Origin: Serpentinicella alkaliphila | GTDB lineage: Bacteria; Bacillota; Clostridia; Peptostreptococcales; Natronincolaceae | Assembly: GCF_018141405.1 (NCBI RefSeq) | Contig: NZ_CP058648.1 | Coordinates: 77,001 to 141,000, forward strand | DNA length: 64,000 nucleotides | Direction: 5' to 3' | Shown: positions 1 through 64,000 of the stretch, piece by piece | How positions within the stretch are numbered: the first letter of the stretch is position 1 | Layout of the letters: every line of letters begins with the position of its first letter | The notes under the pieces: generated by a model | What the model was told of the DNA's origin: nothing | The model's database searches: none | What the model saw: only the letters and a program-made list of their open reading frames with translations | Translations under genes and position numbers: made by a program

Positions 1-954
1 AGGTATTTCAGTAGGTGGAATTATTGTTCTAGCGATTGTATCGCATAAAATCATAAATATAGCTCCGCCTAAGGCCGAGAATGGAACTAAAGCTCTGTGG
101 TCTGGGCCTATAATTAATCTAATTGCATGAGGTATTATTAATCCAACAAATCCAATTATTCCACTAACAGAAACAGTAAAAGCCATAATTACAGATGAAA
201 TTACTAATAAAAGCTTTTTAACTTTATCAGTTTCAACACCTAAACTTTTTGCACTATCATCTCCAACTAAAAATACATTAAGCTCCCTGGAAAAAAGCAT
301 TATAACCATTGTCCCTAATAATGTAACCGGGAATAAAATACTAACATGTTTCCAGCTTGCGGCAGAAACACTACCCATTATCCAGAAAATAATCATTTCT
401 ATTTTATCTCTGTTAAATATCATAAGCACAGATATAATTGAAGACATCATTGAACTAATTGCTATACCAGCTAGGAGCAAAGTTATACTTTGCACTTTTG
501 AACCAATCTTAGCTATTTGAAATACAAATAATACAGTTAGTATAGCACCACAAAATGCCCATATATTAATAAAGGGTAACCCTAATACTATCGACAGAGT
601 GGCACCTAAAGCTGCTCCTGATGAAACTCCTAGTATGTAAGGATCTGCCATAGGATTTTTAAACATACTTTGAAAAGTTACTCCAACTACAGATAATCCC
701 ATTCCCACAATACCTGCTAATAATATACGAGGTAATCTTATTTGCCAAATAATAGTACGATGTGTATTAATAACATCCTTCATATCAATATATTTATTAA
801 TTAATGGAATCTTTTCAGCTATTATTTTTAAACTATTAACAAATGTAATGTTTGCGACCCCAAGAGTACTAACAAAAACAATCATAACAACTAGTAAAAT
901 AAAACAGCACGAGAAAATAGTTTTAAAAAAGCTTCTCTTTTCAAAATAACTCAT
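1..954 (-). CDS. btuC: Cobalamin/iron-siderophore ABC transporter permease (FecCD/BtuC family), 3' end cut by window edge
   Basis: About 318 codons are visible from the ATG at 954; the reading frame is still open at base 1, so only the extreme C-terminus is missing (family members are about 330-350 residues). It is a polytopic inner-membrane permease with an N-terminal membrane segment. The first cytoplasmic region contains the family signature LPRILLAGIVGMGL followed by NPMADPYILGVSSGA. It lies 10 bases after btuF and is the last visible gene of the riboswitch-controlled cobalamin operon, so corrinoid import is the most likely role, although this family also moves ferric siderophores and heme. 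An ATPase gene (btuD) would be expected just outside the window. Confidence 0.9.
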   Translation of the reverse strand, partial: MSYFEKRSFFKTIFSCCFILLVVMIVFVSTLGVANITFVNSLKIIAEKIPLINKYIDMKDVINTHRTIIWQIRLPRILLAGIVGMGLSVVGVTFQSMFKNPMADPYILGVSSGAALGATLSIVLGLPFINIWAFCGAILTVLFVFQIAKIGSKVQSITLLLAGIAISSMMSSIISVLMIFNRDKIEMIIFWIMGSVSAASWKHVSILFPVTLLGTMVIMLFSRELNVFLVGDDSAKSLGVETDKVKKLLLVISSVIMAFTVSVSGIIGFVGLIIPHAIRLIIGPDHRALVPFSALGGAIFMILCDTIARTIIPPTEIP

Positions 955-964
955 AATTTCTTCC

Positions 965-1894
965 CTATTCGAATAAATTTGGATGTACTATTTTAGCTAA
1001 CTCTTTTAAACCTAATGCAATTCTTGGTCCTTGTCTATCAAGTAAATTATTATCTATTTCATAAACTCTGCCTTCCTTTATTGCAGTAAGTTCACTGTAT
1101 CCATTAGCCACCATAATCTCATCCTTTGTATTGTAATACTTTGAAACTATTAACATATGTGGATCTTGTTCAATAATCCTCTCAAGACTATACTTCCACC
1201 CAGTAACTTCACTTGCAATATTTATAGCCCCTGCCATCTCTAACATGTCATTTATAAATGTATCCCCTCCTGCAGTAAAATCTCCATATTCTCCAAATCC
1301 TACTACATAGTATACGGTAGGTTTCGGCTCATCCTTTAACTTATCTAAAACTTCTTCTACTGTAGACTTCATATGACGTATAAGTTCAAGTGCCTTATTA
1401 TTTACATTAAATACTTTCCCTATTTTTTCAATAGTCATATATACCCCGTCAAAACTACCTTTAGAATCTAGAACTAGTAGCTTTATTTGTAATTCTGATA
1501 ATTTATCATAAACCTCTTTTTGAAAATGAGTTGATGCTATTATTAAATCTGGTTCAAGTTCAATTATTTTCTCTATATTAGGAGATGTAAGACTACCTAT
1601 ACTCTCTATACTTTCTGCTTCTAATGGGAAATTACAGAAATCTGTTCTTCCAACTAATTTATCCTCTAAACCTAAATTAAAGATAATTTCAGTAATACTT
1701 GGTGCAATTGATATAACCCTATTGGGCATTTCTTCAATTATTACTTCATTTTCATAGGAATCTATAATAGTCAATGGGTATATATCCATATTGTTATTTC
1801 CTGTATTATCTGCTTGCCCTAAACTATTACAGCCTGTCATAATCATATTAATTATTAATACACTTACGATTATTTTTATAATTTTATTTTTCAT
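965..1894 (-). CDS. btuF: Cobalamin-type ABC transporter substrate-binding lipoprotein
   Basis: The 309-residue protein has a lipoprotein signal peptide: a hydrophobic stretch ending in MTGC with Cys22 as the lipidation site. It should sit on the outer face of the membrane. The mature part has the class III periplasmic-binding (BtuF/FhuD, TroA-like) pattern, with NRVISIAPSITEIIFNLG near residue 58 and LVGRTDFCNFP shortly after. It delivers corrinoid to the BtuC permease encoded next. Its place between cobD and btuC, downstream of a cobalamin riboswitch, supports corrinoid over siderophore as the ligand; the exact ligand is inferred. Confidence 0.88.
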   Translation of the reverse strand: MKNKIIKIIVSVLIINMIMTGCNSLGQADNTGNNNMDIYPLTIIDSYENEVIIEEMPNRVISIAPSITEIIFNLGLEDKLVGRTDFCNFPLEAESIESIGSLTSPNIEKIIELEPDLIIASTHFQKEVYDKLSELQIKLLVLDSKGSFDGVYMTIEKIGKVFNVNNKALELIRHMKSTVEEVLDKLKDEPKPTVYYVVGFGEYGDFTAGGDTFINDMLEMAGAINIASEVTGWKYSLERIIEQDPHMLIVSKYYNTKDEIMVANGYSELTAIKEGRVYEIDNNLLDRQGPRIALGLKELAKIVHPNLFE

Positions 1895-1914
1895 TTTTAA
1901 ACATCTCCTCTAGT

Positions 1915-2973
1915 CTAAATATCTACACAGTCTTTTAATGCTAAAATTAGTCTCTCATTTGATTTCCTATTCTTTATAGCAACTCTTATATGAAAAGGGC
2001 TCAAATGTGTAAACCCTTCGGACGTTCTGATTAATATGTCCTTTTTTATCATCATTTCTTTAAACTTTTCTCCATCAAAATTATCTTTTAAAATTTTAAT
2101 TAAAAAGAAGTTAGCTGAAGTAGGATAAGTTGATAAACCTCTAATGCCTTTAAGTTCATTATACAACCACCCTCTTTCCTTACTTATCCATTCTCTTGAT
2201 CTTGATATATAGTCTTGATCTCTAAATATACATTCTGCAATAACCCCAGAAGTATTAATATTCCATGGCTCCAATCTATTTTTCATCGCTGAAATTAAAT
2301 CCTCATTAAAACTAATGCCATATCCTAAACGAATACCAGGCATCCCAAAGAATTTTGTAGCTGCCCTAACGACAATTACATTTGGATGTTCATAGAGCTT
2401 TGAAACAGTACTGTTATTTGGATACTCATCTGTAAACTCAATAAATGCTTCATCAACTAATAGATAGCTATCTAATTCATATAGCTGCTTTGCAAATGAA
2501 CTTAGTTTTTCAACATTAGTTAATGTTCCTGTTGGATTATTTGGATTACATATAACATATAGAGAGTTTGATTTTAATTTGGTAAAAAATTTATCTAACA
2601 TAAGGCTGCCCTTTTCATTATAGACTTCAATTTCTTCATAGCATAAGCCTTTTACGTAAGCTGCCCTTCTGTATTCAGAAAAAGTTGGAGCCGCAATTAT
2701 AACCTCTCTAATTTTTAATGCATCTACTACTTTATATATTATTTCAACAGCCCCATTACCAGGAACAATATAATCAATATTTTCAATCCCTAAATATTTA
2801 GCAATGGATTTTCTTAATTCAGTATATTTAATATCAGGATATTTTATAAAATCATCAATATTGTCAATTAAAGCTTTCCTATATGAAAGTGGTACACCTA
2901 ATGGATTTATATTAGAGCTAAAGTCTAACAGTTCCCTATTTAAATTATAAATATCTCCACCATGAAAGTTCAT
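1915..2973 (-). CDS. cobD: Threonine-phosphate decarboxylase (class I/II aminotransferase fold)
   Basis: CobD decarboxylates L-threonine O-3-phosphate to (R)-1-amino-2-propanol phosphate, the linker that joins the corrin ring to the lower ligand. The 352-residue protein is PLP-dependent. The N-terminal HGGDIY and SSNINPLG motifs are typical of CobD and HisC-like enzymes, CNPNNPTG lies near residue 142, and Lys207 in ATKFFGMPGIRLGYG is the predicted Schiff-base lysine. It follows cbiB in the operon, whose product uses this aminopropanol phosphate. Histidinol-phosphate aminotransferase is the main alternative for the fold, but the operon context argues strongly for CobD. Confidence 0.92.
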   Translation of the reverse strand: MNFHGGDIYNLNRELLDFSSNINPLGVPLSYRKALIDNIDDFIKYPDIKYTELRKSIAKYLGIENIDYIVPGNGAVEIIYKVVDALKIREVIIAAPTFSEYRRAAYVKGLCYEEIEVYNEKGSLMLDKFFTKLKSNSLYVICNPNNPTGTLTNVEKLSSFAKQLYELDSYLLVDEAFIEFTDEYPNNSTVSKLYEHPNVIVVRAATKFFGMPGIRLGYGISFNEDLISAMKNRLEPWNINTSGVIAECIFRDQDYISRSREWISKERGWLYNELKGIRGLSTYPTSANFFLIKILKDNFDGEKFKEMMIKKDILIRTSEGFTHLSPFHIRVAIKNRKSNERLILALKDCVDI

Positions 2974-2988
2974 AGACTTCTCCTTTAG

Positions 2989-3936
2989 TTAGTATATAAA
3001 CCAATGAATAAAAGTAAATAATAACAGGGCTAGCATTGAAGTTACATACATTAGTTTAATTGTATCTATAATATTTTCTATTTCCACTTCTCTACTCGCA
3101 TCTCCTATTGTTGGCTTATGAACAAGCTTGCCAAAATAGTAGTGACTTCCACCTAACTGTACACCTAGCGCCCCAGCTACTGCAGCCTCTGGATAAGCAC
3201 AATTAGGACTTGAATGATTTTTTCTATCCCTTATTAGTATTTTCAAGCTTTGATCCATATTTAATCTTAGTATTACTGCTGCGATAACTAACATTATTCC
3301 TGTGATTCTGGCAGGAATAAAATTAGCTATATCATCTAGCTTTGCAGAAGCATAGCCTAAATATAAATACTTTTCATTTTTATACCCCACCATAGAATCT
3401 AAAGTATTAATTGCTTTATATGCTAAGGCTAAGGGTGCCCCGCCTATAAACATATAGAAGATTGGTGCCACTACCCCATCTGATGTGTTTTCTGCAATAG
3501 TTTCAATTACAGCCTTTGTAATTTGACTGCTATTCAAATGTGTTGTGTCCCTACCAACGATATAAGATAATAGCTTTCTCCCTAATAAAATATCTTTGTT
3601 TTTAAGGGCATTATATACTTTACTACTTTCTTCTTTTAAACATTTAGTAGCAATCGTAGTCCAAAGAAGTACTATATTTATGAGGTAAAACAGGTTAATA
3701 TGAATATCCTTTACGAAAGCTAGTATAAAGTACGTAGTGAAATACGTGATTAAAACTGTTGTAAATGTAAGTATAACCCCCCCAGTCTTTAGCCCCAGAG
3801 GTGAAGAGGTTATCTTTCTAATAATATTTTCCATAAAACTTATAAGCTTACCAATTGCCCTAATTGGGTGAGGAAACCAATAGGGGTCACCAATAATTAG
3901 GTCGATGCCATAGGCAATCCAGTAAAAGGAAATCAT
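2989..3936 (-). CDS. cbiB: Adenosylcobinamide-phosphate synthase
   Basis: This 315-residue integral membrane protein attaches aminopropanol (phosphate) to adenosylcobyric acid. It carries family hallmarks: DLIIGDPYWFPHPIRAIG at the N-terminus, NTSDGVVAPIFY in the middle, NTLDSMVGYKN after it, and SPNCAYPEAAVAGALGVQLGG toward the C-terminus. Several hydrophobic helices are visible. Its ATG overlaps the last base of the cbiP stop codon and is preceded by GGAGGAAG, which suggests translational coupling within the operon. Confidence 0.95.
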   Translation of the reverse strand: MISFYWIAYGIDLIIGDPYWFPHPIRAIGKLISFMENIIRKITSSPLGLKTGGVILTFTTVLITYFTTYFILAFVKDIHINLFYLINIVLLWTTIATKCLKEESSKVYNALKNKDILLGRKLLSYIVGRDTTHLNSSQITKAVIETIAENTSDGVVAPIFYMFIGGAPLALAYKAINTLDSMVGYKNEKYLYLGYASAKLDDIANFIPARITGIMLVIAAVILRLNMDQSLKILIRDRKNHSSPNCAYPEAAVAGALGVQLGGSHYYFGKLVHKPTIGDASREVEIENIIDTIKLMYVTSMLALLLFTFIHWFIY

Positions 3937-5441
3937 TATAAAACTTCCTCCATAATAGCGTAAATAGCTTTAAGGTCAATATTTTCCCGTACTATCTTTG
4001 CTAAATTATCATATTGCTCTTCCTTATACTTTGAATAATCTAAAATTTCCTCATTAAACCTACTCTTGCCCCTAGACTCCCTTATTTTGTTTAATAAATT
4101 TCTAGTGAATTCAGTATTATCAAAAATACCATGAAAATACGTGCCAAATACGGTCCTATCCTTATTAACAGCACCATCATCTACTTCATAATAGTTTAAT
4201 CCATTTCTCATATCTATTTTTATTAAAGGTAAATAATTCTGCTCAACTAATTCTGTTTTACCCATATGAATCTCATATCCTTTTATGTTACAATTAAAAA
4301 CATTATCATATCCTTTAGATAAGGTTGTAGTTTTAGTCTGCCTAAAAGTTGTTTCAACAGGTAGTAATGAGAGACCTTCTACTTCTTTAATGGATGACTC
4401 TGCATTTAAAGGATCTTTAACTTTGTTTCCGAGCATTTGATATCCACCACAAACCCCAAAGACATAACTTCCATTGCTGTGTGCCTCCAAAATTTGTTTA
4501 TCCATTCCCCTTTCCTTGAGTAAAATTAAATCATCAATTGTACTCTTACTACCAGGTAAAATAATCAAATCTGGATTACCTATGTCCTCATTTAGGTTTA
4601 CAAATCTAAATTTAACATCCCTATGAAGTTTAAATGTATTAAAATCTGTAAAGTTAGAAATCCTAGGGAGCTTAATTACTACTACCTCTAAATCACCCTC
4701 TGGATTGCCATTATATTTATCCCAGTCCGTAGCACTGTCCTCATCCTCAAGGTTATGAGTAAAGTAGGGGATTACCCCTATTACGGGTATATTTACCAAG
4801 TCTTCAAGCATTTTAATACCCGGTTTTAGAAGCTCAAGGCTCCCTCTAAACTTATTAATTATAATACCCTTAATCAATTTTCTCTCTTCTTCTTCAAGTA
4901 GCATAATAGTACCGTATATAGAGGCAAATACCCCACCCCTATCAATATCTCCAATTAAAACAACAGGGGATTTAGTCATTTTAGCTACACCCATATTAAC
5001 TATATCATCTTTTTTTAAGTTAATTTCCGCAGGACTGCCAGCACCCTCTATAACGACAATATCACTTTCCTTCAAAAGTTCATCAAAATTTGATTTTATC
5101 ATTTCTTTTAACTTACTTTTGTATTTATAATACTCTGTAGCTTCCATATTCTCTTTTACTACACCTTCAACTATAATCTGGGATCTACAATCACTAGTAG
5201 GCTTAATCAAAATAGGATTCATTCTAAAGCTAGGAGCCTTTCTAGAGGCCTCAGCCTGCATTGCTTGAGCCCTGCCTATTTCATGGCCCTCATATGTAAT
5301 ATATGAGTTTAAGGACATGTTTTGAGATTTAAAGGGTGATACATTGTATCCGTCCTGAGTAAATATTCTACATAAAGCTGTTGTTATTATACTTTTTCCA
5401 ACAGATGAAGCTGTACCTTGCAGCATAATGCTCTTTTTCAT
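3936..5441 (-). CDS. cbiP: Cobyric acid synthase (glutamine-hydrolysing)
   Basis: The 501-residue enzyme amidates four carboxyl groups (b, d, e and g) of adenosylcobyrinic acid diamide using glutamine and ATP. The N-terminal dethiobiotin-synthetase-like ATPase domain starts with MLQGTASSVGKSIITTALC (a P-loop variant), followed by PFKSQNMSLNS. The C-terminal class I amidotransferase domain has its nucleophilic Cys near residue 329 in FGVCGGYQMLG and a catalytic His in GTYFHGIFD. The length matches CobQ/CbiP. It sits between cobC and cbiB with 1-11 base spacing. Confidence 0.96.
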   Translation of the reverse strand: MKKSIMLQGTASSVGKSIITTALCRIFTQDGYNVSPFKSQNMSLNSYITYEGHEIGRAQAMQAEASRKAPSFRMNPILIKPTSDCRSQIIVEGVVKENMEATEYYKYKSKLKEMIKSNFDELLKESDIVVIEGAGSPAEINLKKDDIVNMGVAKMTKSPVVLIGDIDRGGVFASIYGTIMLLEEEERKLIKGIIINKFRGSLELLKPGIKMLEDLVNIPVIGVIPYFTHNLEDEDSATDWDKYNGNPEGDLEVVVIKLPRISNFTDFNTFKLHRDVKFRFVNLNEDIGNPDLIILPGSKSTIDDLILLKERGMDKQILEAHSNGSYVFGVCGGYQMLGNKVKDPLNAESSIKEVEGLSLLPVETTFRQTKTTTLSKGYDNVFNCNIKGYEIHMGKTELVEQNYLPLIKIDMRNGLNYYEVDDGAVNKDRTVFGTYFHGIFDNTEFTRNLLNKIRESRGKSRFNEEILDYSKYKEEQYDNLAKIVRENIDLKAIYAIMEEVL

Positions 5442-5452
5442 TCAGTTCACCT

Positions 5453-6049
5453 TTAGCCTTTACTATTTATTTTGCGAATAGTAACATTGGTGTCACTAAT
5501 TTCAAACAAACTGTATGTCCCAGGGTCAAATGTAAAACTCCAAAACCCTCTATCTTCCATCTTTAGAAGAATTGAGGCTATAATTCTTAAACAACCCTGG
5601 TGTGATACAATAACTACTCTTTTATCCTTAAAACGTTCAATTATATGATTAAGTGAATTACTTACTCGGTTATATTGATTTAAGAAGCTCTCTCCCATAG
5701 GGGGAGCTACGTTTTTCCAATCATTTATCCATTCATTCCATTCATTTTCAAACTTAATGCTAATATCTTTATAATGAAGTCCTTCCCATAGACCGAAATT
5801 TATCTCCTTTAGTCCTTCATCTATAACCATGTCTCTAGTATTTAACCCACTTAAAAGCTTTGCCGTATCAATTGCTCTACTTAAAGGACTGGAAATGACA
5901 ACGTCAAAATTGTTCTTAAATGTTTTACCTAATTCTTCTGCCTGAATAATCCCTCTACTATTCAACGGACAATCTGTGGACCCGTAATAAACCTTCGATT
6001 CATTTAATATTGTTTCACCGTGGCGGACTAAGTATAGATATGTTGTCAT
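5453..6049 (-). CDS. cobC: Alpha-ribazole phosphatase-like histidine phosphatase
   Basis: This histidine-phosphatase-superfamily enzyme is predicted to dephosphorylate alpha-ribazole 5'-phosphate or adenosylcobalamin 5'-phosphate in the last steps of nucleotide-loop assembly. The catalytic RHGET motif lies at residues 9-13, and a second His is in VVIVSHQGCLR. The frame extends upstream to a TTG at 6064, but the ATG at 6049 has GGGGG about 8 bases ahead of it and forms an ATGA overlap with the cobS stop, so that start is preferred (198 residues). Phosphoglycerate mutase-type enzymes share the fold; the operon decides the assignment. Confidence 0.88.
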   Translation of the reverse strand: MTTYLYLVRHGETILNESKVYYGSTDCPLNSRGIIQAEELGKTFKNNFDVVISSPLSRAIDTAKLLSGLNTRDMVIDEGLKEINFGLWEGLHYKDISIKFENEWNEWINDWKNVAPPMGESFLNQYNRVSNSLNHIIERFKDKRVVIVSHQGCLRIIASILLKMEDRGFWSFTFDPGTYSLFEISDTNVTIRKINSKG

Positions 6050-6792
6050 CCTATATACCCCCAAAGTACAACTATAACAAAGGAAAATATCAGTTCTACC
6101 ACTTCATTAACTGCCCCTAGTAAATCGCCTGTTAATCCACCTAGCTTACTATTAAAATAATGACGTAATAAATATGCTACAATTATAGACACTAATAATG
6201 CTATGATTCCAATTAAATTTAGAACAACGAATACTAAAAAAATAGTAATAATTATTGATACACCGGCTCTATTTAAAGAGGTTTTACCTATAAACAAATC
6301 ACCTAAGCCCTCTTCTCTGGCATAGGTTGAGCCATATAATATAATTGACATTGTAGCCCTTCCTATAACAGGTATTAAAATAATTGTAGGAATAATTATA
6401 CTCTTTGGGGTAATATCTAATAAGGCAATCTTTAATAAGATTGTCAATATTAATGCAAGTACACCATTAGTCCCAATTCTACTATCACGCATGATTTCTA
6501 GCATCCGATCCTTTTTTCTAGCTGAAAACAAGGCATCACAGCTATCGGCTAAACCGTCTAAGTGCAGAGCCCCTGTAACTAATGCGTTGCTTATTACAAT
6601 AGCTATTAAAGGCACCATTTCCTGAGCAACTTTTGATAAAAGGAAATATACTAGAGCATTAATAATTCCTATTATTAAACCTACAATTGGAAAGTAGGCA
6701 ACCCCCTTTGGAAAATCTTCTTTACTTACACTTAACTCCAGATTAATTGGAATACGAGTTAAAAACTGAACCATTAAAATAAATATTTTCAT
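6046..6792 (-). CDS. cobS: Adenosylcobinamide-GDP ribazoletransferase (cobalamin synthase)
   Basis: CobS joins adenosylcobinamide-GDP to alpha-ribazole (phosphate), the final condensation of B12 synthesis, at the membrane. The 248-residue protein has multiple hydrophobic helices and the family motifs FLTRIPI at the N-terminus, GALHLDGLADSCDALF near residues 75-90, and RDSRIGTNG. The ATG at 6792 is preceded by AGAGGAAC. It lies between cobU and cobC, whose products supply and finish its substrates. Confidence 0.95.
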   Translation of the reverse strand: MKIFILMVQFLTRIPINLELSVSKEDFPKGVAYFPIVGLIIGIINALVYFLLSKVAQEMVPLIAIVISNALVTGALHLDGLADSCDALFSARKKDRMLEIMRDSRIGTNGVLALILTILLKIALLDITPKSIIIPTIILIPVIGRATMSIILYGSTYAREEGLGDLFIGKTSLNRAGVSIIITIFLVFVVLNLIGIIALLVSIIVAYLLRHYFNSKLGGLTGDLLGAVNEVVELIFSFVIVVLWGYIG

Positions 6793-6817
6793 AGGATGTT
6801 CCTCTCACAGAAAAGTC

Positions 6818-7378
6818 TTATTTTATTTTCATTGGAATACCAGATACCAATAAATATACCTCTTCTGCTTCTCTTGCTAAAAGCTGATTAATTTTTCCTG
6901 ATATGTCTCTAAAGACTCTACCCAGCTTCGATTCAGGTACTAAGCCCCAACCTATTTCGTTAGTAACCATTATAATATTAATATCTCTCTTCTTAAGGAA
7001 GTTTAAGAGTTTACAAAATTCATCTATTATATACTCATTTATTTCCTTAATAATAGACTGTCCTATATTGTTTTCATCAAATGAAGGATAATCAAACATA
7101 AGGTTTGTTATCATAATTGTTACACAATCTAGTAATATCCCATCCTGCTTATTATCAATACTATCTATAACCTCATGCAAATCTTTATATACTTCATAGG
7201 TTGTCCAGCTAACAGGTCTAAACATTTTATGAACATCTATTCTTTCTCTCATTTCATCATCGTAGGGTATTGCCGTTGCAATGTATAAAATATTTTCTCC
7301 GATCTTTTTTGCTAGTTCTTCAGCAAATAAACTTTTGCCACTTCTTACTCCGCCGGTTACTAATATCACTTTTCCCAT
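6818..7378 (-). CDS. cobU: Bifunctional adenosylcobinamide kinase/adenosylcobinamide-phosphate guanylyltransferase
   Basis: This enzyme phosphorylates adenosylcobinamide and then transfers GMP to it, giving the GDP-activated intermediate used by CobS. The 186-residue protein has a P-loop at residues 8-16 (TGGVRSGKS). Further family motifs are YIATAIPYDDEMRERI, HKMFRPVSWTTYE with the predicted guanylylated His, and VTNEIGWGLVPE. The length is typical for the family. It lies six bases after cobT. Confidence 0.95.
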   Translation of the reverse strand: MGKVILVTGGVRSGKSLFAEELAKKIGENILYIATAIPYDDEMRERIDVHKMFRPVSWTTYEVYKDLHEVIDSIDNKQDGILLDCVTIMITNLMFDYPSFDENNIGQSIIKEINEYIIDEFCKLLNFLKKRDINIIMVTNEIGWGLVPESKLGRVFRDISGKINQLLAREAEEVYLLVSGIPMKIK

Positions 7379-7384
7379 AATTAC

Positions 7385-8449
7385 CTACCTTATATCTACT
7401 AAAAAATCGCTATCCATACTTAGTTCATCAAAAGTAGCCATTTCCTTAATAATAGCAGCTGCAGACTCTACTATATGAAACATTAATGGACAGCCTGTGC
7501 CTTCCCCTAATCTCATATTTAAATTAAGACTTGACTCTAATCCCAATGCATCCATTATATGTTTGTATGCTAACTCCTTCGAAAAGTGTGAAGGTATCAT
7601 ATATTCTTTAGTTAGAGGATTCATCCTATATGCAACTAGAGCTGCTGCAGATGAAATCACCCCATCAATTACAATAGGTAATCTATAATAGGCTGCACCT
7701 AAAAAACAACCTACAAGACCAGCAATATCTAGTCCCCCTACTTTCGAAAGAACGTCTATGGGGTCATTTTTATCCGGTTCATTTATTTCAAGTGCCTTCA
7801 ATATAACCCTCTTCTTATTTTCTAAGCCTTCATCTGTCATACCAGCCCCTTTACCAACAGATTCATCTACATTAGAACCAGTCAAAGCCATTAGTATGGC
7901 ACTCGAAGTAGTTGTATTACCTATTCCCATTTCACCAGTACCTAATAAGTTATACCCTCGGTTTTTTAATTCCTCAACAGTATCAAAGCCTACTTTAATA
8001 GCATTAATAGCTTCTTCCACCGTCATAGCAGGACCTTTGGTAATATTTTCAGTTCCAAGCTTTATTTTTTTGGAAATTAAGTCTTTGTGCTGTATATTAC
8101 TACTTATTCCCATATCTATAACCTTAAAATCAGCCTTTGCCTGTCTTGATAGCACACTTATGCCTGCTAAACCTTTTAATATGTTAATTGTTTGTATAGC
8201 AGTTATTTCCTTGGGTGCTGTACTAACCCCTTCATCAACAACCCCATTATCTGCAGCCATAATAATAGTACATTTTTTTTCTACGCTATTGATAGTCTCA
8301 CCAGTTATGCCAGCTATCTGTATTGCTATATCCTCTAATTTCCCTAAACTGCCAATAGGCTTGATTAGTGAATCCAATCTGGCAGAGGCTTTTATCTTAG
8401 CACTCTCATCCAGTGGCTTTATACCTTCTAAAATTTGATTTAAATTCAT
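7385..8449 (-). CDS. cobT: Nicotinate-nucleotide--dimethylbenzimidazole phosphoribosyltransferase
   Basis: CobT activates the lower-ligand base to alpha-ribazole 5'-phosphate using nicotinate mononucleotide. The 354-residue protein has the usual features: LGKLEDIAIQIAGI near residue 35, MAADNGVVDEGVS, LLGTGEMGIGNTTTSSAI in the middle, and the C-terminal RLGEGTGCPLMF with the catalytic Glu near residue 316. It is the first gene after the cobalamin riboswitch and terminator. The ATG at 8449 follows GGAAGGTATAA. Confidence 0.96.
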   Translation of the reverse strand: MNLNQILEGIKPLDESAKIKASARLDSLIKPIGSLGKLEDIAIQIAGITGETINSVEKKCTIIMAADNGVVDEGVSTAPKEITAIQTINILKGLAGISVLSRQAKADFKVIDMGISSNIQHKDLISKKIKLGTENITKGPAMTVEEAINAIKVGFDTVEELKNRGYNLLGTGEMGIGNTTTSSAILMALTGSNVDESVGKGAGMTDEGLENKKRVILKALEINEPDKNDPIDVLSKVGGLDIAGLVGCFLGAAYYRLPIVIDGVISSAAALVAYRMNPLTKEYMIPSHFSKELAYKHIMDALGLESSLNLNMRLGEGTGCPLMFHIVESAAAIIKEMATFDELSMDSDFLVDIR

Positions 8450-8475
8450 TTATACCTTCCTTTATTTTTAGACAT

Positions 8476-8500
8476 AAAAAAACCGTACACTTGGGCACGG
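8476..8500 (-). terminator. Intrinsic terminator between B12 riboswitch and cobT
   Basis: On the minus strand, CCGTGC and GTACGG form a stem around a six-base loop, followed at once by seven T residues. It lies between the riboswitch and cobT, so it is the likely expression platform: cobalamin binding would favour termination. No anti-terminator pairing was worked out. Confidence 0.85.
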
Positions 8501-8577
8501 AAAATAAACGATTTTTGTTCTATAAAAAATCGATTCTATAATCCTCCTTTCCCACCGAAAGTAGTTATTAATTATGT

Positions 8578-8720
8578 ATGGCAGGTTTCCTGGCTATGGA
8601 TCATCTTTATACCCGGTCTTCTCAGTTTCCCAATGACTTTGGGTTAATCACCATTTACAGTAGCGGGGGCTGCAGTAGATTTGAACTACTTTCCCTTTTA
8701 ACCTTTTGCAAGGCACCATA
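8578..8720 (-). promoter_or_regulatory. Cobalamin riboswitch (aptamer)
   Basis: Read on the minus strand, this leader has the conserved GGTGCC near 8714-8719, then GCAAAAGG, an AAAAGGGAA-type segment, the core GCCCCCGCTACTGT, and ends with the B12 box AGCCAGGAAACCTGCC at 8580-8595. These elements are in the canonical order for the cobalamin riboswitch class. It precedes a terminator and the cobT operon, so it should repress B12 synthesis and uptake when adenosylcobalamin is plentiful. Confidence 0.95.
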
Positions 8721-8756
8721 TACTTTTATTTAGTTTCTATAATTACTATTAGAATA

Positions 8757-8784
8757 ATTATAGTTTAAAAAATATATAAGTCAA
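8757..8784 (-). promoter_or_regulatory. Sigma-A-type promoter of the cobalamin operon
   Basis: On the minus strand TTGACT (8779-8784) and TATAAT (8757-8762) are separated by 16 bases. Transcription would start about 30 bases before the riboswitch aptamer. This is assigned by consensus match only. Confidence 0.65.
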
Positions 8785-8798
8785 CAAAATATAATTAG

Positions 8799-9404
8799 CT
8801 ATTGTAATAACATTACTATTAAACCTTGTATAATACCTATTATTCCGCCTAAAATTCCACCTAAAATTTCTATATGCTTTAATTCCTTTTTTGCAATTTG
8901 CAAAACAACATCTTCTAGTTTTTCCATTGAAAATTCATTCACCTTATCTTCGACAATTTTAGAAATATTAATCATAGAACCAGCATCCTGAACTATATTT
9001 TGCATAATTTCAGAAATAACTTTTTCCCCTTCTTGTTCAATAATTTCATCTATATAGTTTAAAATCAATCCAATAAATCCCGACGGAATTATACTTGGAA
9101 TCTTTTTCTGTATTGTCTCCTTTATTTTAAATTTTATAATGGCCAATAAAGCAACTTTTTTGTCGCTTTCTAACATATGTATTAAAATGTCATTTACTGA
9201 TAATAACTCTTGTTCCACTATATTACCAATACTTTTAGCTATTTCACCTTTTCTCTTTGGTATTAAACCGTGAATATCAAAATTTACAATAGGAATTCTA
9301 AATGGTTCATAGGGTTTAAACAATAGTTTTATTGCAATTAGGTTAGTAATCCATCCTATTATAGCTCCGATTAAGCACATTGTAATAATTATTAAGAAAT
9401 CCAA
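8799..9404 (-). CDS. DUF445 family membrane protein
   Basis: A protein of about 201 residues with membrane helices at both ends. The N-terminal GWITNLIAIKLLFKPYEP and the following HGLIPKRKGEIAKSIG are characteristic of DUF445 (B. subtilis YheB-like). The C-terminus is a hydrophobic, glycine-rich segment. The function of the family is not established. The frame can begin at a GTG (9413), but AGAAGGG lies 8 bases before the TTG at 9404, making that start more likely. It stands downstream of the ytxC terminator. Confidence 0.8.
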   Translation of the reverse strand: MDFLIIITMCLIGAIIGWITNLIAIKLLFKPYEPFRIPIVNFDIHGLIPKRKGEIAKSIGNIVEQELLSVNDILIHMLESDKKVALLAIIKFKIKETIQKKIPSIIPSGFIGLILNYIDEIIEQEGEKVISEIMQNIVQDAGSMINISKIVEDKVNEFSMEKLEDVVLQIAKKELKHIEILGGILGGIIGIIQGLIVMLLQ

Positions 9405-9425
9405 TTTTTTCACCCTTCTTTTGTA

Positions 9426-9452
9426 TAAAAAACTCCAGTTATCACTGGAGTT
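9426..9452 (-). terminator. Terminator after ytxC
   Basis: A 9-bp perfect stem (AACTCCAGT / ACTGGAGTT, loop of four) is followed by a T-run on the minus strand immediately after the ytxC stop codon. Confidence 0.85.
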
Positions 9453-9455
9453 TAA

Positions 9456-10349
9456 TTAGTCTTTTTTAACATTTGATTTAATTATACACCAATCACAGTT
9501 ATTACACAATTCTACCTTTTGATTAAAAATACGCTTAATCGTATTGATAATATACTTGAAATTATTATTACCAGTTTTGTGAATTATAATATTATTTGGT
9601 GCAATTGTTATTAGGGAACTTATTAATAAATCATCATAGCTTATATCATTTTCCTTCATTTCAGCTGCAATTAGTCTTAAATATTCATCATTTATCTCTT
9701 TTCCGTAATTATCAAACAAGCTGTAATTATTTTCTTCTTTCATATATATGTGTACAATGTCTACCTTTGGTTCCTGTATATCTACAAAGTACCTTAAAAG
9801 TTTAATAAATTCATTGTACTCTTTATCCATCAAAAAATCTTCGACTGCCTCATCAATAACAATCTTTAATTCCTCAACATAGTCCTTTAATCTAAAGGTA
9901 ATAAACCCCTTTATATTTATTTTACTATTTGACTCGAAATAATTTACTAGTTCTTCTACGATTATAGATTTTTGTCCTAAAGCATCATTTTTGTCAATTT
10001 TTAATTTATTTACAGAATCTAATGCCCGTTGCAGTATTTCTTTTCTCTCATCTATGTTAAAATAATTGTATTCTTGATTAATAAGCTCTTTAATAATGTT
10101 TGGTTGTTCAATTGTTTTTATATATTCATAAATTCCTTCACTAGCAGTACGTTTAAAAAGACTAATAAAATCATTTATTGTATAATTGTTTATTGTTTTT
10201 CCATCCATTATATATATAATTGTGTTAGTGCTTGGTTCAAATTGATTCTCTATTAAAATGCCTTCATCGCTAAAGGTCTTAATATGTCTATTTATAGCTA
10301 ATGTTAAGTCATTTGCATGTTTATCAGCAACAATAGTTACAATTTGCAA
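9456..10349 (-). CDS. ytxC: Sporulation protein YtxC-like
   Basis: About 297 residues resembling the YtxC sporulation-associated family, a soluble protein of unknown biochemical role found in spore-forming Firmicutes. Recognisable features are the N-terminal QIVTIVADKHANDLT, a central FRLKDYVEELKIVIDEAVED segment, and the C-terminal cysteine group CNNCDWC that ends many clostridial members. The frame extends to an ATG at 10367, but GGGAGTG is spaced 6 bases before the TTG at 10349, which is the preferred start. It is monocistronic with its own terminator. Confidence 0.75.
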   Translation of the reverse strand: MQIVTIVADKHANDLTLAINRHIKTFSDEGILIENQFEPSTNTIIYIMDGKTINNYTINDFISLFKRTASEGIYEYIKTIEQPNIIKELINQEYNYFNIDERKEILQRALDSVNKLKIDKNDALGQKSIIVEELVNYFESNSKINIKGFITFRLKDYVEELKIVIDEAVEDFLMDKEYNEFIKLLRYFVDIQEPKVDIVHIYMKEENNYSLFDNYGKEINDEYLRLIAAEMKENDISYDDLLISSLITIAPNNIIIHKTGNNNFKYIINTIKRIFNQKVELCNNCDWCIIKSNVKKD

Positions 10350-10502
10350 CTTTTTCACTCCCTTCATTGTATTAGTAGTATATGTTTAATTATTAATCAT
10401 ATTCTAAATATAGCTATATTAAAAACTATTAAATTTTATAGATTGTACCGTCTTTTACCATAATATAAATATATTTTTAATTTTAAAAATCGAGGTGAAA
10501 TT

Positions 10503-10907
10503 ATGTCCGGAATTATCAATTTGTCGGAAATGGTAACATTAGGTCTTCATAGTATGGTATTAATTGCAAATAAAGAAAAACCACTGCTAAGCGTTAAAGA
10601 AATTGCATTTAGTACAAACTCATCTGAGTTTCATCTATCTAAGGTATTACAAATATTAGTGAAAAAAGGCTTTATAAAGTCAGTTAGAGGTCCAAAAGGT
10701 GGTTTTACATTAGCAATGGAACCTGAAAACATTTCCTTCTATGATATATATACTGCCCTAGAAGGACCTGTTAATATAAAAAAGTGCCCTATAAGTTGTA
10801 ATAACTGTGCCTTTCAATCCTGTATTTTCGCAAATGTTTTAGAAAAATTAAATGATGAGCTTATACAGTTTTTACAAACACAAAAATTAAACGAATTTCT
10901 TCGTTAA
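10503..10907 (+). CDS. Rrf2 family transcriptional regulator
   Basis: A 134-residue winged-helix regulator. The N-terminal half has the Rrf2 recognition pattern KEIAFSTNSSEFHLSKVLQ and then VRGPKGGFTLA near residues 60-72. The C-terminal part carries CPISCNNCAFQSC, a cysteine cluster suited to binding an Fe-S centre as in IscR or NsrR, although its spacing (four Cys within 13 residues) differs from the usual three-Cys pattern. Its stop codon overlaps the frame of the next gene, an Fe-S DNA glycosylase, so the two are probably co-transcribed. The signal sensed is unknown; redox or Fe-S status is an inference. Confidence 0.85.
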   Translation: MSGIINLSEMVTLGLHSMVLIANKEKPLLSVKEIAFSTNSSEFHLSKVLQILVKKGFIKSVRGPKGGFTLAMEPENISFYDIYTALEGPVNIKKCPISCNNCAFQSCIFANVLEKLNDELIQFLQTQKLNEFLR

Positions 10908-10924
10908 TGAATGCGAGGATCTAT

Positions 10925-11578
10925 ATGAACAATACAGAATTAACTTTAATGGAAATATACGATAAACTATTTAATTATTATGGGCCTCAAAACTGGTGGC
11001 CAGGAGATACTGACTTTGAAATTATGCTTGGGGCGATCCTAACTCAAAACACATCATGGGAAAACGTTGAGAAAGCTATACTAAATTTAAAGCCTTACTT
11101 AGACCCCTATAGCATTAGCAAAATGGATGAAAATATTCTAAGTGTGCTTATAAAACCAAGTGGCTTTTTTAACGTAAAAACGAAGAGAATAAAGAATTTC
11201 CTAGGATGGTATGAACAGAAAGGTTTTTCAGTAAATGTTTTAAGAGAAATGAAAACTCAAGATTTAAGAGATGAATTACTTAGTGTTAATGGAATAGGTA
11301 GGGAGACTGCTGACTCTATTATTTTATATGCCGTAGATAAGCCTATTTTCGTAGTTGATGCCTATACCAAAAGACTATTTGAACGTATAGGCTTTGAGAT
11401 TCCTAAGGACTATGATTCAATTCAAGAACTATTTCATAGCTCCCTAGAGACTAATACGTACCTTTTTAATGAATACCATGCCCTTATTGTAATTCACTGT
11501 AAAACCTTTTGTAAGAGTATAGGAAGATGTGAAAATTGCTTTTTAAATAACTGTTGTAATTTCTACAAAAATAAATAA
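10925..11578 (+). CDS. Endonuclease III-related DNA glycosylase (HhH-GPD, Fe-S)
   Basis: About 217 residues of the HhH-GPD superfamily, closest in pattern to the COG2231 EndoIII-like/3-methyladenine glycosylases. GAILTQNTSWENVEKAI is followed by the helix-hairpin-helix LLSVNGIGRETADSIILYA and the catalytic Asp in VVDAYTKR. The C-terminal Cys-x5-Cys-x2-Cys-x5-Cys loop should hold a 4Fe-4S cluster. The lysine used by bifunctional Nth is replaced (GRETAD), suggesting a glycosylase without strong lyase activity. The frame reaches 10907, but GAGG precedes the ATG at 10925. It removes damaged bases; the exact lesion is unknown. Confidence 0.85.
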   Translation: MNNTELTLMEIYDKLFNYYGPQNWWPGDTDFEIMLGAILTQNTSWENVEKAILNLKPYLDPYSISKMDENILSVLIKPSGFFNVKTKRIKNFLGWYEQKGFSVNVLREMKTQDLRDELLSVNGIGRETADSIILYAVDKPIFVVDAYTKRLFERIGFEIPKDYDSIQELFHSSLETNTYLFNEYHALIVIHCKTFCKSIGRCENCFLNNCCNFYKNK

Positions 11579-11619
11579 AATAACCAAAGTTTAGTTATAA
11601 CTTAACTTTGGTTATTTTT
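11576..11619. terminator. Bidirectional terminator
   Basis: An AATAACCAAAGTT / AACTTTGGTTATT inverted repeat with A-rich and T-rich flanks lies between the converging glycosylase and PRC-barrel genes and could stop transcription in both directions. Confidence 0.8.
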
Positions 11620-11627
11620 GACTCTTA

Positions 11628-12449
11628 TTATTCTTCAGCTGCCATAACTAATTTAACTATTTCATTAGAATAAATTGCTTTTTCTATTAGTAAATAATCT
11701 ATAATATGACCCTTGATATAATTCTCCCTATTAATAGTAATAGGTTCTTCTAATTTTTTATTGTTCAAATACTCATACTTTGAAATAATACCATTACTAG
11801 TCATTATAGTTTCAATAGGTGAATTAAAAATACAGTGATCCTCATTTATATATAATGTGTTTGATTCATCATCCACTTGTACATCTCCTTCGGTATCAAT
11901 AATTTCATCATTACTTTTTAAACTAACGACTATGGCATCTTGAACACTAATATCTTCTTCTACTTCTAATTCAAGTTTTTTATCTTCTTCAAAAGTCTGC
12001 TCAATTTCAACAACATCCGAATCTACTTCTTCTTTTTCCTCTACTATATCTACTTCTATAGCTTGCTTATTTAAATTTAAATTGATAACAATAGTTGGGT
12101 CTATAGCCACTAAATGCTCAGCAAGGATTTTAGTATCATCCACTATAATTGAAGATATATTATATTCCTCGTCTAATTCAATCTGTTGTAGAGTACCTAT
12201 CTTTTCCCCACTTATGTCATACACATATTTTAAATTATTAACATTTAAATACTTTAAGCCATAGCTATCTTTTAATATAATGGAATCCTTTCCAATAATA
12301 ACTTCATTTATTGGTATGTGGTAGTTTATCATATCTATTTTACAATATAAAGCAACAATACTTAGTCCCTCGTAAACAAATCCCTCAAGTTTACCAACCA
12401 CACCTCTAGATTCTATAATAATAGGTAGTTCATCCACTCTTAACAACAT
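11628..12449 (-). CDS. PRC-barrel domain protein
   Basis: A 273-residue soluble protein. The N-terminal 160 residues hold two PRC-barrel-like repeats, with motifs such as SRGVVGKLEGFVYEG and DISGEKIGTLQQIELDEEYN. The middle is highly acidic (runs of Glu/Asp near residues 135-200), and the C-terminal part appears to contain one more beta-rich repeat. PRC-barrels often mediate protein contacts, for example in RimM and archaeal CdpB. Its start lies 15 bases after the actin-like ATPase gene with RBS GGTGGAG, so the two probably form an operon and may act together. The precise role is unknown. Confidence 0.6.
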   Translation of the reverse strand: MLLRVDELPIIIESRGVVGKLEGFVYEGLSIVALYCKIDMINYHIPINEVIIGKDSIILKDSYGLKYLNVNNLKYVYDISGEKIGTLQQIELDEEYNISSIIVDDTKILAEHLVAIDPTIVINLNLNKQAIEVDIVEEKEEVDSDVVEIEQTFEEDKKLELEVEEDISVQDAIVVSLKSNDEIIDTEGDVQVDDESNTLYINEDHCIFNSPIETIMTSNGIISKYEYLNNKKLEEPITINRENYIKGHIIDYLLIEKAIYSNEIVKLVMAAEE

Positions 12450-12464
12450 AGCTCCACCAACTTT

Positions 12465-13589
12465 CTAAATGCTTTTTTTTGCATTATCTTTATAGATTCT
12501 GTAATACATACTACCTATAACATTGTGATACTCTTTTGTTTCATTTTTAGTACAAACAAAATCCTCATCTAAATATTTAATTAAGTAAGGCAATAGTATT
12601 TCGCTACCGCCCCCACAGAAAATAACTTCATCACAGTTACCAATAAATTTGGATTTAACAAATTCTCTGAAGTCTTTATTTAACTCATAAGCGAATCCAT
12701 CAAATACATTGTGTACTATATCACTAACATCGATATCAATACCTTTTTTTACCTTAAGTTTTTTGTCTTCAAACCTTATCATATTATCTACATCATAAGT
12801 AAAGGGTTTTCTATCTAACTGATTTCTATAATTATTATATAGAATCATTGATATTTTTTCATAACAGTCTAGCATACCTTTCTCAAATGTATTCACTCCG
12901 GCTGTCTTTAAACTATCGAAGGCAGCAATATTGATTTGTCCCGATCCAATATCACAAACTATAGTCTTCTTGCTAGATCTATTATTTAATGAACCATCTT
13001 CATTAACTGCATATTGAAAATATGTTGCAATAGCCTCTGGACAAAATGTAATAGCTTCAATATTAAATGCCACTTTCTCAATTTCTTCATTTATGTTAAA
13101 TAAGTTAAAGAAAGACACCTTAACATTACCTTTAAGTTCGTTTGCATATTTATTTATATACTCTCTATTATTAGCCACATATTCTACTAAAGGCTGATTA
13201 ACTGTTAAATCAACAGCTACATCTGTTTTTCCGTTCTTAACTAGGTTGTACGCAACCCCTACTAAAATAGAATAATAAATAACTTCGTCTTCAGACTTAT
13301 TTTTATATCTATTTTTATCTTTAATTATAACCCCTTTATTTTCAGCAGCCTTACCAACTAATTTCTTTCCTAGTGATTTTCCATCCTTAATGACTTCCAC
13401 TAGTATTGAATCTTTTTCAAGCTTACTAACCTCAGGATCTAAATCAAAAAGATTGAAATTTACGTCATAATTTAACTCTACTCCAGGCTCTGAGATTATC
13501 GTAGGAAAACTAAATGGTTTCTTGGACTCCTCCATAATTTTTGTTAATCTATTACCACCATCAGCAAACACCCTTAACCTTTGATGCAT
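12465..13589 (-). CDS. ParM/StbA-type actin-like ATPase
   Basis: A 374-residue member of the actin/ParM fold. The phosphate-1 motif is FADGGNRLTK at residues 8-17, phosphate-2 is VCDIGSGQINIAAFD near residue 212, and the adenosine motif VIFCGGGSEILLPYL lies near residue 328. These are the three nucleotide-binding loops of plasmid-segregation actins such as ParM and Alp, which polymerise with ATP. No ParR-like adaptor or centromere repeat is seen; instead a PRC-barrel protein follows in the same operon. A chromosomal cytoskeletal or regulatory role is an inference. Confidence 0.75.
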   Translation of the reverse strand: MHQRLRVFADGGNRLTKIMEESKKPFSFPTIISEPGVELNYDVNFNLFDLDPEVSKLEKDSILVEVIKDGKSLGKKLVGKAAENKGVIIKDKNRYKNKSEDEVIYYSILVGVAYNLVKNGKTDVAVDLTVNQPLVEYVANNREYINKYANELKGNVKVSFFNLFNINEEIEKVAFNIEAITFCPEAIATYFQYAVNEDGSLNNRSSKKTIVCDIGSGQINIAAFDSLKTAGVNTFEKGMLDCYEKISMILYNNYRNQLDRKPFTYDVDNMIRFEDKKLKVKKGIDIDVSDIVHNVFDGFAYELNKDFREFVKSKFIGNCDEVIFCGGGSEILLPYLIKYLDEDFVCTKNETKEYHNVIGSMYYRIYKDNAKKSI

Positions 13590-13786
13590 GAAATGTTCCC
13601 CCTTTAATAAAATATCGATTTTTTGAATATTTCGACACTATTCAACTATTCTAATGTAAAATATATCCCATATATATGTCTAGGCATATAGGAAATTGGT
13701 CTTATTTTCCATAATATAGTTGAAATTTGTATTATTTAGTGATATTTTCAAAGTAGTAAATTGATAGTTTATGGAGGGGTTTCGGA

Positions 13787-14233
13787 ATGAGTAGCTATAT
13801 AATTGAAAATGAAAAAAATAAGTTTCAAAAATGTTTTATAACGACAGGTATCTCATCATTAAAATTCTTCAATCGCAATATTCAAAGTGATGATAAAAAT
13901 GATGCCTTACTATATAGCTGCATGAGCGTTGATAATATACAAAATATATCTAAGGCTAATAAATATTTTATTGTTATTGATTTAAGAGATAAGCATATAA
14001 AAGAAATATTATTTAACCTACTAAACTATATTCTACCTCTAAATCCTGAAATTTGTATTAAAATTGTAAAGAACAACGGAACACAAAATGAAGATATTAC
14101 GGAATGTATGAAGCTTCTAATGAGACTGAGCAAATATAACATTATCAATTTAGATATGGGTACACCTTCTACTGAAAAAATTGAATCACTAAAGGTACCA
14201 TTTTTAAGTAAACTTAAAGCCCTTATTAACTGA
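13787..14233 (+). CDS. Hypothetical protein
   Basis: A 148-residue protein with no family I recognise. It begins at an ATG with GGAGGGG 8 bases upstream and ends before a terminator. The sequence looks like an alpha/beta protein: YFIVIDLRDKHIKEILFNLL near residue 65 and ICIKIVKNNG near residue 100 resemble beta strand-helix units of a Rossmann-like fold. It is read divergently from the actin-like gene across about 200 bases, so a functional link is possible but unsupported. Confidence 0.7.
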   Translation: MSSYIIENEKNKFQKCFITTGISSLKFFNRNIQSDDKNDALLYSCMSVDNIQNISKANKYFIVIDLRDKHIKEILFNLLNYILPLNPEICIKIVKNNGTQNEDITECMKLLMRLSKYNIINLDMGTPSTEKIESLKVPFLSKLKALIN

Positions 14234-14270
14234 GTATACGCCTAGTCCCCTATGCTTAAATATACTATTA

Positions 14271-14316
14271 AAAAAAAGACTATTCAATCTCTTTTCAGAT
14301 GAATAGTCTTTCTCTT
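14271..14316. terminator. Bidirectional terminator
   Basis: A 12-bp stem AAAGACTATTCA / TGAATAGTCTTT with A-rich left and T-rich right flanks separates the converging hypothetical gene and the nitroreductase gene. Confidence 0.8.
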
Positions 14317-14340
14317 TACCTTATTTATTCAACATTAAGC

Positions 14341-14913
14341 TTATAAGTTCAGTATTATATCCTGTAGCTTTCTTTTTGGTACATGATGAATCCCGTTCTC
14401 ATCTCTCCAATATTTTATATCGCCCTTATCTGATAATTCGTCTAGTACTACTATTTCTTTTGGCTTTCCAAGGGCAATAACTAATAAGATTTCATATTTA
14501 TCTGGAATACTAAGTGAATCCTTTAATCCTTGTCTATCAATCGCTCCAAACATACAGCCGCCTAATCCCTTTTCACAGGCCCCTAAAAGAATACTTTGAC
14601 AAGCAAGTCCATGATCCCAAAAATAGTTGCTACTTATATCCTTATCCCCTAGCATGATTATGTACGCCGCAGGTTTTTCTCCTTCTTGAGGACCGTCCCA
14701 ATCCGTTAAGTAACCTGCCCATTTTAAATGCATAAAAATCTCATTGTTTTTATTAGGGGCATTTGAAATAATATATTTTAATGATTGTAAATTTGCCCCT
14801 GAGGAAGATAGCCTAGCTAAATCAATCAGCTCTTCAAGTACACCTCTTTCGATTTCTACCTCTTGATAAAACCTTCTATAACTCCTATTTTTCAAAACAA
14901 GTTCCCTAATCAT
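14341..14913 (-). CDS. Nitroreductase family protein
   Basis: A 190-residue FMN-dependent oxidoreductase of the nitroreductase fold. The N-terminal NRSYRRFYQEVEI and the following LARLSSSGANLQSLKYI are the FMN phosphate-binding signature. CEKGLGGCMFGAIDRQGL near residue 112 and VIALGKPKE near residue 148 are also typical. The ATG follows GGAGGGGTTTAA. It stands alone next to hcp. The natural substrate is unknown; NAD(P)H-dependent reduction of a quinone or nitro compound is the family norm. Confidence 0.85.
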   Translation of the reverse strand: MIRELVLKNRSYRRFYQEVEIERGVLEELIDLARLSSSGANLQSLKYIISNAPNKNNEIFMHLKWAGYLTDWDGPQEGEKPAAYIIMLGDKDISSNYFWDHGLACQSILLGACEKGLGGCMFGAIDRQGLKDSLSIPDKYEILLVIALGKPKEIVVLDELSDKGDIKYWRDENGIHHVPKRKLQDIILNL

Positions 14914-15055
14914 TTAAACCCCTCCACTCAATTAGTTTTTATTAGCATTCTTCATCTTTAATTATTATTAATTATTCTTCAGAAAATCTAATATATTCCA
15001 TATATTATCATTAACTATATGATATTTCAACTTCCATATAAGTTATGATACAAAA

Positions 15056-15094
15056 TAAAAAAGAGAATTCCTTATTAAAGAATTCCCTCTTTTG
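15056..15094 (-). terminator. Terminator after hcp
   Basis: An imperfect AAGAGAATTC / GAATTCCCTCTT inverted repeat followed by T residues on the minus strand, about 20 bases past the hcp stop codon. Confidence 0.7.
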
Positions 15095-15110
15095 AAATTT
15101 TATTTATTTC

Positions 15111-16751
15111 TTATAAAACCATTTTTTTGATGTCATCTTGTACGTTTGTAATTCCACCAATACCAAAGTTTTCAACTAATACTTTAGCAACATTTGGTGA
15201 TAAGAAAGCTGGTAGTGTTGGTCCTAGATGAATGTTTTTTACTCCTAGATACAATAGGGCTAATAAAACGATAACAGCTTTTTGCTCATACCATGCGATA
15301 TTGTATGCGATAGGTAGTTCATTAATATCTTCTAAACCAAATACTTCTTTTAGTTTTAATGCTATTACTGCTAATGAATATGAATCATTACATTGACCTG
15401 CATCTAAAACTCTTGGTATTCCACCAATATCTCCTAACTCAAGTTTGTTATATCTATATTTAGCACAACCAGCGGTTAAAATAACTGAGTCTTGTGGTAA
15501 TTCATTTGCAAAATCTGTATAATATGATCTTCCTTTAACTCTACCATCACAACCTGCCATAACTACAAACTTTTTAATTGCTCCAGATTTAACTGCATCT
15601 ACTACTTTATCTGCTAGACTTAGTACAGCATTGTGTGCGAATCCACCGACAATTTCTCCTTTTTCTATTTCAGTAGGTGCCTGTGACTTTTTAGCTAATT
15701 CTATAATTTCAGAGAAGTCTTTAGCTTTTCCTTCCTCTGCTTCAATATGCTTTAATCCTTTAAATCCAACTACTCCAGTTGTAAATACTCTATCTTTATA
15801 TGAGTCCTTAGGAGGTACTAAACAGTTAGTTGTCATTAAAATTGGTCCATTAAACAGTTCAAACTCTTTATCTTGTTGCCACCATGCATTTCCATAGTTT
15901 CCTACAAAGTGATTATACTTTTTAAATGCAGGATAATAGTTTGCTGGTAACATCTCACTGTGAGTATATACATCTACTCCAGTCCCTTCTGTTTGTTTTA
16001 ATAACTCTTCAAAATCCTTTAAATCATGACCACTTACTAAAATACCAGGATTATTCCTTACACCAATACTTACTTTGGTTATCTCTGGATTTCCATAAGT
16101 TGTTGTGTTTGCACTATCTAATAAGGCCATTACATTAACACCATATTTACCAGTTTCCATCGTTAATGCTACAAGTTCATCTGCTGTTAGACTATCATCT
16201 AATGTAGCTATTAAAGCTTTTTGCATAAACTCGAAAATATCTTTGTCTTTGTAATCTAGTACAAATGCATGCTTAGCATATGCAGCCATACCTTTAATAC
16301 CATATGTGATTAGCTCTCTTAGGGACCTAACATCTTCATTCTCTGTTGATAAGATACCTACTTCTCTAGCTTTATCCTCAAATTCTTTAACTGTATCCCC
16401 AAACCATACGGCAGCATCAACATTGCTTTCTACAGCATTACCTGTTTTTTGAAGCTCATCTCTAATTTCATTTCTTAATTGTAAACCAACTCTAATTCTT
16501 CCTACGAAAAATTCGTCATTAAAGTTTGCATTAGTTATTGTAGAGAATAATCCCTCCATAATAAACTTATCTGCTTTTTCATTATATAAACTAACCTCTT
16601 TAGCCTTAAGGTTGTAAATTGAAATCCCTTTAAGTACATAAATTAATAAATCTTGAAAATTTGATACATCTTCAGTTTTTCCACAGACTCCTCTTACTGT
16701 ACAACCAGTTCCCTTTGCTGCTTCTTGACATTGATAACAAAACATACTCAT
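15111..16751 (-). CDS. hcp: Hybrid cluster protein (hydroxylamine reductase / NO reductase)
   Basis: This 546-residue cytoplasmic Fe-S protein carries a 4Fe-4S cluster and a hybrid Fe-S-O cluster; family members reduce hydroxylamine in vitro and act in nitrosative stress. The N-terminal cysteines are at 5, 8, 17 and 23 (C-x2-C-x8-C-x5-C), the class I spacing found in anaerobes. Hybrid-cluster ligand motifs are visible at [36 protein letters not shown] and [12 protein letters not shown]. It is a single gene with its own terminator and a CRP/FNR-like palindrome about 90 bases upstream. Confidence 0.96.
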
Positions 16752-16836
16752 AATAATATCCCTCCATTTAATTTTATGTTTTTAAGTATTTTCAATTGCT
16801 TATAATAGTATTTTAGTGTTTAAATACCTAAATGTA

Positions 16837-16852
16837 TGTGAGAAATATCACA
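16837..16852. promoter_or_regulatory. CRP/FNR-family operator upstream of hcp
   Basis: TGTGA-N6-TCACA is a perfect 5-bp inverted repeat with the spacing of CRP/FNR-type sites. It lies about 90 bases before the hcp start. A TATTAT that could be the -10 box lies at 16802-16807, which would put the site roughly 45-50 bases before the transcription start. Clostridial hcp genes are often under a CRP/FNR-type regulator (HcpR), so activation by such a factor is a reasonable inference. Confidence 0.5.
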
Positions 16853-16878
16853 AGTATAAAAATATTTAAATTTATTTT

Positions 16879-17091
16879 TTACTTTAATATCTTTTTAACT
16901 TCCGCAGCCCTTATGTAAAGCTCAAACCAATTAAAACACTCTTTCCAGTGCATAAATTGTATTACTACAAAATGCTCGGTTTTTTGTACAATCTTTCCCT
17001 CTTCCTTGCGCTTACAGTAGTTTTCCAAATTTAGTTTATCTCCTATATTAAAGCTATCCCTTATTTTATTTATATAATCTTCCCCTAACAT
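16879..17091 (-). CDS. Small hypothetical protein
   Basis: A 70-residue protein with a clear ribosome site (GGGGGAG) before its ATG. It is rich in charged and aromatic residues (for example HWKECFNWFELYIRAAE near residue 47). The central GKIVQKTEHFVVIQF pattern looks like a small beta-barrel, but I recognise no family. It is located between the ilv operon terminator and the hcp promoter. Confidence 0.6.
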   Translation of the reverse strand: MLGEDYINKIRDSFNIGDKLNLENYCKRKEEGKIVQKTEHFVVIQFMHWKECFNWFELYIRAAEVKKILK

Positions 17092-17140
17092 GCTTTCTCC
17101 CCCTCAAAACATTTATCTTATACCGTATACAATATATGCA

Positions 17141-17184
17141 AAAAAAAAAATAAAATGAGTTAAGTTTATACGTAACTCATTTTT
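17141..17184 (-). terminator. Terminator of the ilv-leu operon
   Basis: An AAAATGAGTTA / TAACTCATTTT stem followed on the minus strand by a run of more than ten T residues, just after the ilvB stop codon. Confidence 0.85.
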
Positions 17185-17200
17185 CATGTAGGTTATTTTA

Positions 17201-18868
17201 TTACTCTAATATTAGGTGACTAAGCGGTGCCCCAGGCGGAACCATAGGCAACACCTTTTCATCCTTATCTATCTCACAGTTTATTACTACAGGCTTTTTT
17301 ACAGCTATAGCCCTTCTTATTGTATCTTCAACTTCTTCTTTTTTAGTTATATTGTATGCTACAGCCCCATAAGCCTCTGCTAACTTAACAAAATCAGTTG
17401 TTCTTCCTTCTAGATTTGTAGCTGAAAATCTACCACCATAGAATATGTTCTGCCACTGCCTTACCATTCCTAATACATGGTTGTTTAATATAACTATTAT
17501 TACAGGTATATTATACTCTACTGCAGTAGCAAGCTCATTACAGTTCATTCTGAAACATCCATCACCAGATATGTTAAAAACCGTTTTATCAGGACAGGCA
17601 ACTTGAGCACCCATAGATGCACCTAAACCAAAGCCCATAGTTCCAAGTCCCCCAGAGGAAACAAAGGTCCTAGGTTTCTTGAATTGATAATATTGAGCAG
17701 TCCACATTTGGTTTTGACCTACTTCAGTAGTTATTATAGCATCACCATTAGTAATTTCAGAGATTTTTTCAATAATATACTGTGGTTTCAATGAATCATC
17801 TTCACAATATGATAGAGGGTACTTCTCTTTCCATTCTTTAATCTTTTTAGTCCATTCAGGTCTTTCCTGATTATTAATCTTTGAGTTTAATACTTTTAAA
17901 ACCTCTTTTATATCCCCAACTAAATGGTGAGTTGTAACTATATTTTTATTGATTTCAGCAGGATCCACATCTATATGCAGAATTTGCGCACTATTAGCAA
18001 ATTCCGATACCTTACCTATAACTCTATCACTAAATCTTGCGCCTACTGCAATTAATAAATCACACTCTGAAACTGCAGCGTTAGATGTTCTAGTTCCATG
18101 CATACCAATCATTCCCGTAAATAATGGGTGATCTGAAGTAAAGCCCCCTAGACCCATTAAACTTGAAGAGACCGGTGCTTGGATTTTCTCTGCAAATGTT
18201 TTCAGCTCCTCAGTAGCTTCAGCAGTGATAACTCCGCCACCTATATATAGGTATGGCTTTTTAGCCCCGCTTATTAGACCTATAGCATTTGCTACACTAA
18301 CTTCATCCAATTCATTCAGAGATTTATCTACTACCCTAGGCTTCTCATATTTATATTCACCTAACTGAGCAGTAATATCCTTAGGTATGTCTATTAAAAC
18401 TGGGCCAGGTCTTCCCTCTTGAGCAATATAAAAAGCCTTTCTGACTATAGATGCCAGTTCATTTATATTTTTAACAATAAAATTATGTTTAGTAATAGGC
18501 ATAGTTATCCCTGTTATATCCACCTCTTGGAAGCTATCCTTACCTAGAAGTGGTAAAGCTACATTACCAGTTATTGCAACCATAGGGACAGAATCCATAT
18601 ATGCAGTAGCTATTCCAGTTACTAAGTTTGTAGCCCCAGGGCCTGAAGTTGCTAAGCAAACTCCTACTTTACCCGTTGCTCTAGCATATCCATCAGCCGC
18701 ATGAGATGCCCCTTGTTCATGGGCAGTTAGGACATGCCTAATCATTTGTTCATACTTATATAAAGCATCATAAATATTTAATACAGCTCCACCCGGATAA
18801 CCAAAAATTGTATCCACACCTTGCTCTATTAAGCATTCTAATAAAATTTCAGCCCCTGTAAGTTGCAT
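17201..18868 (-). CDS. ilvB: Acetolactate synthase large (catalytic) subunit
   Basis: Condenses two pyruvates, or pyruvate and 2-ketobutyrate, to the acetohydroxy acids of valine/leucine and isoleucine synthesis, using ThDP, FAD and Mg. The protein is 555 residues from the ATG at 18868, which has AAAGGGGG about 8 bases upstream; a longer frame to 18904 would overlap ilvD and lacks a ribosome site. The ThDP-activating Glu lies in TAHEQGASHAADGYARATG, and the C-terminal ThDP motif runs from SGDGCFRMNCNELATA to VILNNHVLGMVRQWQ. It is the last gene of the operon; the regulatory subunit IlvN is encoded first. Confidence 0.96.
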   Translation of the reverse strand: MQLTGAEILLECLIEQGVDTIFGYPGGAVLNIYDALYKYEQMIRHVLTAHEQGASHAADGYARATGKVGVCLATSGPGATNLVTGIATAYMDSVPMVAITGNVALPLLGKDSFQEVDITGITMPITKHNFIVKNINELASIVRKAFYIAQEGRPGPVLIDIPKDITAQLGEYKYEKPRVVDKSLNELDEVSVANAIGLISGAKKPYLYIGGGVITAEATEELKTFAEKIQAPVSSSLMGLGGFTSDHPLFTGMIGMHGTRTSNAAVSECDLLIAVGARFSDRVIGKVSEFANSAQILHIDVDPAEINKNIVTTHHLVGDIKEVLKVLNSKINNQERPEWTKKIKEWKEKYPLSYCEDDSLKPQYIIEKISEITNGDAIITTEVGQNQMWTAQYYQFKKPRTFVSSGGLGTMGFGLGASMGAQVACPDKTVFNISGDGCFRMNCNELATAVEYNIPVIIVILNNHVLGMVRQWQNIFYGGRFSATNLEGRTTDFVKLAEAYGAVAYNITKKEEVEDTIRRAIAVKKPVVINCEIDKDEKVLPMVPPGAPLSHLILE

Positions 18869-18884
18869 TTGTTTCGCCCCCTTT

Positions 18885-20546
18885 TTATACCTTAAGCACC
18901 GCACCTGTACTTGCAGAGGTTACTAATTTCGCATATCTAGCTAAATAACCAGTTTTGATTTTTGCTTCCGGCGCTTTCCATAATTGTTTCCTCTCAGCTA
19001 ACTCTTCTTCACTTACGTCTAAATAAATAGTTCCTTTGTTTATATCTATAGAGATTATATCGCCTTCTTTAACTAATGCAATTGTGCCGCCTTCTGCAGC
19101 CTCTGGTGACACATGGCCTATAGATGCACCTCTTGTAGCACCGCTAAATCTACCGTCGGTTATTAAAGCAACATCCTTATCTAGTCCCATTCCCGCTAAG
19201 GCAGAGGTTGGAGCTAACATCTCTCTCATTCCTGGACCACCTTTTGGCCCCTCGTACCTTATAACTAAAACTTCTCCTTTATTAACTTTACCACCTAGGA
19301 TAGCTTCAATTACTTCTTCCTCTGACTCAAAAACTTTTGCTGGTCCTTGATGCTTTAACATCTCAGGTGCCACTGCTGAACGTTTTACTACACACCCATT
19401 AGGTGCTAGATTACCCTTTAATACTGCGATTCCACCTGTCTCACTATATGGTTTTTCTACTGGTCTAATTACATTTGGATTCAAATTAACAGCATTTTTA
19501 ATATTACCTTCAACATCGTTTCCTGTTACAGTTGGAATGTCTAAATGAAGTAAATTCTTTTTAGAAAGCTCCTTCATTACGGCTGATACTCCACCAGCAG
19601 CATATAGATCTTCAATATGGTCCGGTCCTGCTGGACTTAATTTACAAAGATTTGGAGTTCTTGCACTAATAACGTTAGCTAACTCTAAATCTAGTTCAAT
19701 TCCTACTTCATGAGCTATAGCAGGTAAATGAAGCATACTATTAGTACTACATCCTAATGCCATATCAACTGTTAAAGCATTATCAAAGGCTTTTTGAGTC
19801 ATTATATCTCTAGGTCTTATATCCTTTTCTAGTAAATCCATTATAGTCATACCTGCTTTTTTAGCAAGTCTTATTCTTTCAGCATAAACAGCTGGTATAG
19901 TTCCATTACCAGGAAGCCCCATACCTAGAACCTCAGTTAAACAGTTCATACTGTTTGCCGTAAACATACCTGAACAAGACCCACAACTAGGACAGGCTTT
20001 ATTTTCAAACTGTAATAATTCATCTTCAGTCATTTTCCCAGCTTTTACTGACCCCACTGCTTCAAAAACATTGGATAAGCTTACACTAACATTGTTAACT
20101 TTTCCAGCTAGCATTGGTCCACCGCTAACTAATATAGTAGGTATATTAACTCTTCCAGCTGCCATAAGCATCGCTGGAACAATTTTATCGCAGTTTGGTA
20201 TCATTACTAGGGCATCAAATCCATGAGCCATTGCCATAGCTTCTATAGAGTCAGCAATAAGTTCTCTAGATGCTAAGGAATATTTCATTCCTATATGACC
20301 CATTGAAATACCGTCACAAACTCCAATAGCAGGGAATTCAATTGGAGTTCCACCCTTTAATCTAATTCCTGTCTTTACTGCTTCTGCAATTTTATCTAAA
20401 TAAATATGTCCTGGGACGATTTCATTTTTCGCATTTACAACTCCAATTAAAGGCTGATTTAGTTCTTCATCACTAAAGCCCATTGCCTTAAATAAAGAAC
20501 GATGTGGGGCCCTCTCTACTCCTTTTGTAACACTATGGCTTCTCAT
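18885..20546 (-). CDS. ilvD: Dihydroxy-acid dehydratase
   Basis: Dehydrates 2,3-dihydroxy acids to the 2-keto acids that precede valine and isoleucine. The 553-residue Fe-S enzyme has its cluster cysteines in [26 protein letters not shown] and [13 protein letters not shown], and the C-terminal [20 protein letters not shown] signature of the IlvD/Edd family. The length is normal. The ATG follows GAAGGAGTG. It lies between leuB and ilvB. Confidence 0.97.
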
Positions 20547-20575
20547 TATATCACTCCTTCTAGTAACAACATTAT

Positions 20576-21649
20576 CTATATAGCATCAATTAGTAATTTA
20601 CCCATCCCTTTAGTTCCTACAAGTTTCATTCCTGCACTCATTATATCCCCTGTTCTATATCCTAGATTAAGAACTTTTGTTACTGCTTCCTCTATAGTAT
20701 TAGCTTCTTCCTCTAAACCAAAGGAATATCTAAGCATCATTGCGGCAGATAGAACTGTTGCAATTGGGTTTGCCTTATCTTGACCAGCTATGTCTGGAGC
20801 TGATCCATGAATTGGCTCATACATTCCTAATCCGCCCTCACCTAAACTAGCTGATGGAAGCATACCTATTGAACCCGTAATCATACTTGCTTCATCTGAT
20901 AAAATATCTCCAAACATATTTGTTGTAACCATTACATCAAATTGCTTAGGGTCTCTTACAAGTTGCATAGCTGCATTATCAACATACATATGCTCTAAAG
21001 TAACCTCAGGATACTGCTTTGCAACTTCGTTTACAACTGAACGCCATAATCTTGAACTCTCTAATATATTAGCCTTATCTACACTTGTAACCTTTTTATT
21101 TCTCTTCATTGCTATATCAAAGGCAGTCTTTGCTATTCTTTCAACTTCTCCAACACTGTAGGCTTCTGTATCATAGGCTTCTTCACCTAGCTTACCTTCA
21201 GGTCTTCTCCCTCTATCCCCGAAGTAAATACCACCAGTTAATTCTCTAACAACACATATATCCAAACCATCCCCGATTATTTCAGGTTTTAATGGACAGG
21301 CATCCTTAAGTGCTTCATGAAGAACTGCTGGTCTTAGGTTAGCATATAGACCTAAAGCACTTCTTAAGCCTAAAAGGGCTTGTTCAGGTCTTCCATTGCC
21401 AGGTAGGTTATCCCATTTAGGTCCCCCTACAGCTCCTAGAAGTACAGAGTCGCTTTTTTTACATACTTCTATAGTTTCTTGAGGTAGAGGCTCACCAACT
21501 GCATCAATGGCACATCCTCCTGCTAACACTTCTTGAAACTCAAATTGATGTCCATATTTTGCACCAATCTTCTCTAAAACTAATATGGTTTGCTCTATTA
21601 TATCTGGTCCGATTCCATCACCGGGTATAGTTGCTATCTTAAATTTCAT
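20576..21649 (-). CDS. leuB: 3-isopropylmalate dehydrogenase
   Basis: Oxidatively decarboxylates 3-isopropylmalate to 2-ketoisocaproate with NAD in leucine synthesis. The N-terminal [13 protein letters not shown], the substrate motif [18 protein letters not shown] and the C-terminal [16 protein letters not shown] are diagnostic. The frame begins at a GTG (21658), but GAGGTGG lies 5 bases before the ATG at 21649, giving [10 protein letters not shown], the usual start. In many organisms the same enzyme type also acts on 3-methylmalate from the citramalate route, which fits the adjacent cimA. Confidence 0.96.
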
Positions 21650-21698
21650 TCCATCCACCTCATTTTTTCCTATTAGTATCTGTTACCTCTTTTAACTC

Positions 21699-23291
21699 TT
21701 ATATATACGCTTTAACTTTTTCCTCGATATCCTTAATCAACTTATATTCCATTGAGTCAACTAAGGCAATCCAGCTGGCCTCAATTATATCAGAAGACAC
21801 TCCGACAGTACTCCAAACATTATGCCCATCGGAAGATTCGATTAATACCCTAACTTTAGCAGCCGTTGCTGTTTTTGTATCTAACACCCTAACCTTATAG
21901 TCAGTAAGGTGAACATCTCTAATTGAAGGATAAAACACCTCTAGTGCTTTTCTAAGTGCCTTATCCAATGCGTTAACCGGTCCATTTCCTTCTGCAACAG
22001 TTAACTCCTCTTGACCATCTACATTTATCTTAACTAATACCGATGAGCTTGTTTCCGGGTCCGCTGCCGGTTGTTCGCCCATTATCTTATAATGTATAAG
22101 TTCAAAGAAAGGTCTATATTTTCCTAATTGCTTCCTTATAATTAACTCAAAAGTACTTTCTGCACCTTCGAACTGATATCCCATATGTTCAAGTTCCTTC
22201 AGCCTATCAATAATAGCCTGAGTCTCTGGAGAATCCTTTGTAATACTAGGATTAATTCTTTGTATTTTATTTAATATTGTACTTTTACCAGAAACCTCTG
22301 ACATTAAGAATCTTCTTTTATTACCTACAGTTTCAGGATTAATATGCTCAAATGAGTGGGTAGCTTTACTAACTCCATCGATATGCATACCACCTTTATG
22401 CGCAAAGGCTGTGTTTCCTATATATGGTTCTCTTTCATTTATCGAAATATTAGTAATTTCAGCAATATATCTAGCAACAGGTGTCAAATTAACAATTTGA
22501 TTTTTAGGTATACATTCTAAACCCTTTTTAACCTGTAAATTTCCTATAAGTGTACTTAAGTTCGCGTTACCACAACGTTCACCAAATCCGAGATAAGTCC
22601 CTTGTATTTGTGTAGCTCCAGCTTCGACAGCCATTATAGAATTAGCCACTGCCATACCACAGTCGTTATGGCAGTGTATTCCTACTTTTATATTAAAGGT
22701 ATCTACAACTTCTTTTGTAATTCTGTAAATTTCATCTGGGAATGCTCCACCATTAGTTTCGCATAATACTAACCAATCCGCTCCACCTTCTTTAGCTGCC
22801 CTTAAGGTTTCCATTGCGTATTCAGAGTTAGCCTTATATCCATCAAAGAAGTGTTCTGCATCAAACATAACTTCTTTTCCTTTACTTTTAAGAAACTGTA
22901 TTGTATCCCTAAGCATATTTAAATTCTCATCTAAAGTAGTCTTAATAATTTCAGTTACATGAAAATCCCAACTCTTACCGAATACTGCAACTACAGGAGT
23001 ATCTGCCTCTAGTAAAGATTGAATATTTATGTCTTCTTCGGCTGTAATACCTGGTCTTCTAGTACTCCCAAAGGCTGTTAGTTTACTATTCTTTAGATTT
23101 TGACTTTTCATCCTTCTAAAAAATTCTAAATCCTTTGGGTTAGAACCTGGGTTACCTGCCTCAATGTAGGTTATATTTAGAGAATCTAATGCCTTAACTA
23201 TTTTTATTTTATCTTCCACAGAAAAGGAAATCCCTTCTGCTTGTGCGCCGTCTCTTAGTGTAGAGTCAAAAATTTCAATCTTTTTAGGCAT
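21699..23291 (-). CDS. cimA: (R)-citramalate synthase
   Basis: Condenses pyruvate and acetyl-CoA to citramalate, the first step of the threonine-independent route to 2-ketobutyrate and isoleucine. The 530-residue protein belongs to the DRE-TIM metallolyases: FDSTLRDGAQAEGISFSVED at the N-terminus, GIHCHNDCGMAVANS near residue 205, and a C-terminal LeuA-type allosteric domain. The AQAEGIS variant and EAGNPGSNPKD distinguish the CimA branch from LeuA. Its AGGAGG lies inside the end of leuA, 5 bases separating the genes. Confidence 0.93.
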   Translation of the reverse strand: MPKKIEIFDSTLRDGAQAEGISFSVEDKIKIVKALDSLNITYIEAGNPGSNPKDLEFFRRMKSQNLKNSKLTAFGSTRRPGITAEEDINIQSLLEADTPVVAVFGKSWDFHVTEIIKTTLDENLNMLRDTIQFLKSKGKEVMFDAEHFFDGYKANSEYAMETLRAAKEGGADWLVLCETNGGAFPDEIYRITKEVVDTFNIKVGIHCHNDCGMAVANSIMAVEAGATQIQGTYLGFGERCGNANLSTLIGNLQVKKGLECIPKNQIVNLTPVARYIAEITNISINEREPYIGNTAFAHKGGMHIDGVSKATHSFEHINPETVGNKRRFLMSEVSGKSTILNKIQRINPSITKDSPETQAIIDRLKELEHMGYQFEGAESTFELIIRKQLGKYRPFFELIHYKIMGEQPAADPETSSSVLVKINVDGQEELTVAEGNGPVNALDKALRKALEVFYPSIRDVHLTDYKVRVLDTKTATAAKVRVLIESSDGHNVWSTVGVSSDIIEASWIALVDSMEYKLIKDIEEKVKAYI

Positions 23292-23295
23292 GATA

Positions 23296-24819
23296 TTACA
23301 CCTCCTGTTGTTCCGAATCGTTTAACATTTTATTAATTGCATTAATGTAAGCTTTTATACTTGCCTCAATAACATCTGTACTTATACCACGACCAGTATA
23401 AAGTCTACCATACCTTCTAATTTTAACTATTGCCTCACCCTGGGCATCTTCACCTTCAGTAATTGAGTTTAATGAATAGTCTTCTAAATCAAATCTATCA
23501 TCTACAATTTTTTCAATAGCTTTAAATGCAGCATCAATTGGTCCATGACCTAAGGAAACCTCTTCAAACTCTTGATTGTTTTTAGTAATGTTAACTGTTG
23601 CTGTTGAAGTTATGGTATTACCGCAATTAATTGTAAATTGATTTAACTTACATGTTTCTATCACTTCAATTGCCTTCTCTTGAATTAACGCCTCTAAATC
23701 TTTATCATAGATTACTTTCTTTTTGTCAGTTAACTCTTTAAAGTTTTCGAAGATTTTATCTAATTGTTCTTGGGATAGAGTATACCCAAGCTCGTTTAGT
23801 CTACTTTCAAAAGCATGTCGTCCTGAATGTTTACCAAGTACAAGACTATTTGTTGTTAATCCAATTGATTCTGGAGTCATAATTTCATAAGTGCTAGAGT
23901 TAGCTAGAACTCCATGTTGATGAATTCCAGCCTCATGGGCAAAAGCATTTTTCCCAACTATAGCCTTATTATGCTGAACCTTCATACCAGTAATCTTAGT
24001 TAAAAGTTGACTTGCTGCATAAATCTGTGTAGTATCAACCTTTGACGCAAGACCATAAAAGTCTTTTCTTGTATTTAAGGCCATTACAATCTCTTCCATC
24101 GCAGCATTACCCGCTCTCTCACCAATACCATTGATTGTACACTCAAGCTGTGTAGCTCCAGCTCTAGCTGCTGCTAGGGTATTTGCTACTGCCATACCTA
24201 AGTCATTGTGGCAGTGAACTGATATTTCTGCCTTGTCAATATTAGAAACGTTTTCTCTTATACTTCTAATTAAGTTATAATATTCGTCTGGTACTGTATA
24301 TCCTACAGTATCTGGCACATTTATTACTGTAGCCCCAGCCTTTATAACCCCTTCAAATACTTTGAATAAAAACTCTGGGTTACTTCTAGAAGCATCCTCA
24401 GCAGAGAATTCCACATCGCTACAATACTTTTTAGCATACTTTACCATATTAATAGCTGTTTCTAATACTTCATCTTCACTAGCTCTTAATTTATATTTCA
24501 TATGGATATCAGAAGTCGCTATAAAAGTGTGTATTCTTGGTTGCTGTGCATATTTTAATGCCTCATATGCTCTATCTATATCCTTTGGCATGGCTCTGCA
24601 TAAACTGGCTACGGCTGCATTTTTTATAGTTTTTGCGACAGCTTTGACAGATGCAAAATCCCCTGGGGATACAATAGCAAATCCTGCTTCTATTACATCT
24701 ACTCCCATTTTCTCCAGCTGCTTTGCAATCTCAATTTTTTCCTTTATATTCATGCTACATCCTGGAGACTGTTCACCATCTCTTAAAGTAGTATCAAATA
24801 TTTTAATTGCCCTCGCCAT
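23296..24819 (-). CDS. leuA: 2-isopropylmalate synthase
   Basis: Catalyses the committed step of leucine synthesis from 2-ketoisovalerate and acetyl-CoA. The protein is 507 residues from the ATG at 24819, chosen because AGGTGAT sits 4-8 bases upstream; the longer frame starts at a GTG lying within that site. Motifs are [36 protein letters not shown] near residue 200 and [13 protein letters not shown]. The C-terminal regulatory domain that binds leucine ends with [20 protein letters not shown]. It lies between ilvC and cimA. Confidence 0.96.
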
Positions 24820-24834
24820 ATATATCACCTAACC

Positions 24835-25839
<1,005 letters not shown>

Positions 25840-25853
25840 CTATTTTTTAATAT

Positions 25854-26336
25854 TTAAATATATGAGCGCCCTATTGCCGTGAGGCCGGTGCGAACAATTT
25901 CTTTAATCTCATAAGTCTTCATTATTTCTATAAACGCTGCAATTTTTTGTTTATCACCTGTGATTTCTACGGTTAAGCTCTCTGTAGCAACATCGATTAT
26001 TTTTGCTCTAAATACTGCAACTACCTCAATTACAGATGTTCTTGCCTTTGAGTCTGCTTTTACCTTTATTAAAGCTAACTCTCTTTGTACTGCATCCTCT
26101 TCCTTAAGTTCAACCACCTTAATAACATCTACTAGTTTAGCTAATTGCTTTTTAATCTGTTCTAAGGTCAAATCATCTCCGTGTACGACTATTGTCATTC
26201 TTGAGTATGCTGGATTCTCCGTTTCTCCAACGGATAAACTGTCAATATTGTATCCTCTTCTACTGAAGAGTCCCGCCACTCTACTAAGTACCCCCGGTTG
26301 ATTTTCAACTAAAACTGAAAGTATATGCTTCTGCAT
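25854..26336 (-). CDS. ilvN: Acetolactate synthase small (regulatory) subunit
   Basis: This 160-residue ACT-domain protein activates IlvB and confers valine feedback inhibition. The N-terminal ACT domain begins HILSVLVENQPGVLSRVAG and contains FSRRGYNIDSLSVGETE; the C-terminal domain starts near residue 85 (ALIKVKA) and ends TGLTAIGR. It is the first gene after the T-box leader, while its partner ilvB is the last, six genes away. Confidence 0.95.
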   Translation of the reverse strand: MQKHILSVLVENQPGVLSRVAGLFSRRGYNIDSLSVGETENPAYSRMTIVVHGDDLTLEQIKKQLAKLVDVIKVVELKEEDAVQRELALIKVKADSKARTSVIEVVAVFRAKIIDVATESLTVEITGDKQKIAAFIEIMKTYEIKEIVRTGLTAIGRSYI

Positions 26337-26402
26337 AACATTCCCCCTTTACAGATAATTGATACTTCAATAAACATTCTCTTACTCTTAGAGAAAGGTA
26401 AT

Positions 26403-26679
26403 AAAAAAGCCCCTGCGAATAAAATAGCAGGGACGAGGAATTTTTCCACGCGTTACCACCCTAATTCTTTTGTTAAAAATAACAAAAGCTTCTCTGTAGG
26501 CTTTAAAAGTCTTAGCTATAACGTTGCCACCGATTATCTCTTACTTTAATTCAGAGATATAGCTCGGGAGTGATCTGTATAATACTACAGCTATCAGTTT
26601 GCACCAACCACTGACTCTCTTAAACTGTATTGTAGAATACCCTTCTCCGTCTGCGCTTTTTTCAGAATATTTATTATAT
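26403..26679 (-). promoter_or_regulatory. T-box riboswitch leader, probably isoleucine-specific
   Basis: On the minus strand the leader contains the T-box core AGGGTGGTAACGCG (26449-26462) followed by a CCCTGC / GCAGGG terminator stem with a T-run (26403-26433). Upstream is a Stem I-like region with AGAGAG and GTGGTTGGTGCAAAC. On the 3' side of Stem I the triplet ATC at 26572-26574, followed by ACT, sits where the specifier codon is expected, reading as Ile. Uncharged tRNA(Ile) would pair with it and prevent termination before ilvN. The specifier is assigned by pattern, not by folding. Confidence 0.88.
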
Positions 26680-26685
26680 TTAAAG

Positions 26686-26714
26686 ATTTTATCAGTCAAA
26701 GTACATAATGTCAA
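26686..26714 (-). promoter_or_regulatory. Sigma-A promoter of the ilv-leu operon
   Basis: A TTGACA -35 box (26709-26714) and a TAAAAT -10 box (26686-26691) are separated by exactly 17 bases. The predicted start near 26679 gives a leader of about 340 bases containing the T-box. Confidence 0.8.
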
Positions 26715-26761
26715 TATACTTTTTGGATTTTTTTGAAAATTCTAAAAAGTTTTAAGTGGTC

Positions 26762-26795
26762 AAAAAAAATGAGTTAGCTTATTCGCTAAACTCAT
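26762..26795 (-). terminator. Terminator after hslO
   Basis: An ATGAGTT(T)AGC / GCTAACTCAT stem with one bulge, followed by TTTTTTT on the minus strand, directly after the hslO stop codon. Confidence 0.8.
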
Positions 26796-26802
26796 CTAAT
26801 TT

Positions 26803-27678
26803 TTATTTTTGAATAAGACTTAAAAGATGGTCCTCATTGAAAAAATATTTATGGTTACAGAAGTGACAATGTAACTCAGCACCTTTATCTTCTCTAATGA
26901 TTTCCTCTAAATCTCTTCTTCCTAAACTTATCAATGCCCTTTCGAACCTCTCTATACTACAATCACATACAAAACCAACTTCATTCCTATCTAGTATCCT
27001 TACATCGAACTCTCCTAGAATATAATTTAAAATATCTTCTTCTGCAAACCCTCTTTCCATAAGCTTTGTAATTGGCTCAAAGGTTTCTATTTTCTTTTCT
27101 AATTTATCTATGGTTTCATCAGAAGCACCTGGTAAAACTTGTATTATAAAGCCCCCTGCAGCCTTTACAGTATAATCTGTATCTACTAATACTCCGAGGG
27201 CCACAACGGATGGTTGTTGCTCAGAGTAAAAAAAGTACGAAGCAAAGTCTTCGGCAATCTCACCGGTTGCCAGCTCATATGTACCTGAGTAGGGTTCCTT
27301 TAAGCCTAAATCTCTAATTACTGTTATTTTTCCGTCTCTTCCGACAGCTTCTCCTACATTAAGCTTACCAGGTCGAATATTCGAACCTTCAACATGGGGA
27401 TTAGATACATACCCTTTAACCATTCCTTTATGATCACTTACAACTACGATTGGTCCTAAGGGACCATTGCCATTTATCCTTACAGTTACCATTTGTCCTT
27501 CATTCTTTAACATTAATCCCATAATAGACGTTGCAGTCATAGTTCTTCCTAATGCGGCAATGGCAACAGGTGACGCATCATGAATCTTGCGGGCCTCTTC
27601 AACCATTTGTGTTGTATTAGCAACAAATACCCTTATATCATCATTGCTTGCTGTAGCTCTTAAAACTATATTTTTCAT
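26803..27678 (-). CDS. hslO: Redox-regulated chaperone Hsp33
   Basis: Hsp33 is a cytoplasmic holdase chaperone switched on by oxidation of a zinc-bound cysteine tetrad. The 291-residue protein has the N-terminal folding domain with SPVAIAALGRTMTA and GNGPLGPIVVVSD, and the C-terminal zinc site formed by CDC near residue 240 and CHFC near residue 272. The ATG at 27678 follows GAGGTGTCC. It is a single gene with its own terminator. Confidence 0.95.
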   Translation of the reverse strand: MKNIVLRATASNDDIRVFVANTTQMVEEARKIHDASPVAIAALGRTMTATSIMGLMLKNEGQMVTVRINGNGPLGPIVVVSDHKGMVKGYVSNPHVEGSNIRPGKLNVGEAVGRDGKITVIRDLGLKEPYSGTYELATGEIAEDFASYFFYSEQQPSVVALGVLVDTDYTVKAAGGFIIQVLPGASDETIDKLEKKIETFEPITKLMERGFAEEDILNYILGEFDVRILDRNEVGFVCDCSIERFERALISLGRRDLEEIIREDKGAELHCHFCNHKYFFNEDHLLSLIQK

Positions 27679-27872
27679 ATGGACACCTCACATTATAGTT
27701 TCCTACACAACTTAGTGTAAGAATTTTAGTTGAAACTATGTAAAATATTTATGAATAGTAAATCTATAATTTACATTAAATGAAATATGTTACCATAGTA
27801 CTTTCCCATTATAGCAAATAACTACGTATTATTTGCATTGTTTATTTAAATTTATTGTCATTATTATATTAC

Positions 27873-27905
27873 GCAAAAAAAACAAGTTAGAAAGCTAACT
27901 TGTTT
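27873..27905 (-). terminator. Terminator after the cold-shock gene
   Basis: An AACAAGTTAG / CTAACTTGTT stem followed by a T-run on the minus strand about 70 bases past the csp stop codon. The rest of the 300-base gap between csp and hslO shows only a short CCC-TATC-GGG hairpin near 27938. Confidence 0.75.
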
Positions 27906-27974
27906 ATGTAAATAAAGAGTTTATCTTTATATAAAATCCCTATCGGGAAACAGCTACAATAATATATTTATTAA

Positions 27975-28175
27975 TTATGCTCTTCTTACATTTGTAGCTT
28001 GAGGTCCTTTATCTCCTTGAACAATTTCAAATTCAACTTGTTGACCTTCTTCTAAAGTTTTGAACCCGTCCATTACGATAGCTGAGAAATGTACGAATAC
28101 GTCTTCCCCGTTTGCTCTTGAAATAAATCCAAAACCTTTTTCACCATTAAACCATTTTACTGTACCTTTTTCCAT
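27975..28175 (-). CDS. Cold-shock protein (CspA/CspB family)
   Basis: A 66-residue single OB-fold that binds single-stranded RNA and DNA and acts as an RNA chaperone. The RNP1 motif KGFGFI and RNP2 motif VFVHF are present, and the length is standard. The ATG follows AGGAGGAATTTGTAAC. It is monocistronic. Confidence 0.95.
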
Positions 28176-28270
28176 GTTACAAATTCCTCCTAAAACTTTT
28201 TAATAATTAGTAAGAGTTAATTCTCTTATCAAATATAAGAGTATCACGAAAACCCTTATATGTCAATACA

Positions 28271-28447
28271 CTAAGACTTCTTGCTCTTTTTTCGCGCGGT
28301 CATTATACCGCCTATTCGGCCAGTTTCCTTAGCAGTTAACCCACCCCATCCAAATTTCATTACTTTGTCCATCAAATCTAACTCCGTAGCTATTTCATAT
28401 TTTAGTCTTAGCTCTGGGGTTATTTTTTCCTTATTTGTTTTTCCCAT
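28271..28447 (-). CDS. Small acid-soluble spore protein, alpha/beta type (SspF-like)
   Basis: A 58-residue protein from an ATG with GGAGG 8 bases upstream. The sequence contains LRLKYEIATELDLMDKV and then GWGGLTAKETGRIGG, the DNA-binding and germination-protease regions of the SspF-like branch of alpha/beta-type spore proteins, and ends in a basic tail (TARKKSKKS). Such proteins coat and protect spore DNA. The gene is short enough to be missed by ORF length filters. It lies between csp and the CPBP protease gene. Confidence 0.85.
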   Translation of the reverse strand: MGKTNKEKITPELRLKYEIATELDLMDKVMKFGWGGLTAKETGRIGGIMTARKKSKKS

Positions 28448-28501
28448 AAAAAATACCTCCCATAATATAGTATTGTGAAATTATGAGAGGATTATTCATT
28501 G

Positions 28502-29482
28502 TTATACGAAGCCTAATAATTGTTTTATTTGAAATAAAATTACAAAAGCATATAAAGGGACAATAAATATTAATGGTACAAAATCACTAAATTTAGTTAT
28601 ATAGATTTCACTACTTTCTTCTACCAAATTATTTTCTTCGAATTTTACTTCATCCTCATATATTATTACTTCCTCTAACTTTTTTATGTCCTTTCTAATA
28701 TGTTCAAATAGTACATAGGCTATAAATCCTGTAATAATAGAAACTATAGCCAAAAAAACAAAACTCATCATAAGTGACGTTGTTATGGACATGTCTGGTT
28801 CAGCAGGCAATTCATCTATTGGAAATTTCTCTGTTACTATGTTAATTAAGAATGATAGGGTCATGGCAAATCCGTTGTTGACCATATGCCCAATAATTCC
28901 TGCAAAGATTGAATCTGTTAAAAAGACTAAATATCCAAATACAAGCCCCAAGACGATTGGTCCAAATAAATTGTATAGGTTAAAGTGAAAGAATCCAAAT
29001 AGGATTGATGTAATAATTATCGCCTTTGTTTTCCCAATTTTTTCGTATGCACTTAACATAAACCCCCTAAATAACACTTCTTCACATATACCCGCTACAA
29101 GGGAAACTATCAATATTAGTATAAAATATTCAACAACATTATTTGGAGTTGGTATTTGTGGTGGTTGTAGCTCACCAAAAAGACTTAAAAGTATTAATAT
29201 TATAATATTACCGAGCATGGCTAAGGGATATAAAAGTATCGTAATTATGCCCACTAGAAAGCAATGCTTAACTCTTATTTTTTTTAATCTTAAGGTCTCT
29301 TTAAGACTTGCGCCTTTTACCTTAATATAAATAATTGTTGGTAATAGTACAACAAAAAACTGAATTGCGATTAAAGATAGTCTCTCATCTTCAAAATGCA
29401 CAAATAACCCTATAGCAAAGTATATTAAAGCACTTATTAAGTATAAGATATTCCCGTCAATTACCTTAAGTTTACCTCGCAA
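28502..29482 (-). CDS. CPBP family intramembrane metalloprotease
   Basis: A 326-residue polytopic membrane protein of the CPBP (CAAX protease and bacteriocin-processing) family. The active-site motifs are in order: EEVLFRG near residue 133, FGFFHFNLYN near residue 162, and GIIGHMVNNG near residue 195. The last approximately 60 residues hold a charged, Glu-rich segment and a final hydrophobic helix. It starts at a TTG with only a weak ribosome site (GGATGTGAT). The substrate is unknown; roles in bacteriocin immunity or peptide maturation are only family precedent. Confidence 0.85.
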   Translation of the reverse strand: MRGKLKVIDGNILYLISALIYFAIGLFVHFEDERLSLIAIQFFVVLLPTIIYIKVKGASLKETLRLKKIRVKHCFLVGIITILLYPLAMLGNIIILILLSLFGELQPPQIPTPNNVVEYFILILIVSLVAGICEEVLFRGFMLSAYEKIGKTKAIIITSILFGFFHFNLYNLFGPIVLGLVFGYLVFLTDSIFAGIIGHMVNNGFAMTLSFLINIVTEKFPIDELPAEPDMSITTSLMMSFVFLAIVSIITGFIAYVLFEHIRKDIKKLEEVIIYEDEVKFEENNLVEESSEIYITKFSDFVPLIFIVPLYAFVILFQIKQLLGFV

Positions 29483-29519
29483 TACATCACATCCATTTCA
29501 TTTTTTTCTTTTACTTCTT

Positions 29520-30683
29520 TTACTTCAATGACTCCCTTTTTACAAGTATATTGACATAAGCTTGTAGTCCACAAGTTAAAACCTTTTCATCAAAATTAAA
29601 GCAGCCATTATGAAGTGCAAAGGTATAGTTTTTCTGTTCATTCTTAGTTCCTAAAAAGAAAAATACCCCTGGTACTTCTTTTTGATAATAGGAAAAGTCC
29701 TCTGCTAACATAATAGGTTCAATTATTTCTATAGTTCCAGAATCTTGGGATTCAATAAAATACTTCGTTAGCTTTACATCATTAATTACTGCGGGATACA
29801 TATCTCTTATGCTTATATCTATAGAGCAGCCATAGGTAATTTCGAGGCCCTTTGCAATATGATACATCTTTTCCTTAACAATATTATAAACATCATCATT
29901 AAATGATCTTATAGTCCCCTCTAGTACTGCACTCTTAGCAATAACATTTCTTATTTCACCTGCAACCAATTTACCAACTGTTATGACAGCCGGTTGAATA
30001 GGATTAATTCCTCTACTGATTATTGATTGTAATCTAGACACCATGTCGCTAGCAATTAATACACTATCTATGGCCTCATGTGGCATTGCCCCATGGCCAC
30101 CTCTTCCAGTTATTTTAATATCAAATTCACCTGTACCAGACATCATTGGTCCAGATTTAACACCTATTTTCCCCTCATTAATATTAGGAAATAAATGTAG
30201 TCCATAGACCTCAGTAACATTATATTTTTTAAATATGCCACTTTCTATCATCGGTAGTGCCCCACCAGGACCTTCTTCAGCTGGTTGGAATAATAATAGT
30301 ACATTATCCATTAAATCACTTTCATTTTCCTTCAAATATTTAGCTAGACCTAATAGAATTGCCATATGTCCATCATGTCCACAGGCATGCATTTTATTTT
30401 CATGTTGGGATTTATATTCTACTTCATTTTGTTCCTGCACATTTAACGCATCCATATCTGCTCTAAAACAAATAGTTTTTTTAGACTCACTACCTTTTAA
30501 AAAAGCTACAATTCCAGTGCCAGCAATTTCAGATTCGTACATTATATTTAAATCCTCTAAATAGCCCTCTATGTACTTTGCAGTTTTAAATTCTTCGTAA
30601 GCTACTTCGGGTATCATATGTAGCTGTTGCCTAGCTCTCATCATTATATCTTCAATACTTTTAACCTTGTCACTTATTTTCAA
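29520..30683 (-). CDS. M20 family amidohydrolase (N-acyl amino acid / N-acetyl-diaminopimelate deacetylase type)
   Basis: A di-metal amidohydrolase of the M20D group that cleaves N-acyl groups from amino acids. Motifs include RQQLHMIPEVAYEE at the N-terminus, CFRADMDALNV, ACGHDGHMAILLG with metal ligands, and GRGGHGAMPHEAIDSV in the dimerisation lid. The frame extends to a TTG at 30743, but AAAGGATG lies 7 bases before the TTG at 30683, so the protein is probably about 387 residues. It is divergent from dapH across a shared 200-base promoter region, so it may be the N-acetyl-diaminopimelate deacetylase (DapL) of the acetylase lysine pathway; hippurate-type substrates remain possible. Confidence 0.82.
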   Translation of the reverse strand: MKISDKVKSIEDIMMRARQQLHMIPEVAYEEFKTAKYIEGYLEDLNIMYESEIAGTGIVAFLKGSESKKTICFRADMDALNVQEQNEVEYKSQHENKMHACGHDGHMAILLGLAKYLKENESDLMDNVLLLFQPAEEGPGGALPMIESGIFKKYNVTEVYGLHLFPNINEGKIGVKSGPMMSGTGEFDIKITGRGGHGAMPHEAIDSVLIASDMVSRLQSIISRGINPIQPAVITVGKLVAGEIRNVIAKSAVLEGTIRSFNDDVYNIVKEKMYHIAKGLEITYGCSIDISIRDMYPAVINDVKLTKYFIESQDSGTIEIIEPIMLAEDFSYYQKEVPGVFFFLGTKNEQKNYTFALHNGCFNFDEKVLTCGLQAYVNILVKRESLK

Positions 30684-30882
30684 AATTATCATCCTTTCAG
30701 ACATTACTATTTCTATTCTATATTTATTTAGATTTTTATTCAACTTTTTAAAAATTTTCCAAAAAATTTATATTTATAAGGATTTTTAATACTTACTCCT
30801 CATAAGTTATTATAGGTGCTTTTTATTTAATAATACGAACTTATTATATATTTATAACAATTTTTGAAAGGAATGATAACAA

Positions 30883-31593
30883 ATGACCATAAATTTCAAT
30901 GATCCTTTGGCCATTGCAAAATTTATACGATCTTCTCCTAAAACTACCCCTGTTAAAGTATATATTAATGGGTCTATAAAAAATATAACAGATAATAATA
31001 TAAGGGTGTTTGGGTCAGCTAATTTTTGGATTTTATTCGGGGAATATAAACATATTTCCGTTGTCTTAGAAGATAATAAGGAAACAATTATTGATTATCA
31101 TATGGAATATGACAGACGGAATTCAGCAATCCCTCTTTTAAATATATTAAACTTAGAAGCCCGGATAGAACCTGGAGCTATTATTAGAGAAGGTGTAACT
31201 ATTGAAAAAAATGCTGTAATAATGATGGGGGCAGTAATCAACATTGGTTCATCAATAGGAGAAAACTCAATGATTGATATGAACTGTGTTATAGGTGCTA
31301 GGGGAACTATTGGGAAAAATGTTCATGTTGGTGCCGGGTCCATTATTGCTGGAGTTTTAGAACCACCTAGTAGTGTTCCAGTTGTAATAGAGGATGATGT
31401 ATTTATTGGAGCTAATGTTGTTGTACTAGAAGGGGTAACTATAGGAAAAGGATCTGTAATAGCAGCCGGTTCCATAGTGACTAAAGATGTTCCACCGAAC
31501 ACAGTCGTAGCAGGGGTTCCGGCTAAAGTAATTAAAAATAAAGACTCGAAAACTTGTGAAAAAGTTAAAATGCTAGAAGATCTTCGTAAGTAA
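30883..31593 (+). CDS. dapH: Tetrahydrodipicolinate N-acetyltransferase
   Basis: Acetylates tetrahydrodipicolinate in the acetylase branch of lysine and diaminopimelate synthesis. The 236-residue protein has an N-terminal DapH domain (ATG at 30883) and then a left-handed beta-helix of hexapeptide repeats: [40 protein letters not shown] and [21 protein letters not shown] typical acetyltransferase tail, [11 protein letters not shown], follows. It is monocistronic and divergent from the M20 amidohydrolase. Confidence 0.93.
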
Positions 31594-31604
31594 TGTATAA
31601 CTAT

Positions 31605-31634
31605 AAAAGCTGCCAATCAAGGCAGCTTTTAATA
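31605..31634. terminator. Bidirectional terminator
   Basis: A perfect 10-bp stem AAAAGCTGCC / GGCAGCTTTT with a six-base loop lies between the converging dapH and hpt genes. Confidence 0.85.
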
Positions 31635-31649
31635 TTTAAATAATATTTC

Positions 31650-32192
31650 TTATTCTCTATCTTTGTCAGTAACAACAAATACATATGGTATATTTCTATA
31701 ATAGTCCCCATAGTTTAAACCGTATCCAACAACAAATTTATCTGGTATTGTAAAACCAATATAAGTTGGTACTAACTCAACTTGTCTTCTATCAGGCTTA
31801 TCTAAAAGCACACAGCAATTAACACTTCTAGGATTTTTGCGTTCAAGATGCTCTTTTACAAACTTCATTGTTAATCCAGAATCTGTTATGTCATCAACAA
31901 TTAAAATATCATACTCCGTTAAATCTTCATCTAAATCCGTTACTATTTCAACATTACCACTGGTTTCTTCAGAATGACCGTAGCTTGAAGTAGTCATAAA
32001 ATTTATTTTAACAGGTATTTTGATTTCCCTAACTAAATCAGCAGTGAAAATAAAACTTCCCTTTAGTAAAGAAACAATATATAGTTTTTTTCCCTCATAC
32101 TTCTCAGTAATTTCTTTACCTAATTCTGATAATCTTTGCTTTATTGCTTCCTCAGAACAAAGTACTTCCCAAACTTTTTTTTCTATATCCAT
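31650..32192 (-). CDS. hpt: Hypoxanthine phosphoribosyltransferase
   Basis: Salvages hypoxanthine and guanine to IMP and GMP with PRPP. The 180-residue protein has the PRPP-binding motif DILIVDDITDSGLTM near residue 95, the N-terminal IVSLLKGSFIFTADLVR and the substrate motif DKFVVGYGLNYGD. The ATG follows TTGGAGG. It is monocistronic here, without the tilS/ftsH neighbours often seen in Firmicutes. Confidence 0.95.
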   Translation of the reverse strand: MDIEKKVWEVLCSEEAIKQRLSELGKEITEKYEGKKLYIVSLLKGSFIFTADLVREIKIPVKINFMTTSSYGHSEETSGNVEIVTDLDEDLTEYDILIVDDITDSGLTMKFVKEHLERKNPRSVNCCVLLDKPDRRQVELVPTYIGFTIPDKFVVGYGLNYGDYYRNIPYVFVVTDKDRE

Positions 32193-32255
32193 GATGAGCC
32201 TCCAATTATAAAATATATAAGTATAATTCTAAATTATATATGAAAACTTGTCAAT

Positions 32256-32408
32256 TTAATTAGAATTGTTATTTCTTCTATTATTCTGCATTAGTATTCC
32301 TTTTATGTCTCTTAATAACACAATAATCTTATTTAAGGAGTACTGTATTGAAATCAATATAATGAAAAGAATGACGATTACTACAATCAGATTATTACTA
32401 TTTGCCAC
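32256..32408 (-). CDS. Small single-span membrane protein
   Basis: A 50-codon frame beginning at a GTG with GGAGAG 6 bases upstream. The first half is one hydrophobic segment (NLIVVIVILFIILISIQYSL) and the second half is basic and Asn-rich. No family is recognised. It lies between the MASE3 histidine kinase and hpt on the same strand, 13 bases after the kinase gene, so it may be co-transcribed with the kinase. Confidence 0.5.
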   Translation of the reverse strand: MANSNNLIVVIVILFIILISIQYSLNKIIVLLRDIKGILMQNNRRNNNSN

Positions 32409-32421
32409 TATAATCTCTCCT

Positions 32422-34395
32422 TTAGTTATTATTTGAATATATGTCTGAAAACTCTATATTAATACGTTCAATATTTGTATTATTAGTAATAGCAATTTCT
32501 TCAAAAACAGCTTCACTTTGAACTTGGTTTTCCATCGGCAGCCTTATAGAGAAAATACTTCCTACTCCTACTTGACTATCAACAGTAATAGTTCCTTTAT
32601 GCTCTTCAACTATAGATTTAACTAATGAAAGCCCTATACCACTACCTAAATGCTGTCTGTGTAGAGGTGTATCTAACTGCCTAAACCTATTAAATATAGT
32701 GTCTTTTACATCTTTAGGTATACCAATTCCGGTATCTTCTATTGTAATAACTATATCCTCTACTTCTTCATAAATGTTTAAGATAATTTTTCCACCTTTT
32801 GGTGTAAACTTAACTGCATTTGAAATTAAGTTAAGCACTACTCTTTCCATTAAATCTGCGTCACATTTAATGACTCTTTCTTCTGTAGATGTGTCAAAAG
32901 TTAATTCAATTCCTTTACTTTCAACATAACTGGCTACTGATAGAGTAACATTTTCTACTACATCAATAATATTATAGTTTTTATAATTCATTATTAATGA
33001 CCTATCTTCTAATTTTGTCATATCAATCAAGTTATTAATTAGTTTTAATAATCTATAGGAATTTTGTTTAATCATATGTATATACTTTCTAAGTTTACTA
33101 ATATCTAAACTGCCATATTCTTGGCCATTCGTATTCATTAACTGACTTACACCTAGGATAATATTTAAAGGTGTTCTAAGATCATGGGCTATATTTGATA
33201 TAAATTCTGTCTTCATTTTATCATAAAGTTTACTTTGCTCTAATGCCTGTCTATTTTTTTCAAGTTCTTGAGCCCTCACTCTTTCATTTATATCCCTAAT
33301 AATTATTAGTATAGCCATCTCACCATCAAATTCTATTAAAGTTGTAACAACCTCTATAGAAAGTTCAACATTGTTTACAAGTATTTTGTTTAATTCAACT
33401 GTATCACTGTAATTGTCATCTAAGTTATCGAGCTTTTTAAAAACTTCTAGTAGTTCAGTCGGAACATATTTATATATATCACTAGTACCCACATATGAAT
33501 CCGTTGGTATCCTAAGAATTTCTCTAAAGCTTTGGTTTTCATAAACAATATTTCTTCCATTATAAATAACTATACCATCTGGTGAAGCCTCTATTAGCTT
33601 CCTATATTTAGTCTCACTTTTTTTTAATTTAGTATATGGTATTTTAAGGCCTTTTTGAACAATTGCCTTATATAAATAGTAAAATGATAGGAGTTTAAAA
33701 ATATTACCTAAAACAAAACATGTATTATACAACCCTAAATAAAATATTATAAGAAATTCAGATATTAAAGTTAGTATAATGCTTAGTTTAATATAGGAAT
33801 ATGTTGTATTATCAATTAAAGGCTTTATTTTTATTAGTTTTATTAATGATATAAACAGTATTAGAATTGCAATTGTTTCAACTCCAATCCTAAAAGAGTA
33901 CAAATTTTTTGAATCAATAGTATGAGAAAAAATACCCATCACATAAACCGACCAAATTATTAATGAGGTTATAGCTAAATAGGTTATTACAATATATTTT
34001 AGTTTGTTATTAAATTTTTTATTAATTAAAAAACAAGCAATTAAAATAGAGATGCTTTCCATCAGTCTATAAGCAACCCAAAATACCATTGTCATTTCAA
34101 TACTTTCTTTAGGTAAAATATTTACCCCTTCAAAGGTAATCATATGTAAAAAATCTAAAATTCCAATAAAGCCAAAGGCAATGCCCAAAAATATTATATA
34201 AAATTTAGAATTTAGTTTGTATGTATTAATCGAAAGTATAAGCATATTAAATGCTATCATAATACAAATAAATTCGATTAAAGTATGAAAAAAAACGTGG
34301 TTCATACGGCTTAAAAAATACATAATACTTGAGAATACTAACAGTAAAAATAGATTTTTAACACTTAATTCATCCTTTAATAAGTTTGATGACAA
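32422..34395 (-). CDS. MASE3-PAS sensor histidine kinase
   Basis: A membrane sensor kinase of about 657 residues. Residues 1 to about 255 form a multi-helix MASE3 sensor (starting near FFHTLIEFICIMIAFNM). A PAS domain follows from about 270 to 375 (KLIEASPDGIVIYNG). The HisKA domain has its phospho-acceptor His near residue 403 in FISNIAHDLRTPLN, and the ATPase domain has NLISNAVKFTPKGG, DTGIGIP and GSGIGLSLVKS. The frame begins at an ATG (34410), but the GGGGGG stretch is spaced for the TTG at 34395. No response regulator is adjacent, so its partner and ligand are unknown. Confidence 0.88.
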   Translation of the reverse strand: MSSNLLKDELSVKNLFLLLVFSSIMYFLSRMNHVFFHTLIEFICIMIAFNMLILSINTYKLNSKFYIIFLGIAFGFIGILDFLHMITFEGVNILPKESIEMTMVFWVAYRLMESISILIACFLINKKFNNKLKYIVITYLAITSLIIWSVYVMGIFSHTIDSKNLYSFRIGVETIAILILFISLIKLIKIKPLIDNTTYSYIKLSIILTLISEFLIIFYLGLYNTCFVLGNIFKLLSFYYLYKAIVQKGLKIPYTKLKKSETKYRKLIEASPDGIVIYNGRNIVYENQSFREILRIPTDSYVGTSDIYKYVPTELLEVFKKLDNLDDNYSDTVELNKILVNNVELSIEVVTTLIEFDGEMAILIIIRDINERVRAQELEKNRQALEQSKLYDKMKTEFISNIAHDLRTPLNIILGVSQLMNTNGQEYGSLDISKLRKYIHMIKQNSYRLLKLINNLIDMTKLEDRSLIMNYKNYNIIDVVENVTLSVASYVESKGIELTFDTSTEERVIKCDADLMERVVLNLISNAVKFTPKGGKIILNIYEEVEDIVITIEDTGIGIPKDVKDTIFNRFRQLDTPLHRQHLGSGIGLSLVKSIVEEHKGTITVDSQVGVGSIFSIRLPMENQVQSEAVFEEIAITNNTNIERINIEFSDIYSNNN

Positions 34396-34604
34396 AGTGA
34401 TGCCCCCCATAGGTTACCATTTTACATATAAAAAAGAATTCTATATTTTTAACTAATTTCCTCTTTTTAACAAATAAAAATATACTAACTCCTAGTATTA
34501 ATCTTTCTATCTACTATGTTCAATCTTTAACATTTTCACTTTTACACAAGTATACTTCATGGAATTTATTTTAGAATCATATATTTCTACTAGGGGGTGG
34601 TTCT

Positions 34605-34772
34605 GTGGATAATGAACAAAATCATATAAACGATAAATTTATATCCGAAGACTTAAAGGAATGTTTAAATGATAATTTAGATAAACATAATTACTCCAAA
34701 GAAGAAATTAACAATATGAATGATAAAGAATTATTTAATCTTTGGAGAAATATGCTTTTTACAAAAAAGTAA
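34605..34772 (+). CDS. Small hypothetical acidic protein
   Basis: A 55-residue frame starting at a GTG with AGGGGGTGG about 5 bases upstream and ending directly at a terminator hairpin. It is rich in Asn, Asp, Lys and Glu, contains the helix-like SKEEINNMNDKELFNLWRNM, and has no hydrophobic segment. I recognise no family. The ribosome site and terminator on both sides support a real short gene, which is read divergently from the MASE3 kinase. Confidence 0.55.
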   Translation: MDNEQNHINDKFISEDLKECLNDNLDKHNYSKEEINNMNDKELFNLWRNMLFTKK

Positions 34773-34795
34773 AAGGATAGCTTAGCTATCCTTTT
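34771..34795 (+). terminator. Terminator
   Basis: An AAAAGGATAG / CTATCCTTTT stem with a five-base loop begins inside the stop codon region of the small gene at 34605-34772. A short T-run is part of the stem's 3' arm. Confidence 0.7.
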
Positions 34796-34902
34796 AGACC
34801 ATTCTAAAGTAATTCTGCCTCTATAACAAAAAACCATCCCTTTTGAGTGTAAAGCAATATACACATCAAAAAGCATGATTTTATATTTTTCAATATGCCT
34901 AA

Positions 34903-35553
34903 TTATTTATTAATACTATTATTTCCTTCTTCTACTCTTTCCATTTTAGATATGGAAACTTCATAAGCTACCTTATCTATTACTTTACCATCAGCAAATT
35001 TCTTTTGGTATTGTCTACTCTGAATACGTCCCCAGGTTCTAATCTGGTCTCCTACCTGAAGCTTTGAAGAAAATCTAGCATTTCTTCCCCATGCTATACA
35101 TGGTATATAATCTGATTTGTTATATGGTCTATTTACTGCGACCAATAAATCTGTAATTTCTCTTCCAAATGGAGTCTCCCTATAGCCTGGCTGTTTACAT
35201 ACGTAACCTTCTAACATAATTTGATTAGGGTTTTTCACCTGTTGTAAATTATCAATTGCTTCTATTTCTCTTACAAATATAGTTAAAATTAATCTATTAT
35301 TTCCATCTACAAATTTGTTATAGGAACGCAATTGACCTTCTACCTTTACAGTATCTCCCTCTTTTAAATTAATATCAACTAAAAGCCTTTCAGATATGGT
35401 TAAAGGTAATGTATCACTTATATTACTTAATCTAGGGATCATTATATTATAGCTATAAAATCCCTCTCCATAAATTTCGTGACTAAATTCCTTTTCACCT
35501 ATTATCTTACCTAAAAGTGTTACAACATTGTTTTCAATAACATTATCTGGCAT
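34903..35553 (-). CDS. SSB-like protein with two OB-folds
   Basis: A 216-residue single-stranded-DNA-binding-type protein. Two OB-fold halves are visible: residues about 8-100 (VVTLLGKIIGEKEFSHE, then LLVDINLKEGDTVKVEGQLR) and about 108-205 (IMLEGYVCKQPGYRETPFGR, then YIPCIAWGRNARFSSKLQVG and GDQIRTWGRIQSR). The second half is close to canonical bacterial SSB, while the first is divergent. There is no acidic DDDIPF-type tail, so it may not recruit replication proteins as normal SSB does. Its ribosome site (AAGGGGG) is rather far from the ATG. It follows the MurE-like gene's region on the same strand. Confidence 0.75.
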   Translation of the reverse strand: MPDNVIENNVVTLLGKIIGEKEFSHEIYGEGFYSYNIMIPRLSNISDTLPLTISERLLVDINLKEGDTVKVEGQLRSYNKFVDGNNRLILTIFVREIEAIDNLQQVKNPNQIMLEGYVCKQPGYRETPFGREITDLLVAVNRPYNKSDYIPCIAWGRNARFSSKLQVGDQIRTWGRIQSRQYQKKFADGKVIDKVAYEVSISKMERVEEGNNSINK

Positions 35554-35684
35554 AAAGCCAACGCCCCCTTCTATTCTTATGTTTATATTTATTGATAGTA
35601 CTTAAGGACCAACTTTTATATTTCCTACTAGTACAATCTATAAAAATATTTATTCATTCAAGGAGCTAAATATGTCATTTATTT

Positions 35685-37190
35685 TCATGTTAGGTAATTA
35701 TTTATTTCACCTCCAATTTGTTCTTTACTATGATGGAAATTTAATTGATTATTGGTGTTTATTAAGGATAGGGCAAACTTTGTGCCCATATCCATACCCT
35801 GTGCACCTAACAACAATATTAAATCCCCTTCTTCAACATAATCTATTACCTTTTCTATCGCTTCATATAGCTTATCATGATACTCATAAACTATATTATT
35901 ATCATTAAAAACCTTTATAAATCGATTTAATTCTGAGCTACTCACAGTATCTTTTTTTGTTACACAATCCTTACTTGATGTAATTAATATATTTTTTATA
36001 TTCAAAATACCTGCCCAATTACATATAACTTCGGCATTTTCGATATTGATATCTTCACCCCTATTTCCCCTTATCGCATTAACAATATGTAAATTTTTGA
36101 ATTGCATATTTTGTACTGTATTAAATACTGTATCGTAGCTTGAAGGGTTATGACATGTATCATCAATAATGACAAAATCCTTATTATATACTATTTCCAT
36201 CCTTCTAAATATTTTTATAGCGATTTTTAAGCTTTGTGAAATATTCTCAATAGGGATGTCCAATAATAAACAACATGTAATTGCTGCTAATAAATTGTAC
36301 ATATTATGTTTCCCTAATAAATTAGTAGCTATTGGATACTCAAAGGGCTCAATCTCTAATCCTGAAAGAGTAGTTAGTCCCCTTTGCAAACAGTATGTAA
36401 ATGCAACATTATAATCTACATCGAAACTTGATGCAGTAATAGTTGATTTTGAATTAAGTCCATATGTAATAACAACAATTTTATCGTTACTATCTAATAG
36501 TTTTAATCCATGTTCATCATCTAAATTAATTAAGGCTATTTTTCCACTAGGTAGCTGATCAAATAATTTCTTTTTACTTGAAATGTAGTTCTCCATTGTC
36601 TTATGATGATTCAAATGGTCCACATCTATATTAGTATGGACAGCAATATCAAACTGAATACCACATGCTCTATAGCTCTCTAAGGCATGAGAAGACACTT
36701 CCATTACTACTACTTGTACATTTTCTTTTACCATTAAATCCATATAGTAGCAAATATCTTCTGCGTCAGGTGTAGTAAGTTTAGTATCAAAAGTTTTGTC
36801 ATTAATTTTAATGTATAGGGTGCCTATTAAGCCTACAGAAATTCCCTGACTTCTTAAAACATTATATATAAGGTGAGTTGTTGTTGTTTTACCGTTCGTA
36901 CCGGTAACACCTACTACTTTCATTTTCTCTGATGGAAAACCATAGAATTCATGACAAACCTCAGATAAAAATTTTCTTGTATTATCAACTTTTTTAATAA
37001 TCACCTTATCATGTTTTACTAATTCTACCTCTCTGTCAGTATAAATAATAGCGGCACCCTTCTCTATTGCCTCGTTAATAAAAAAATGCCCATCGGTTTT
37101 TTCACCTTTACAAGCAAAAAAAGCAAAACCTTCCTCTACTTTTCTTGAGTCACAAGTTACACCTTTTATTTGTACTCCGTCAATGAACAT
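35685..37190 (-). CDS. MurE-like Mur ligase, divergent paralogue
   Basis: A 501-residue ATP-dependent amide ligase of the Mur family, most like UDP-MurNAc-tripeptide synthetase. The N-terminal domain contains GVTCDSRKVEEGFAFFA, the P-loop is GVTGTNGKTTTTHL near residue 95, and TTPDAEDI, MEVSSHAL and HTNIDVDHLNHH follow as in MurE. The C-terminal domain is unusual: the expected DYAHTP is IDDTCHNPSS and the amino-acid-selecting DNPR motif is absent (ITSSKDCVT at its place). It may therefore add a different residue or act on another substrate. It lies beside pdaB, which hints at cell wall or spore cortex work. Confidence 0.78.
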   Translation of the reverse strand: MFIDGVQIKGVTCDSRKVEEGFAFFACKGEKTDGHFFINEAIEKGAAIIYTDREVELVKHDKVIIKKVDNTRKFLSEVCHEFYGFPSEKMKVVGVTGTNGKTTTTHLIYNVLRSQGISVGLIGTLYIKINDKTFDTKLTTPDAEDICYYMDLMVKENVQVVVMEVSSHALESYRACGIQFDIAVHTNIDVDHLNHHKTMENYISSKKKLFDQLPSGKIALINLDDEHGLKLLDSNDKIVVITYGLNSKSTITASSFDVDYNVAFTYCLQRGLTTLSGLEIEPFEYPIATNLLGKHNMYNLLAAITCCLLLDIPIENISQSLKIAIKIFRRMEIVYNKDFVIIDDTCHNPSSYDTVFNTVQNMQFKNLHIVNAIRGNRGEDINIENAEVICNWAGILNIKNILITSSKDCVTKKDTVSSSELNRFIKVFNDNNIVYEYHDKLYEAIEKVIDYVEEGDLILLLGAQGMDMGTKFALSLINTNNQLNFHHSKEQIGGEINNYLT

Positions 37191-37279
37191 TTTAACTCAT
37201 CTCCTCTTGTTCAATATTTCTGAACAGTTGCTTTATTTATAATTTGCTAAGGATGAGTTATTTATGTAACTTGATTGAA

Positions 37280-38047
37280 TTACTTTATTTTTTTTTGTTT
37301 ACCAGAGTGATCAATTGTATAATTATCTTTATAGATTAACTCTGAAATAGGAACAATTTCAAAGCCTTGGCCCTGTAATTGCTCAATTACCAATGGAAGA
37401 AATTCTGAAATATGCTTCGCATTATTGTGGAATAGTACAATAGACCCGTTTTTAGTATTTTTTGAAACTCGATCTACTACAGGTTTTACACCCATTTCCT
37501 TCCAATCTAGAGAATCTACGTCCCATTGAATTGTGTATATACCTAATTCCTTAGCTGTTTCTATTAAAAGGTTATTATAATCTCCAAAGGGAGGTCTAAA
37601 AACTATTGGGTGATAACCGGTAATAGCCTCAATTTTATCATTTGTTGTCTTCAATTCAGTTATTATTTGTTCTTTACTTAGTTTAGACATATGTGGATGT
37701 GTTGATGAGTGATTACCAATTTCATGTCCTTTCTCATGTATCTTTTGTACCATATCAGGATATTTATCTACCCAGAATCCTACTAGAAAGAAAGTAGATT
37801 TAACATTATACTTATCTAAAGTATCTAAAATATCATTAGTAAACTCATCACCCCAAGCAGCATCGAAGCTTATAGATACCTTTTTCTCGTTTGTATCTAC
37901 ACTATATATTGGCAGTTTTTTAGTATTAGTAAATACACTAGCTACCTCATGCTTGTAATTTGTGGCAAATACAGCTAAAGCTATAACTACTAATAATACT
38001 ATTACTACTGCATATACAGTTTTCTTAGATAATATAAAGATCTTCAA
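37280..38047 (-). CDS. pdaB: Polysaccharide deacetylase, PdaB-type sporulation protein
   Basis: A 255-residue membrane-anchored NodB-domain protein. An N-terminal hydrophobic segment (residues about 10-30) is followed by the deacetylase domain: SFDAAWGDEFT (variant of motif 1), HSSTHPHMS (metal-binding His pair), RPPFGDYN, WDVDSLDW and LFHNN. The AAWG form of motif 1 is typical of the PdaB sporulation branch, required for spore cortex maintenance in B. subtilis. The start codon is a TTG with GGGGGATT upstream. It stands next to the MurE-like ligase. Confidence 0.88.
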   Translation of the reverse strand: MKIFILSKKTVYAVVIVLLVVIALAVFATNYKHEVASVFTNTKKLPIYSVDTNEKKVSISFDAAWGDEFTNDILDTLDKYNVKSTFFLVGFWVDKYPDMVQKIHEKGHEIGNHSSTHPHMSKLSKEQIITELKTTNDKIEAITGYHPIVFRPPFGDYNNLLIETAKELGIYTIQWDVDSLDWKEMGVKPVVDRVSKNTKNGSIVLFHNNAKHISEFLPLVIEQLQGQGFEIVPISELIYKDNYTIDHSGKQKKIK

Positions 38048-38219
38048 ATCAAATCCCCCTTTTTGTCAAAATGTCCTAATAAAAATTTATTCTTTAGAAA
38101 TAAGATTATGCTTTAATTCTTATTTTTAATATTGTACAAGCCCTAGTATCTTGTTTATAAAAAATTTTGTTTTACTAATCAAACAATATACGTATATTTA
38201 GACAAGGGGGTGAAAAATT

Positions 38220-39149
38220 TTGGCTCTAAAAGATATTACAACATTTATTACAGGGTTTTGTCTTTTTATTTTAGGTATGCATCAACTTTCAACTGGATTA
38301 CATAATACTACTACTTTTCACTTTAAAAATATTATTAATAATTATAAATTAAACCCTCTTTTAGGTATCATTATAGGCGGTTTATGTACAGCCTTGTTAC
38401 AATCCAGCAGTGGTACAACGGTTATTGTAGTTGGTTTGGTTGACGCTCAAGTACTTAATCTTTATCAAGCAACCTCAATAATTATGGGAGCGAATATTGG
38501 CACTACAATCACTGGACAACTTATTGCATTGGATATTTCTAGATATTTATCATTAGTTATTATATTCGGCTTAGTGTTAATCTTTTGCTTTAGAAAAAAA
38601 TACTATTCTCTAGGAATTGCCCTAATAGGTTTTAGCCTTATATTTATAGGAATAGATAATATGAGAGTAGGAATTGAACCTTTACAAAATGTAATTAGAT
38701 TTCAAGAAATATTATCTGAACTTAGAAACTCTCCCTCTTTAGGTTTGCTTATGGGTTTTCTAACTACTGCTATTATACAGAGCAGTAGTACTGGTATAGC
38801 AATACTTCAGTCTTTATCTAGCAATAGCCTAATAACATTAAAATCTGCAATTGCCATATTAATCGGTTTAAATATTGGAACATGTGTTACTACTCTATTA
38901 TCATCAATTGCTTTAAATATTTCTGGTAAAAGAGCTGCACTTATTCACTTGCTTTTTAACCTTTTAGGGGCATTATTGATTTTTCCATTTATAAATTTAC
39001 TTTGTAATGTTGTAATGATGCTATCACCAATAAATATGTCCCAACAAATTGCTCATGCCCATACTTTATTTAATGTAATATCAACTATTATTTTCTTACC
39101 TTTTATTACCTTATTTGTAAAACTTGCCTGTAAAATAATAAAAAAATAG
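38220..39149 (+). CDS. Na/phosphate symporter family protein (NptA-type)
   Basis: A 309-residue membrane transporter with the inverted-repeat architecture of the Na/Pi cotransporter family: the twin QSSS motifs TALLQSSSGTTVIVVG near residue 58 and TAIIQSSSTGIAILQ near residue 182, each followed by an IMGANIGT or LIGLNIGT segment. It starts at a TTG with AAGGGGGTG 8 bases upstream. The C-terminal PhoU-like domain found in longer homologues is absent. It likely moves phosphate with sodium; the direction and substrate are inferred. Confidence 0.88.
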   Translation: MALKDITTFITGFCLFILGMHQLSTGLHNTTTFHFKNIINNYKLNPLLGIIIGGLCTALLQSSSGTTVIVVGLVDAQVLNLYQATSIIMGANIGTTITGQLIALDISRYLSLVIIFGLVLIFCFRKKYYSLGIALIGFSLIFIGIDNMRVGIEPLQNVIRFQEILSELRNSPSLGLLMGFLTTAIIQSSSTGIAILQSLSSNSLITLKSAIAILIGLNIGTCVTTLLSSIALNISGKRAALIHLLFNLLGALLIFPFINLLCNVVMMLSPINMSQQIAHAHTLFNVISTIIFLPFITLFVKLACKIIKK

Positions 39150-39167
39150 CAACAGGAGTTGCTATCT
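39146..39167 (+). terminator. Weak terminator after the Na/Pi symporter
   Basis: An ATAGCAAC / GTTGCTAT stem with a four-base loop overlaps the stop codon, followed by CTTAA rather than a strong T-run. Confidence 0.5.
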
Positions 39168-39267
39168 TAACAATCTATTCCTTATTTGTTTAGTTTTAAA
39201 ATTAATTCTAATAGTATTATCTAAGATATTTTTAAGACTTTGGTTATAATATAATTGAGGTGATTTT

Positions 39268-39453
39268 ATGTCTATAAGAAAGAGTCAATGGACCAACATT
39301 AATGGTCATAGGGTTGAGCTAAGTTCAAGAACCTATAAGTTTGAAGATCGACATTTTCACCGTGAAATAAAATCACAGGAAGCTCAATTACAAAATCATG
39401 ACGCTGGCTATAGAAAGAACATTAAAACACCTATGGATAACAAATTAACTTAG
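39268..39453 (+). CDS. Small hypothetical basic protein
   Basis: A 61-residue, His/Arg/Lys-rich soluble protein with GAGGTG 6 bases before the ATG. It contains ELSSRTYKFEDRHFHREIKS and no hydrophobic segment. No family is recognised. The stop codon runs into a perfect 24-base palindrome shared with the converging QueG-like gene. Confidence 0.55.
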   Translation: MSIRKSQWTNINGHRVELSSRTYKFEDRHFHREIKSQEAQLQNHDAGYRKNIKTPMDNKLT

Positions 39454-39475
39454 AGTAGGGTAATTACCCTACTCT
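39452..39475. terminator. Perfect 24-base palindrome between converging genes
   Basis: AGAGTAGGGTAA and its exact complement abut with no spacer, overlapping the stop codons of both neighbouring genes. It probably works as a bidirectional terminator, though neither side has a strong T-run. Confidence 0.55.
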
Positions 39476-40150
39476 TCCACCTTTTGGGCAAACTTTAATA
39501 CAAATACCACAGACTGAACCTCTGCCAATATGTTTATAATGAGTACTCATATAATTACTACAGGCCCTAGCATCAATTATTTCTTCTCGCTCCATACCTG
39601 GATTCCAAGTAGCACCTTTAAGAGCAATTGCTGGACAGGCTTTAACACACTCATTACATTCACCACATTTTGAAATATCTATTGGTTTATTATATTCTAA
39701 TGACATATTAGTCAGCACAGTTCCTAATCTTATTCTAGGGCCAAATTCTTCAGTTATTAAGCAACAACTTTTACCAATCCAACCTAAGCCTGATCTAGTA
39801 GCAGCTGTTCTGTGAGGAAATACGCCTTTAAAGTTCCAACCTTCTTCGTTAATAGTTTGTGAAGCAGGAACTGCTAATGCTAGAAAACCATGTTGCTGTA
39901 ATATCATCATTATTTTTAGTGAAATTTGATCGATAAAACTATTTACAGTTCTGTAATGATGAAAATAAGTATGAGTTGGTCCATCTAATTTATCTATTTC
40001 GTCAATAATTTGTTCTGATAAATGTATAGCAAAGGAAATACCACTCTTTAAGTGCTTATATTTTTCCGGTAAAAATTCTTCTAGATTACAATAGGATACC
40101 TTTGATACTCCTAATTCTAATATATAGTCATTTAATTGCTTTTGATTCAT
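39464..40150 (-). CDS. QueG-like 4Fe-4S double-cluster protein
   Basis: A 228-residue iron-sulfur protein related to epoxyqueuosine reductase but shorter than QueG (about 310-380 residues). RTAATRSGLGWIGKSCCLI and FGPRIRLGTVLTN are shared with the QueG cobalamin-binding domain. The C-terminus holds two 4Fe-4S sites: CGECNECVKACPAIALKG and CGICIKVCPKG, with an extra Cys in DARACSNY. Clostridia often carry such short paralogues of unknown function. The ATG follows AGGAGG. Confidence 0.75.
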   Translation of the reverse strand: MNQKQLNDYILELGVSKVSYCNLEEFLPEKYKHLKSGISFAIHLSEQIIDEIDKLDGPTHTYFHHYRTVNSFIDQISLKIMMILQQHGFLALAVPASQTINEEGWNFKGVFPHRTAATRSGLGWIGKSCCLITEEFGPRIRLGTVLTNMSLEYNKPIDISKCGECNECVKACPAIALKGATWNPGMEREEIIDARACSNYMSTHYKHIGRGSVCGICIKVCPKGGRVG

Positions 40151-40331
40151 TTTGCAAAACCTCCTAAGCTTATTATAACAAAATAGAAAAGTTCAAACAC
40201 AGAAATCTTTTTACCATATTTAATTAATTAAAACAAAACATACTAATCATATTAAATTAATTATCGGTAAAAATAATATTACAACATCCACAAAGGGTGT
40301 TGAAAAAAAACTAACCGAGGAGGAAGACAAA

Positions 40332-40535
40332 ATGCCATCAAATAATAGAATAGTAGTCCCAGAAGCGAGACAAGCGTTAAACCAAATGAAAGCTGAAATA
40401 GCAAGTGAACTAGGATTATCAAACTATGAACAAATTGATAAAGGTAATTTAACTTCTCGCCAAAATGGTTATGTTGGTGGATATATGACTAAGAGATTAG
40501 TTGAGCAAGCTGAAAGAAACATGAGTGGTAAATAG
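40332..40535 (+). CDS. Small acid-soluble spore protein, alpha/beta type
   Basis: A 67-residue spore DNA-binding protein. The sequence has the two family signatures: AEIASELGL, covering the germination-protease recognition region, and NLTSRQNGYVGGYMTKRLVE, the conserved DNA-contact helix. Expressed late in the forespore, it should coat DNA and change its UV photochemistry. The ATG follows GAGGAGGAAGAC. Confidence 0.96.
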   Translation: MPSNNRIVVPEARQALNQMKAEIASELGLSNYEQIDKGNLTSRQNGYVGGYMTKRLVEQAERNMSGK

Positions 40536-40544
40536 TCTTAAAGC

Positions 40545-40594
40545 AAAAACTAAAAAAGGAGATGCGTAAAAGCTTCTCCTTTTTTAGTTTTTTT
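40545..40594. terminator. Strong bidirectional terminator
   Basis: A long stem (AAAAACTAAAAAAGGAGA / TCTCCTTTTTTAGTTTTT) with T- and A-rich outer arms separates the converging spore-protein gene and the PrcB-repeat gene. Confidence 0.88.
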
Positions 40595-40597
40595 AAA

Positions 40598-42205
40598 TTA
40601 GTTTAATATAAGTAGAATAGCATCTAGATTTCCATTCCCGATATCGATATCTCCAGTTTCACTTATATAATCTAGACTTTCACCTAATGCATCACATATA
40701 AATCTAATAGGCACCATTGTTCTTCCATTTAGTTGATAAGCAGGTACATCTAGTTCTACTTTTTTTCCATTTACCCAAGCAACTTTATTATTAATAAATA
40801 GCTCAATAACATTATCATTTTTTGTAATTGTTACTTTTTGAAGTTTGTTATCCCACTCAACTATAGCTCCTAAATACTCGGATATTATTCTAACAGGCAC
40901 CAGAGTTCTACCATTAACTGTTACCGGTGGTACATCGTAGATTAACTTTTCACCTCTAATATACAATCTATCTTCTAAAGGTCTATTTCTAAGCTGTGTT
41001 TTTTCACTTGTAGTAAATTTACTTATTCTTTCAACTTCATTTAATCTTTTATTAATATTGTCTTGTATTGTTACTAATTGTTCTTTAGTATACCTATCTG
41101 CAAAGAAATCAAGTTTCCCTAAGAAATGCTCAACTGTAACATTTGTTTTTTTTACTGTTTTAATTAATTGCTCCTGAAATTTTTCCATTTGTTTATCATT
41201 TTTTGTAATTCGATCATTTATTTTTTCAATCTTCTTAATTGATTTATCAATCCTTTTTTGAACTATACGATCAATATTTGGACCTTTTCCAGGGTGGTGA
41301 TTATCATCATTTTTCTTTTCTTTATCTTCTATTTTATCCTTAGTTACATCTAGAACTAATTTGACTTCATTAAAACTTCTTAAAGTTACAGGGATTACTT
41401 TACTATCTTTAGGATATGTTATTACTTGAGTGACAAAGTCACCTGCTTTAGGACTTTCTGTCTTATAATAAACTAACAAAGTATTTTTATCTAGTTTTAA
41501 ATCAGTTATCTCAATGAAGTATCCACCTGTTGGCTTTTCACCCCAACTAATAGTTATTACATTATTTTCTATAGAATAAGTAATCTCTTCAGTTCTATGA
41601 TCATGTACTAATTTAACAACTCTATAACCCCTAAGTGCCGTTGGTATTGTCATACTGTCCCTTGGATAGGTTATAGCAAGAGTTACACTATCTCTATCTT
41701 TAGGGCTTTCAGTTTTGTAATAAACTAGTAGATTATTATTAGAATCCAATTTTAATTCAGTTATTTTAATAGAGTATCCACCTGTTGGCTTTTCTCCCCA
41801 ATGAACAGTTATTACATTGTTTGCTATAGAATAAGTAACTTCTTCAGTTGTTTCTTCACTTACTAATCTAACAGCTCTATAACCCCTAAGTGCCGTTGGT
41901 ATTGTCATACTATCCTTCGGATAGGTTATAGCAAGGGTAACCATATCCCCTTCTTTTGGACTTTCTGTTTTATAATATACTAGCAAATTATTGTTTTGGT
42001 CTAGTTTTAAATCTGTTATTTCAATTGAGTAACCACCTGTAGGTTTTTCTCCCCAACTAATGGTAATAACATTGTTAGTAATAGAATAGGTCACCTCTTC
42101 ATGATTTGATATAAGTCTGTTATTTGACCCATTTGCAAAAGCCGTAGACGCAATTAAAAATAAGGATAATGTTAGTAATATACAAACCCTCAATATTTTT
42201 CGCAT
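40598..42205 (-). CDS. Secreted protein with three PrcB-type repeats and a stalk (copper amine oxidase N-like) domain
   Basis: A 535-residue exported protein. A signal peptide (residues 1-24, ending STAFA) is followed by three tandem copies of an approximately 83-residue unit near residues 37-115, 121-198 and 204-282. Each has ENNVITISWGEKPTGGYSIE-like, LLVYYKTESPK and ITYPKDS segments as in the PrcB C-terminal domain. A Lys-rich coiled region spans about 285-395. Then two copper-amine-oxidase-N-type units follow, each with the GRTLVPVRIISEYLGA-type motif, which usually bind cell-wall or surface partners. Function is unknown; a protease inhibitor or surface adhesion role is only a guess. Confidence 0.78.
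   Translation of the reverse strand: MRKILRVCILLTLSLFLIASTAFANGSNNRLISNHEEVTYSITNNVITISWGEKPTGGYSIEITDLKLDQNNNLLVYYKTESPKEGDMVTLAITYPKDSMTIPTALRGYRAVRLVSEETTEEVTYSIANNVITVHWGEKPTGGYSIKITELKLDSNNNLLVYYKTESPKDRDSVTLAITYPRDSMTIPTALRGYRVVKLVHDHRTEEITYSIENNVITISWGEKPTGGYFIEITDLKLDKNTLLVYYKTESPKAGDFVTQVITYPKDSKVIPVTLRSFNEVKLVLDVTKDKIEDKEKKNDDNHHPGKGPNIDRIVQKRIDKSIKKIEKINDRITKNDKQMEKFQEQLIKTVKKTNVTVEHFLGKLDFFADRYTKEQLVTIQDNINKRLNEVERISKFTTSEKTQLRNRPLEDRLYIRGEKLIYDVPPVTVNGRTLVPVRIISEYLGAIVEWDNKLQKVTITKNDNVIELFINNKVAWVNGKKVELDVPAYQLNGRTMVPIRFICDALGESLDYISETGDIDIGNGNLDAILLILN
40598..42205 (-). repeat. Three tandem 249-base coding repeats (within 41340-42100)
   Basis: Within the gene the sequences encoding GEKPTGGYSI, YYKTESPK and ITYPKDSMTIPTALRG recur three times at about 249-base spacing. 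The first two copies are closest in sequence, the third has diverged (RSF for RGY). This indicates internal duplication. Confidence 0.8.
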
Positions 42206-42482
42206 TTCGCTTACCCTCCTTAATAATCTAATATTATAGATACCCTAATATCTTTGTAACATTCTTACAATTTAATTACAAAAATTACTATTATATTTTA
42301 TCCTTTTATACATAGACGATTGAATTGGAGTTATGTTCCATAATTTGTTATAATTATGGAAATTTAGATTTTTAGAACTTTTTGATTATATTTTTCTAGT
42401 GATATATTCCTACTAGTTAAACAAGTTATATTTATGTGATATAATATATGATATTAATGACTTTGCTAGAGGAGGTAACTAA

Positions 42483-43025
42483 ATGTTTGCTCATACGTCT
42501 GAACAACTGGCGGAAAACAAACTTTCCTTATTATATATACTACATAAAATCAATCTTCCATTAACGAATAGTCAAATAACTGAACTTATCTTAGGAAATG
42601 ATTTAATGAATTTTTTTATGCTTCAACAGTATATAAGTGAGTTAAAAGAGGTTGAATTTATAAAAGAAATAGATAAAGATAATCAAGAACTTTTCGTAAT
42701 AACTGACAAAGGAAAAAGTACTTTAGAATTTTTTATTAATAGAATACCTAAGGAAACAAAGGAAAGAATAGATAACCTTATAAAAGAAAAGAAAAATGAT
42801 ATTATAAAGAGTACTCAAGTAAAAGCCTACTATACTAAAAATGCAGAAAATGATTTTATTGTTAATCTATCTGTCGTTGAAAAGGAAACTCAAATTATTG
42901 GCTTATACATTAACGTAGCCAATGCTAACCAGGCTAAAGAGATATGTAATAATTGGAATAATCACTCTGAAAATATATATGGAAGTATAATTAAACTTCT
43001 TACTAACAAAAATAGCGATAGTTAA
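42483..43025 (+). CDS. DUF4364 family protein (winged-helix-like)
   Basis: A 180-residue protein matching the clostridial DUF4364 pattern: AENKLSLLYILHKINLPLTN at the N-terminus looks like a winged-helix start, followed by YISELKEVEFIKEID and ITDKGKSTLEFFINRIP. The second half is a mixed alpha/beta domain. A DNA-binding regulatory role is inferred from the helix-turn-helix-like N-terminus. The ATG follows GAGGAGG. It converges on folC. Confidence 0.75.
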   Translation: MFAHTSEQLAENKLSLLYILHKINLPLTNSQITELILGNDLMNFFMLQQYISELKEVEFIKEIDKDNQELFVITDKGKSTLEFFINRIPKETKERIDNLIKEKKNDIIKSTQVKAYYTKNAENDFIVNLSVVEKETQIIGLYINVANANQAKEICNNWNNHSENIYGSIIKLLTNKNSDS

Positions 43026-43042
43026 ACTAATCGCTATTTTTA
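43009..43042. terminator. Bidirectional terminator
   Basis: An AAAATAGCGAT / ATCGCTATTTT stem with T-run lies across the end of the DUF4364 gene and the start of the folC 3' end. Confidence 0.85.
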
Positions 43043-44331
43043 TTTACAAGTATCCTTCGTACATTTTCTATTAAATATAAAGAACCTGCAACTAATATTA
43101 CATCGCCCTTTTTAGCCAATGAATGGGCAATATTTAATGCCTCTTCAACATTTGAACTTGTATGGGTGTTAAGACTGATTCTTTTTATTTTAGATTCCAG
43201 TTCTATTATAGACAAGGCTCTACTATTGCTAGGCTCTGCTATAACAATTTCCTTACTTAAGGGTATAAGGAGGTCTAATACACCGTCAACATCTTTATCT
43301 CCTAACATACCAATTACTAATATTATGGATTTACCTGGAATTACCTTTTCAATAGTCTCCTTTAATCTAATTGCTGCATGAACATTATGGGCCCCGTCAA
43401 TTATTGTATATGGATTTTCACTTATTACTTCAAATCTTCCTGGCCATTTTGTATTTAATAACCCTTTATATATGCTCTCTTTATCAATTCGAATATTTCT
43501 TTGGTCTTTAAGCACTTCAATAGCAGTTAAAGCTAAACAAGCATTTTCAATTTGATGCACTCCATTTAATTTAATATTCATATTACAATACTTTTGATCA
43601 AATATTTTTATAGAAAACAACTGATCATTTAATTCGCTAATATGTATATCCAAAGAACTTAAATCTACAGTATACACCTTGCTATCTTTTTCTTTAGCCA
43701 CCTCATTTATTACTTCTAAAGCCTCATTTTCCTGGTTAGCTGTAACAACAAAATTATTTTCCTTTACTATTCCAGCCTTTTCAAAGGCAATTTTACCTAA
43801 TGTATCACCAAGATAGTCCATATGGTCATAACCAATAGGTGTTATAACTGATAAAAGAGGATTCTTAACTATATTTGTAGCGTCAAGTCTACCACCTAAA
43901 CCCACCTCTAAAACTACAAAATCTACATTTTCTTCATAATAATATAAAAGTGCCATAGCAGTAATAATTTCAAATTCAGTTGGGTGATCCATTCCTTCTG
44001 AAAGCATTATTTTTATTTTATCTTTAACTTTATTAGCAACATCAGCAAATCTATCCCCCCTAATATTACTATCGTTTATTTTGATTCTTCCAGTAAACCC
44101 ATCAATGCTAGGAGAAGTATATAATCCAACCCTAAATCCACTTTCCTTTAATATACTTTGTATAAAAGCACAAGTAGATCCCTTACCATTTGTTCCAGCA
44201 ACGTGTATTATATTTAACTTATCTTGAGGACTATCTAATAGATTTAATAACTTATTCATATTGTCTAACCCTAATTTACTACCAAATTTCATAGTATTCT
44301 TAATAAACTCTATAGCCTCTATATAATCCAT
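43027..44331 (-). CDS. folC: Folylpolyglutamate synthase / dihydrofolate synthase
   Basis: Adds glutamate to dihydropteroate and to reduced folates with ATP. The 434-residue protein has VAGTNGKGSTCAFI as its P-loop near residue 43, VGLYTSPSIDGFTGRI, LEVGLGGRLDATNIV and IDGAHNVHAAIRLKE in the C-terminal domain, all typical of FolC. It is encoded 70 bases after valS with a terminator between them, a gene order common in Clostridia. Confidence 0.95.
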   Translation of the reverse strand: MDYIEAIEFIKNTMKFGSKLGLDNMNKLLNLLDSPQDKLNIIHVAGTNGKGSTCAFIQSILKESGFRVGLYTSPSIDGFTGRIKINDSNIRGDRFADVANKVKDKIKIMLSEGMDHPTEFEIITAMALLYYYEENVDFVVLEVGLGGRLDATNIVKNPLLSVITPIGYDHMDYLGDTLGKIAFEKAGIVKENNFVVTANQENEALEVINEVAKEKDSKVYTVDLSSLDIHISELNDQLFSIKIFDQKYCNMNIKLNGVHQIENACLALTAIEVLKDQRNIRIDKESIYKGLLNTKWPGRFEVISENPYTIIDGAHNVHAAIRLKETIEKVIPGKSIILVIGMLGDKDVDGVLDLLIPLSKEIVIAEPSNSRALSIIELESKIKRISLNTHTSSNVEEALNIAHSLAKKGDVILVAGSLYLIENVRRILVNKNSD

Positions 44332-44364
44332 ACTTTTTTCTCCTTTGTATGTAATTACAACATT

Positions 44365-44399
44365 TTAAAAAGAAGTTGATGTTTCCATCAACTTCTTAA
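44365..44399 (-). terminator. Terminator after valS
   Basis: A perfect 12-bp stem AAGAAGTTGATG / CATCAACTTCTT with a four-base loop and following T residues on the minus strand, between valS and folC. Confidence 0.85.
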
Positions 44400-44401
44400 A
44401 A

Positions 44402-47050
44402 TTATTTTTTTAATGAATTAATTCTTTCTATTACAACATCTAGCATTTCCTGATATTTTACTTGCTTAGCTTTTTCTTCAGCTATTAGATGCTCTGGGGC
44501 CTTACTAACAAATCCTTCATTTGAAAGCTTACCCACTACTCTTTTTATTTCTCCTTCAAGCTTAGCCTTTTCTTTTTCTAGTCTCTCTATTTCTTTTTCG
44601 AAATCAATTAGTTCATCAAGAGGCAAGAATAACTCTGCTCCTTCAACTACAGTTGAAACCGCATCTGCTGGTACATTTTCTTTGCTATCTACAACTTCAA
44701 GCTCAGATACACTAGCTAAGGACATAAAATATTTTCTTCCTGCTTGTAGTGTTTCCTTTGCCTCCTCATTTTTAGAGAGGATCATTAGCTTAGCTTTTCT
44801 AGAAGGGACTACATTCATTTCAGCTCTTAAATTTCTTATATTTTTGATTGCTTGCATTATTAAATCCATTTTTTGTTCTGCTACTCTATTTACATTTCCC
44901 TCTTCAAATTTTGGCCACTCTGAAATAATAACACTTTCTTTGAAGTTAGGTATGCTTTGCCATATTTCCTCAGTAATGAAAGGCATGAATGGATGTAATA
45001 ACTTTAATATATTTTCTAGAACATAAATTAAAGTATATTGTGCTGACCTTTTCTCTTCTAAATTATCTCCATATAATCTTGATTTAACTAACTCTATATA
45101 CCAGTCACAGTACTCACTCCATATAAAGTCATAAACCTTTTGAGCTGCTAAACCTAATTCAAATTTGTCTAAGTTATCTGTAATTTCTTTTGTAACGCTA
45201 TTAAGTCTAGATACTATCCAATTATCTGCAGTATTTAGATTATTCTTCACATCACTATATTGAATATTTTCGTCATCTAAATTCATAAGTACAAAACGCG
45301 TAGCATTCCATAATTTATTTGCGAAATTTCTACTTGATTCTAACCTTTCCATATGGAAACGTATGTCATTTCCCGGGGAATTTCCTGTAACCAATGTAAA
45401 TCTAAGGGCATCAGCACCATATTGATCAATTACTTCTAATGGATCAACACCATTGCCTAAGGACTTACTCATTTTTCTTCCTTCTGAATCTCTAACTAGA
45501 CCATGAATATATACATATTTAAATGGAATTTCATTCATACATTCTAAGCCTGAGAATGCCATTCTTACAACCCAGAAGAAAATTATGTCATATCCTGTAA
45601 CTAAAACATCAGTAGGATAGAAATACTCAAGCTCTTTAGTCTTTTCTGGCCAACCTAAAGTAGAGAATGGCCATAGGGCTGAGCTAAACCAAGTATCTAA
45701 AACGTCCTCATCTTGTTTCAAGCTTGTACTATTACATTTTGAACAACTTTCGGGTATTTCTCTAGATACAATTATTTCATTACAGTCTTCACAGTAATAA
45801 GCTGGTATTCTATGTCCCCACCATAACTGTCTTGAAATACACCAATCTCTTATATTTTCTAACCAATGTAAATATATTTTAGAGAATCTCTCAGGTACGA
45901 ATTTAATCTTTCCACTCTCTACAGCCTCAATAGCGGGCTTTGCTAATTCATCCATCTTCACAAACCATTGATCTGAAGTTAATGGCTCAACAATTGTACT
46001 ACATCTATAGCATTGTCCCACACTATGTTGATGATCTTTTACCTTAACAAGTAATCCTAATTCTTTAAGGTCCTCTACAATTTGCTTTCTAGCATCATAT
46101 CTATACATACCTGCATATTTTCCACCATTGTTGTTAATAGTAGCATCGTCTTTCATAACAACAATTTGAGGAAGATTATGTCTAAGTCCAAGTTCAAAAT
46201 CGTTAGGGTCATGGGCAGGAGTAATTTTAACAGCTCCAGTACCAAACTCAGGGTCTACATAATCATCAGCTACTATTGGAATTTCTCTATTCATTAAAGG
46301 TAATATAGCATATTTACCAATTAAATGCTTATATCTAGGGTCCTCTGGATTAACCGCTATAGCAGTATCTCCTAACATAGTCTCCGGCCTAGTAGTTGCA
46401 ACCTCTATAAACTCATTAGAATCCTTAACAGGATAATTTATATGCCAAAAATGACCAGCCTTATCTTCATGTTCTACTTCTGCATCGGATAATGAAGTTT
46501 TACAGTCAGGACACCAGTTTATTATTCTATTTCCTCTATATATTAGACCTTTTTCATATAAATTTATAAATACTTCTGTTACAGCGTTACTTAAGCCCTC
46601 ATCCATAGTGAATCGTTCCCTTGACCAATCACATGAATTACCTAATTTTTTCATTTGTTCTACAATTTTTCTACCATATTCGTCACGCCATTTCCACGCT
46701 CTGTCTAAGAACCCTTCTCTTCCTAAATCAAGTTTAGATAAACCTTCTTCTTCTTTAACTTTTTCTACTACCTTAACTTCTGTAGCAATACTGGCATGAT
46801 CTGTCCCTGGTTGCCATAGTGTTTCAAAACCTTGCATTCTTTTCCATCTAATTAATACATCCTGTAATGTATGATCTAAAGCATGTCCAATATGTAGTTG
46901 CCCCGTAATATTTGGTGGTGGTAATACTATGCAATAAGGGTCTTTATCAGGATTGACTTCAGCTTTGAAATATTCCTTCTCCATCCACAAATCATATATT
47001 TTCTTTTCAAATGACTTAGGATCATAATTTTTTGGTAAATTATTGTCCAT
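44402..47050 (-). CDS. valS: Valyl-tRNA synthetase
   Basis: A class I aminoacyl-tRNA synthetase of 882 residues. The HIGH motif is in [16 protein letters not shown] near residue 43, and KMSKS is in [14 protein letters not shown] near residue 525. The editing domain contains [17 protein letters not shown]. The anticodon domain and a C-terminal coiled-coil arm ([17 protein letters not shown]) follow. The ATG has AGGAGG 8 bases upstream. No T-box is present upstream; pgsA lies 41 bases before it. Confidence 0.97.
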
Positions 47051-47090
47051 TAATGATTCCTCCTTTGTATTGAAGCTCTCTATATGTAAG

Positions 47091-47633
47091 CTACTGACTT
47101 GCTTTATATTTTTTCATTTCACTCATGCCTACTTTAAAATAGCATGTAAATGCATATAAAGTAACTAAAATTGCTAAAAATAACAAATGGATTCCAAATG
47201 GAATGCCAAAGGAAATAAATAAAACTGCCATATAAAATAAAATAGTAGAAATCTTCCCATAATTTCGCGCAGGGATAACCACGTGGTTCCTTCTTGTATA
47301 AAGAACTACTCCTCCTATTATCATAAGAGCTTCCTTTATACCCACAATAATTATAACCCATATAGGAATTAATCTATTTATTGTTAAACATATTAGAACT
47401 GTAAGCTGCATTATTTTATCGGCTAATGGGTCCATTGCTTGTCCCCATTTAGTTATTAGATTAAACCTTCTTGCTATGTATCCATCCAACACGTCAGTTA
47501 TGCCAGCCAGTACAAATACATATGCTGATAACCTTAAATAATTGTCATTGGATGAAAAGAAAACAAAAACAAATAAAGGTGCTAATAGGAACCTTACAGC
47601 AGTTAATATATTCGGTACATGCATAAAATGCAC
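47091..47633 (-). CDS. pgsA: CDP-diacylglycerol--glycerol-3-phosphate 3-phosphatidyltransferase
   Basis: A 180-residue membrane enzyme of the CDP-alcohol phosphatidyltransferase family that makes phosphatidylglycerophosphate. The catalytic motif D-G-x2-A-R-x8-G-x3-D-x3-D is complete in [11 protein letters not shown] plus [11 protein letters not shown] near residues 48-72. [15 protein letters not shown] at the N-terminus is typical of PgsA. About five hydrophobic helices follow. Sequence alone cannot exclude a related alcohol acceptor. Confidence 0.88.
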
Positions 47634-47737
47634 CCCTCTTTAAGTGATTTATTCAATCAACAACTATACTAACTATTCTAACTATATATATTACCATATA
47701 ATAGCCATTAAAAAAAGATTTTATATCTTTCAAATAC

Positions 47738-48058
47738 TCATTTAACAAGTTTAATTGAATATCTTCTGTCAAGATAGCTTACTAAATCCTTTACCATTTT
47801 TTCATAGCTACAATTAAATACATCCCATTGTCTTTTATAGTTAGCGTAAATCAGTCGTTTTGTATAATTTGTCATAGGTATATCTCTATATATGCAAAGA
47901 CGTGATACTTTCCCAGTACCAGCATTTAAGCTATATGGATTTAGTCCGTGCTCGACCTCAGTTTTGTGTACTAAAGCAAACCAACTCAGTTCGTCAATTT
48001 GACCTTTAATATATCCATATCTATTTTTACTGCTACTAATTTTAATATCACATAACAT
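47738..48058 (-). CDS. Hypothetical protein
   Basis: A 106-residue soluble protein starting at an ATG with GGAGGGG. It has GYIKGQIDELSWFALVHKTE near residue 14 and GKVSRLCIYRD near residue 48, which suggests a small beta-rich domain, then a basic helical tail. I do not recognise a named family with confidence. It stands alone between pgsA and the substrate-binding protein gene. Confidence 0.6.
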   Translation of the reverse strand: MLCDIKISSSKNRYGYIKGQIDELSWFALVHKTEVEHGLNPYSLNAGTGKVSRLCIYRDIPMTNYTKRLIYANYKRQWDVFNCSYEKMVKDLVSYLDRRYSIKLVK

Positions 48059-48193
48059 ATTATCCCCTCCATTATGTTTATATTCCCATCATATGTTAAT
48101 TTTATTAATGCTATACTTATTTTTCACTGTAGCACACATTTTTCTTTTCAGAATATAATGAATTGATGCAACATTAAAAATGGAGGGGTATAT

Positions 48194-49204
48194 ATGAAAA
48201 GATTTAAGGTGTTATCTATTTTACTTACTTTACTTTTAATTACTACAATAACCTTAAGTGCATGTACTACTAAACCTGCAAAGCCTGCTGAATTAACTAA
48301 GATTAAAGTTATGGAAGTTACACATTCAGTATTTTACGCACCACAATACATTGCAATTACAGAAGGCTTTTTTGAGGAAGAAGGTCTAGAAATAGAGCTT
48401 ACAGACGGGGGCGGAGCTGATAAAACTATGGCTGCTCTACTTAGTAATCAAGTTGATATCGGTTTTATGGGTCCTGAAGCTTCAATTTATGTCTATAACC
48501 AAGGAGCTGCTGACTATGCAATTAACTTTGCACAGTTAACTCAAAGGGATGGTTCTTTCATCGTTGCTAGAGAACCTAATTCTGATTTCACTTTTGAAGA
48601 CCTAAGAGGAACTTCTATTCTAGGTGGAAGAAAAGGTGGAATGCCTAATATGACACTAGAATACGTACTTAAAAACAAAGGCTTAGTACCTGGGACAGAT
48701 ATTGATGTTCGTACAGATATTCAATTTGCAGTAATGGCTGGGGCATTTGTTGGTGGAGAAGGTGACTACACGACATTATTTGAGCCTACAGCATCAGTTC
48801 TTGAAAAAGAAGGTAAGGGCTTCGTAGTAGCTTCTGTTGGAGCAGAAGGTGGATATATTCCTTATACAGTTTACTCAGCTAGAAAAAGTTATATAGAACA
48901 AAATCCTGAAATTATTCAAAGCTTTACTAATGCAATCTATAAAGCTATGCTTTGGGTAGAAGAGCATAGTGCAGAAGAAGTTGCTAAGTCCTTAGCTCCA
49001 CACTTCCCAGATGCAGACTTAGGAATTTTAACTAACGTAGTAGAAAGATATAGATCCATTGGAGCATGGGCACCAAACCCAGTTTTAACAGAGGAAGGAT
49101 TAACTAGACTTCAAGATATCATGACAGAAGCTGGTGTATTAGAAAAAAGAGTGCCTCATGAAGCTATTGTAAACACTGAGTTTGCTAAGAGAGCTATGGA
49201 ATAA
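48194..49204 (+). CDS. NMT1/THI5-like ABC substrate-binding lipoprotein (parent copy)
   Basis: A 336-residue secreted binding protein of the NMT1/THI5 (SsuA/TauA/ThiY-like) superfamily. The lipobox is LSAC with Cys near residue 24. SVFYAPQYIAITEGFFEEEGLEI-type opening (split here as FYAPQYIAITEGFF), then GADKTMAALLSNQVDIGFMG and PDADLGILTNVVERY, fit the fold. The ligand may be a thiamine pyrimidine precursor, a sulfonate or another small molecule. No permease or ATPase gene is next to it, so it is an orphan here. The 3' half is copied three times downstream. The ATG follows TGGAGGGG. Confidence 0.9.
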   Translation: MKRFKVLSILLTLLLITTITLSACTTKPAKPAELTKIKVMEVTHSVFYAPQYIAITEGFFEEEGLEIELTDGGGADKTMAALLSNQVDIGFMGPEASIYVYNQGAADYAINFAQLTQRDGSFIVAREPNSDFTFEDLRGTSILGGRKGGMPNMTLEYVLKNKGLVPGTDIDVRTDIQFAVMAGAFVGGEGDYTTLFEPTASVLEKEGKGFVVASVGAEGGYIPYTVYSARKSYIEQNPEIIQSFTNAIYKAMLWVEEHSAEEVAKSLAPHFPDADLGILTNVVERYRSIGAWAPNPVLTEEGLTRLQDIMTEAGVLEKRVPHEAIVNTEFAKRAME

Positions 49205-49213
49205 TGTTAATCA

Positions 49214-49262
49214 AAAACAGCAATAGGGATATGTTTAGCCATACTTCTATTGCTGTTTATTT
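49214..49262 (+). terminator. Terminator of the substrate-binding protein gene
   Basis: An AACAGCAATAGGGATATG / CATACTTCTATTGCTGTT inverted repeat followed by TATTTT. Similar hairpins follow the copies at 53 and 61.5 kb, and a truncated one follows the copy at 57.9 kb. The rest of the gap to 49437 shows nothing recognisable. Confidence 0.85.
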
Positions 49263-49437
49263 TGGTTTTATAATAAATGTTTACTAATGGCACAATGAAG
49301 GGTTTAATAATATGTATCTGTAAATACTTACATCTCAATTTTAACACGAATTTACATACACTCTCATTAATTTCTCCTTAAAACGGGCTTATCCTAAATA
49401 TATTTGGTTATGTCACAACAGACGGATGAAAAGCTTT

Positions 49438-49632
49438 TTATAGCGGCAAATATCCTAATTTTATTGCAGTTTGAATTAAAAATAAAATCACAACTCCTGC
49501 CTGAATAACTATCCCTGCAGTTTGAACATTTTTCTGTTCTTTTTCCTGAAGCTTAAGTCCTACCAAAAACAAAATAAGCAATGCACTAGCACCTAACACG
49601 AAAATCATCCTTTTTTTTAATTTGTAGTGCAA
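49438..49632 (-). CDS. Small two-helix membrane protein
   Basis: About 64 residues with two hydrophobic helices (MIFVLGASALLILFLVGL and IVIQAGVVILFLIQTAI). The start is uncertain: the longest frame begins at a TTG without a good ribosome site, whereas AAGGATG is spaced for an internal GTG near residue 12. No family is recognised. It follows the XRE regulator/membrane protein pair on the same strand, so it might belong to that unit. Confidence 0.4.
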   Translation of the reverse strand: MHYKLKKRMIFVLGASALLILFLVGLKLQEKEQKNVQTAGIVIQAGVVILFLIQTAIKLGYLPL

Positions 49633-49728
49633 AAATATCCAAACACATGTATTTGAAATGGTTATAATATGTTAAAGAATCAACCCTTAATGGAAAAATC
49701 CATATATTTATTTCTTATTCATGGTGTT

Positions 49729-50151
49729 CTACGTATTTCTTTTTTCCCACATATGAAGAATAATCCTATATAGAAAAAATAGAAAAAGAGTACCGAAAAA
49801 ACTCACTGTAAAACCGCATAATAAACGTCTAATATCCGAACCTATCTTAAAAAAAACAATAAGAGCTGATAGTATTCCTGTAGATAATGGAACTAAAAAC
49901 ACAAAGTACAACTGCTCTTTTTTATTCATTGTAACAGGATAGGTGATGGGGATACCTTTAATAGCTAAAGCAAAAAATTGTGCTAATGACGCAATAAACC
50001 AGACCAAGAAAAAATCTAAGGTATCCATAAGAGTTTGATTCAAAATAAACCACCTATACAGTATTACTGCAAATATACCAAACCAAAAAATCGTATAGCC
50101 AATACTTTTTGCTATTTTAACATCTGCGTTTACTCTTTCATCATTTTTCAT
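49729..50151 (-). CDS. Four-helix membrane protein paired with XRE regulator
   Basis: A 140-residue integral membrane protein with about four hydrophobic segments (for example TIFWFGIFAVILYRWFIL and LLCGFTVSFFGTLFLFFLY). The family is unknown to me by name. Its ATG follows AGGAGG and overlaps the end of the XRE regulator gene by 11 bases, so the two are translationally coupled. Such regulator/membrane protein pairs occur widely in Firmicutes; the function is not established. Confidence 0.65.
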   Translation of the reverse strand: MKNDERVNADVKIAKSIGYTIFWFGIFAVILYRWFILNQTLMDTLDFFLVWFIASLAQFFALAIKGIPITYPVTMNKKEQLYFVFLVPLSTGILSALIVFFKIGSDIRRLLCGFTVSFFGTLFLFFLYRIILHMWEKRNT

Positions 50152-50371
50152 CTACATCCTCCTCTAACCAAAATAGTTGATCCAGAGACTTATTTAGAAC
50201 TTGGCATAACTTAAGTCCTAAGGCTATGGTGGGATTATATTTCTCTTTCTCTATAAGCCCTATTGTTTGCCTTGTTACCCCTACTTTCTCAGCAAGTTCT
50301 TCTTGAGTTAGTTGATTCTCATTACGGCTTTGCTTAACACTGTTCTTAATTATAAATATCACCTCAATCAA
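50141..50371 (-). CDS. XRE family helix-turn-helix regulator
   Basis: A DNA-binding protein of about 70-76 residues with the Cro/C1-type helix-turn-helix LTQEELAEKVGVTRQTIGLIE, followed by KYNPTIALGLKLCQVLNKSL and an acidic tail. The start is unclear: the frame opens at a TTG (50371), a GTG lies three codons in, and the GAGGTGAT stretch is best spaced for a non-standard codon. An AT-rich inverted repeat at 50377-50421, just upstream, may be its own operator. It is followed by the membrane protein gene. Confidence 0.85.
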   Translation of the reverse strand: MIEVIFIIKNSVKQSRNENQLTQEELAEKVGVTRQTIGLIEKEKYNPTIALGLKLCQVLNKSLDQLFWLEEDVDEK

Positions 50372-50376
50372 TAAAA

Positions 50377-50421
50377 ATGCAATATATATATTCCTTTTTT
50401 ATCGTAATATATATATTGCAT
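50377..50421. promoter_or_regulatory. 16-bp inverted repeat upstream of the XRE operon
   Basis: ATGCAATATATATATT (50377-50392) and its exact reverse complement (50406-50421) are separated by 13 bases, directly before the regulator gene. The position fits an autoregulatory operator or a promoter-overlapping hairpin. The A+T richness lowers the weight of the arms, but GCA at both outer ends supports a designed repeat. Confidence 0.55.
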
Positions 50422-50648
50422 TCAGTCAAGAAAAAGAACATAAATAAATGTAATTTTTACTTTCTTCTATGAAATTATAAATAGCTTAATACCTTTAGTA
50501 TGGTCATATTTCCAATCTATTTAAGCATCTGAACACATTTGCAATTTATCAAATCATACATTCCGCTTAATTTCCTCACCCCTATAAAAACAAATCCCCC
50601 AAACTCTTATTCTGAGGGAACATATGTACATTGTTAATTTTACAAATC

Positions 50649-51132
50649 TCACATTGGTATTTCTATAATTAATATTCTGAACAAACTTTTCAAACCTATA
50701 ATATTTTCATGCAACATTTTAATTAATTCCCCTAGTGGGGTAGTTTTTTTCCTAATCAATAACAGCCCCTTAATCTTGTATATTGCATCCAATTCTTCTT
50801 TACTATCAGTTCTGATATATGTCTCATTTTCATGAGTTATATTCACCAACCAATCAGTTCCATTTTTTATGAAACTTAAATCCTCTGTCAATTCGGGTTG
50901 CACCCATAATAATATAATTTAGCAGGCTCACTACCTCCAAAAATTATACCTGCCCATTCATATTGCTCTTTAACATTTTTTAGAGAAAGCGTTAATCTTT
51001 CAATGACAGTATTAACTGTGTTATCTAGTATCCAACTACTTCTTACTACTAAAATAACTCATCACCGATTTCAAAGGCTAAATCTATAAGTTTTTTATAT
51101 GCATCATAATATAAATCACCCTTTATAAACAT
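50649..51132 (-). pseudogene. Decayed gene of unknown family
   Basis: Three consecutive reading segments on the minus strand can be joined into one protein-like sequence: from an ATG at 51132 (FIKGDLYYDAYKKLIDLAFE), a shift near the TAG at about 51058, then SWILDNTVNTVIERLTLSLK and IIFGGSEPAKLYYYGCNP, a shift near the TGA at about 50905, then ELTEDLSFIKNGTDWLVNI to the end. Two lesions make it a pseudogene. No function is recognised. A short segment of a related sequence lies at 51385-51475. Confidence 0.6.
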
Positions 51133-51384
51133 AATTTACCATGTTTTAATTTTAATACTATCATAATCGCACTCATTTTTGTAGGTTATCTTTGTTTTCT
51201 TTCTTTTTTAAATGAAATTCACTCCCTTTGGTTGTATTATTACCCCTCCTTCATTTCCGTCACATTTCATCTGTGACCACTTATAAAGAAAATGTGATGC
51301 AAAACAAATACCAAGATATTACTTTTAATCTTTTTCTCCCATTATCATACTAACTTTCATATTCATACAAAGCATTAACTAACT

Positions 51385-51475
51385 AAGGCTGTTTGTTTTT
51401 TATAAATGATAAGTCTTCGGTCAATTGAGTTTGAATACAATCATGTAATAAGTTTAATTCATGTTTTAATATTTC
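51385..51475 (-). pseudogene. Fragment related to the 50.6-51.1 kb pseudogene
   Basis: On the minus strand, a short open segment ending at a TAG encodes QLTEDLSFIKN, nearly the same as ELTEDLSFIKN in the pseudogene 700 bases away, with similar codons. It overlaps the end of the membrane protein gene at 51477 in another frame. The rest of the gap 51133-51384 shows no recognisable gene. Confidence 0.4.
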
Positions 51476-51476
51476 T

Positions 51477-52037
51477 TTAGCATAATTTATAAACTCTATT
51501 CCTTTTTTGAAAAAATAATAAATTAACTCCAAATAAAATCTTAACAATCCCATCGGCTACACCAAAGTAAATAAAGGGAACTTCTTTATTAAACATACCA
51601 ATGATCGCTAAGACTGAACAGATTGTGGCAAGATAAATCATTGATTTTCCATGTGAAAAATAAAAAGGCAAGAAATGAATACCTGTTGCAAGTAATGCCC
51701 CAAGCCACATCATTCTCCAATCGCTTCTTGGGATAAAAGAACCTCCTAAAACAAAAATTAGTGGAAATAAAGATAGCACCCCAATATTAGCCATTTTCTC
51801 TTGAAACTTTGAAAGCTCGCCATCCATAAATTTGGAAACTATCGCTTTATTGAAATTTGTTAGATAAAAGCCAACTCCAAAGCCAGTCATAAAAATAATT
51901 GGATTTAAAACAAATTTTCCACCTACTATTGTAGCTATTATAATCACTGAGCCAATAATGAGCAGCCAAAGTCCGCTCAAGCGATTCGCATTAAATTCTA
52001 GCTTTACATTTTTATCATACCCTAATCTCTCTAGCAT
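51477..52037 (-). CDS. Six-helix hypothetical membrane protein
   Basis: A 186-residue integral membrane protein with about six hydrophobic helices, beginning after a soluble N-terminus (LERLGYDKNVKLEFNANRL). Conserved-looking motifs are FIPRSDWRMMWLGALLATG and HFLPFYFSHGKS, which together resemble the DUF6609-type family, though this is a weak call. The ATG follows GGAGAGATG. Its start abuts the stop of a decayed DUF4177 gene, so they once formed an operon. Confidence 0.6.
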   Translation of the reverse strand: MLERLGYDKNVKLEFNANRLSGLWLLIIGSVIIIATIVGGKFVLNPIIFMTGFGVGFYLTNFNKAIVSKFMDGELSKFQEKMANIGVLSLFPLIFVLGGSFIPRSDWRMMWLGALLATGIHFLPFYFSHGKSMIYLATICSVLAIIGMFNKEVPFIYFGVADGIVKILFGVNLLFFQKRNRVYKLC

Positions 52038-52193
52038 CTAATCATCTCTCCTTCTTTTTTCTCTTTTTAAATAATGACATGCCCAACATACACTTACTAA
52101 TTCCCAACCCTCTTTGCCCTAGGTGTTTAATACCCTGGTCGTTTTCTCTCCAAGTCGTAAAATCAAAACACACTTATACTCGTATTTATTCAT
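52038..52193 (-). pseudogene. DUF4177-like small gene with an internal stop
   Basis: A 52-codon frame from an ATG with AAGAGGG upstream reads MNKYEYKCVLI and then GKEGWELVSVCWACHYLKRE, the pattern of DUF4177 proteins, but codon 25 is TAG (52119-52121). The frame is otherwise intact and ends exactly before the membrane protein gene. A point mutation to a stop is the simplest reading. Confidence 0.6.
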
Positions 52194-52197
52194 TTTG

Positions 52198-52320
52198 CTA
52201 CCCTCTTAAGTTATTCTTACTTAACTCGTTACTAGTTAAAAAATTCATCTTAACAACTTCATATACCTTAGTATCATTTATTACCCTAGCTTGAATGCTC
52301 AGATAATAGTTGTACTCCCC
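52198..52320 (-). pseudogene. C-terminal gene remnant
   Basis: An open 40-codon segment without a start codon ends at a TAG five bases before the DUF4177-like start. It encodes YNYYLSIQARVINDTKVYEV and more, and no family is recognised. The rest of the gap up to 52570 is AT-rich and shows nothing else I can support. Confidence 0.3.
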
Positions 52321-52570
52321 TCATTGAATGTAGATTTTAATACTTATAACACTACATAACGTCCCTAGATTGAGTCTAGAACAAAAAATAAGTAACTATT
52401 GTTAAAGCATCATTAGTTTTCAACTTTAACTATATTATACTATATATTGTAATTTGACTTTTACAGAACTTGGTGCATAATAACTAAATATATATCGTGA
52501 TTTTGATTATACACATAACTACATCTTCTTCAATATATGTATTTTTAAAAGATTATCATTTGTATTTTTA

Positions 52571-52587
52571 GGTGGTATAAAGAGGAT
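52571..52587 (+). repeat. Shared 5' junction of substrate-binding protein fragment (copy 2)
   Basis: GGTGGTATAAAGAGGAT directly precedes the homology to the parent gene. Related sequences (GTTGTACAAAGTGGAT, GTGGTACAAAGTGGAT) precede the other two fragments at 57606 and 61074, while the parent gene has a different sequence at this point. Confidence 0.65.
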
Positions 52588-53034
52588 GACTATACGACAT
52601 TATTTGAGCCTACAGCATCAGTTCTTGAAAAAGAAGGTAAGGGCTTCGTAGTAGCTTCTGTTGGAGCAGAAGGTGGATATATTCCTTATACAGTTTACTC
52701 TACAAGAAAGAGCTATTTAGAACAAAATCCTGAAATTATTCAAAGCTTTACAAATGCTATCTACAAAGCAATGCTTTGGGTAGAAGATCATAGTGCAGAG
52801 GAAGTTGCTAAATCCTTAGCTCCACACTTCCCAGATGCAGACCTAGGAATTTTAACTAACGTAGTAGAAAGATATAGATCAATTGGAACATGGGCACCAA
52901 ACCCAGTTCTGACCGAAGAAGGGTTAACTAGACTTCAAGATATCATGACAGAAGCTGGGGTATTAGAGAAAAGAGTACCTCATAGTGTTATAGTAAATAC
53001 TGAGTTTGCTAAAAAAGCTATGAAATATAAATAA
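52588..53034 (+). pseudogene. Substrate-binding protein 3' fragment, copy 2
   Basis: This segment matches the last 147 codons of the parent gene at 48194-49204 from DYTTLFEPTASVLEKE to the end. The frame is intact (for example STRKSYLEQNPEIIQSF and VPHSVIVNTEFAKK), but it lacks the lipoprotein signal and the first lobe and has no visible promoter or ribosome site. It ends with a terminator like the parent's. Most differences from the parent are single substitutions. Confidence 0.85.
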
Positions 53035-53082
53035 AAACAACAATAGGGGTATGTAGAACCATACTCCTATTGTTGTTTTTTT
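53034..53082 (+). terminator. Terminator following fragment copy 2
   Basis: An ACAACAATAGGGGTATG / CATACTCCTATTGTTGT stem and a seven-T run, homologous to the parent's terminator with compensating changes (GC to AC on one arm and GC to GT on the other). Confidence 0.85.
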
Positions 53083-53257
53083 ACTCAAGAACAAATTGTA
53101 TAAAAATAGAATCTAGATAGATTTCGAATTTCTTTATCATTTGGTCTAAGACTTCCATAAAGATCTCATCCTTACTTTTAAAATGAGAAAATATAGACCG
53201 TTTTTTGATTTCAACTTGTTTAGCAATTTGTGATAAACTTGCTTCTGAATATCCTTG
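53081..53257 (-). pseudogene. TetR family regulator, N-terminal DNA-binding segment (inverted)
   Basis: On the minus strand the frame reads QGYSEASLSQIAKQVEIKK, then SIFSHFKSKDEIFMEVL and DQMIKKFEIYLDSIF, the helix-turn-helix of TetR/AcrR regulators. It lacks the first helix and a start codon and runs into the terminator of copy 2. The matching C-terminal domain lies on the opposite strand immediately to the right (53260-53617). Confidence 0.75.
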
Positions 53258-53259
53258 TT

Positions 53260-53617
53260 AAGTATAAAGATGAGAATGTAGAGCTCCTTTATGAAGAATA
53301 TAATTATATACTTTGAAGAAAACAATTATACAACAAACTTTTGGCTTCACACAAGTCTATTTCCAAACTTGGTAATTAAAGATCTAGTTAAAATAAAGAT
53401 GATGACAATACGTAACCTATCTACAGAGCACTTTATGTATATATTGAAAAAAAGAATTTAGTGCCAGGTAATTAAAGAAAAAAATTCTGATAAGTTACTA
53501 AAATACTTTTTTCACCTACTTTATGGGAACTTAGCTTTATGTCTATATGATAACTCTATAACACACTCCGAATTAAGTTATATATTCAACATGTTTTGGA
53601 AAAATATTACCAAATAA
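53260..53617 (+). pseudogene. TetR family regulator, ligand-binding segment
   Basis: The plus strand encodes YKDENVELLYEEYNYIL, a frameshift, then YFEENNYTTNFWLHTSLFP, an in-frame TAG, and LLKYFFHLLYGNLALCLYD to SYIFNMFWKNITK, which looks like an AcrR/TetR C-terminal domain. A terminator follows at 53682. The gene would have been read rightward; its HTH part is now on the other strand. Confidence 0.65.
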
Positions 53618-53681
53618 GTATAGGAATATTAACCATATTTAACAAAATAAACTTTACATAAAAGTAATTTTACGCTAGAAT

Positions 53682-53725
53682 AAACCTACTATCATTAGCT
53701 ACCGATAGTAGGTTTGTTCTTTTTC
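53682..53725 (+). terminator. Terminator of the disrupted tetR gene
   Basis: An AAACCTACTATC / GATAGTAGGTTT 12-bp stem with a ten-base loop, followed by GTTCTTTTT. Confidence 0.8.
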
Positions 53726-53831
53726 ATTTTTGTATCACTAAGACACTGCTGTATTCTATTTGTTAACTATTATTCAAATTATGGAGTAAGTATTTAGACT
53801 TTTTTGATTGTATAAATTAGTAAAGTTATAA

Positions 53832-53838
53832 AATAATA
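53832..53838. repeat. Left flanking direct repeat of the IS4-family element
   Basis: AATAATA lies directly outside the left terminal inverted repeat and is repeated directly outside the right one (55523-55529), as expected for a target-site duplication. The A+T content means it could also be chance. Confidence 0.5.
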
Positions 53839-53854
53839 CATGAGTTATGCAGTT
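53839..53854 (+). repeat. Left terminal inverted repeat
   Basis: CATGAGTTATGCAGTT, an exact reverse complement of the right end at 55507-55522. Confidence 0.9.
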
Positions 53855-55377
53855 GACTCCATATACTGGGAATTTTGCACAGTAAACCAACCTAACAATA
53901 AATTCTTCGGCCAAAATTTATCAATAAGTCTTGCAAATTGCCTAACTTCTGTGTCAAAATGTACTTGTATAGTTTGAAAGCATTGCTGTGCTTTTATAAC
54001 GATACGGTATGTGGCGTTGAAAAAGTTTCGGACCATTTCGCCGTGGGTGAAGCCTTCTTCAGCGCCTTTATTATTGAGTTCCCATCTTGCATAGACAAGT
54101 AAAGTTTCTCTTTGTAAAAATGAGCTCAATATGGGCGTAATGATGACTTTCCGACGTTGAGTGGCAAGAATTCAACCCCAGTTCTTGTTTTGCAGTTCTA
54201 AAAAAAAAAACCTCAATGCTCCAACGCTTAATATATGCATCTAAAGCTTCTTCAGGATTATCGACCCTATTACTAATCAAAAGGTAAGCCCCACGATATG
54301 TAGCCGCAACCTCTTTGTTTTTCTCAAATTCATCCTTCATCATTTCAGTATCTTCTTTGAGTCTTGTAGCTACAACTCGCAATAGGCGTATAACGATACT
54401 TAGTTACTACTTTACCCTGCTTTCCAACTAAACGGTAGGGTAACTTGATATAAATATTAGGTATGGATATAGCACTTACTTTATCTTTAGACCACTAATA
54501 AGAAGTTTGAAAAAAACTTCTTTAATAAGCATTGAAGGCTTTACAGGGATAAAGCGTTCTCGGCCTGTAATATTCTCAATTTCTTTTCGATAAAGTGTCA
54601 GATTACGTTTTGCCTTAGTAACCCAATCATATTGATGATCTGTGAGCCAATTAAAAAAGTCTTTGCATAAAAACCACGGTCCATGGCAACCCATAGTACC
54701 CCTGTGTAAATCCGGCGAATATCCATTAGCATTTCTTTTGAAAGATCTATTTTTGTCTGTTTTTCATCGCTATTTTCTACCTTACGCCAAATACGCCAAA
54801 ACAATGGATATTTAAGTCCGTTCTTTAATACAACAGTTGTAGCAACTATATTCATACACCAGATATTTATTTTAATGGAGCTATCATATAACCAACAAAG
54901 GAAAGGGATTTTCTTTCCATGGGCATGAGCCACCTTTGTATCATCAAGTACAATAACATCTCCTTCAGTAAATGCAGTTTCTTCTTCTTGTTGTAGTCTT
55001 TGTACTCTTTTAAAACTAAATAAACCCCAATTATAATCAGTTGTAAAAAAGCGGCTAAAGGTATATTGAGCCATTTTAAGATTCCGAAACATCTGTTGTA
55101 ATAAGCTATCCTTAGTAGCATAATCAGAAATACGTGAGACAGAATTTTTATTAGCAATAAGTCCTACCACATAAGCAAAAGCAATAAGCCAAGTGGGTAC
55201 ACCATTACGTTTTACAATACCCGATTGCGTAAGCAGAAGTGAAAAATCAAATTTATCCCAAATTGCTTTTAAAACTGGCGTTCCGCCCCCATTTCCTTGT
55301 TGTAAATTTCTATATTTCGGTTTCCCAAGAGTCATATTTATCACCCATTCATCAAGAGTAATGGCTATTAATACCAT
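53845..55377 (-). pseudogene. IS4-family transposase, multiply frameshifted
   Basis: The DDE transposase can be followed across at least four reading-frame segments: an N-terminal part ending near 54690 with VIVLDDTKVAHAHGKKIPF (first catalytic Asp) and VLWVAMDRGFY (second Asp), a part with NWLTDHQYDWVTKAKRN, a part with AYIKRWSIEVF and RTAKQELGLNS, and a C-terminal part. The Y-(2)-R-(3)-E-(6)-K signature of IS4 is visible once an extra base in an A-run is allowed for. The shifts fall near 54690, 54400, 54200 and 54120, so no active transposase can be made. Confidence 0.88.
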
Positions 55378-55506
55378 TCACTTTGATTATTGGGGCGGGT
55401 TTAAAAAGTCAAGTCTTTTTTGCTATTTCAAGACATATAAAACAAAAATATTTTTTAGTATATTATAATATACGATACATCAGTCTTATTTACATTTATT
55501 TACACG

Positions 55507-55522
55507 AACTGCATAACTCATG
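55507..55522 (-). repeat. Right terminal inverted repeat
   Basis: AACTGCATAACTCATG, an exact reverse complement of the left end at 53839-53854. The bases to the right (55523-55529) repeat the left flank. Confidence 0.9.
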
Positions 55523-55639
55523 AATAATACTATAAATATTTTGTAAAATTTCCTTAATTTACAGAAGATAACTCTTCATACATCGAAAGCGTCCCAGCTA
55601 AATTTTAAAAAACTACTACTAAAAAATGGAGGGGATTTT

Positions 55640-57562
55640 ATGTCAAGTGTAAATCTTATAAACACACAAGAAGAAAACTGTGTTGGATGCAATAAATGTA
55701 TCAATGGTTGTCCAATAAAAGGCGCAAATATCGCTGAGTTTAAGGACGGTGTAAACATAGTAAAAATAGATACAAATAAGTGCATTCAATGTGGTCATTG
55801 TATAAATGCTTGTGATCATGACGCTAGAGAATATATTGATGATACTAAACAGTTTTTTGAAGACTTAAAGAATGGTAAAAAAATATCTATGTTAGTCGCT
55901 CCTGCCGTGAGAGTTAACTTCAAGTATTACAATAAATTATTTGGGTACTTAAAAAGTATAGGTGTTAGGTTAGTTTACGATGTGTCACTGGGTGCTGACA
56001 TTACCACCTGGGCATACCTGAAGAAAATAAAAGAAGATAAACTGACATCTGTAATAGCCCAGCCCTGTCCGTCAATAGTTAGCTACATAGAAAAATATAG
56101 ACCCGAACTTATAAGCAAATTATCCCCAATACATTCTCCAATGATTAATACTGCAATCTATCTAAAAAAATATGTTGGCACTGATGATGAACTAGCTTTT
56201 TTATCTCCATGTATCGCTAAAGGCAATGAGATTAAAGATATTAATACTAGTTCAATGATTAAATACAATGTTACATTTAAAAAAATCCAAGAACATTTGA
56301 GAAATAATAATATACAACTTCATAGCTTTCCTTCAATAGATTTTGACCATATGCAGTCTTCAATTGGTAGCTTATACAGTAGACCCGGTGGCTTAAGAGA
56401 GAATGTTGAAGCTAGGATTAAAGGAGCTTGGATTAGACAAATTGAAGGACAAAACCATGTATATCACTATCTAGAAGAATATAAAAATCGAATTGATAAT
56501 AATAAATCGTTACCCCTTCTTGTAGATATTCTAAACTGTCCTTTTGGGTGTAACATTGGTACTGGAACTTCTAAGAACTTGCAATTAGACGATATTGACG
56601 AAGTGTTTAATGACATGAAAAAAAATAGACTTAATAAAAAAGGAAAACTCCCTTTAAGTAAAAATATAGATGATATGTACAAGTTATTTGATTCTAAGCT
56701 AAATATTAATCATTTTATAAGAAGTTACAGTGATAAATCTCAAGAAATAGGTAAGTGGTTAGATCCAACAGTTGCTGAGTATAAGCAAATACTAGAAAAA
56801 TTACACAAAGATAATGAAAAGGACGAAAACATAAATTGTTTTGCTTGTGGTTATGGTGATTGTGCTACTATGATTAAAGCGATACATAATGGTGCAAATC
56901 ACTTAGAAAATTGTATGCACTATAATAGAAGAGAACTTGAAATAGAACATAATATAATTACCGAGAAACATAAGGAACTAGAAGAAGTGTTAGATCAGGT
57001 TAGTTATATGAATGAAGAAAGAATGTCGGAAATAAAGCATTTAAATATTGTTGTTAATACTATACTAAATTCTATAAATGAAGTTAATTCAGGTAGTGAG
57101 GAAGTAATAGCAAGTGTTGAAAATATCACTACTGAGGTATATAGTACTTTAAGTACATCAAAAGATCTAAATATTAAAATAGGATCCATTAGAGAAAAGA
57201 TTGATAAGTTTTCGAAGGCTACAGAGGAAATAGTAAGCATCTCAGAACAAACTAATTTATTGGCGCTAAATGCTGCCATTGAATCTGCAAGAGCAGGAGA
57301 ATCAGGTAGGGGATTTGCAGTAGTGGCCGAAGAAGTTAAGAAGTTAGCTGAGAATTCAAAAGCTGTAGCAGAATCCACTAAAACAGATGAGCGAGATGTA
57401 ATTAATTCCATTTTAAACATCATTACACAATCAGAAACTGTTGGTGCTAGAATGGATATTATTAGTGATGCAATTAACAATATATCTGCTAGTTTACAAG
57501 AAATCACTGCTACAAGTCAGTCAATTGCTGAAAATGCTAATACTTTAATAAAAGAGAAATAA
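55640..57562 (+). CDS. [FeFe]-hydrogenase-like domain fused to a chemoreceptor signalling domain
   Basis: A 640-residue soluble protein. Two 4Fe-4S ferredoxin motifs occupy residues 14-25 ([12 protein letters not shown]) and 48-59. An [FeFe]-hydrogenase large-subunit region follows with cluster cysteines in degenerate L1 ([10 protein letters not shown], Cys near 143), L2 ([11 protein letters not shown], near 191) and L3 ([12 protein letters not shown], near 299-303). Another Fe-S site, CFACGYGDC, lies near residue 401, and a methyl-accepting signalling hairpin spans about 455-640 with [20 protein letters not shown]. There is no membrane segment. It probably senses redox state or H2 and talks to chemotaxis kinases; H2-turnover activity is doubtful given the altered motifs. 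The ATG follows GGAGGGG. Confidence 0.88.
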
Positions 57563-57605
57563 AAAGATAGTAATATAAATTGCGTAATACTATTTGTTTA
57601 TTTTA

Positions 57606-57952
57606 GTTGTACAAAGTGGATGACTCCCTACAAGAAAAAGCTATTTAGAAAAAATTCTGAAATTATTCAAAGCTTTACAAATGCTATTTATAAAGCAATG
57701 CTTTTGGTAGAAGAGCTTAGTGCAGAAGAGATTGCTAAATCCTTAGCTACCACACTTCCCAGATGCATACCTAGGAATTTTGACTAACGTAGTAGAAAGA
57801 TATAGACCAATTAGAGCATGGGCACCAAAACCAGTTCTTACTGAAGAAGAATTAACTAGACTTCAAGATATTATGACAGTGGTGTATTAGAGAAAAGAGT
57901 AACCCATAGTGCTATTGTAAATACTGAGTTTGCTAAAAAAGCTATGAAATAA
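57606..57952 (+). pseudogene. Substrate-binding protein 3' fragment, copy 3 (degraded)
   Basis: The junction GTTGTACAAAGTGGAT is followed by GACT and then jumps to CTACAAGAAAAAGC, so about 110 bases of the homology are deleted. It shares the CTACAAGAAA variant with copy 2 rather than with the parent or copy 4. An extra base (GCTACCACAC for GCTCCACAC) and a five-base loss before GGTGTATTAG break the frame. The end matches ATGAAATAA. Its terminator is cut off by the IS1634-family element. Confidence 0.85.
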
Positions 57953-57984
57953 TAAAAATTAAAACAGCAATAGGGATATGAGAG

Positions 57985-59843
57985 ACCACTGAAAAACTAA
58001 AAAGGGGCTATCGCAAAATTAAAAATTTCAATCGAAATCCTCAAAAAATAATAGAACCTTTCGTATTAAGAGTTTTTAATAACTCTAGAATTCGGTAGGT
58101 TTTTTTCTTCTTATTTATTTCTCTGTTTTTTTGCATCTCAGATTCCGCTTAAATCATAATAAAAATTAAATATTTTTTTCAGTCAAAATGAGTTTCCAAT
58201 TTAATGTCGAATACTAGTAGTATAAACGTATTAGAGGTCCTTAAATGTCTATTAATCTTAAAAATATAAAAACTTATACTGATGATAAAGCCACTTTTTT
58301 AGTCGGTTTATTGGAATAAATGGGCTTGCCACAAATTATCGATAATCATATGGCTAGTGACTTTGGGCGTCCTCTTGAGATTCCTTACAGTGTACTGGCC
58401 AGATGATACTTGTTAACCTATGTGATGATCATCACCCTCTTTCAAGACTTAATGAATATTATGAGTACAAAGACTTAGAATCTATTTTCAACTATCCAGT
58501 AACACTTTCTCAAATTAATGATGACCGATTGGTGGTTTTCTTGATCTTTTACATGATGCTGGACCCAGAGTGGGGCACCTATGAGGTAGATGGCGAAGAT
58601 GCTGGTGTCATTCAGATTAGATTGACTATGGGTATAGTAAACAAAAACGTCAAGATAAGAAACAATTAAAGGTTTCATTAGGAGCTGCTAATGGAGTTTT
58701 AGTTTATGCTAAAGTCTTATCAGAAAACATGGACGATAAAACTTACAATAAAGAACAGTTAGATGATGTAGAAGACCTTCTAAAACTACCTAAAAATAAA
58801 CCCTGATACCTTCTATTACATTGCCGATAGCGCATTGTTTTCCCTAGAAAATATACTTAAAGCTAATAAAAGAAACATTAATCTCATTACCAGGATATCC
58901 GATAATACCAAAGCTACTAAAGCTCTGATTGAAAGAGCTGTTTTAGACTTTAGAAATATGTGATTCCTGTAGAGTCAACAGATAAAAAATCCGAAAAATA
59001 TCGTCTAACGGAAGCTACAGGAGACTATACGGATGTACCCTTTAAAGTATTGTACTTGCTATTCAGAAGAACTTCGTAAAAAGAAGGAAAAAAGTATTTC
59101 AAAGCAAGTATTCTCAGAAAGCGAAGAGCTTGATAAATTGACGAAACAGTATTCAAAACGCACGTTCGCATGCTATGAAAACGCTGAACTTGAGATTGTA
59201 AAGACTTCGTCAATAGCACTAAAGAAAATTAAGTATCATATAGTAACTGTTAATATTAATGAAAGTACAAATCGAAAACCCGGAAGACCTTCTAATAAAG
59301 CTAGTGCAGAAGTATTTGAGCTTTGCTATTCTGAGCAAATCAACAGTCAAATGGATAACGAAGCCTTAGAAAAAAATCTTTTAAGTCAATCAATGTTTGT
59401 GCTTTGTAGCAATGATCTGGAAATCGAGGCTGAAATAATTCTCAAAGAGTATAAAACACAAGGACAAATAGAGAAAAAGTTCCAACTGTTGAAATCACCC
59501 CCACTGGTTAACTCTTTTGTATTTAAATTCTCCAAAGAGAATTGAAGCATTGATGTACTACTTTTAATTTGCTGTTATGTCATTGTCAGTTGCAGAATAT
59601 GTGGTTCGGCGTGAGATGGCTAAAAATGAAGAAGTAATCATTGGTCCAGGGAAAGTTAAAATGACACGTCCTACATTAGTAGCTATTTATCAAATCTTTT
59701 ATAGTGTCCAAACCATTGTTTATCACGCTGGAGCCCAAACTCAGCGGGATTTTACACGCCCAATAAATAATAGTATTAAGACAGTACTTCGATGTTTAGG
59801 AATATCTGAAAATATCTTTATACGGAGTAGAACCTACTTTTAA
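57985..59843 (+). mobile_element. IS1634-family insertion sequence, decayed; right end not identified
   Basis: The left end lies at about 57985, where ACCACTGAAAAACTAAAAAG and GGGGCTATCGCAAAATT replace the second arm of the copy 3 terminator. A transposase-like coding region runs from 58245 to 59843. No complementary right terminal repeat was found up to 60050, so the right end is missing or too degraded. Everything between 57985 and 58244 is the left non-coding end of this element. Confidence 0.7.
58245..59843 (+). pseudogene. IS1634-family transposase, multiply disrupted
   Basis: The transposase can be followed through several frames: MSINLKNIKTYTDDKATFLV, stop, MGLPQIIDNHMASDFGRPLE, then DDHHPLSRLNEYYEYKDLES and INDDRLVVFL (catalytic Asp region), ANGVLVYAKVLSENMDD, TFYYIADSALFSLENIL (second Asp), EKYRLTEATGDYTDVPFKVL, TQGQIEKKFQLLKSPP (with the catalytic Glu), and SVAEYVVRREMAKNEEV at the C-terminus. 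At least five stops or shifts exclude activity. The longest surviving frame is 59033-59545. Confidence 0.85.
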
Positions 59844-60059
59844 TAAACTAATTAAAATCTTTCAAAATTTATATCTGCTTCAGCGTAATGTGAGATATTT
59901 AGATAGTTTATATAATAGCTGTATTACCTATTAATTTGTCATATGATTTTGGAGAAGAAATTTTTTGACAATAAGTTTGTGTTACACTGTTTTAGATTAT
60001 ATGGTATTATATACTCATGTATTTAATTTTTGTATTTTACGATAGGGGTATGCACTCAT

Positions 60060-60461
60060 ATGACTTATTTATTTCATAAAAGACAGACGAGTATATTTAT
60101 TTATATTGTTCTTGTTATACTCTTATTAAACTATTTCACAATAGATAACTTGTATACAACTAACAATAATATAGACGATACAACATTACCTTACTTTTTT
60201 GCTATGCAGTACCAATTAGAAATTCTAAATTTACAAGAGCTACATCGAAATAAAATTAGCCTAAATATGCTATATGGAATTGTGAACTTATTTGTTCTAA
60301 TATTAGCTTGTATCTATAATTTGATTCTAGATTATAGATATGGAACATATTTATGTTTGCACATTTCAAGATTGTTTATCATATTGCAAAGGTTACTTTT
60401 GCCAAGACAAAATTCGAGTAGGTATAAAGCTCCTTTATTATTAAGTATACAGTTTAACTAA
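60060..60461 (+). CDS. Hypothetical two-helix membrane protein
   Basis: About 133 residues from the ATG at 60060, which has AGGGG about 9 bases upstream; a longer frame from a TTG at 60030 includes that ribosome site and is less likely. Two hydrophobic segments are visible: IFIYIVLVILLLNYFTI near residue 10 and YGIVNLFVLILACIYNLIL near residue 78. Between them is a soluble loop rich in Asn and Leu. No family is recognised. A TTGACA at 59965-59970 may be its -35 box. It may be co-transcribed with the short gene at 60493. The stretch 59844-60059 otherwise holds nothing recognisable. Confidence 0.5.
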   Translation: MTYLFHKRQTSIFIYIVLVILLLNYFTIDNLYTTNNNIDDTTLPYFFAMQYQLEILNLQELHRNKISLNMLYGIVNLFVLILACIYNLILDYRYGTYLCLHISRLFIILQRLLLPRQNSSRYKAPLLLSIQFN

Positions 60462-60492
60462 ACTAAAAGCTTAATATAGGGAGGCATTGTCG

Positions 60493-60648
60493 ATGGAACA
60501 ACAATTAGATGTAATTGCGGTTTTACTAGTTTTTATTGGATTTTGTATAGGTAGCGTTTTATTAATAAAAAAATCAAATGAGGAAATGAATAAACAAAAT
60601 ACAGCAAATGATGAACTTGCTCAAACTGATATAAAAAAGTATAAATAA
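60493..60648 (+). CDS. Small single-span membrane protein
   Basis: A 51-residue protein with GGGAGG 8 bases before its ATG and a strong terminator just after its stop. It has one membrane helix (VIAVLLVFIGFCIGSVLLI) and an Asn/Lys-rich soluble tail. No family is recognised. It follows the two-helix membrane protein gene by 31 bases. Confidence 0.6.
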   Translation: MEQQLDVIAVLLVFIGFCIGSVLLIKKSNEEMNKQNTANDELAQTDIKKYK

Positions 60649-60657
60649 CTAATAAAA

Positions 60658-60690
60658 GATATTGGGGTAATTTACCCCAATATTTTTTTT
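60658..60690 (+). terminator. Strong terminator
   Basis: An ATATTGGGGTAA / TTACCCCAATAT stem followed by eight T residues after the small membrane protein gene. Confidence 0.88.
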
Positions 60691-60698
60691 AAAAAGAA

Positions 60699-60935
60699 TT
60701 ATTCATCCTCTAACACTCTATGTATTGATTCAAGCAACATTATTATAGGCAATTCAATTTTAATAGATTCATTTATTATATCATCGTCTATGTTTTGTTT
60801 ATTTGTTTTGATTTAATGGTATCTGGCTAAAACTAAGCTTAATAAATACTGAGTTTCTTCTTTTTTAAAACCTATAGAATTCAATAATTTCACCTAGCAT
60901 CATAATTTCTTTAACAATCACAATTATGTAGTATA
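60699..60935 (-). pseudogene. Decayed gene of unknown family
   Basis: On the minus strand a protein-like sequence can be joined from EIMMLGEIIEFYR through a shift to GFKKEETQYLLSLVLARYH, an in-frame TAA, and DDDIINESIKIELPIIMLLE, SIHRVLEDE and a stop. One frameshift and one stop disrupt it. No family is recognised. The gap between it and 61073 shows nothing else. Confidence 0.4.
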
Positions 60936-61073
60936 TTTATTTCCCGAGATTATATATACTATCTACTTTTCTGTAAACCCATTAATGATATGTCATCTAT
61001 AGACTAATTAATTTAATTTATGTTTATGAGTTATAGATTCAATAGAAATATGAGTTTTATTTTATAAATATGC

Positions 61074-61530
61074 GTGGTACAAAGTGGATAATTATACGAC
61101 ATTATTTGAGCCTACTGCATCAGTTCTTGAAAAAGAAGACAAAGGCTTTGTTGTAGCTTCTGTTGGAGCAGAGGGTGGATATATTCCTTATACAGTTTAC
61201 TCAGATAGAAAAAGCTATATAGAGCAAAATCCAGAAATATTTCAAAGCTTTACAAATACTATTTATAAAGCAATGCTTTGGGTAGAAGATCATAGTGCAG
61301 AGGAAGTTGCTAAATCCTTAGCTCCTCACTTTCCAGATGCTGACCTAGTAATTTTAACTAACGTGGTAGAAAGATATAGATCAATTGAAGCATGGGCACC
61401 TAACCCAGTTCTAACTGTAGCAGGTTTAAATAGACTTCAAGATATTATGACAGAAGCTGATGAATTAGATAAGATAGTACCACATAGTGCTATAGTAAAT
61501 ACAGAGTTTGCTAAAAAAGTTATGGAATAA
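61074..61530 (+). pseudogene. Substrate-binding protein 3' fragment, copy 4
   Basis: After the shared junction GTGGTACAAAGTGGAT, homology to the parent begins at NYTTLFEPTASVLEKE and runs to the stop with the frame open (147 codons). Several non-conservative changes are seen relative to the parent: LVIL for LGIL, SIEAW for SIGAW, LTVAGLNR for LTEEGLTR and ADELDKIVP for AGVLEKRVP. This suggests relaxed selection. No promoter, ribosome site or signal peptide is present. Confidence 0.85.
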
Positions 61531-61538
61531 GATAAATC

Positions 61539-61587
61539 AAAAACAGCAATGGTGATATGCTTACATATCTTTATTGCTGTTTTTTTA
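61539..61587 (+). terminator. Terminator following fragment copy 4
   Basis: An AAACAGCAAT-GGTGATATG / CATATCTTTATTGCTGTTT stem and T-run, homologous to the parent's. A second partial version of its 3' arm and tail (CATACTCCTATTACG plus Ts, then GCTTAAGCACAAATT) follows at about 61627-61675. Confidence 0.8.
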
Positions 61588-61684
61588 CTTAGGCACAGAT
61601 TATTTTACATTACCATAGGATAGGTATCCATACTCCTATTACGTTTTTTTGCTTAAGCACAAATTATTTTTATTACCTAAACGA

Positions 61685-62887
61685 TTACTCATGCCTCAAA
61701 GCTTCAACAGGTCTCATTTTAGCTGCCCTTCTAGCAGGGTACAGTCCTCCAATAATTCCTGTTACAACAGCTACTACTATGCCTCCAAACAAGACTTTAG
61801 GGGAAATGATAAGCGACATGTTTACTATAATAAATCTAGAAATTACTGAATTGGCAATAAAGCTAATAGCCACACCGCTTAAAACACCGAGTATCCCCCC
61901 AATCAAGCTGATAGTGCTTGCTTCTACCAAGAAAAGAGCCAGAATATCTTTGTTTTTTGCTCCTATTGCCTTCATAATTCCTATTTCTCGTGTTCTTTCC
62001 ATAACAGACATCAGCATAACATTAATAATTCCCAAGCATCCCACAATTAGCGCAATAAGAGCAATACTAATAACAACAGCTTGGATTATAAGTGTTACCA
62101 TACCTACCTGATCTACTACACTTTGTGCTGCAACAGCCGTAGTTAATCCGCTTACGCCATGTACTTGATCTAATATGTCTTCAATTTCTTCTTTAATTTC
62201 ATAGACTCGGTTTAAATCATTAACTTTCGCTAACATAAGCATGACATTCTCCGAATCTGTAATTTCTTTTACAATCTCTTTGTTCATCAATAATCGATGG
62301 CTAACCTCTACTCCAGCAAGATCATAAGCCATAACTCCAACAATAGTGACCTCAACCCCATTTATATTTAATACATCGTTAACTTTCAGATCAGCATTAA
62401 GCCATCTATTTATATGTTCAAGTGTAGAGGTGCTAAGTATTGCTTCTGGATTAGCCCCCTCTTTAATTAATCTTCCCTCCTTAAGCTCAACACTCCCTCC
62501 TAAAAATTCTCGGATGTCAGATGGGTTACCTCCCATTACCTCAACAGGAGCAGACTTCCCTTCATATTCTGCTATGGCAATTTCAACCATCCAGGTAGAA
62601 GTTGCTTCTACACCTCTAATTTTCTCCACTTCATTTGCAGACTCTTCTGTAAAAGATCCATAGGGAACAAAGTCTCTGCCTGGGACTACGTGTCCTGGAA
62701 GTACCCTGATAACATCTACTGTTCCACCAAGTCTTTCGCCTACAGCACGCTCCATACTTTGGCTAATAATAATTAGGGATACTAAAGTGGCAATACCCAC
62801 CGCAATACTCATAAGGGTTAAAAAAGAACGCAGCTTATACTCCCTCAGATTCTTTAAAGCAATTTTAATCCTGTTTTTCCCTGTCAT
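61685..62887 (-). CDS. MacB/FtsX-type ABC transporter permease
   Basis: A 400-residue permease with the MacB/FtsX plan: an N-terminal helix (LTLMSIAVGIATLVSLIIIS), a large extracytoplasmic domain (residues about 45-270) and three C-terminal helices. The C-terminal signature is MLMSVMERTREIGIMKAIGA, and the tail is LYPARRAAKMRPVEALRHE. Such proteins work with a LolD-like ATPase as mechanotransmission pumps for lipids, peptides or antibiotics; the substrate here is unknown. The ATG has GGAGG overlapping the end of the ATPase gene. Confidence 0.9.
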   Translation of the reverse strand: MTGKNRIKIALKNLREYKLRSFLTLMSIAVGIATLVSLIIISQSMERAVGERLGGTVDVIRVLPGHVVPGRDFVPYGSFTEESANEVEKIRGVEATSTWMVEIAIAEYEGKSAPVEVMGGNPSDIREFLGGSVELKEGRLIKEGANPEAILSTSTLEHINRWLNADLKVNDVLNINGVEVTIVGVMAYDLAGVEVSHRLLMNKEIVKEITDSENVMLMLAKVNDLNRVYEIKEEIEDILDQVHGVSGLTTAVAAQSVVDQVGMVTLIIQAVVISIALIALIVGCLGIINVMLMSVMERTREIGIMKAIGAKNKDILALFLVEASTISLIGGILGVLSGVAISFIANSVISRFIIVNMSLIISPKVLFGGIVVAVVTGIIGGLYPARRAAKMRPVEALRHE

Positions 62888-62889
62888 CT

Positions 62890-63573
62890 CTACGCCTCCT
62901 GCCCTGATTGATTATCAATAAACTGTCCATCTTTTATATGCATCACTCTATCAGCCATATTTGCAACCACAGAATCATGAGTAACAATAAGGATTGTTCG
63001 ACCCTCTTTGTTGAGTTTTACCAACATTTCCATCACCGCACTGCCAGTCTTACTATCAAGATTACCCGTTGGTTCATCGCCAATAATAAGTAGTGGATCA
63101 TTAATTAGTGCTCTAGCAACAGCCACTCTTTGTTGCTCGCCACCACTTAGCTCCGCTGGCTTATGATTCATTCTATTTTGCATACCTACCATTTCAAGTA
63201 ACATGGTTGCTCGAGCAGTCATTATTTTATCGTCTTTCCCAGCAAACATCATAGGAAGCATTACATTCTCAAGGGCACTCATGGTTGGTATTAAGTTATA
63301 ACTTTGAAATATAAAACCTATTTTATCTCGCCTGATTTCAGCCAGCTTATCATCGTCTTGATCTGCTATATCTATGTTATCTATTATGATTTTCCCATTT
63401 GTTGGCTTTTCAAGGCAACTTATTATATTTAAGAGTGTAGATTTTCCACAACCAGAGGGTCCTTGTATAGACACAAATTCTCCTTTTTTTACACTTAAAT
63501 TAATACCATTTAAAGCATTTACTTCTGTGTTTCCTTCTCCATAGGTCTTTATGAGATTTTTAGCTTCAATCAT
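62890..63573 (-). CDS. MacB/LolD-type ABC transporter ATPase
   Basis: A 227-residue nucleotide-binding subunit. Walker A is [12 protein letters not shown] near residue 39, the signature motif is [16 protein letters not shown] near residue 140, Walker B is [13 protein letters not shown], and the switch His is in [24 protein letters not shown] is typical of the LolD/MacB class. It precedes the permease by three bases. An outer-membrane or periplasmic partner is not expected in a Gram-positive; no membrane-fusion protein gene is seen in the window. Confidence 0.93.
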
Positions 63574-63698
63574 TTGGATATCCCCTTTTTAACTATATAT
63601 TAATGGTCATATAAATTGTTTATGATGCATTTATCCACCTAATTTTGATAATATACTTTATCAGGAAATTCCCGCCAAAGTATAACTCAATGGTTTTA

Positions 63699-64000
63699 TT
63701 AAATATCAACACTTGAATAGGCTTCAGTATAAGAATTCACTTGAGGATAGTTATGATCACTCGTGAAATTTAAGAGAAATGAAGAGTTAATAATTACAAC
63801 AACTGAACCCACATTGTGTACCAATGCACCAAGAACTGGTCCTAAAACACCTGACATTGCTAATATAATTGCTACAAAATTCAGAACTAAAGACAATACA
63901 ATATTTCTTCTTATTGTTGTCATAGTTTTCTGAGATAAACTTATTAAGTGAGGGATATATTTTATGTCGTCACTGACTAGTACAATGTCCGCTGCATCAA
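63699..64000 (-). CDS. P1B-type heavy-metal ATPase, C-terminal part (cut by window edge)
   Basis: About 100 codons end at the TAA at 63699, and the frame stays open through the last base of the window. The visible part starts in the hinge after the phosphorylation domain (DAADIVLVSDDIKYIP) and continues through two C-terminal membrane helices (IVLSLVLNFVAIILAMSGVL and ALVHNVGSVVVIINS), the usual end of CadA/ZntA/CopA-like ATPases. The metal cannot be told from this segment; HNVGSVVVIINS is found in Zn/Cd-type members. The region 63574-63698 shows no other gene. Confidence 0.88.
   Translation of the reverse strand, partial: DAADIVLVSDDIKYIPHLISLSQKTMTTIRRNIVLSLVLNFVAIILAMSGVLGPVLGALVHNVGSVVVIINSSFLLNFTSDHNYPQVNSYTEAYSSVDI

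Follow-up and report, generated by a model that had tools for sequence, protein, structure and literature searches.

Displaced 3' halves of a substrate-binding lipoprotein gene as very probable scars of repeated large serine recombinase insertion

We report that an intact, orphan gene for a substrate-binding lipoprotein (NMT1-like; Pfam matches NMT1_2, PF13379, E 4e-19, and NMT1, PF09084) is followed by six copies of its own 3' half. The gene and three of the copies lie in the window, i.e. the whole 64-kb stretch of DNA that was analysed (positions 77001-141000 of the window genome, G000), all present as originally predicted, and the proposed search for further copies in the same genome added three past the window end. 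The seven, gene included, are spread across 25 kb in identical orientation, and the whole genome has one 5' half of the gene only. The features are given below (window positions unless marked G000; LSR, large serine recombinase).

48194..49204, + strand: target gene, intact orphan substrate-binding lipoprotein gene (NMT1-like; ORF of 336 aa, Pfam)
48740..48795, + strand: predicted attB region within the target gene, codons ~183-200, GGTGGAGAAGGTGACTAC / ACGACATTATTTGAG; same codons LSR-split in relatives
49205..49262, + strand: target-gene terminator (hairpin and T run), last position common to the copies
49263..52570, no strand: spacer 1, putative stranded insert without recombinase; HTH_3, DUF6609 and unknown genes (Pfam; no LSR by tblastn)
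52571..52589, + strand: predicted attR arm (P arm) before copy 2, GGTGGTATAAAGAGGATGA (window search)
52588..53034, + strand: copy 2, 3' half, codons 191-336, frame open, 95% protein identity to the gene
53090..57604, no strand: spacer 2, transposase-like remnants and a [FeFe]-hydrogenase-like/MCP gene (ORFs, Pfam)
57605..57623, + strand: predicted attR arm before copy 3, AGTTGTACAAAGTGGATGA (arm search)
57633..57980, + strand: copy 3, 3' half with internal deletion and frameshifts, 87% DNA identity
57981..61072, no strand: spacer 3, putative decayed insert, short ORFs only
61073..61091, + strand: predicted attR arm before copy 4, CGTGGTACAAAGTGGATAA (arm search)
61090..61530, + strand: copy 4, 3' half, frame open, relaxed (dN/dS 0.98 vs copy 5, G000 143271)
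G000 143254-143766, same orientation as the gene: copy 5, past the window end (whole-genome search)
G000 144347-144516, same orientation as the gene: copy 6, internal piece only, past the window end (whole-genome search)
G000 about 150348-150775, same orientation as the gene: copy 7, past the window end (whole-genome search)

DNA identity among the gene and the copies is 87-91%, which is far above chance, and the likeness stops at the terminator (our terminator scan overlooked visible hairpins owing to its loop limit; a promoter scan gave a result at chance level). The original prediction that all copies share their start and end holds for copies 2 and 4, which start at the DYTTLFEP codons and lose homology at the terminator, but less well for copy 3, which has kept its border and lost ~37 codons, in addition to small indels. 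All copies form a single clade separate from other genera (tree support 1.0), within which copies 2 and 3, with variants in common as had been noticed, are sisters (support 0.89). Stops are present in copies 3, 5 and 7, and damage is not strictly graded along the array, copy 3 being worse off than copy 4. Upstream of the bordering sequence or past the terminator no homology was found between copies, except for ~100 bp of additional flank common to copies 4 and 5. The [FeFe]-hydrogenase-like/MCP gene of spacer 2 (55640-57562) stops 42 bp short of the copy 3 arm; in spacer 3, two ORFs were scanned and neither had a Pfam match.

A 19-bp sequence, GGTGGTAYAAAGWGGATRA, directly precedes five of the six copies, i.e. 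every copy with a 5' border (2, 3, 4, 5 and 7), with a few changes in front of the older copies. The original prediction overlooked this common sequence. Searching the 64-kb window with GGTGGTACAAAGTGGATGA and allowing up to 3 mismatches gave 3 matches, all at copies, against 0.02 expected, and in the 71-kb stretch at 125-196 kb the 5 matches with at least 15/19 identity all stand before bordered copies. The variant GGATAATTATAC is common to copies 4 and 5.

The border was then compared with relatives in which the same gene is split. The attB-region codons of the target gene coincide with the point at which an LSR element splits it in an uncultured Alkaliphilus sp. (G014), in G006 and in Maledivibacter halophilus (G070). 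In G014 a 9.2-kb insert, with its LSR adjoining attL, splits the gene at codon 193 and carries CATGATACCACC at the attL end and GGTGGTATCATG at the attR start, an inverted pair of the kind typical of two attP arms. The other two have the same split codon, the same arm and related LSRs (the insert in M. halophilus is 2.8 kb); the LSRs at this site are 63-68% identical to each other and have Resolvase, Recombinase and Zn_ribbon domains. The copy 2 arm matches the G014 attR at 20 of 25 positions, as counted by eye, and in all five bordered copies the junction between P arm and B' falls at an identical codon. Since the arm resembles the attR of homologous LSR elements that split the same gene at the same codon in relatives, the bordered copies appear to be attR scars, each made up of an element arm and a displaced 3' half. 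The original prediction was to be refuted in part by showing each fragment to be left over from a full-length paralogue with upstream sequence of its own; that sequence appears instead to be an element end. We also considered the P arm as a decayed part of the gene's own 5' half and rejected this, as the arm stands in front of every bordered copy, matches the attR of LSR elements and is found inverted at their attL.

The 71-kb island has the attR arms only, with no attL or reverse arm, and no surviving LSR was detected there by tblastn, the only weak LSR match being at 195 kb. Across 297 genomes the attR-class DNA pattern was found in the window genome and G014 only, and no integrase matching this arm was recovered from them.

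Displacement can also be followed through nrdG. Where the target gene is unbroken in relatives (four loci, L021, L022, L028 and L030), nrdG is convergent with it and lies within ~0.4 kb of its 3' end. The two are 65 kb apart in the window genome, with nrdG at 191.8 kb, and in G009 an old displaced 3' piece adjoins nrdG, with the intact gene 25 kb off. G003 and Natronincola (G012) likewise have an intact gene and displaced pieces; that no arm is recognisable in G003, G009 or G012 counts against the reading as scars. The anatomy of the array and the relatives together show displacement by what we read as LSR insertion.

Divergence was estimated by the Nei-Gojobori method. Between the gene and copy 2, dN is 0.029 and dS 0.301 (dN/dS 0.10); between the gene and copy 4, dN is 0.060 and dS 0.545 (dN/dS 0.11); and between copies 4 and 5 the values are 0.065 and 0.066 (dN/dS 0.98). 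Copies 4 and 5 thus appear to have drifted neutrally for a brief time after falling silent, and the gene, copy 2 and the ancestor of copies 4 and 5 appear to have split much earlier, as working sequence. The original prediction of relaxed selection in copy 4 and lesions in copy 3 (a deletion and frameshifts) is borne out; the plain decay after duplication that it drew from them is not the main story, as the gene and copy 2 diverged under purifying selection. A copy 2 silent ever since it parted from the gene would be expected to show a dN several times higher. A dS of 0.30 with a dN of 0.03 therefore suggests that the 3' halves grew apart while still functional and were exchanged afterwards, the incoming half being already diverged on arrival, and it is in this sense that the dN/dS values show an import of diverged halves. 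Since all copies fall in one clade, the donors were probably congeners. An insertion in a coding gene could thus end with half of the gene replaced by a diverged version.

The array, very probably, is a row of LSR insertion scars in which 3' halves of the gene were replaced by diverged versions. Codons 191-193 would carry an attB of LSRs at which mobile elements repeatedly insert. Every insertion would split the gene and shift its 3' half downstream, behind the attR of the element, and after each one the gene would be restored with the 3' half of a related, already diverged version. The element would stay in place, without its left end or its recombinase, along with attR and the displaced half, and the array would consist of at least five such scars in a row. 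The serial duplication proposed earlier would accordingly be right in being serial, the process being insertion and displacement and not duplication.

For the restoring step we infer, with a confidence a little short of even, nested excision by the LSR, which we favour over homologous recombination. A composite of LSR element, attR, 3' half and cargo would leave a donor by excision between attL and the distal attR and enter a recipient through attP x attB; the LSR element alone would then be lost through attL and the nearest attR, and an intact hybrid gene, the cargo, an attR and the old 3' half would remain. The scheme is silent on the origin of the first module of 3' half and cargo, and restoration of the gene was never caught in the act.

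If homologous recombination restored the gene instead, a circle or fragment with an att junction and a half-gene would have met an intact allele, Campbell-like, which would again leave a hybrid gene intact, with the displaced half lying behind an att arm; the original junction would be the work of the LSR, and the array would not. A tract of 107 bp directly following the junction is identical in the gene and copy 2 (p 0.0014 by permutation, presuming evenly spread differences), which fits well, as does L055, a mirror image in which a 5' half has attL at its end and is followed by 7 kb free of any LSR and then by an intact gene, the half and the gene being 94% identical, as far apart as two species. 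L055 can, however, also be explained site-specifically, by symmetry, and recombination would have to have occurred at least five times. Moreover, the window genome has a single type of P arm, which is what modules moved by a single integrase specificity should leave. We consider recombination a serious but less likely means of restoration.

The original prediction had raised a silent-cassette store for gene conversion, in which incomplete copies would serve to vary the gene that is expressed. Silent cassettes of the pilin and vlsE types likewise set one complete gene beside several partial copies that lack promoters, here the 3' halves, and both the identical tract of the gene and copy 2 and a similar one of about 105 bp among the 3' ends of Natronincola would fit. 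Unlike in those systems, the borders here match integrase attachment arms, the copies are decaying and there is no sign of maintained variability. The copies are not conserved as a donor reservoir would be, given the neutral drift of copies 4 and 5 and the stops and deletions elsewhere, and other genomes show splits only and no store, among them relatives in which elements with an integrase interrupt the gene at that very codon. A store is thus very improbable, and what looked like one may be read as a fossil record of integrase insertions, datable by silent substitutions. The 107-bp tract, which needs conversion or crossover at that place, is the one remaining hint of gene conversion. That the 3' half was simply duplicated as a segment and then decayed is disfavoured and hardly credible. 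Copies 4 and 5 could be duplicates of one silent copy (their neutral divergence, arm variant and extra flank agree with this), but the dN/dS of the gene and copy 2 would be unexpected, five arms stand before copies and the flanks upstream of the arms are unrelated.

Returning to insertion scars with replaced halves, the LSR elements could, as a tentative and somewhat speculative extension, serve as carriers through which related species exchange the C-terminal half of a host transporter gene, by way of site-specific modules (3' half, terminator, cargo and P arm). The gene would then evolve as its halves are replaced in repeated rounds of insertion and nested excision, and a resident, routinely excised element would split it in a related genus. 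A scan of IMG/VR gave no phage or viral contig with the 3' half alone. Five human-faecal 'phage' scaffolds were considered as half-gene carriers and rejected, their gene being near-complete (at least 300 aligned residues).

ICE, IME and CIME tandems in Streptococcus arise by site-specific accretion, and composite CIME-ICE tandems can move together (PMC5704250). Our nested-excision scheme follows this logic of accretion and cis-mobilisation. The ICE/CIME cases involve mostly tyrosine integrases at the 3' ends of genes or tRNA genes, whereas the site here is a predicted serine-integrase site in mid-gene; CIMEs keep attL and attR, whereas here attL is gone; and each scar, unlike the ICE/CIME tandems, retains ~440 bp of coding sequence from a half that has diverged.

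Among 394 genomes of the order, the orthologous gene is by our own count unbroken in ~81 and split in 18-19. The splits fall at codons ~85, ~175-186, ~193 and ~250, and LSRs adjoin the split at all four sites; the target gene thus appears to be a general LSR hotspot. LSR hotspots, where diverse LSRs converge on one conserved site in a host coding gene, e.g. that of a prolyl isomerase, are described by Durrant et al. (PMC10083194). The convergence of LSRs on a host coding gene is the same, but here at least four LSR sites fall within a single gene, and arrays of displaced halves are left after its restoration. We found no mention of this target gene in the main text of that paper, and our literature search gave no report of it as an LSR target. 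As a recurrent, multi-site target, the orphan substrate-binding protein gene may help in the search for integrase/att pairs.

A prophage of ~35 kb with an LSR interrupts the gene of G173 at codon ~175. Behind the prophage attR lies an intact 3' half (A) and, 2.2 kb on, a decayed one (B), with a dN of 0.031 and a dS of 0.081 between them. The arm of half A is that of the prophage attL in inverted form; the arm of half B differs from it and matches LSR elements of G117, G146, G158 and G210. G173 would thus be an independent repeat of the array pattern, with two different arms.

Finally, six species of one genus (g47) share an LSR element at one site in the gene, and two species of the genus have the gene intact. 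Between two of the six, the elements align at 82-83% for the greater part of their length, and dS of element genes parallels that of the host gene; element genes and host gene having diverged about alike, the insertion would be old and the element vertically inherited. The split halves have no stops, and their dN/dS between split-gene species is 0.015-0.09, as under purifying selection. This suggests that the element is regularly excised, as for sigK, spsM, gerE, kamA and yabG; turnover of the element within species would look alike, one genome per species having been compared. The sporulation intervening elements (sigK skin, spsM/SPbeta, gerE gin, kamA and yabG yin; PMC4191935, PMC5595907, PMC6957869, PMC10747680, PMC5025042) likewise consist of an LSR element that splits a conserved gene whose halves are kept under selection. 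Unlike these, the target is a transporter-type lipoprotein gene and no known sporulation gene, and the gene of the window genome is already intact. The conserved split gene of g47 is accordingly a new candidate for programmed excision.

In six species of the related genus g47 (loci L152, L158 and L168-L171) the orthologue of the substrate-binding lipoprotein gene is interrupted by a large serine recombinase (LSR) element of approximately 9 kb. The element has been inherited vertically across these six species with the split gene, and both gene halves are under strong purifying selection; we consider it a candidate for a new programmed-excision element. At three other loci (L159, L074 and L156) multiple LSR elements are nested inside a single gene, and the following positions or numbers were recorded:

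G107: nested LSR elements at codons ~85 and ~250 of the gene
G070 (Maledivibacter halophilus): nested LSR elements at codons ~193 and ~250 of the gene
G210: nested elements with two LSRs

Locus L055 is, in its sequence layout, the window array in mirror image:

L055:2665-3177, displaced 5' half of the gene, terminating in the left attachment (attL) arm
L055:9992-10993, intact gene copy, 7 kb downstream of the displaced half and 94% identical to it

In Natronincola (L080, L081 and L082) the 3' ends of the gene and of its displaced counterpart have an identical tract of ~105 bp in common with differences on either side, and this tract possibly represents gene conversion.

The element of an uncultured Alkaliphilus (L073:12298-19081) encodes a 1567-aa protein with, by eye, helicase-like P-loop motifs, and a 391-aa protein, which has an HNH-like N-terminus by eye and gave no match in NCBIfam. 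At L019:12229-19028 a transposase gene is present in several nearly identical copies, arranged in tandem with a second transposase gene, and a pyruvate:ferredoxin oxidoreductase-like gene adjoins this region.

Within the window, a conserved 106-aa protein of unknown family (47741-48058; no match in an NCBIfam search) is encoded immediately upstream of the gene, a position kept in nearly all relatives. The gene at 55640-57562 fuses an MCP signalling domain, which looks shortened, to a [FeFe]-hydrogenase-like domain and ends 42 bp before the right attachment (attR) arm of copy 3, a displaced 3' half.
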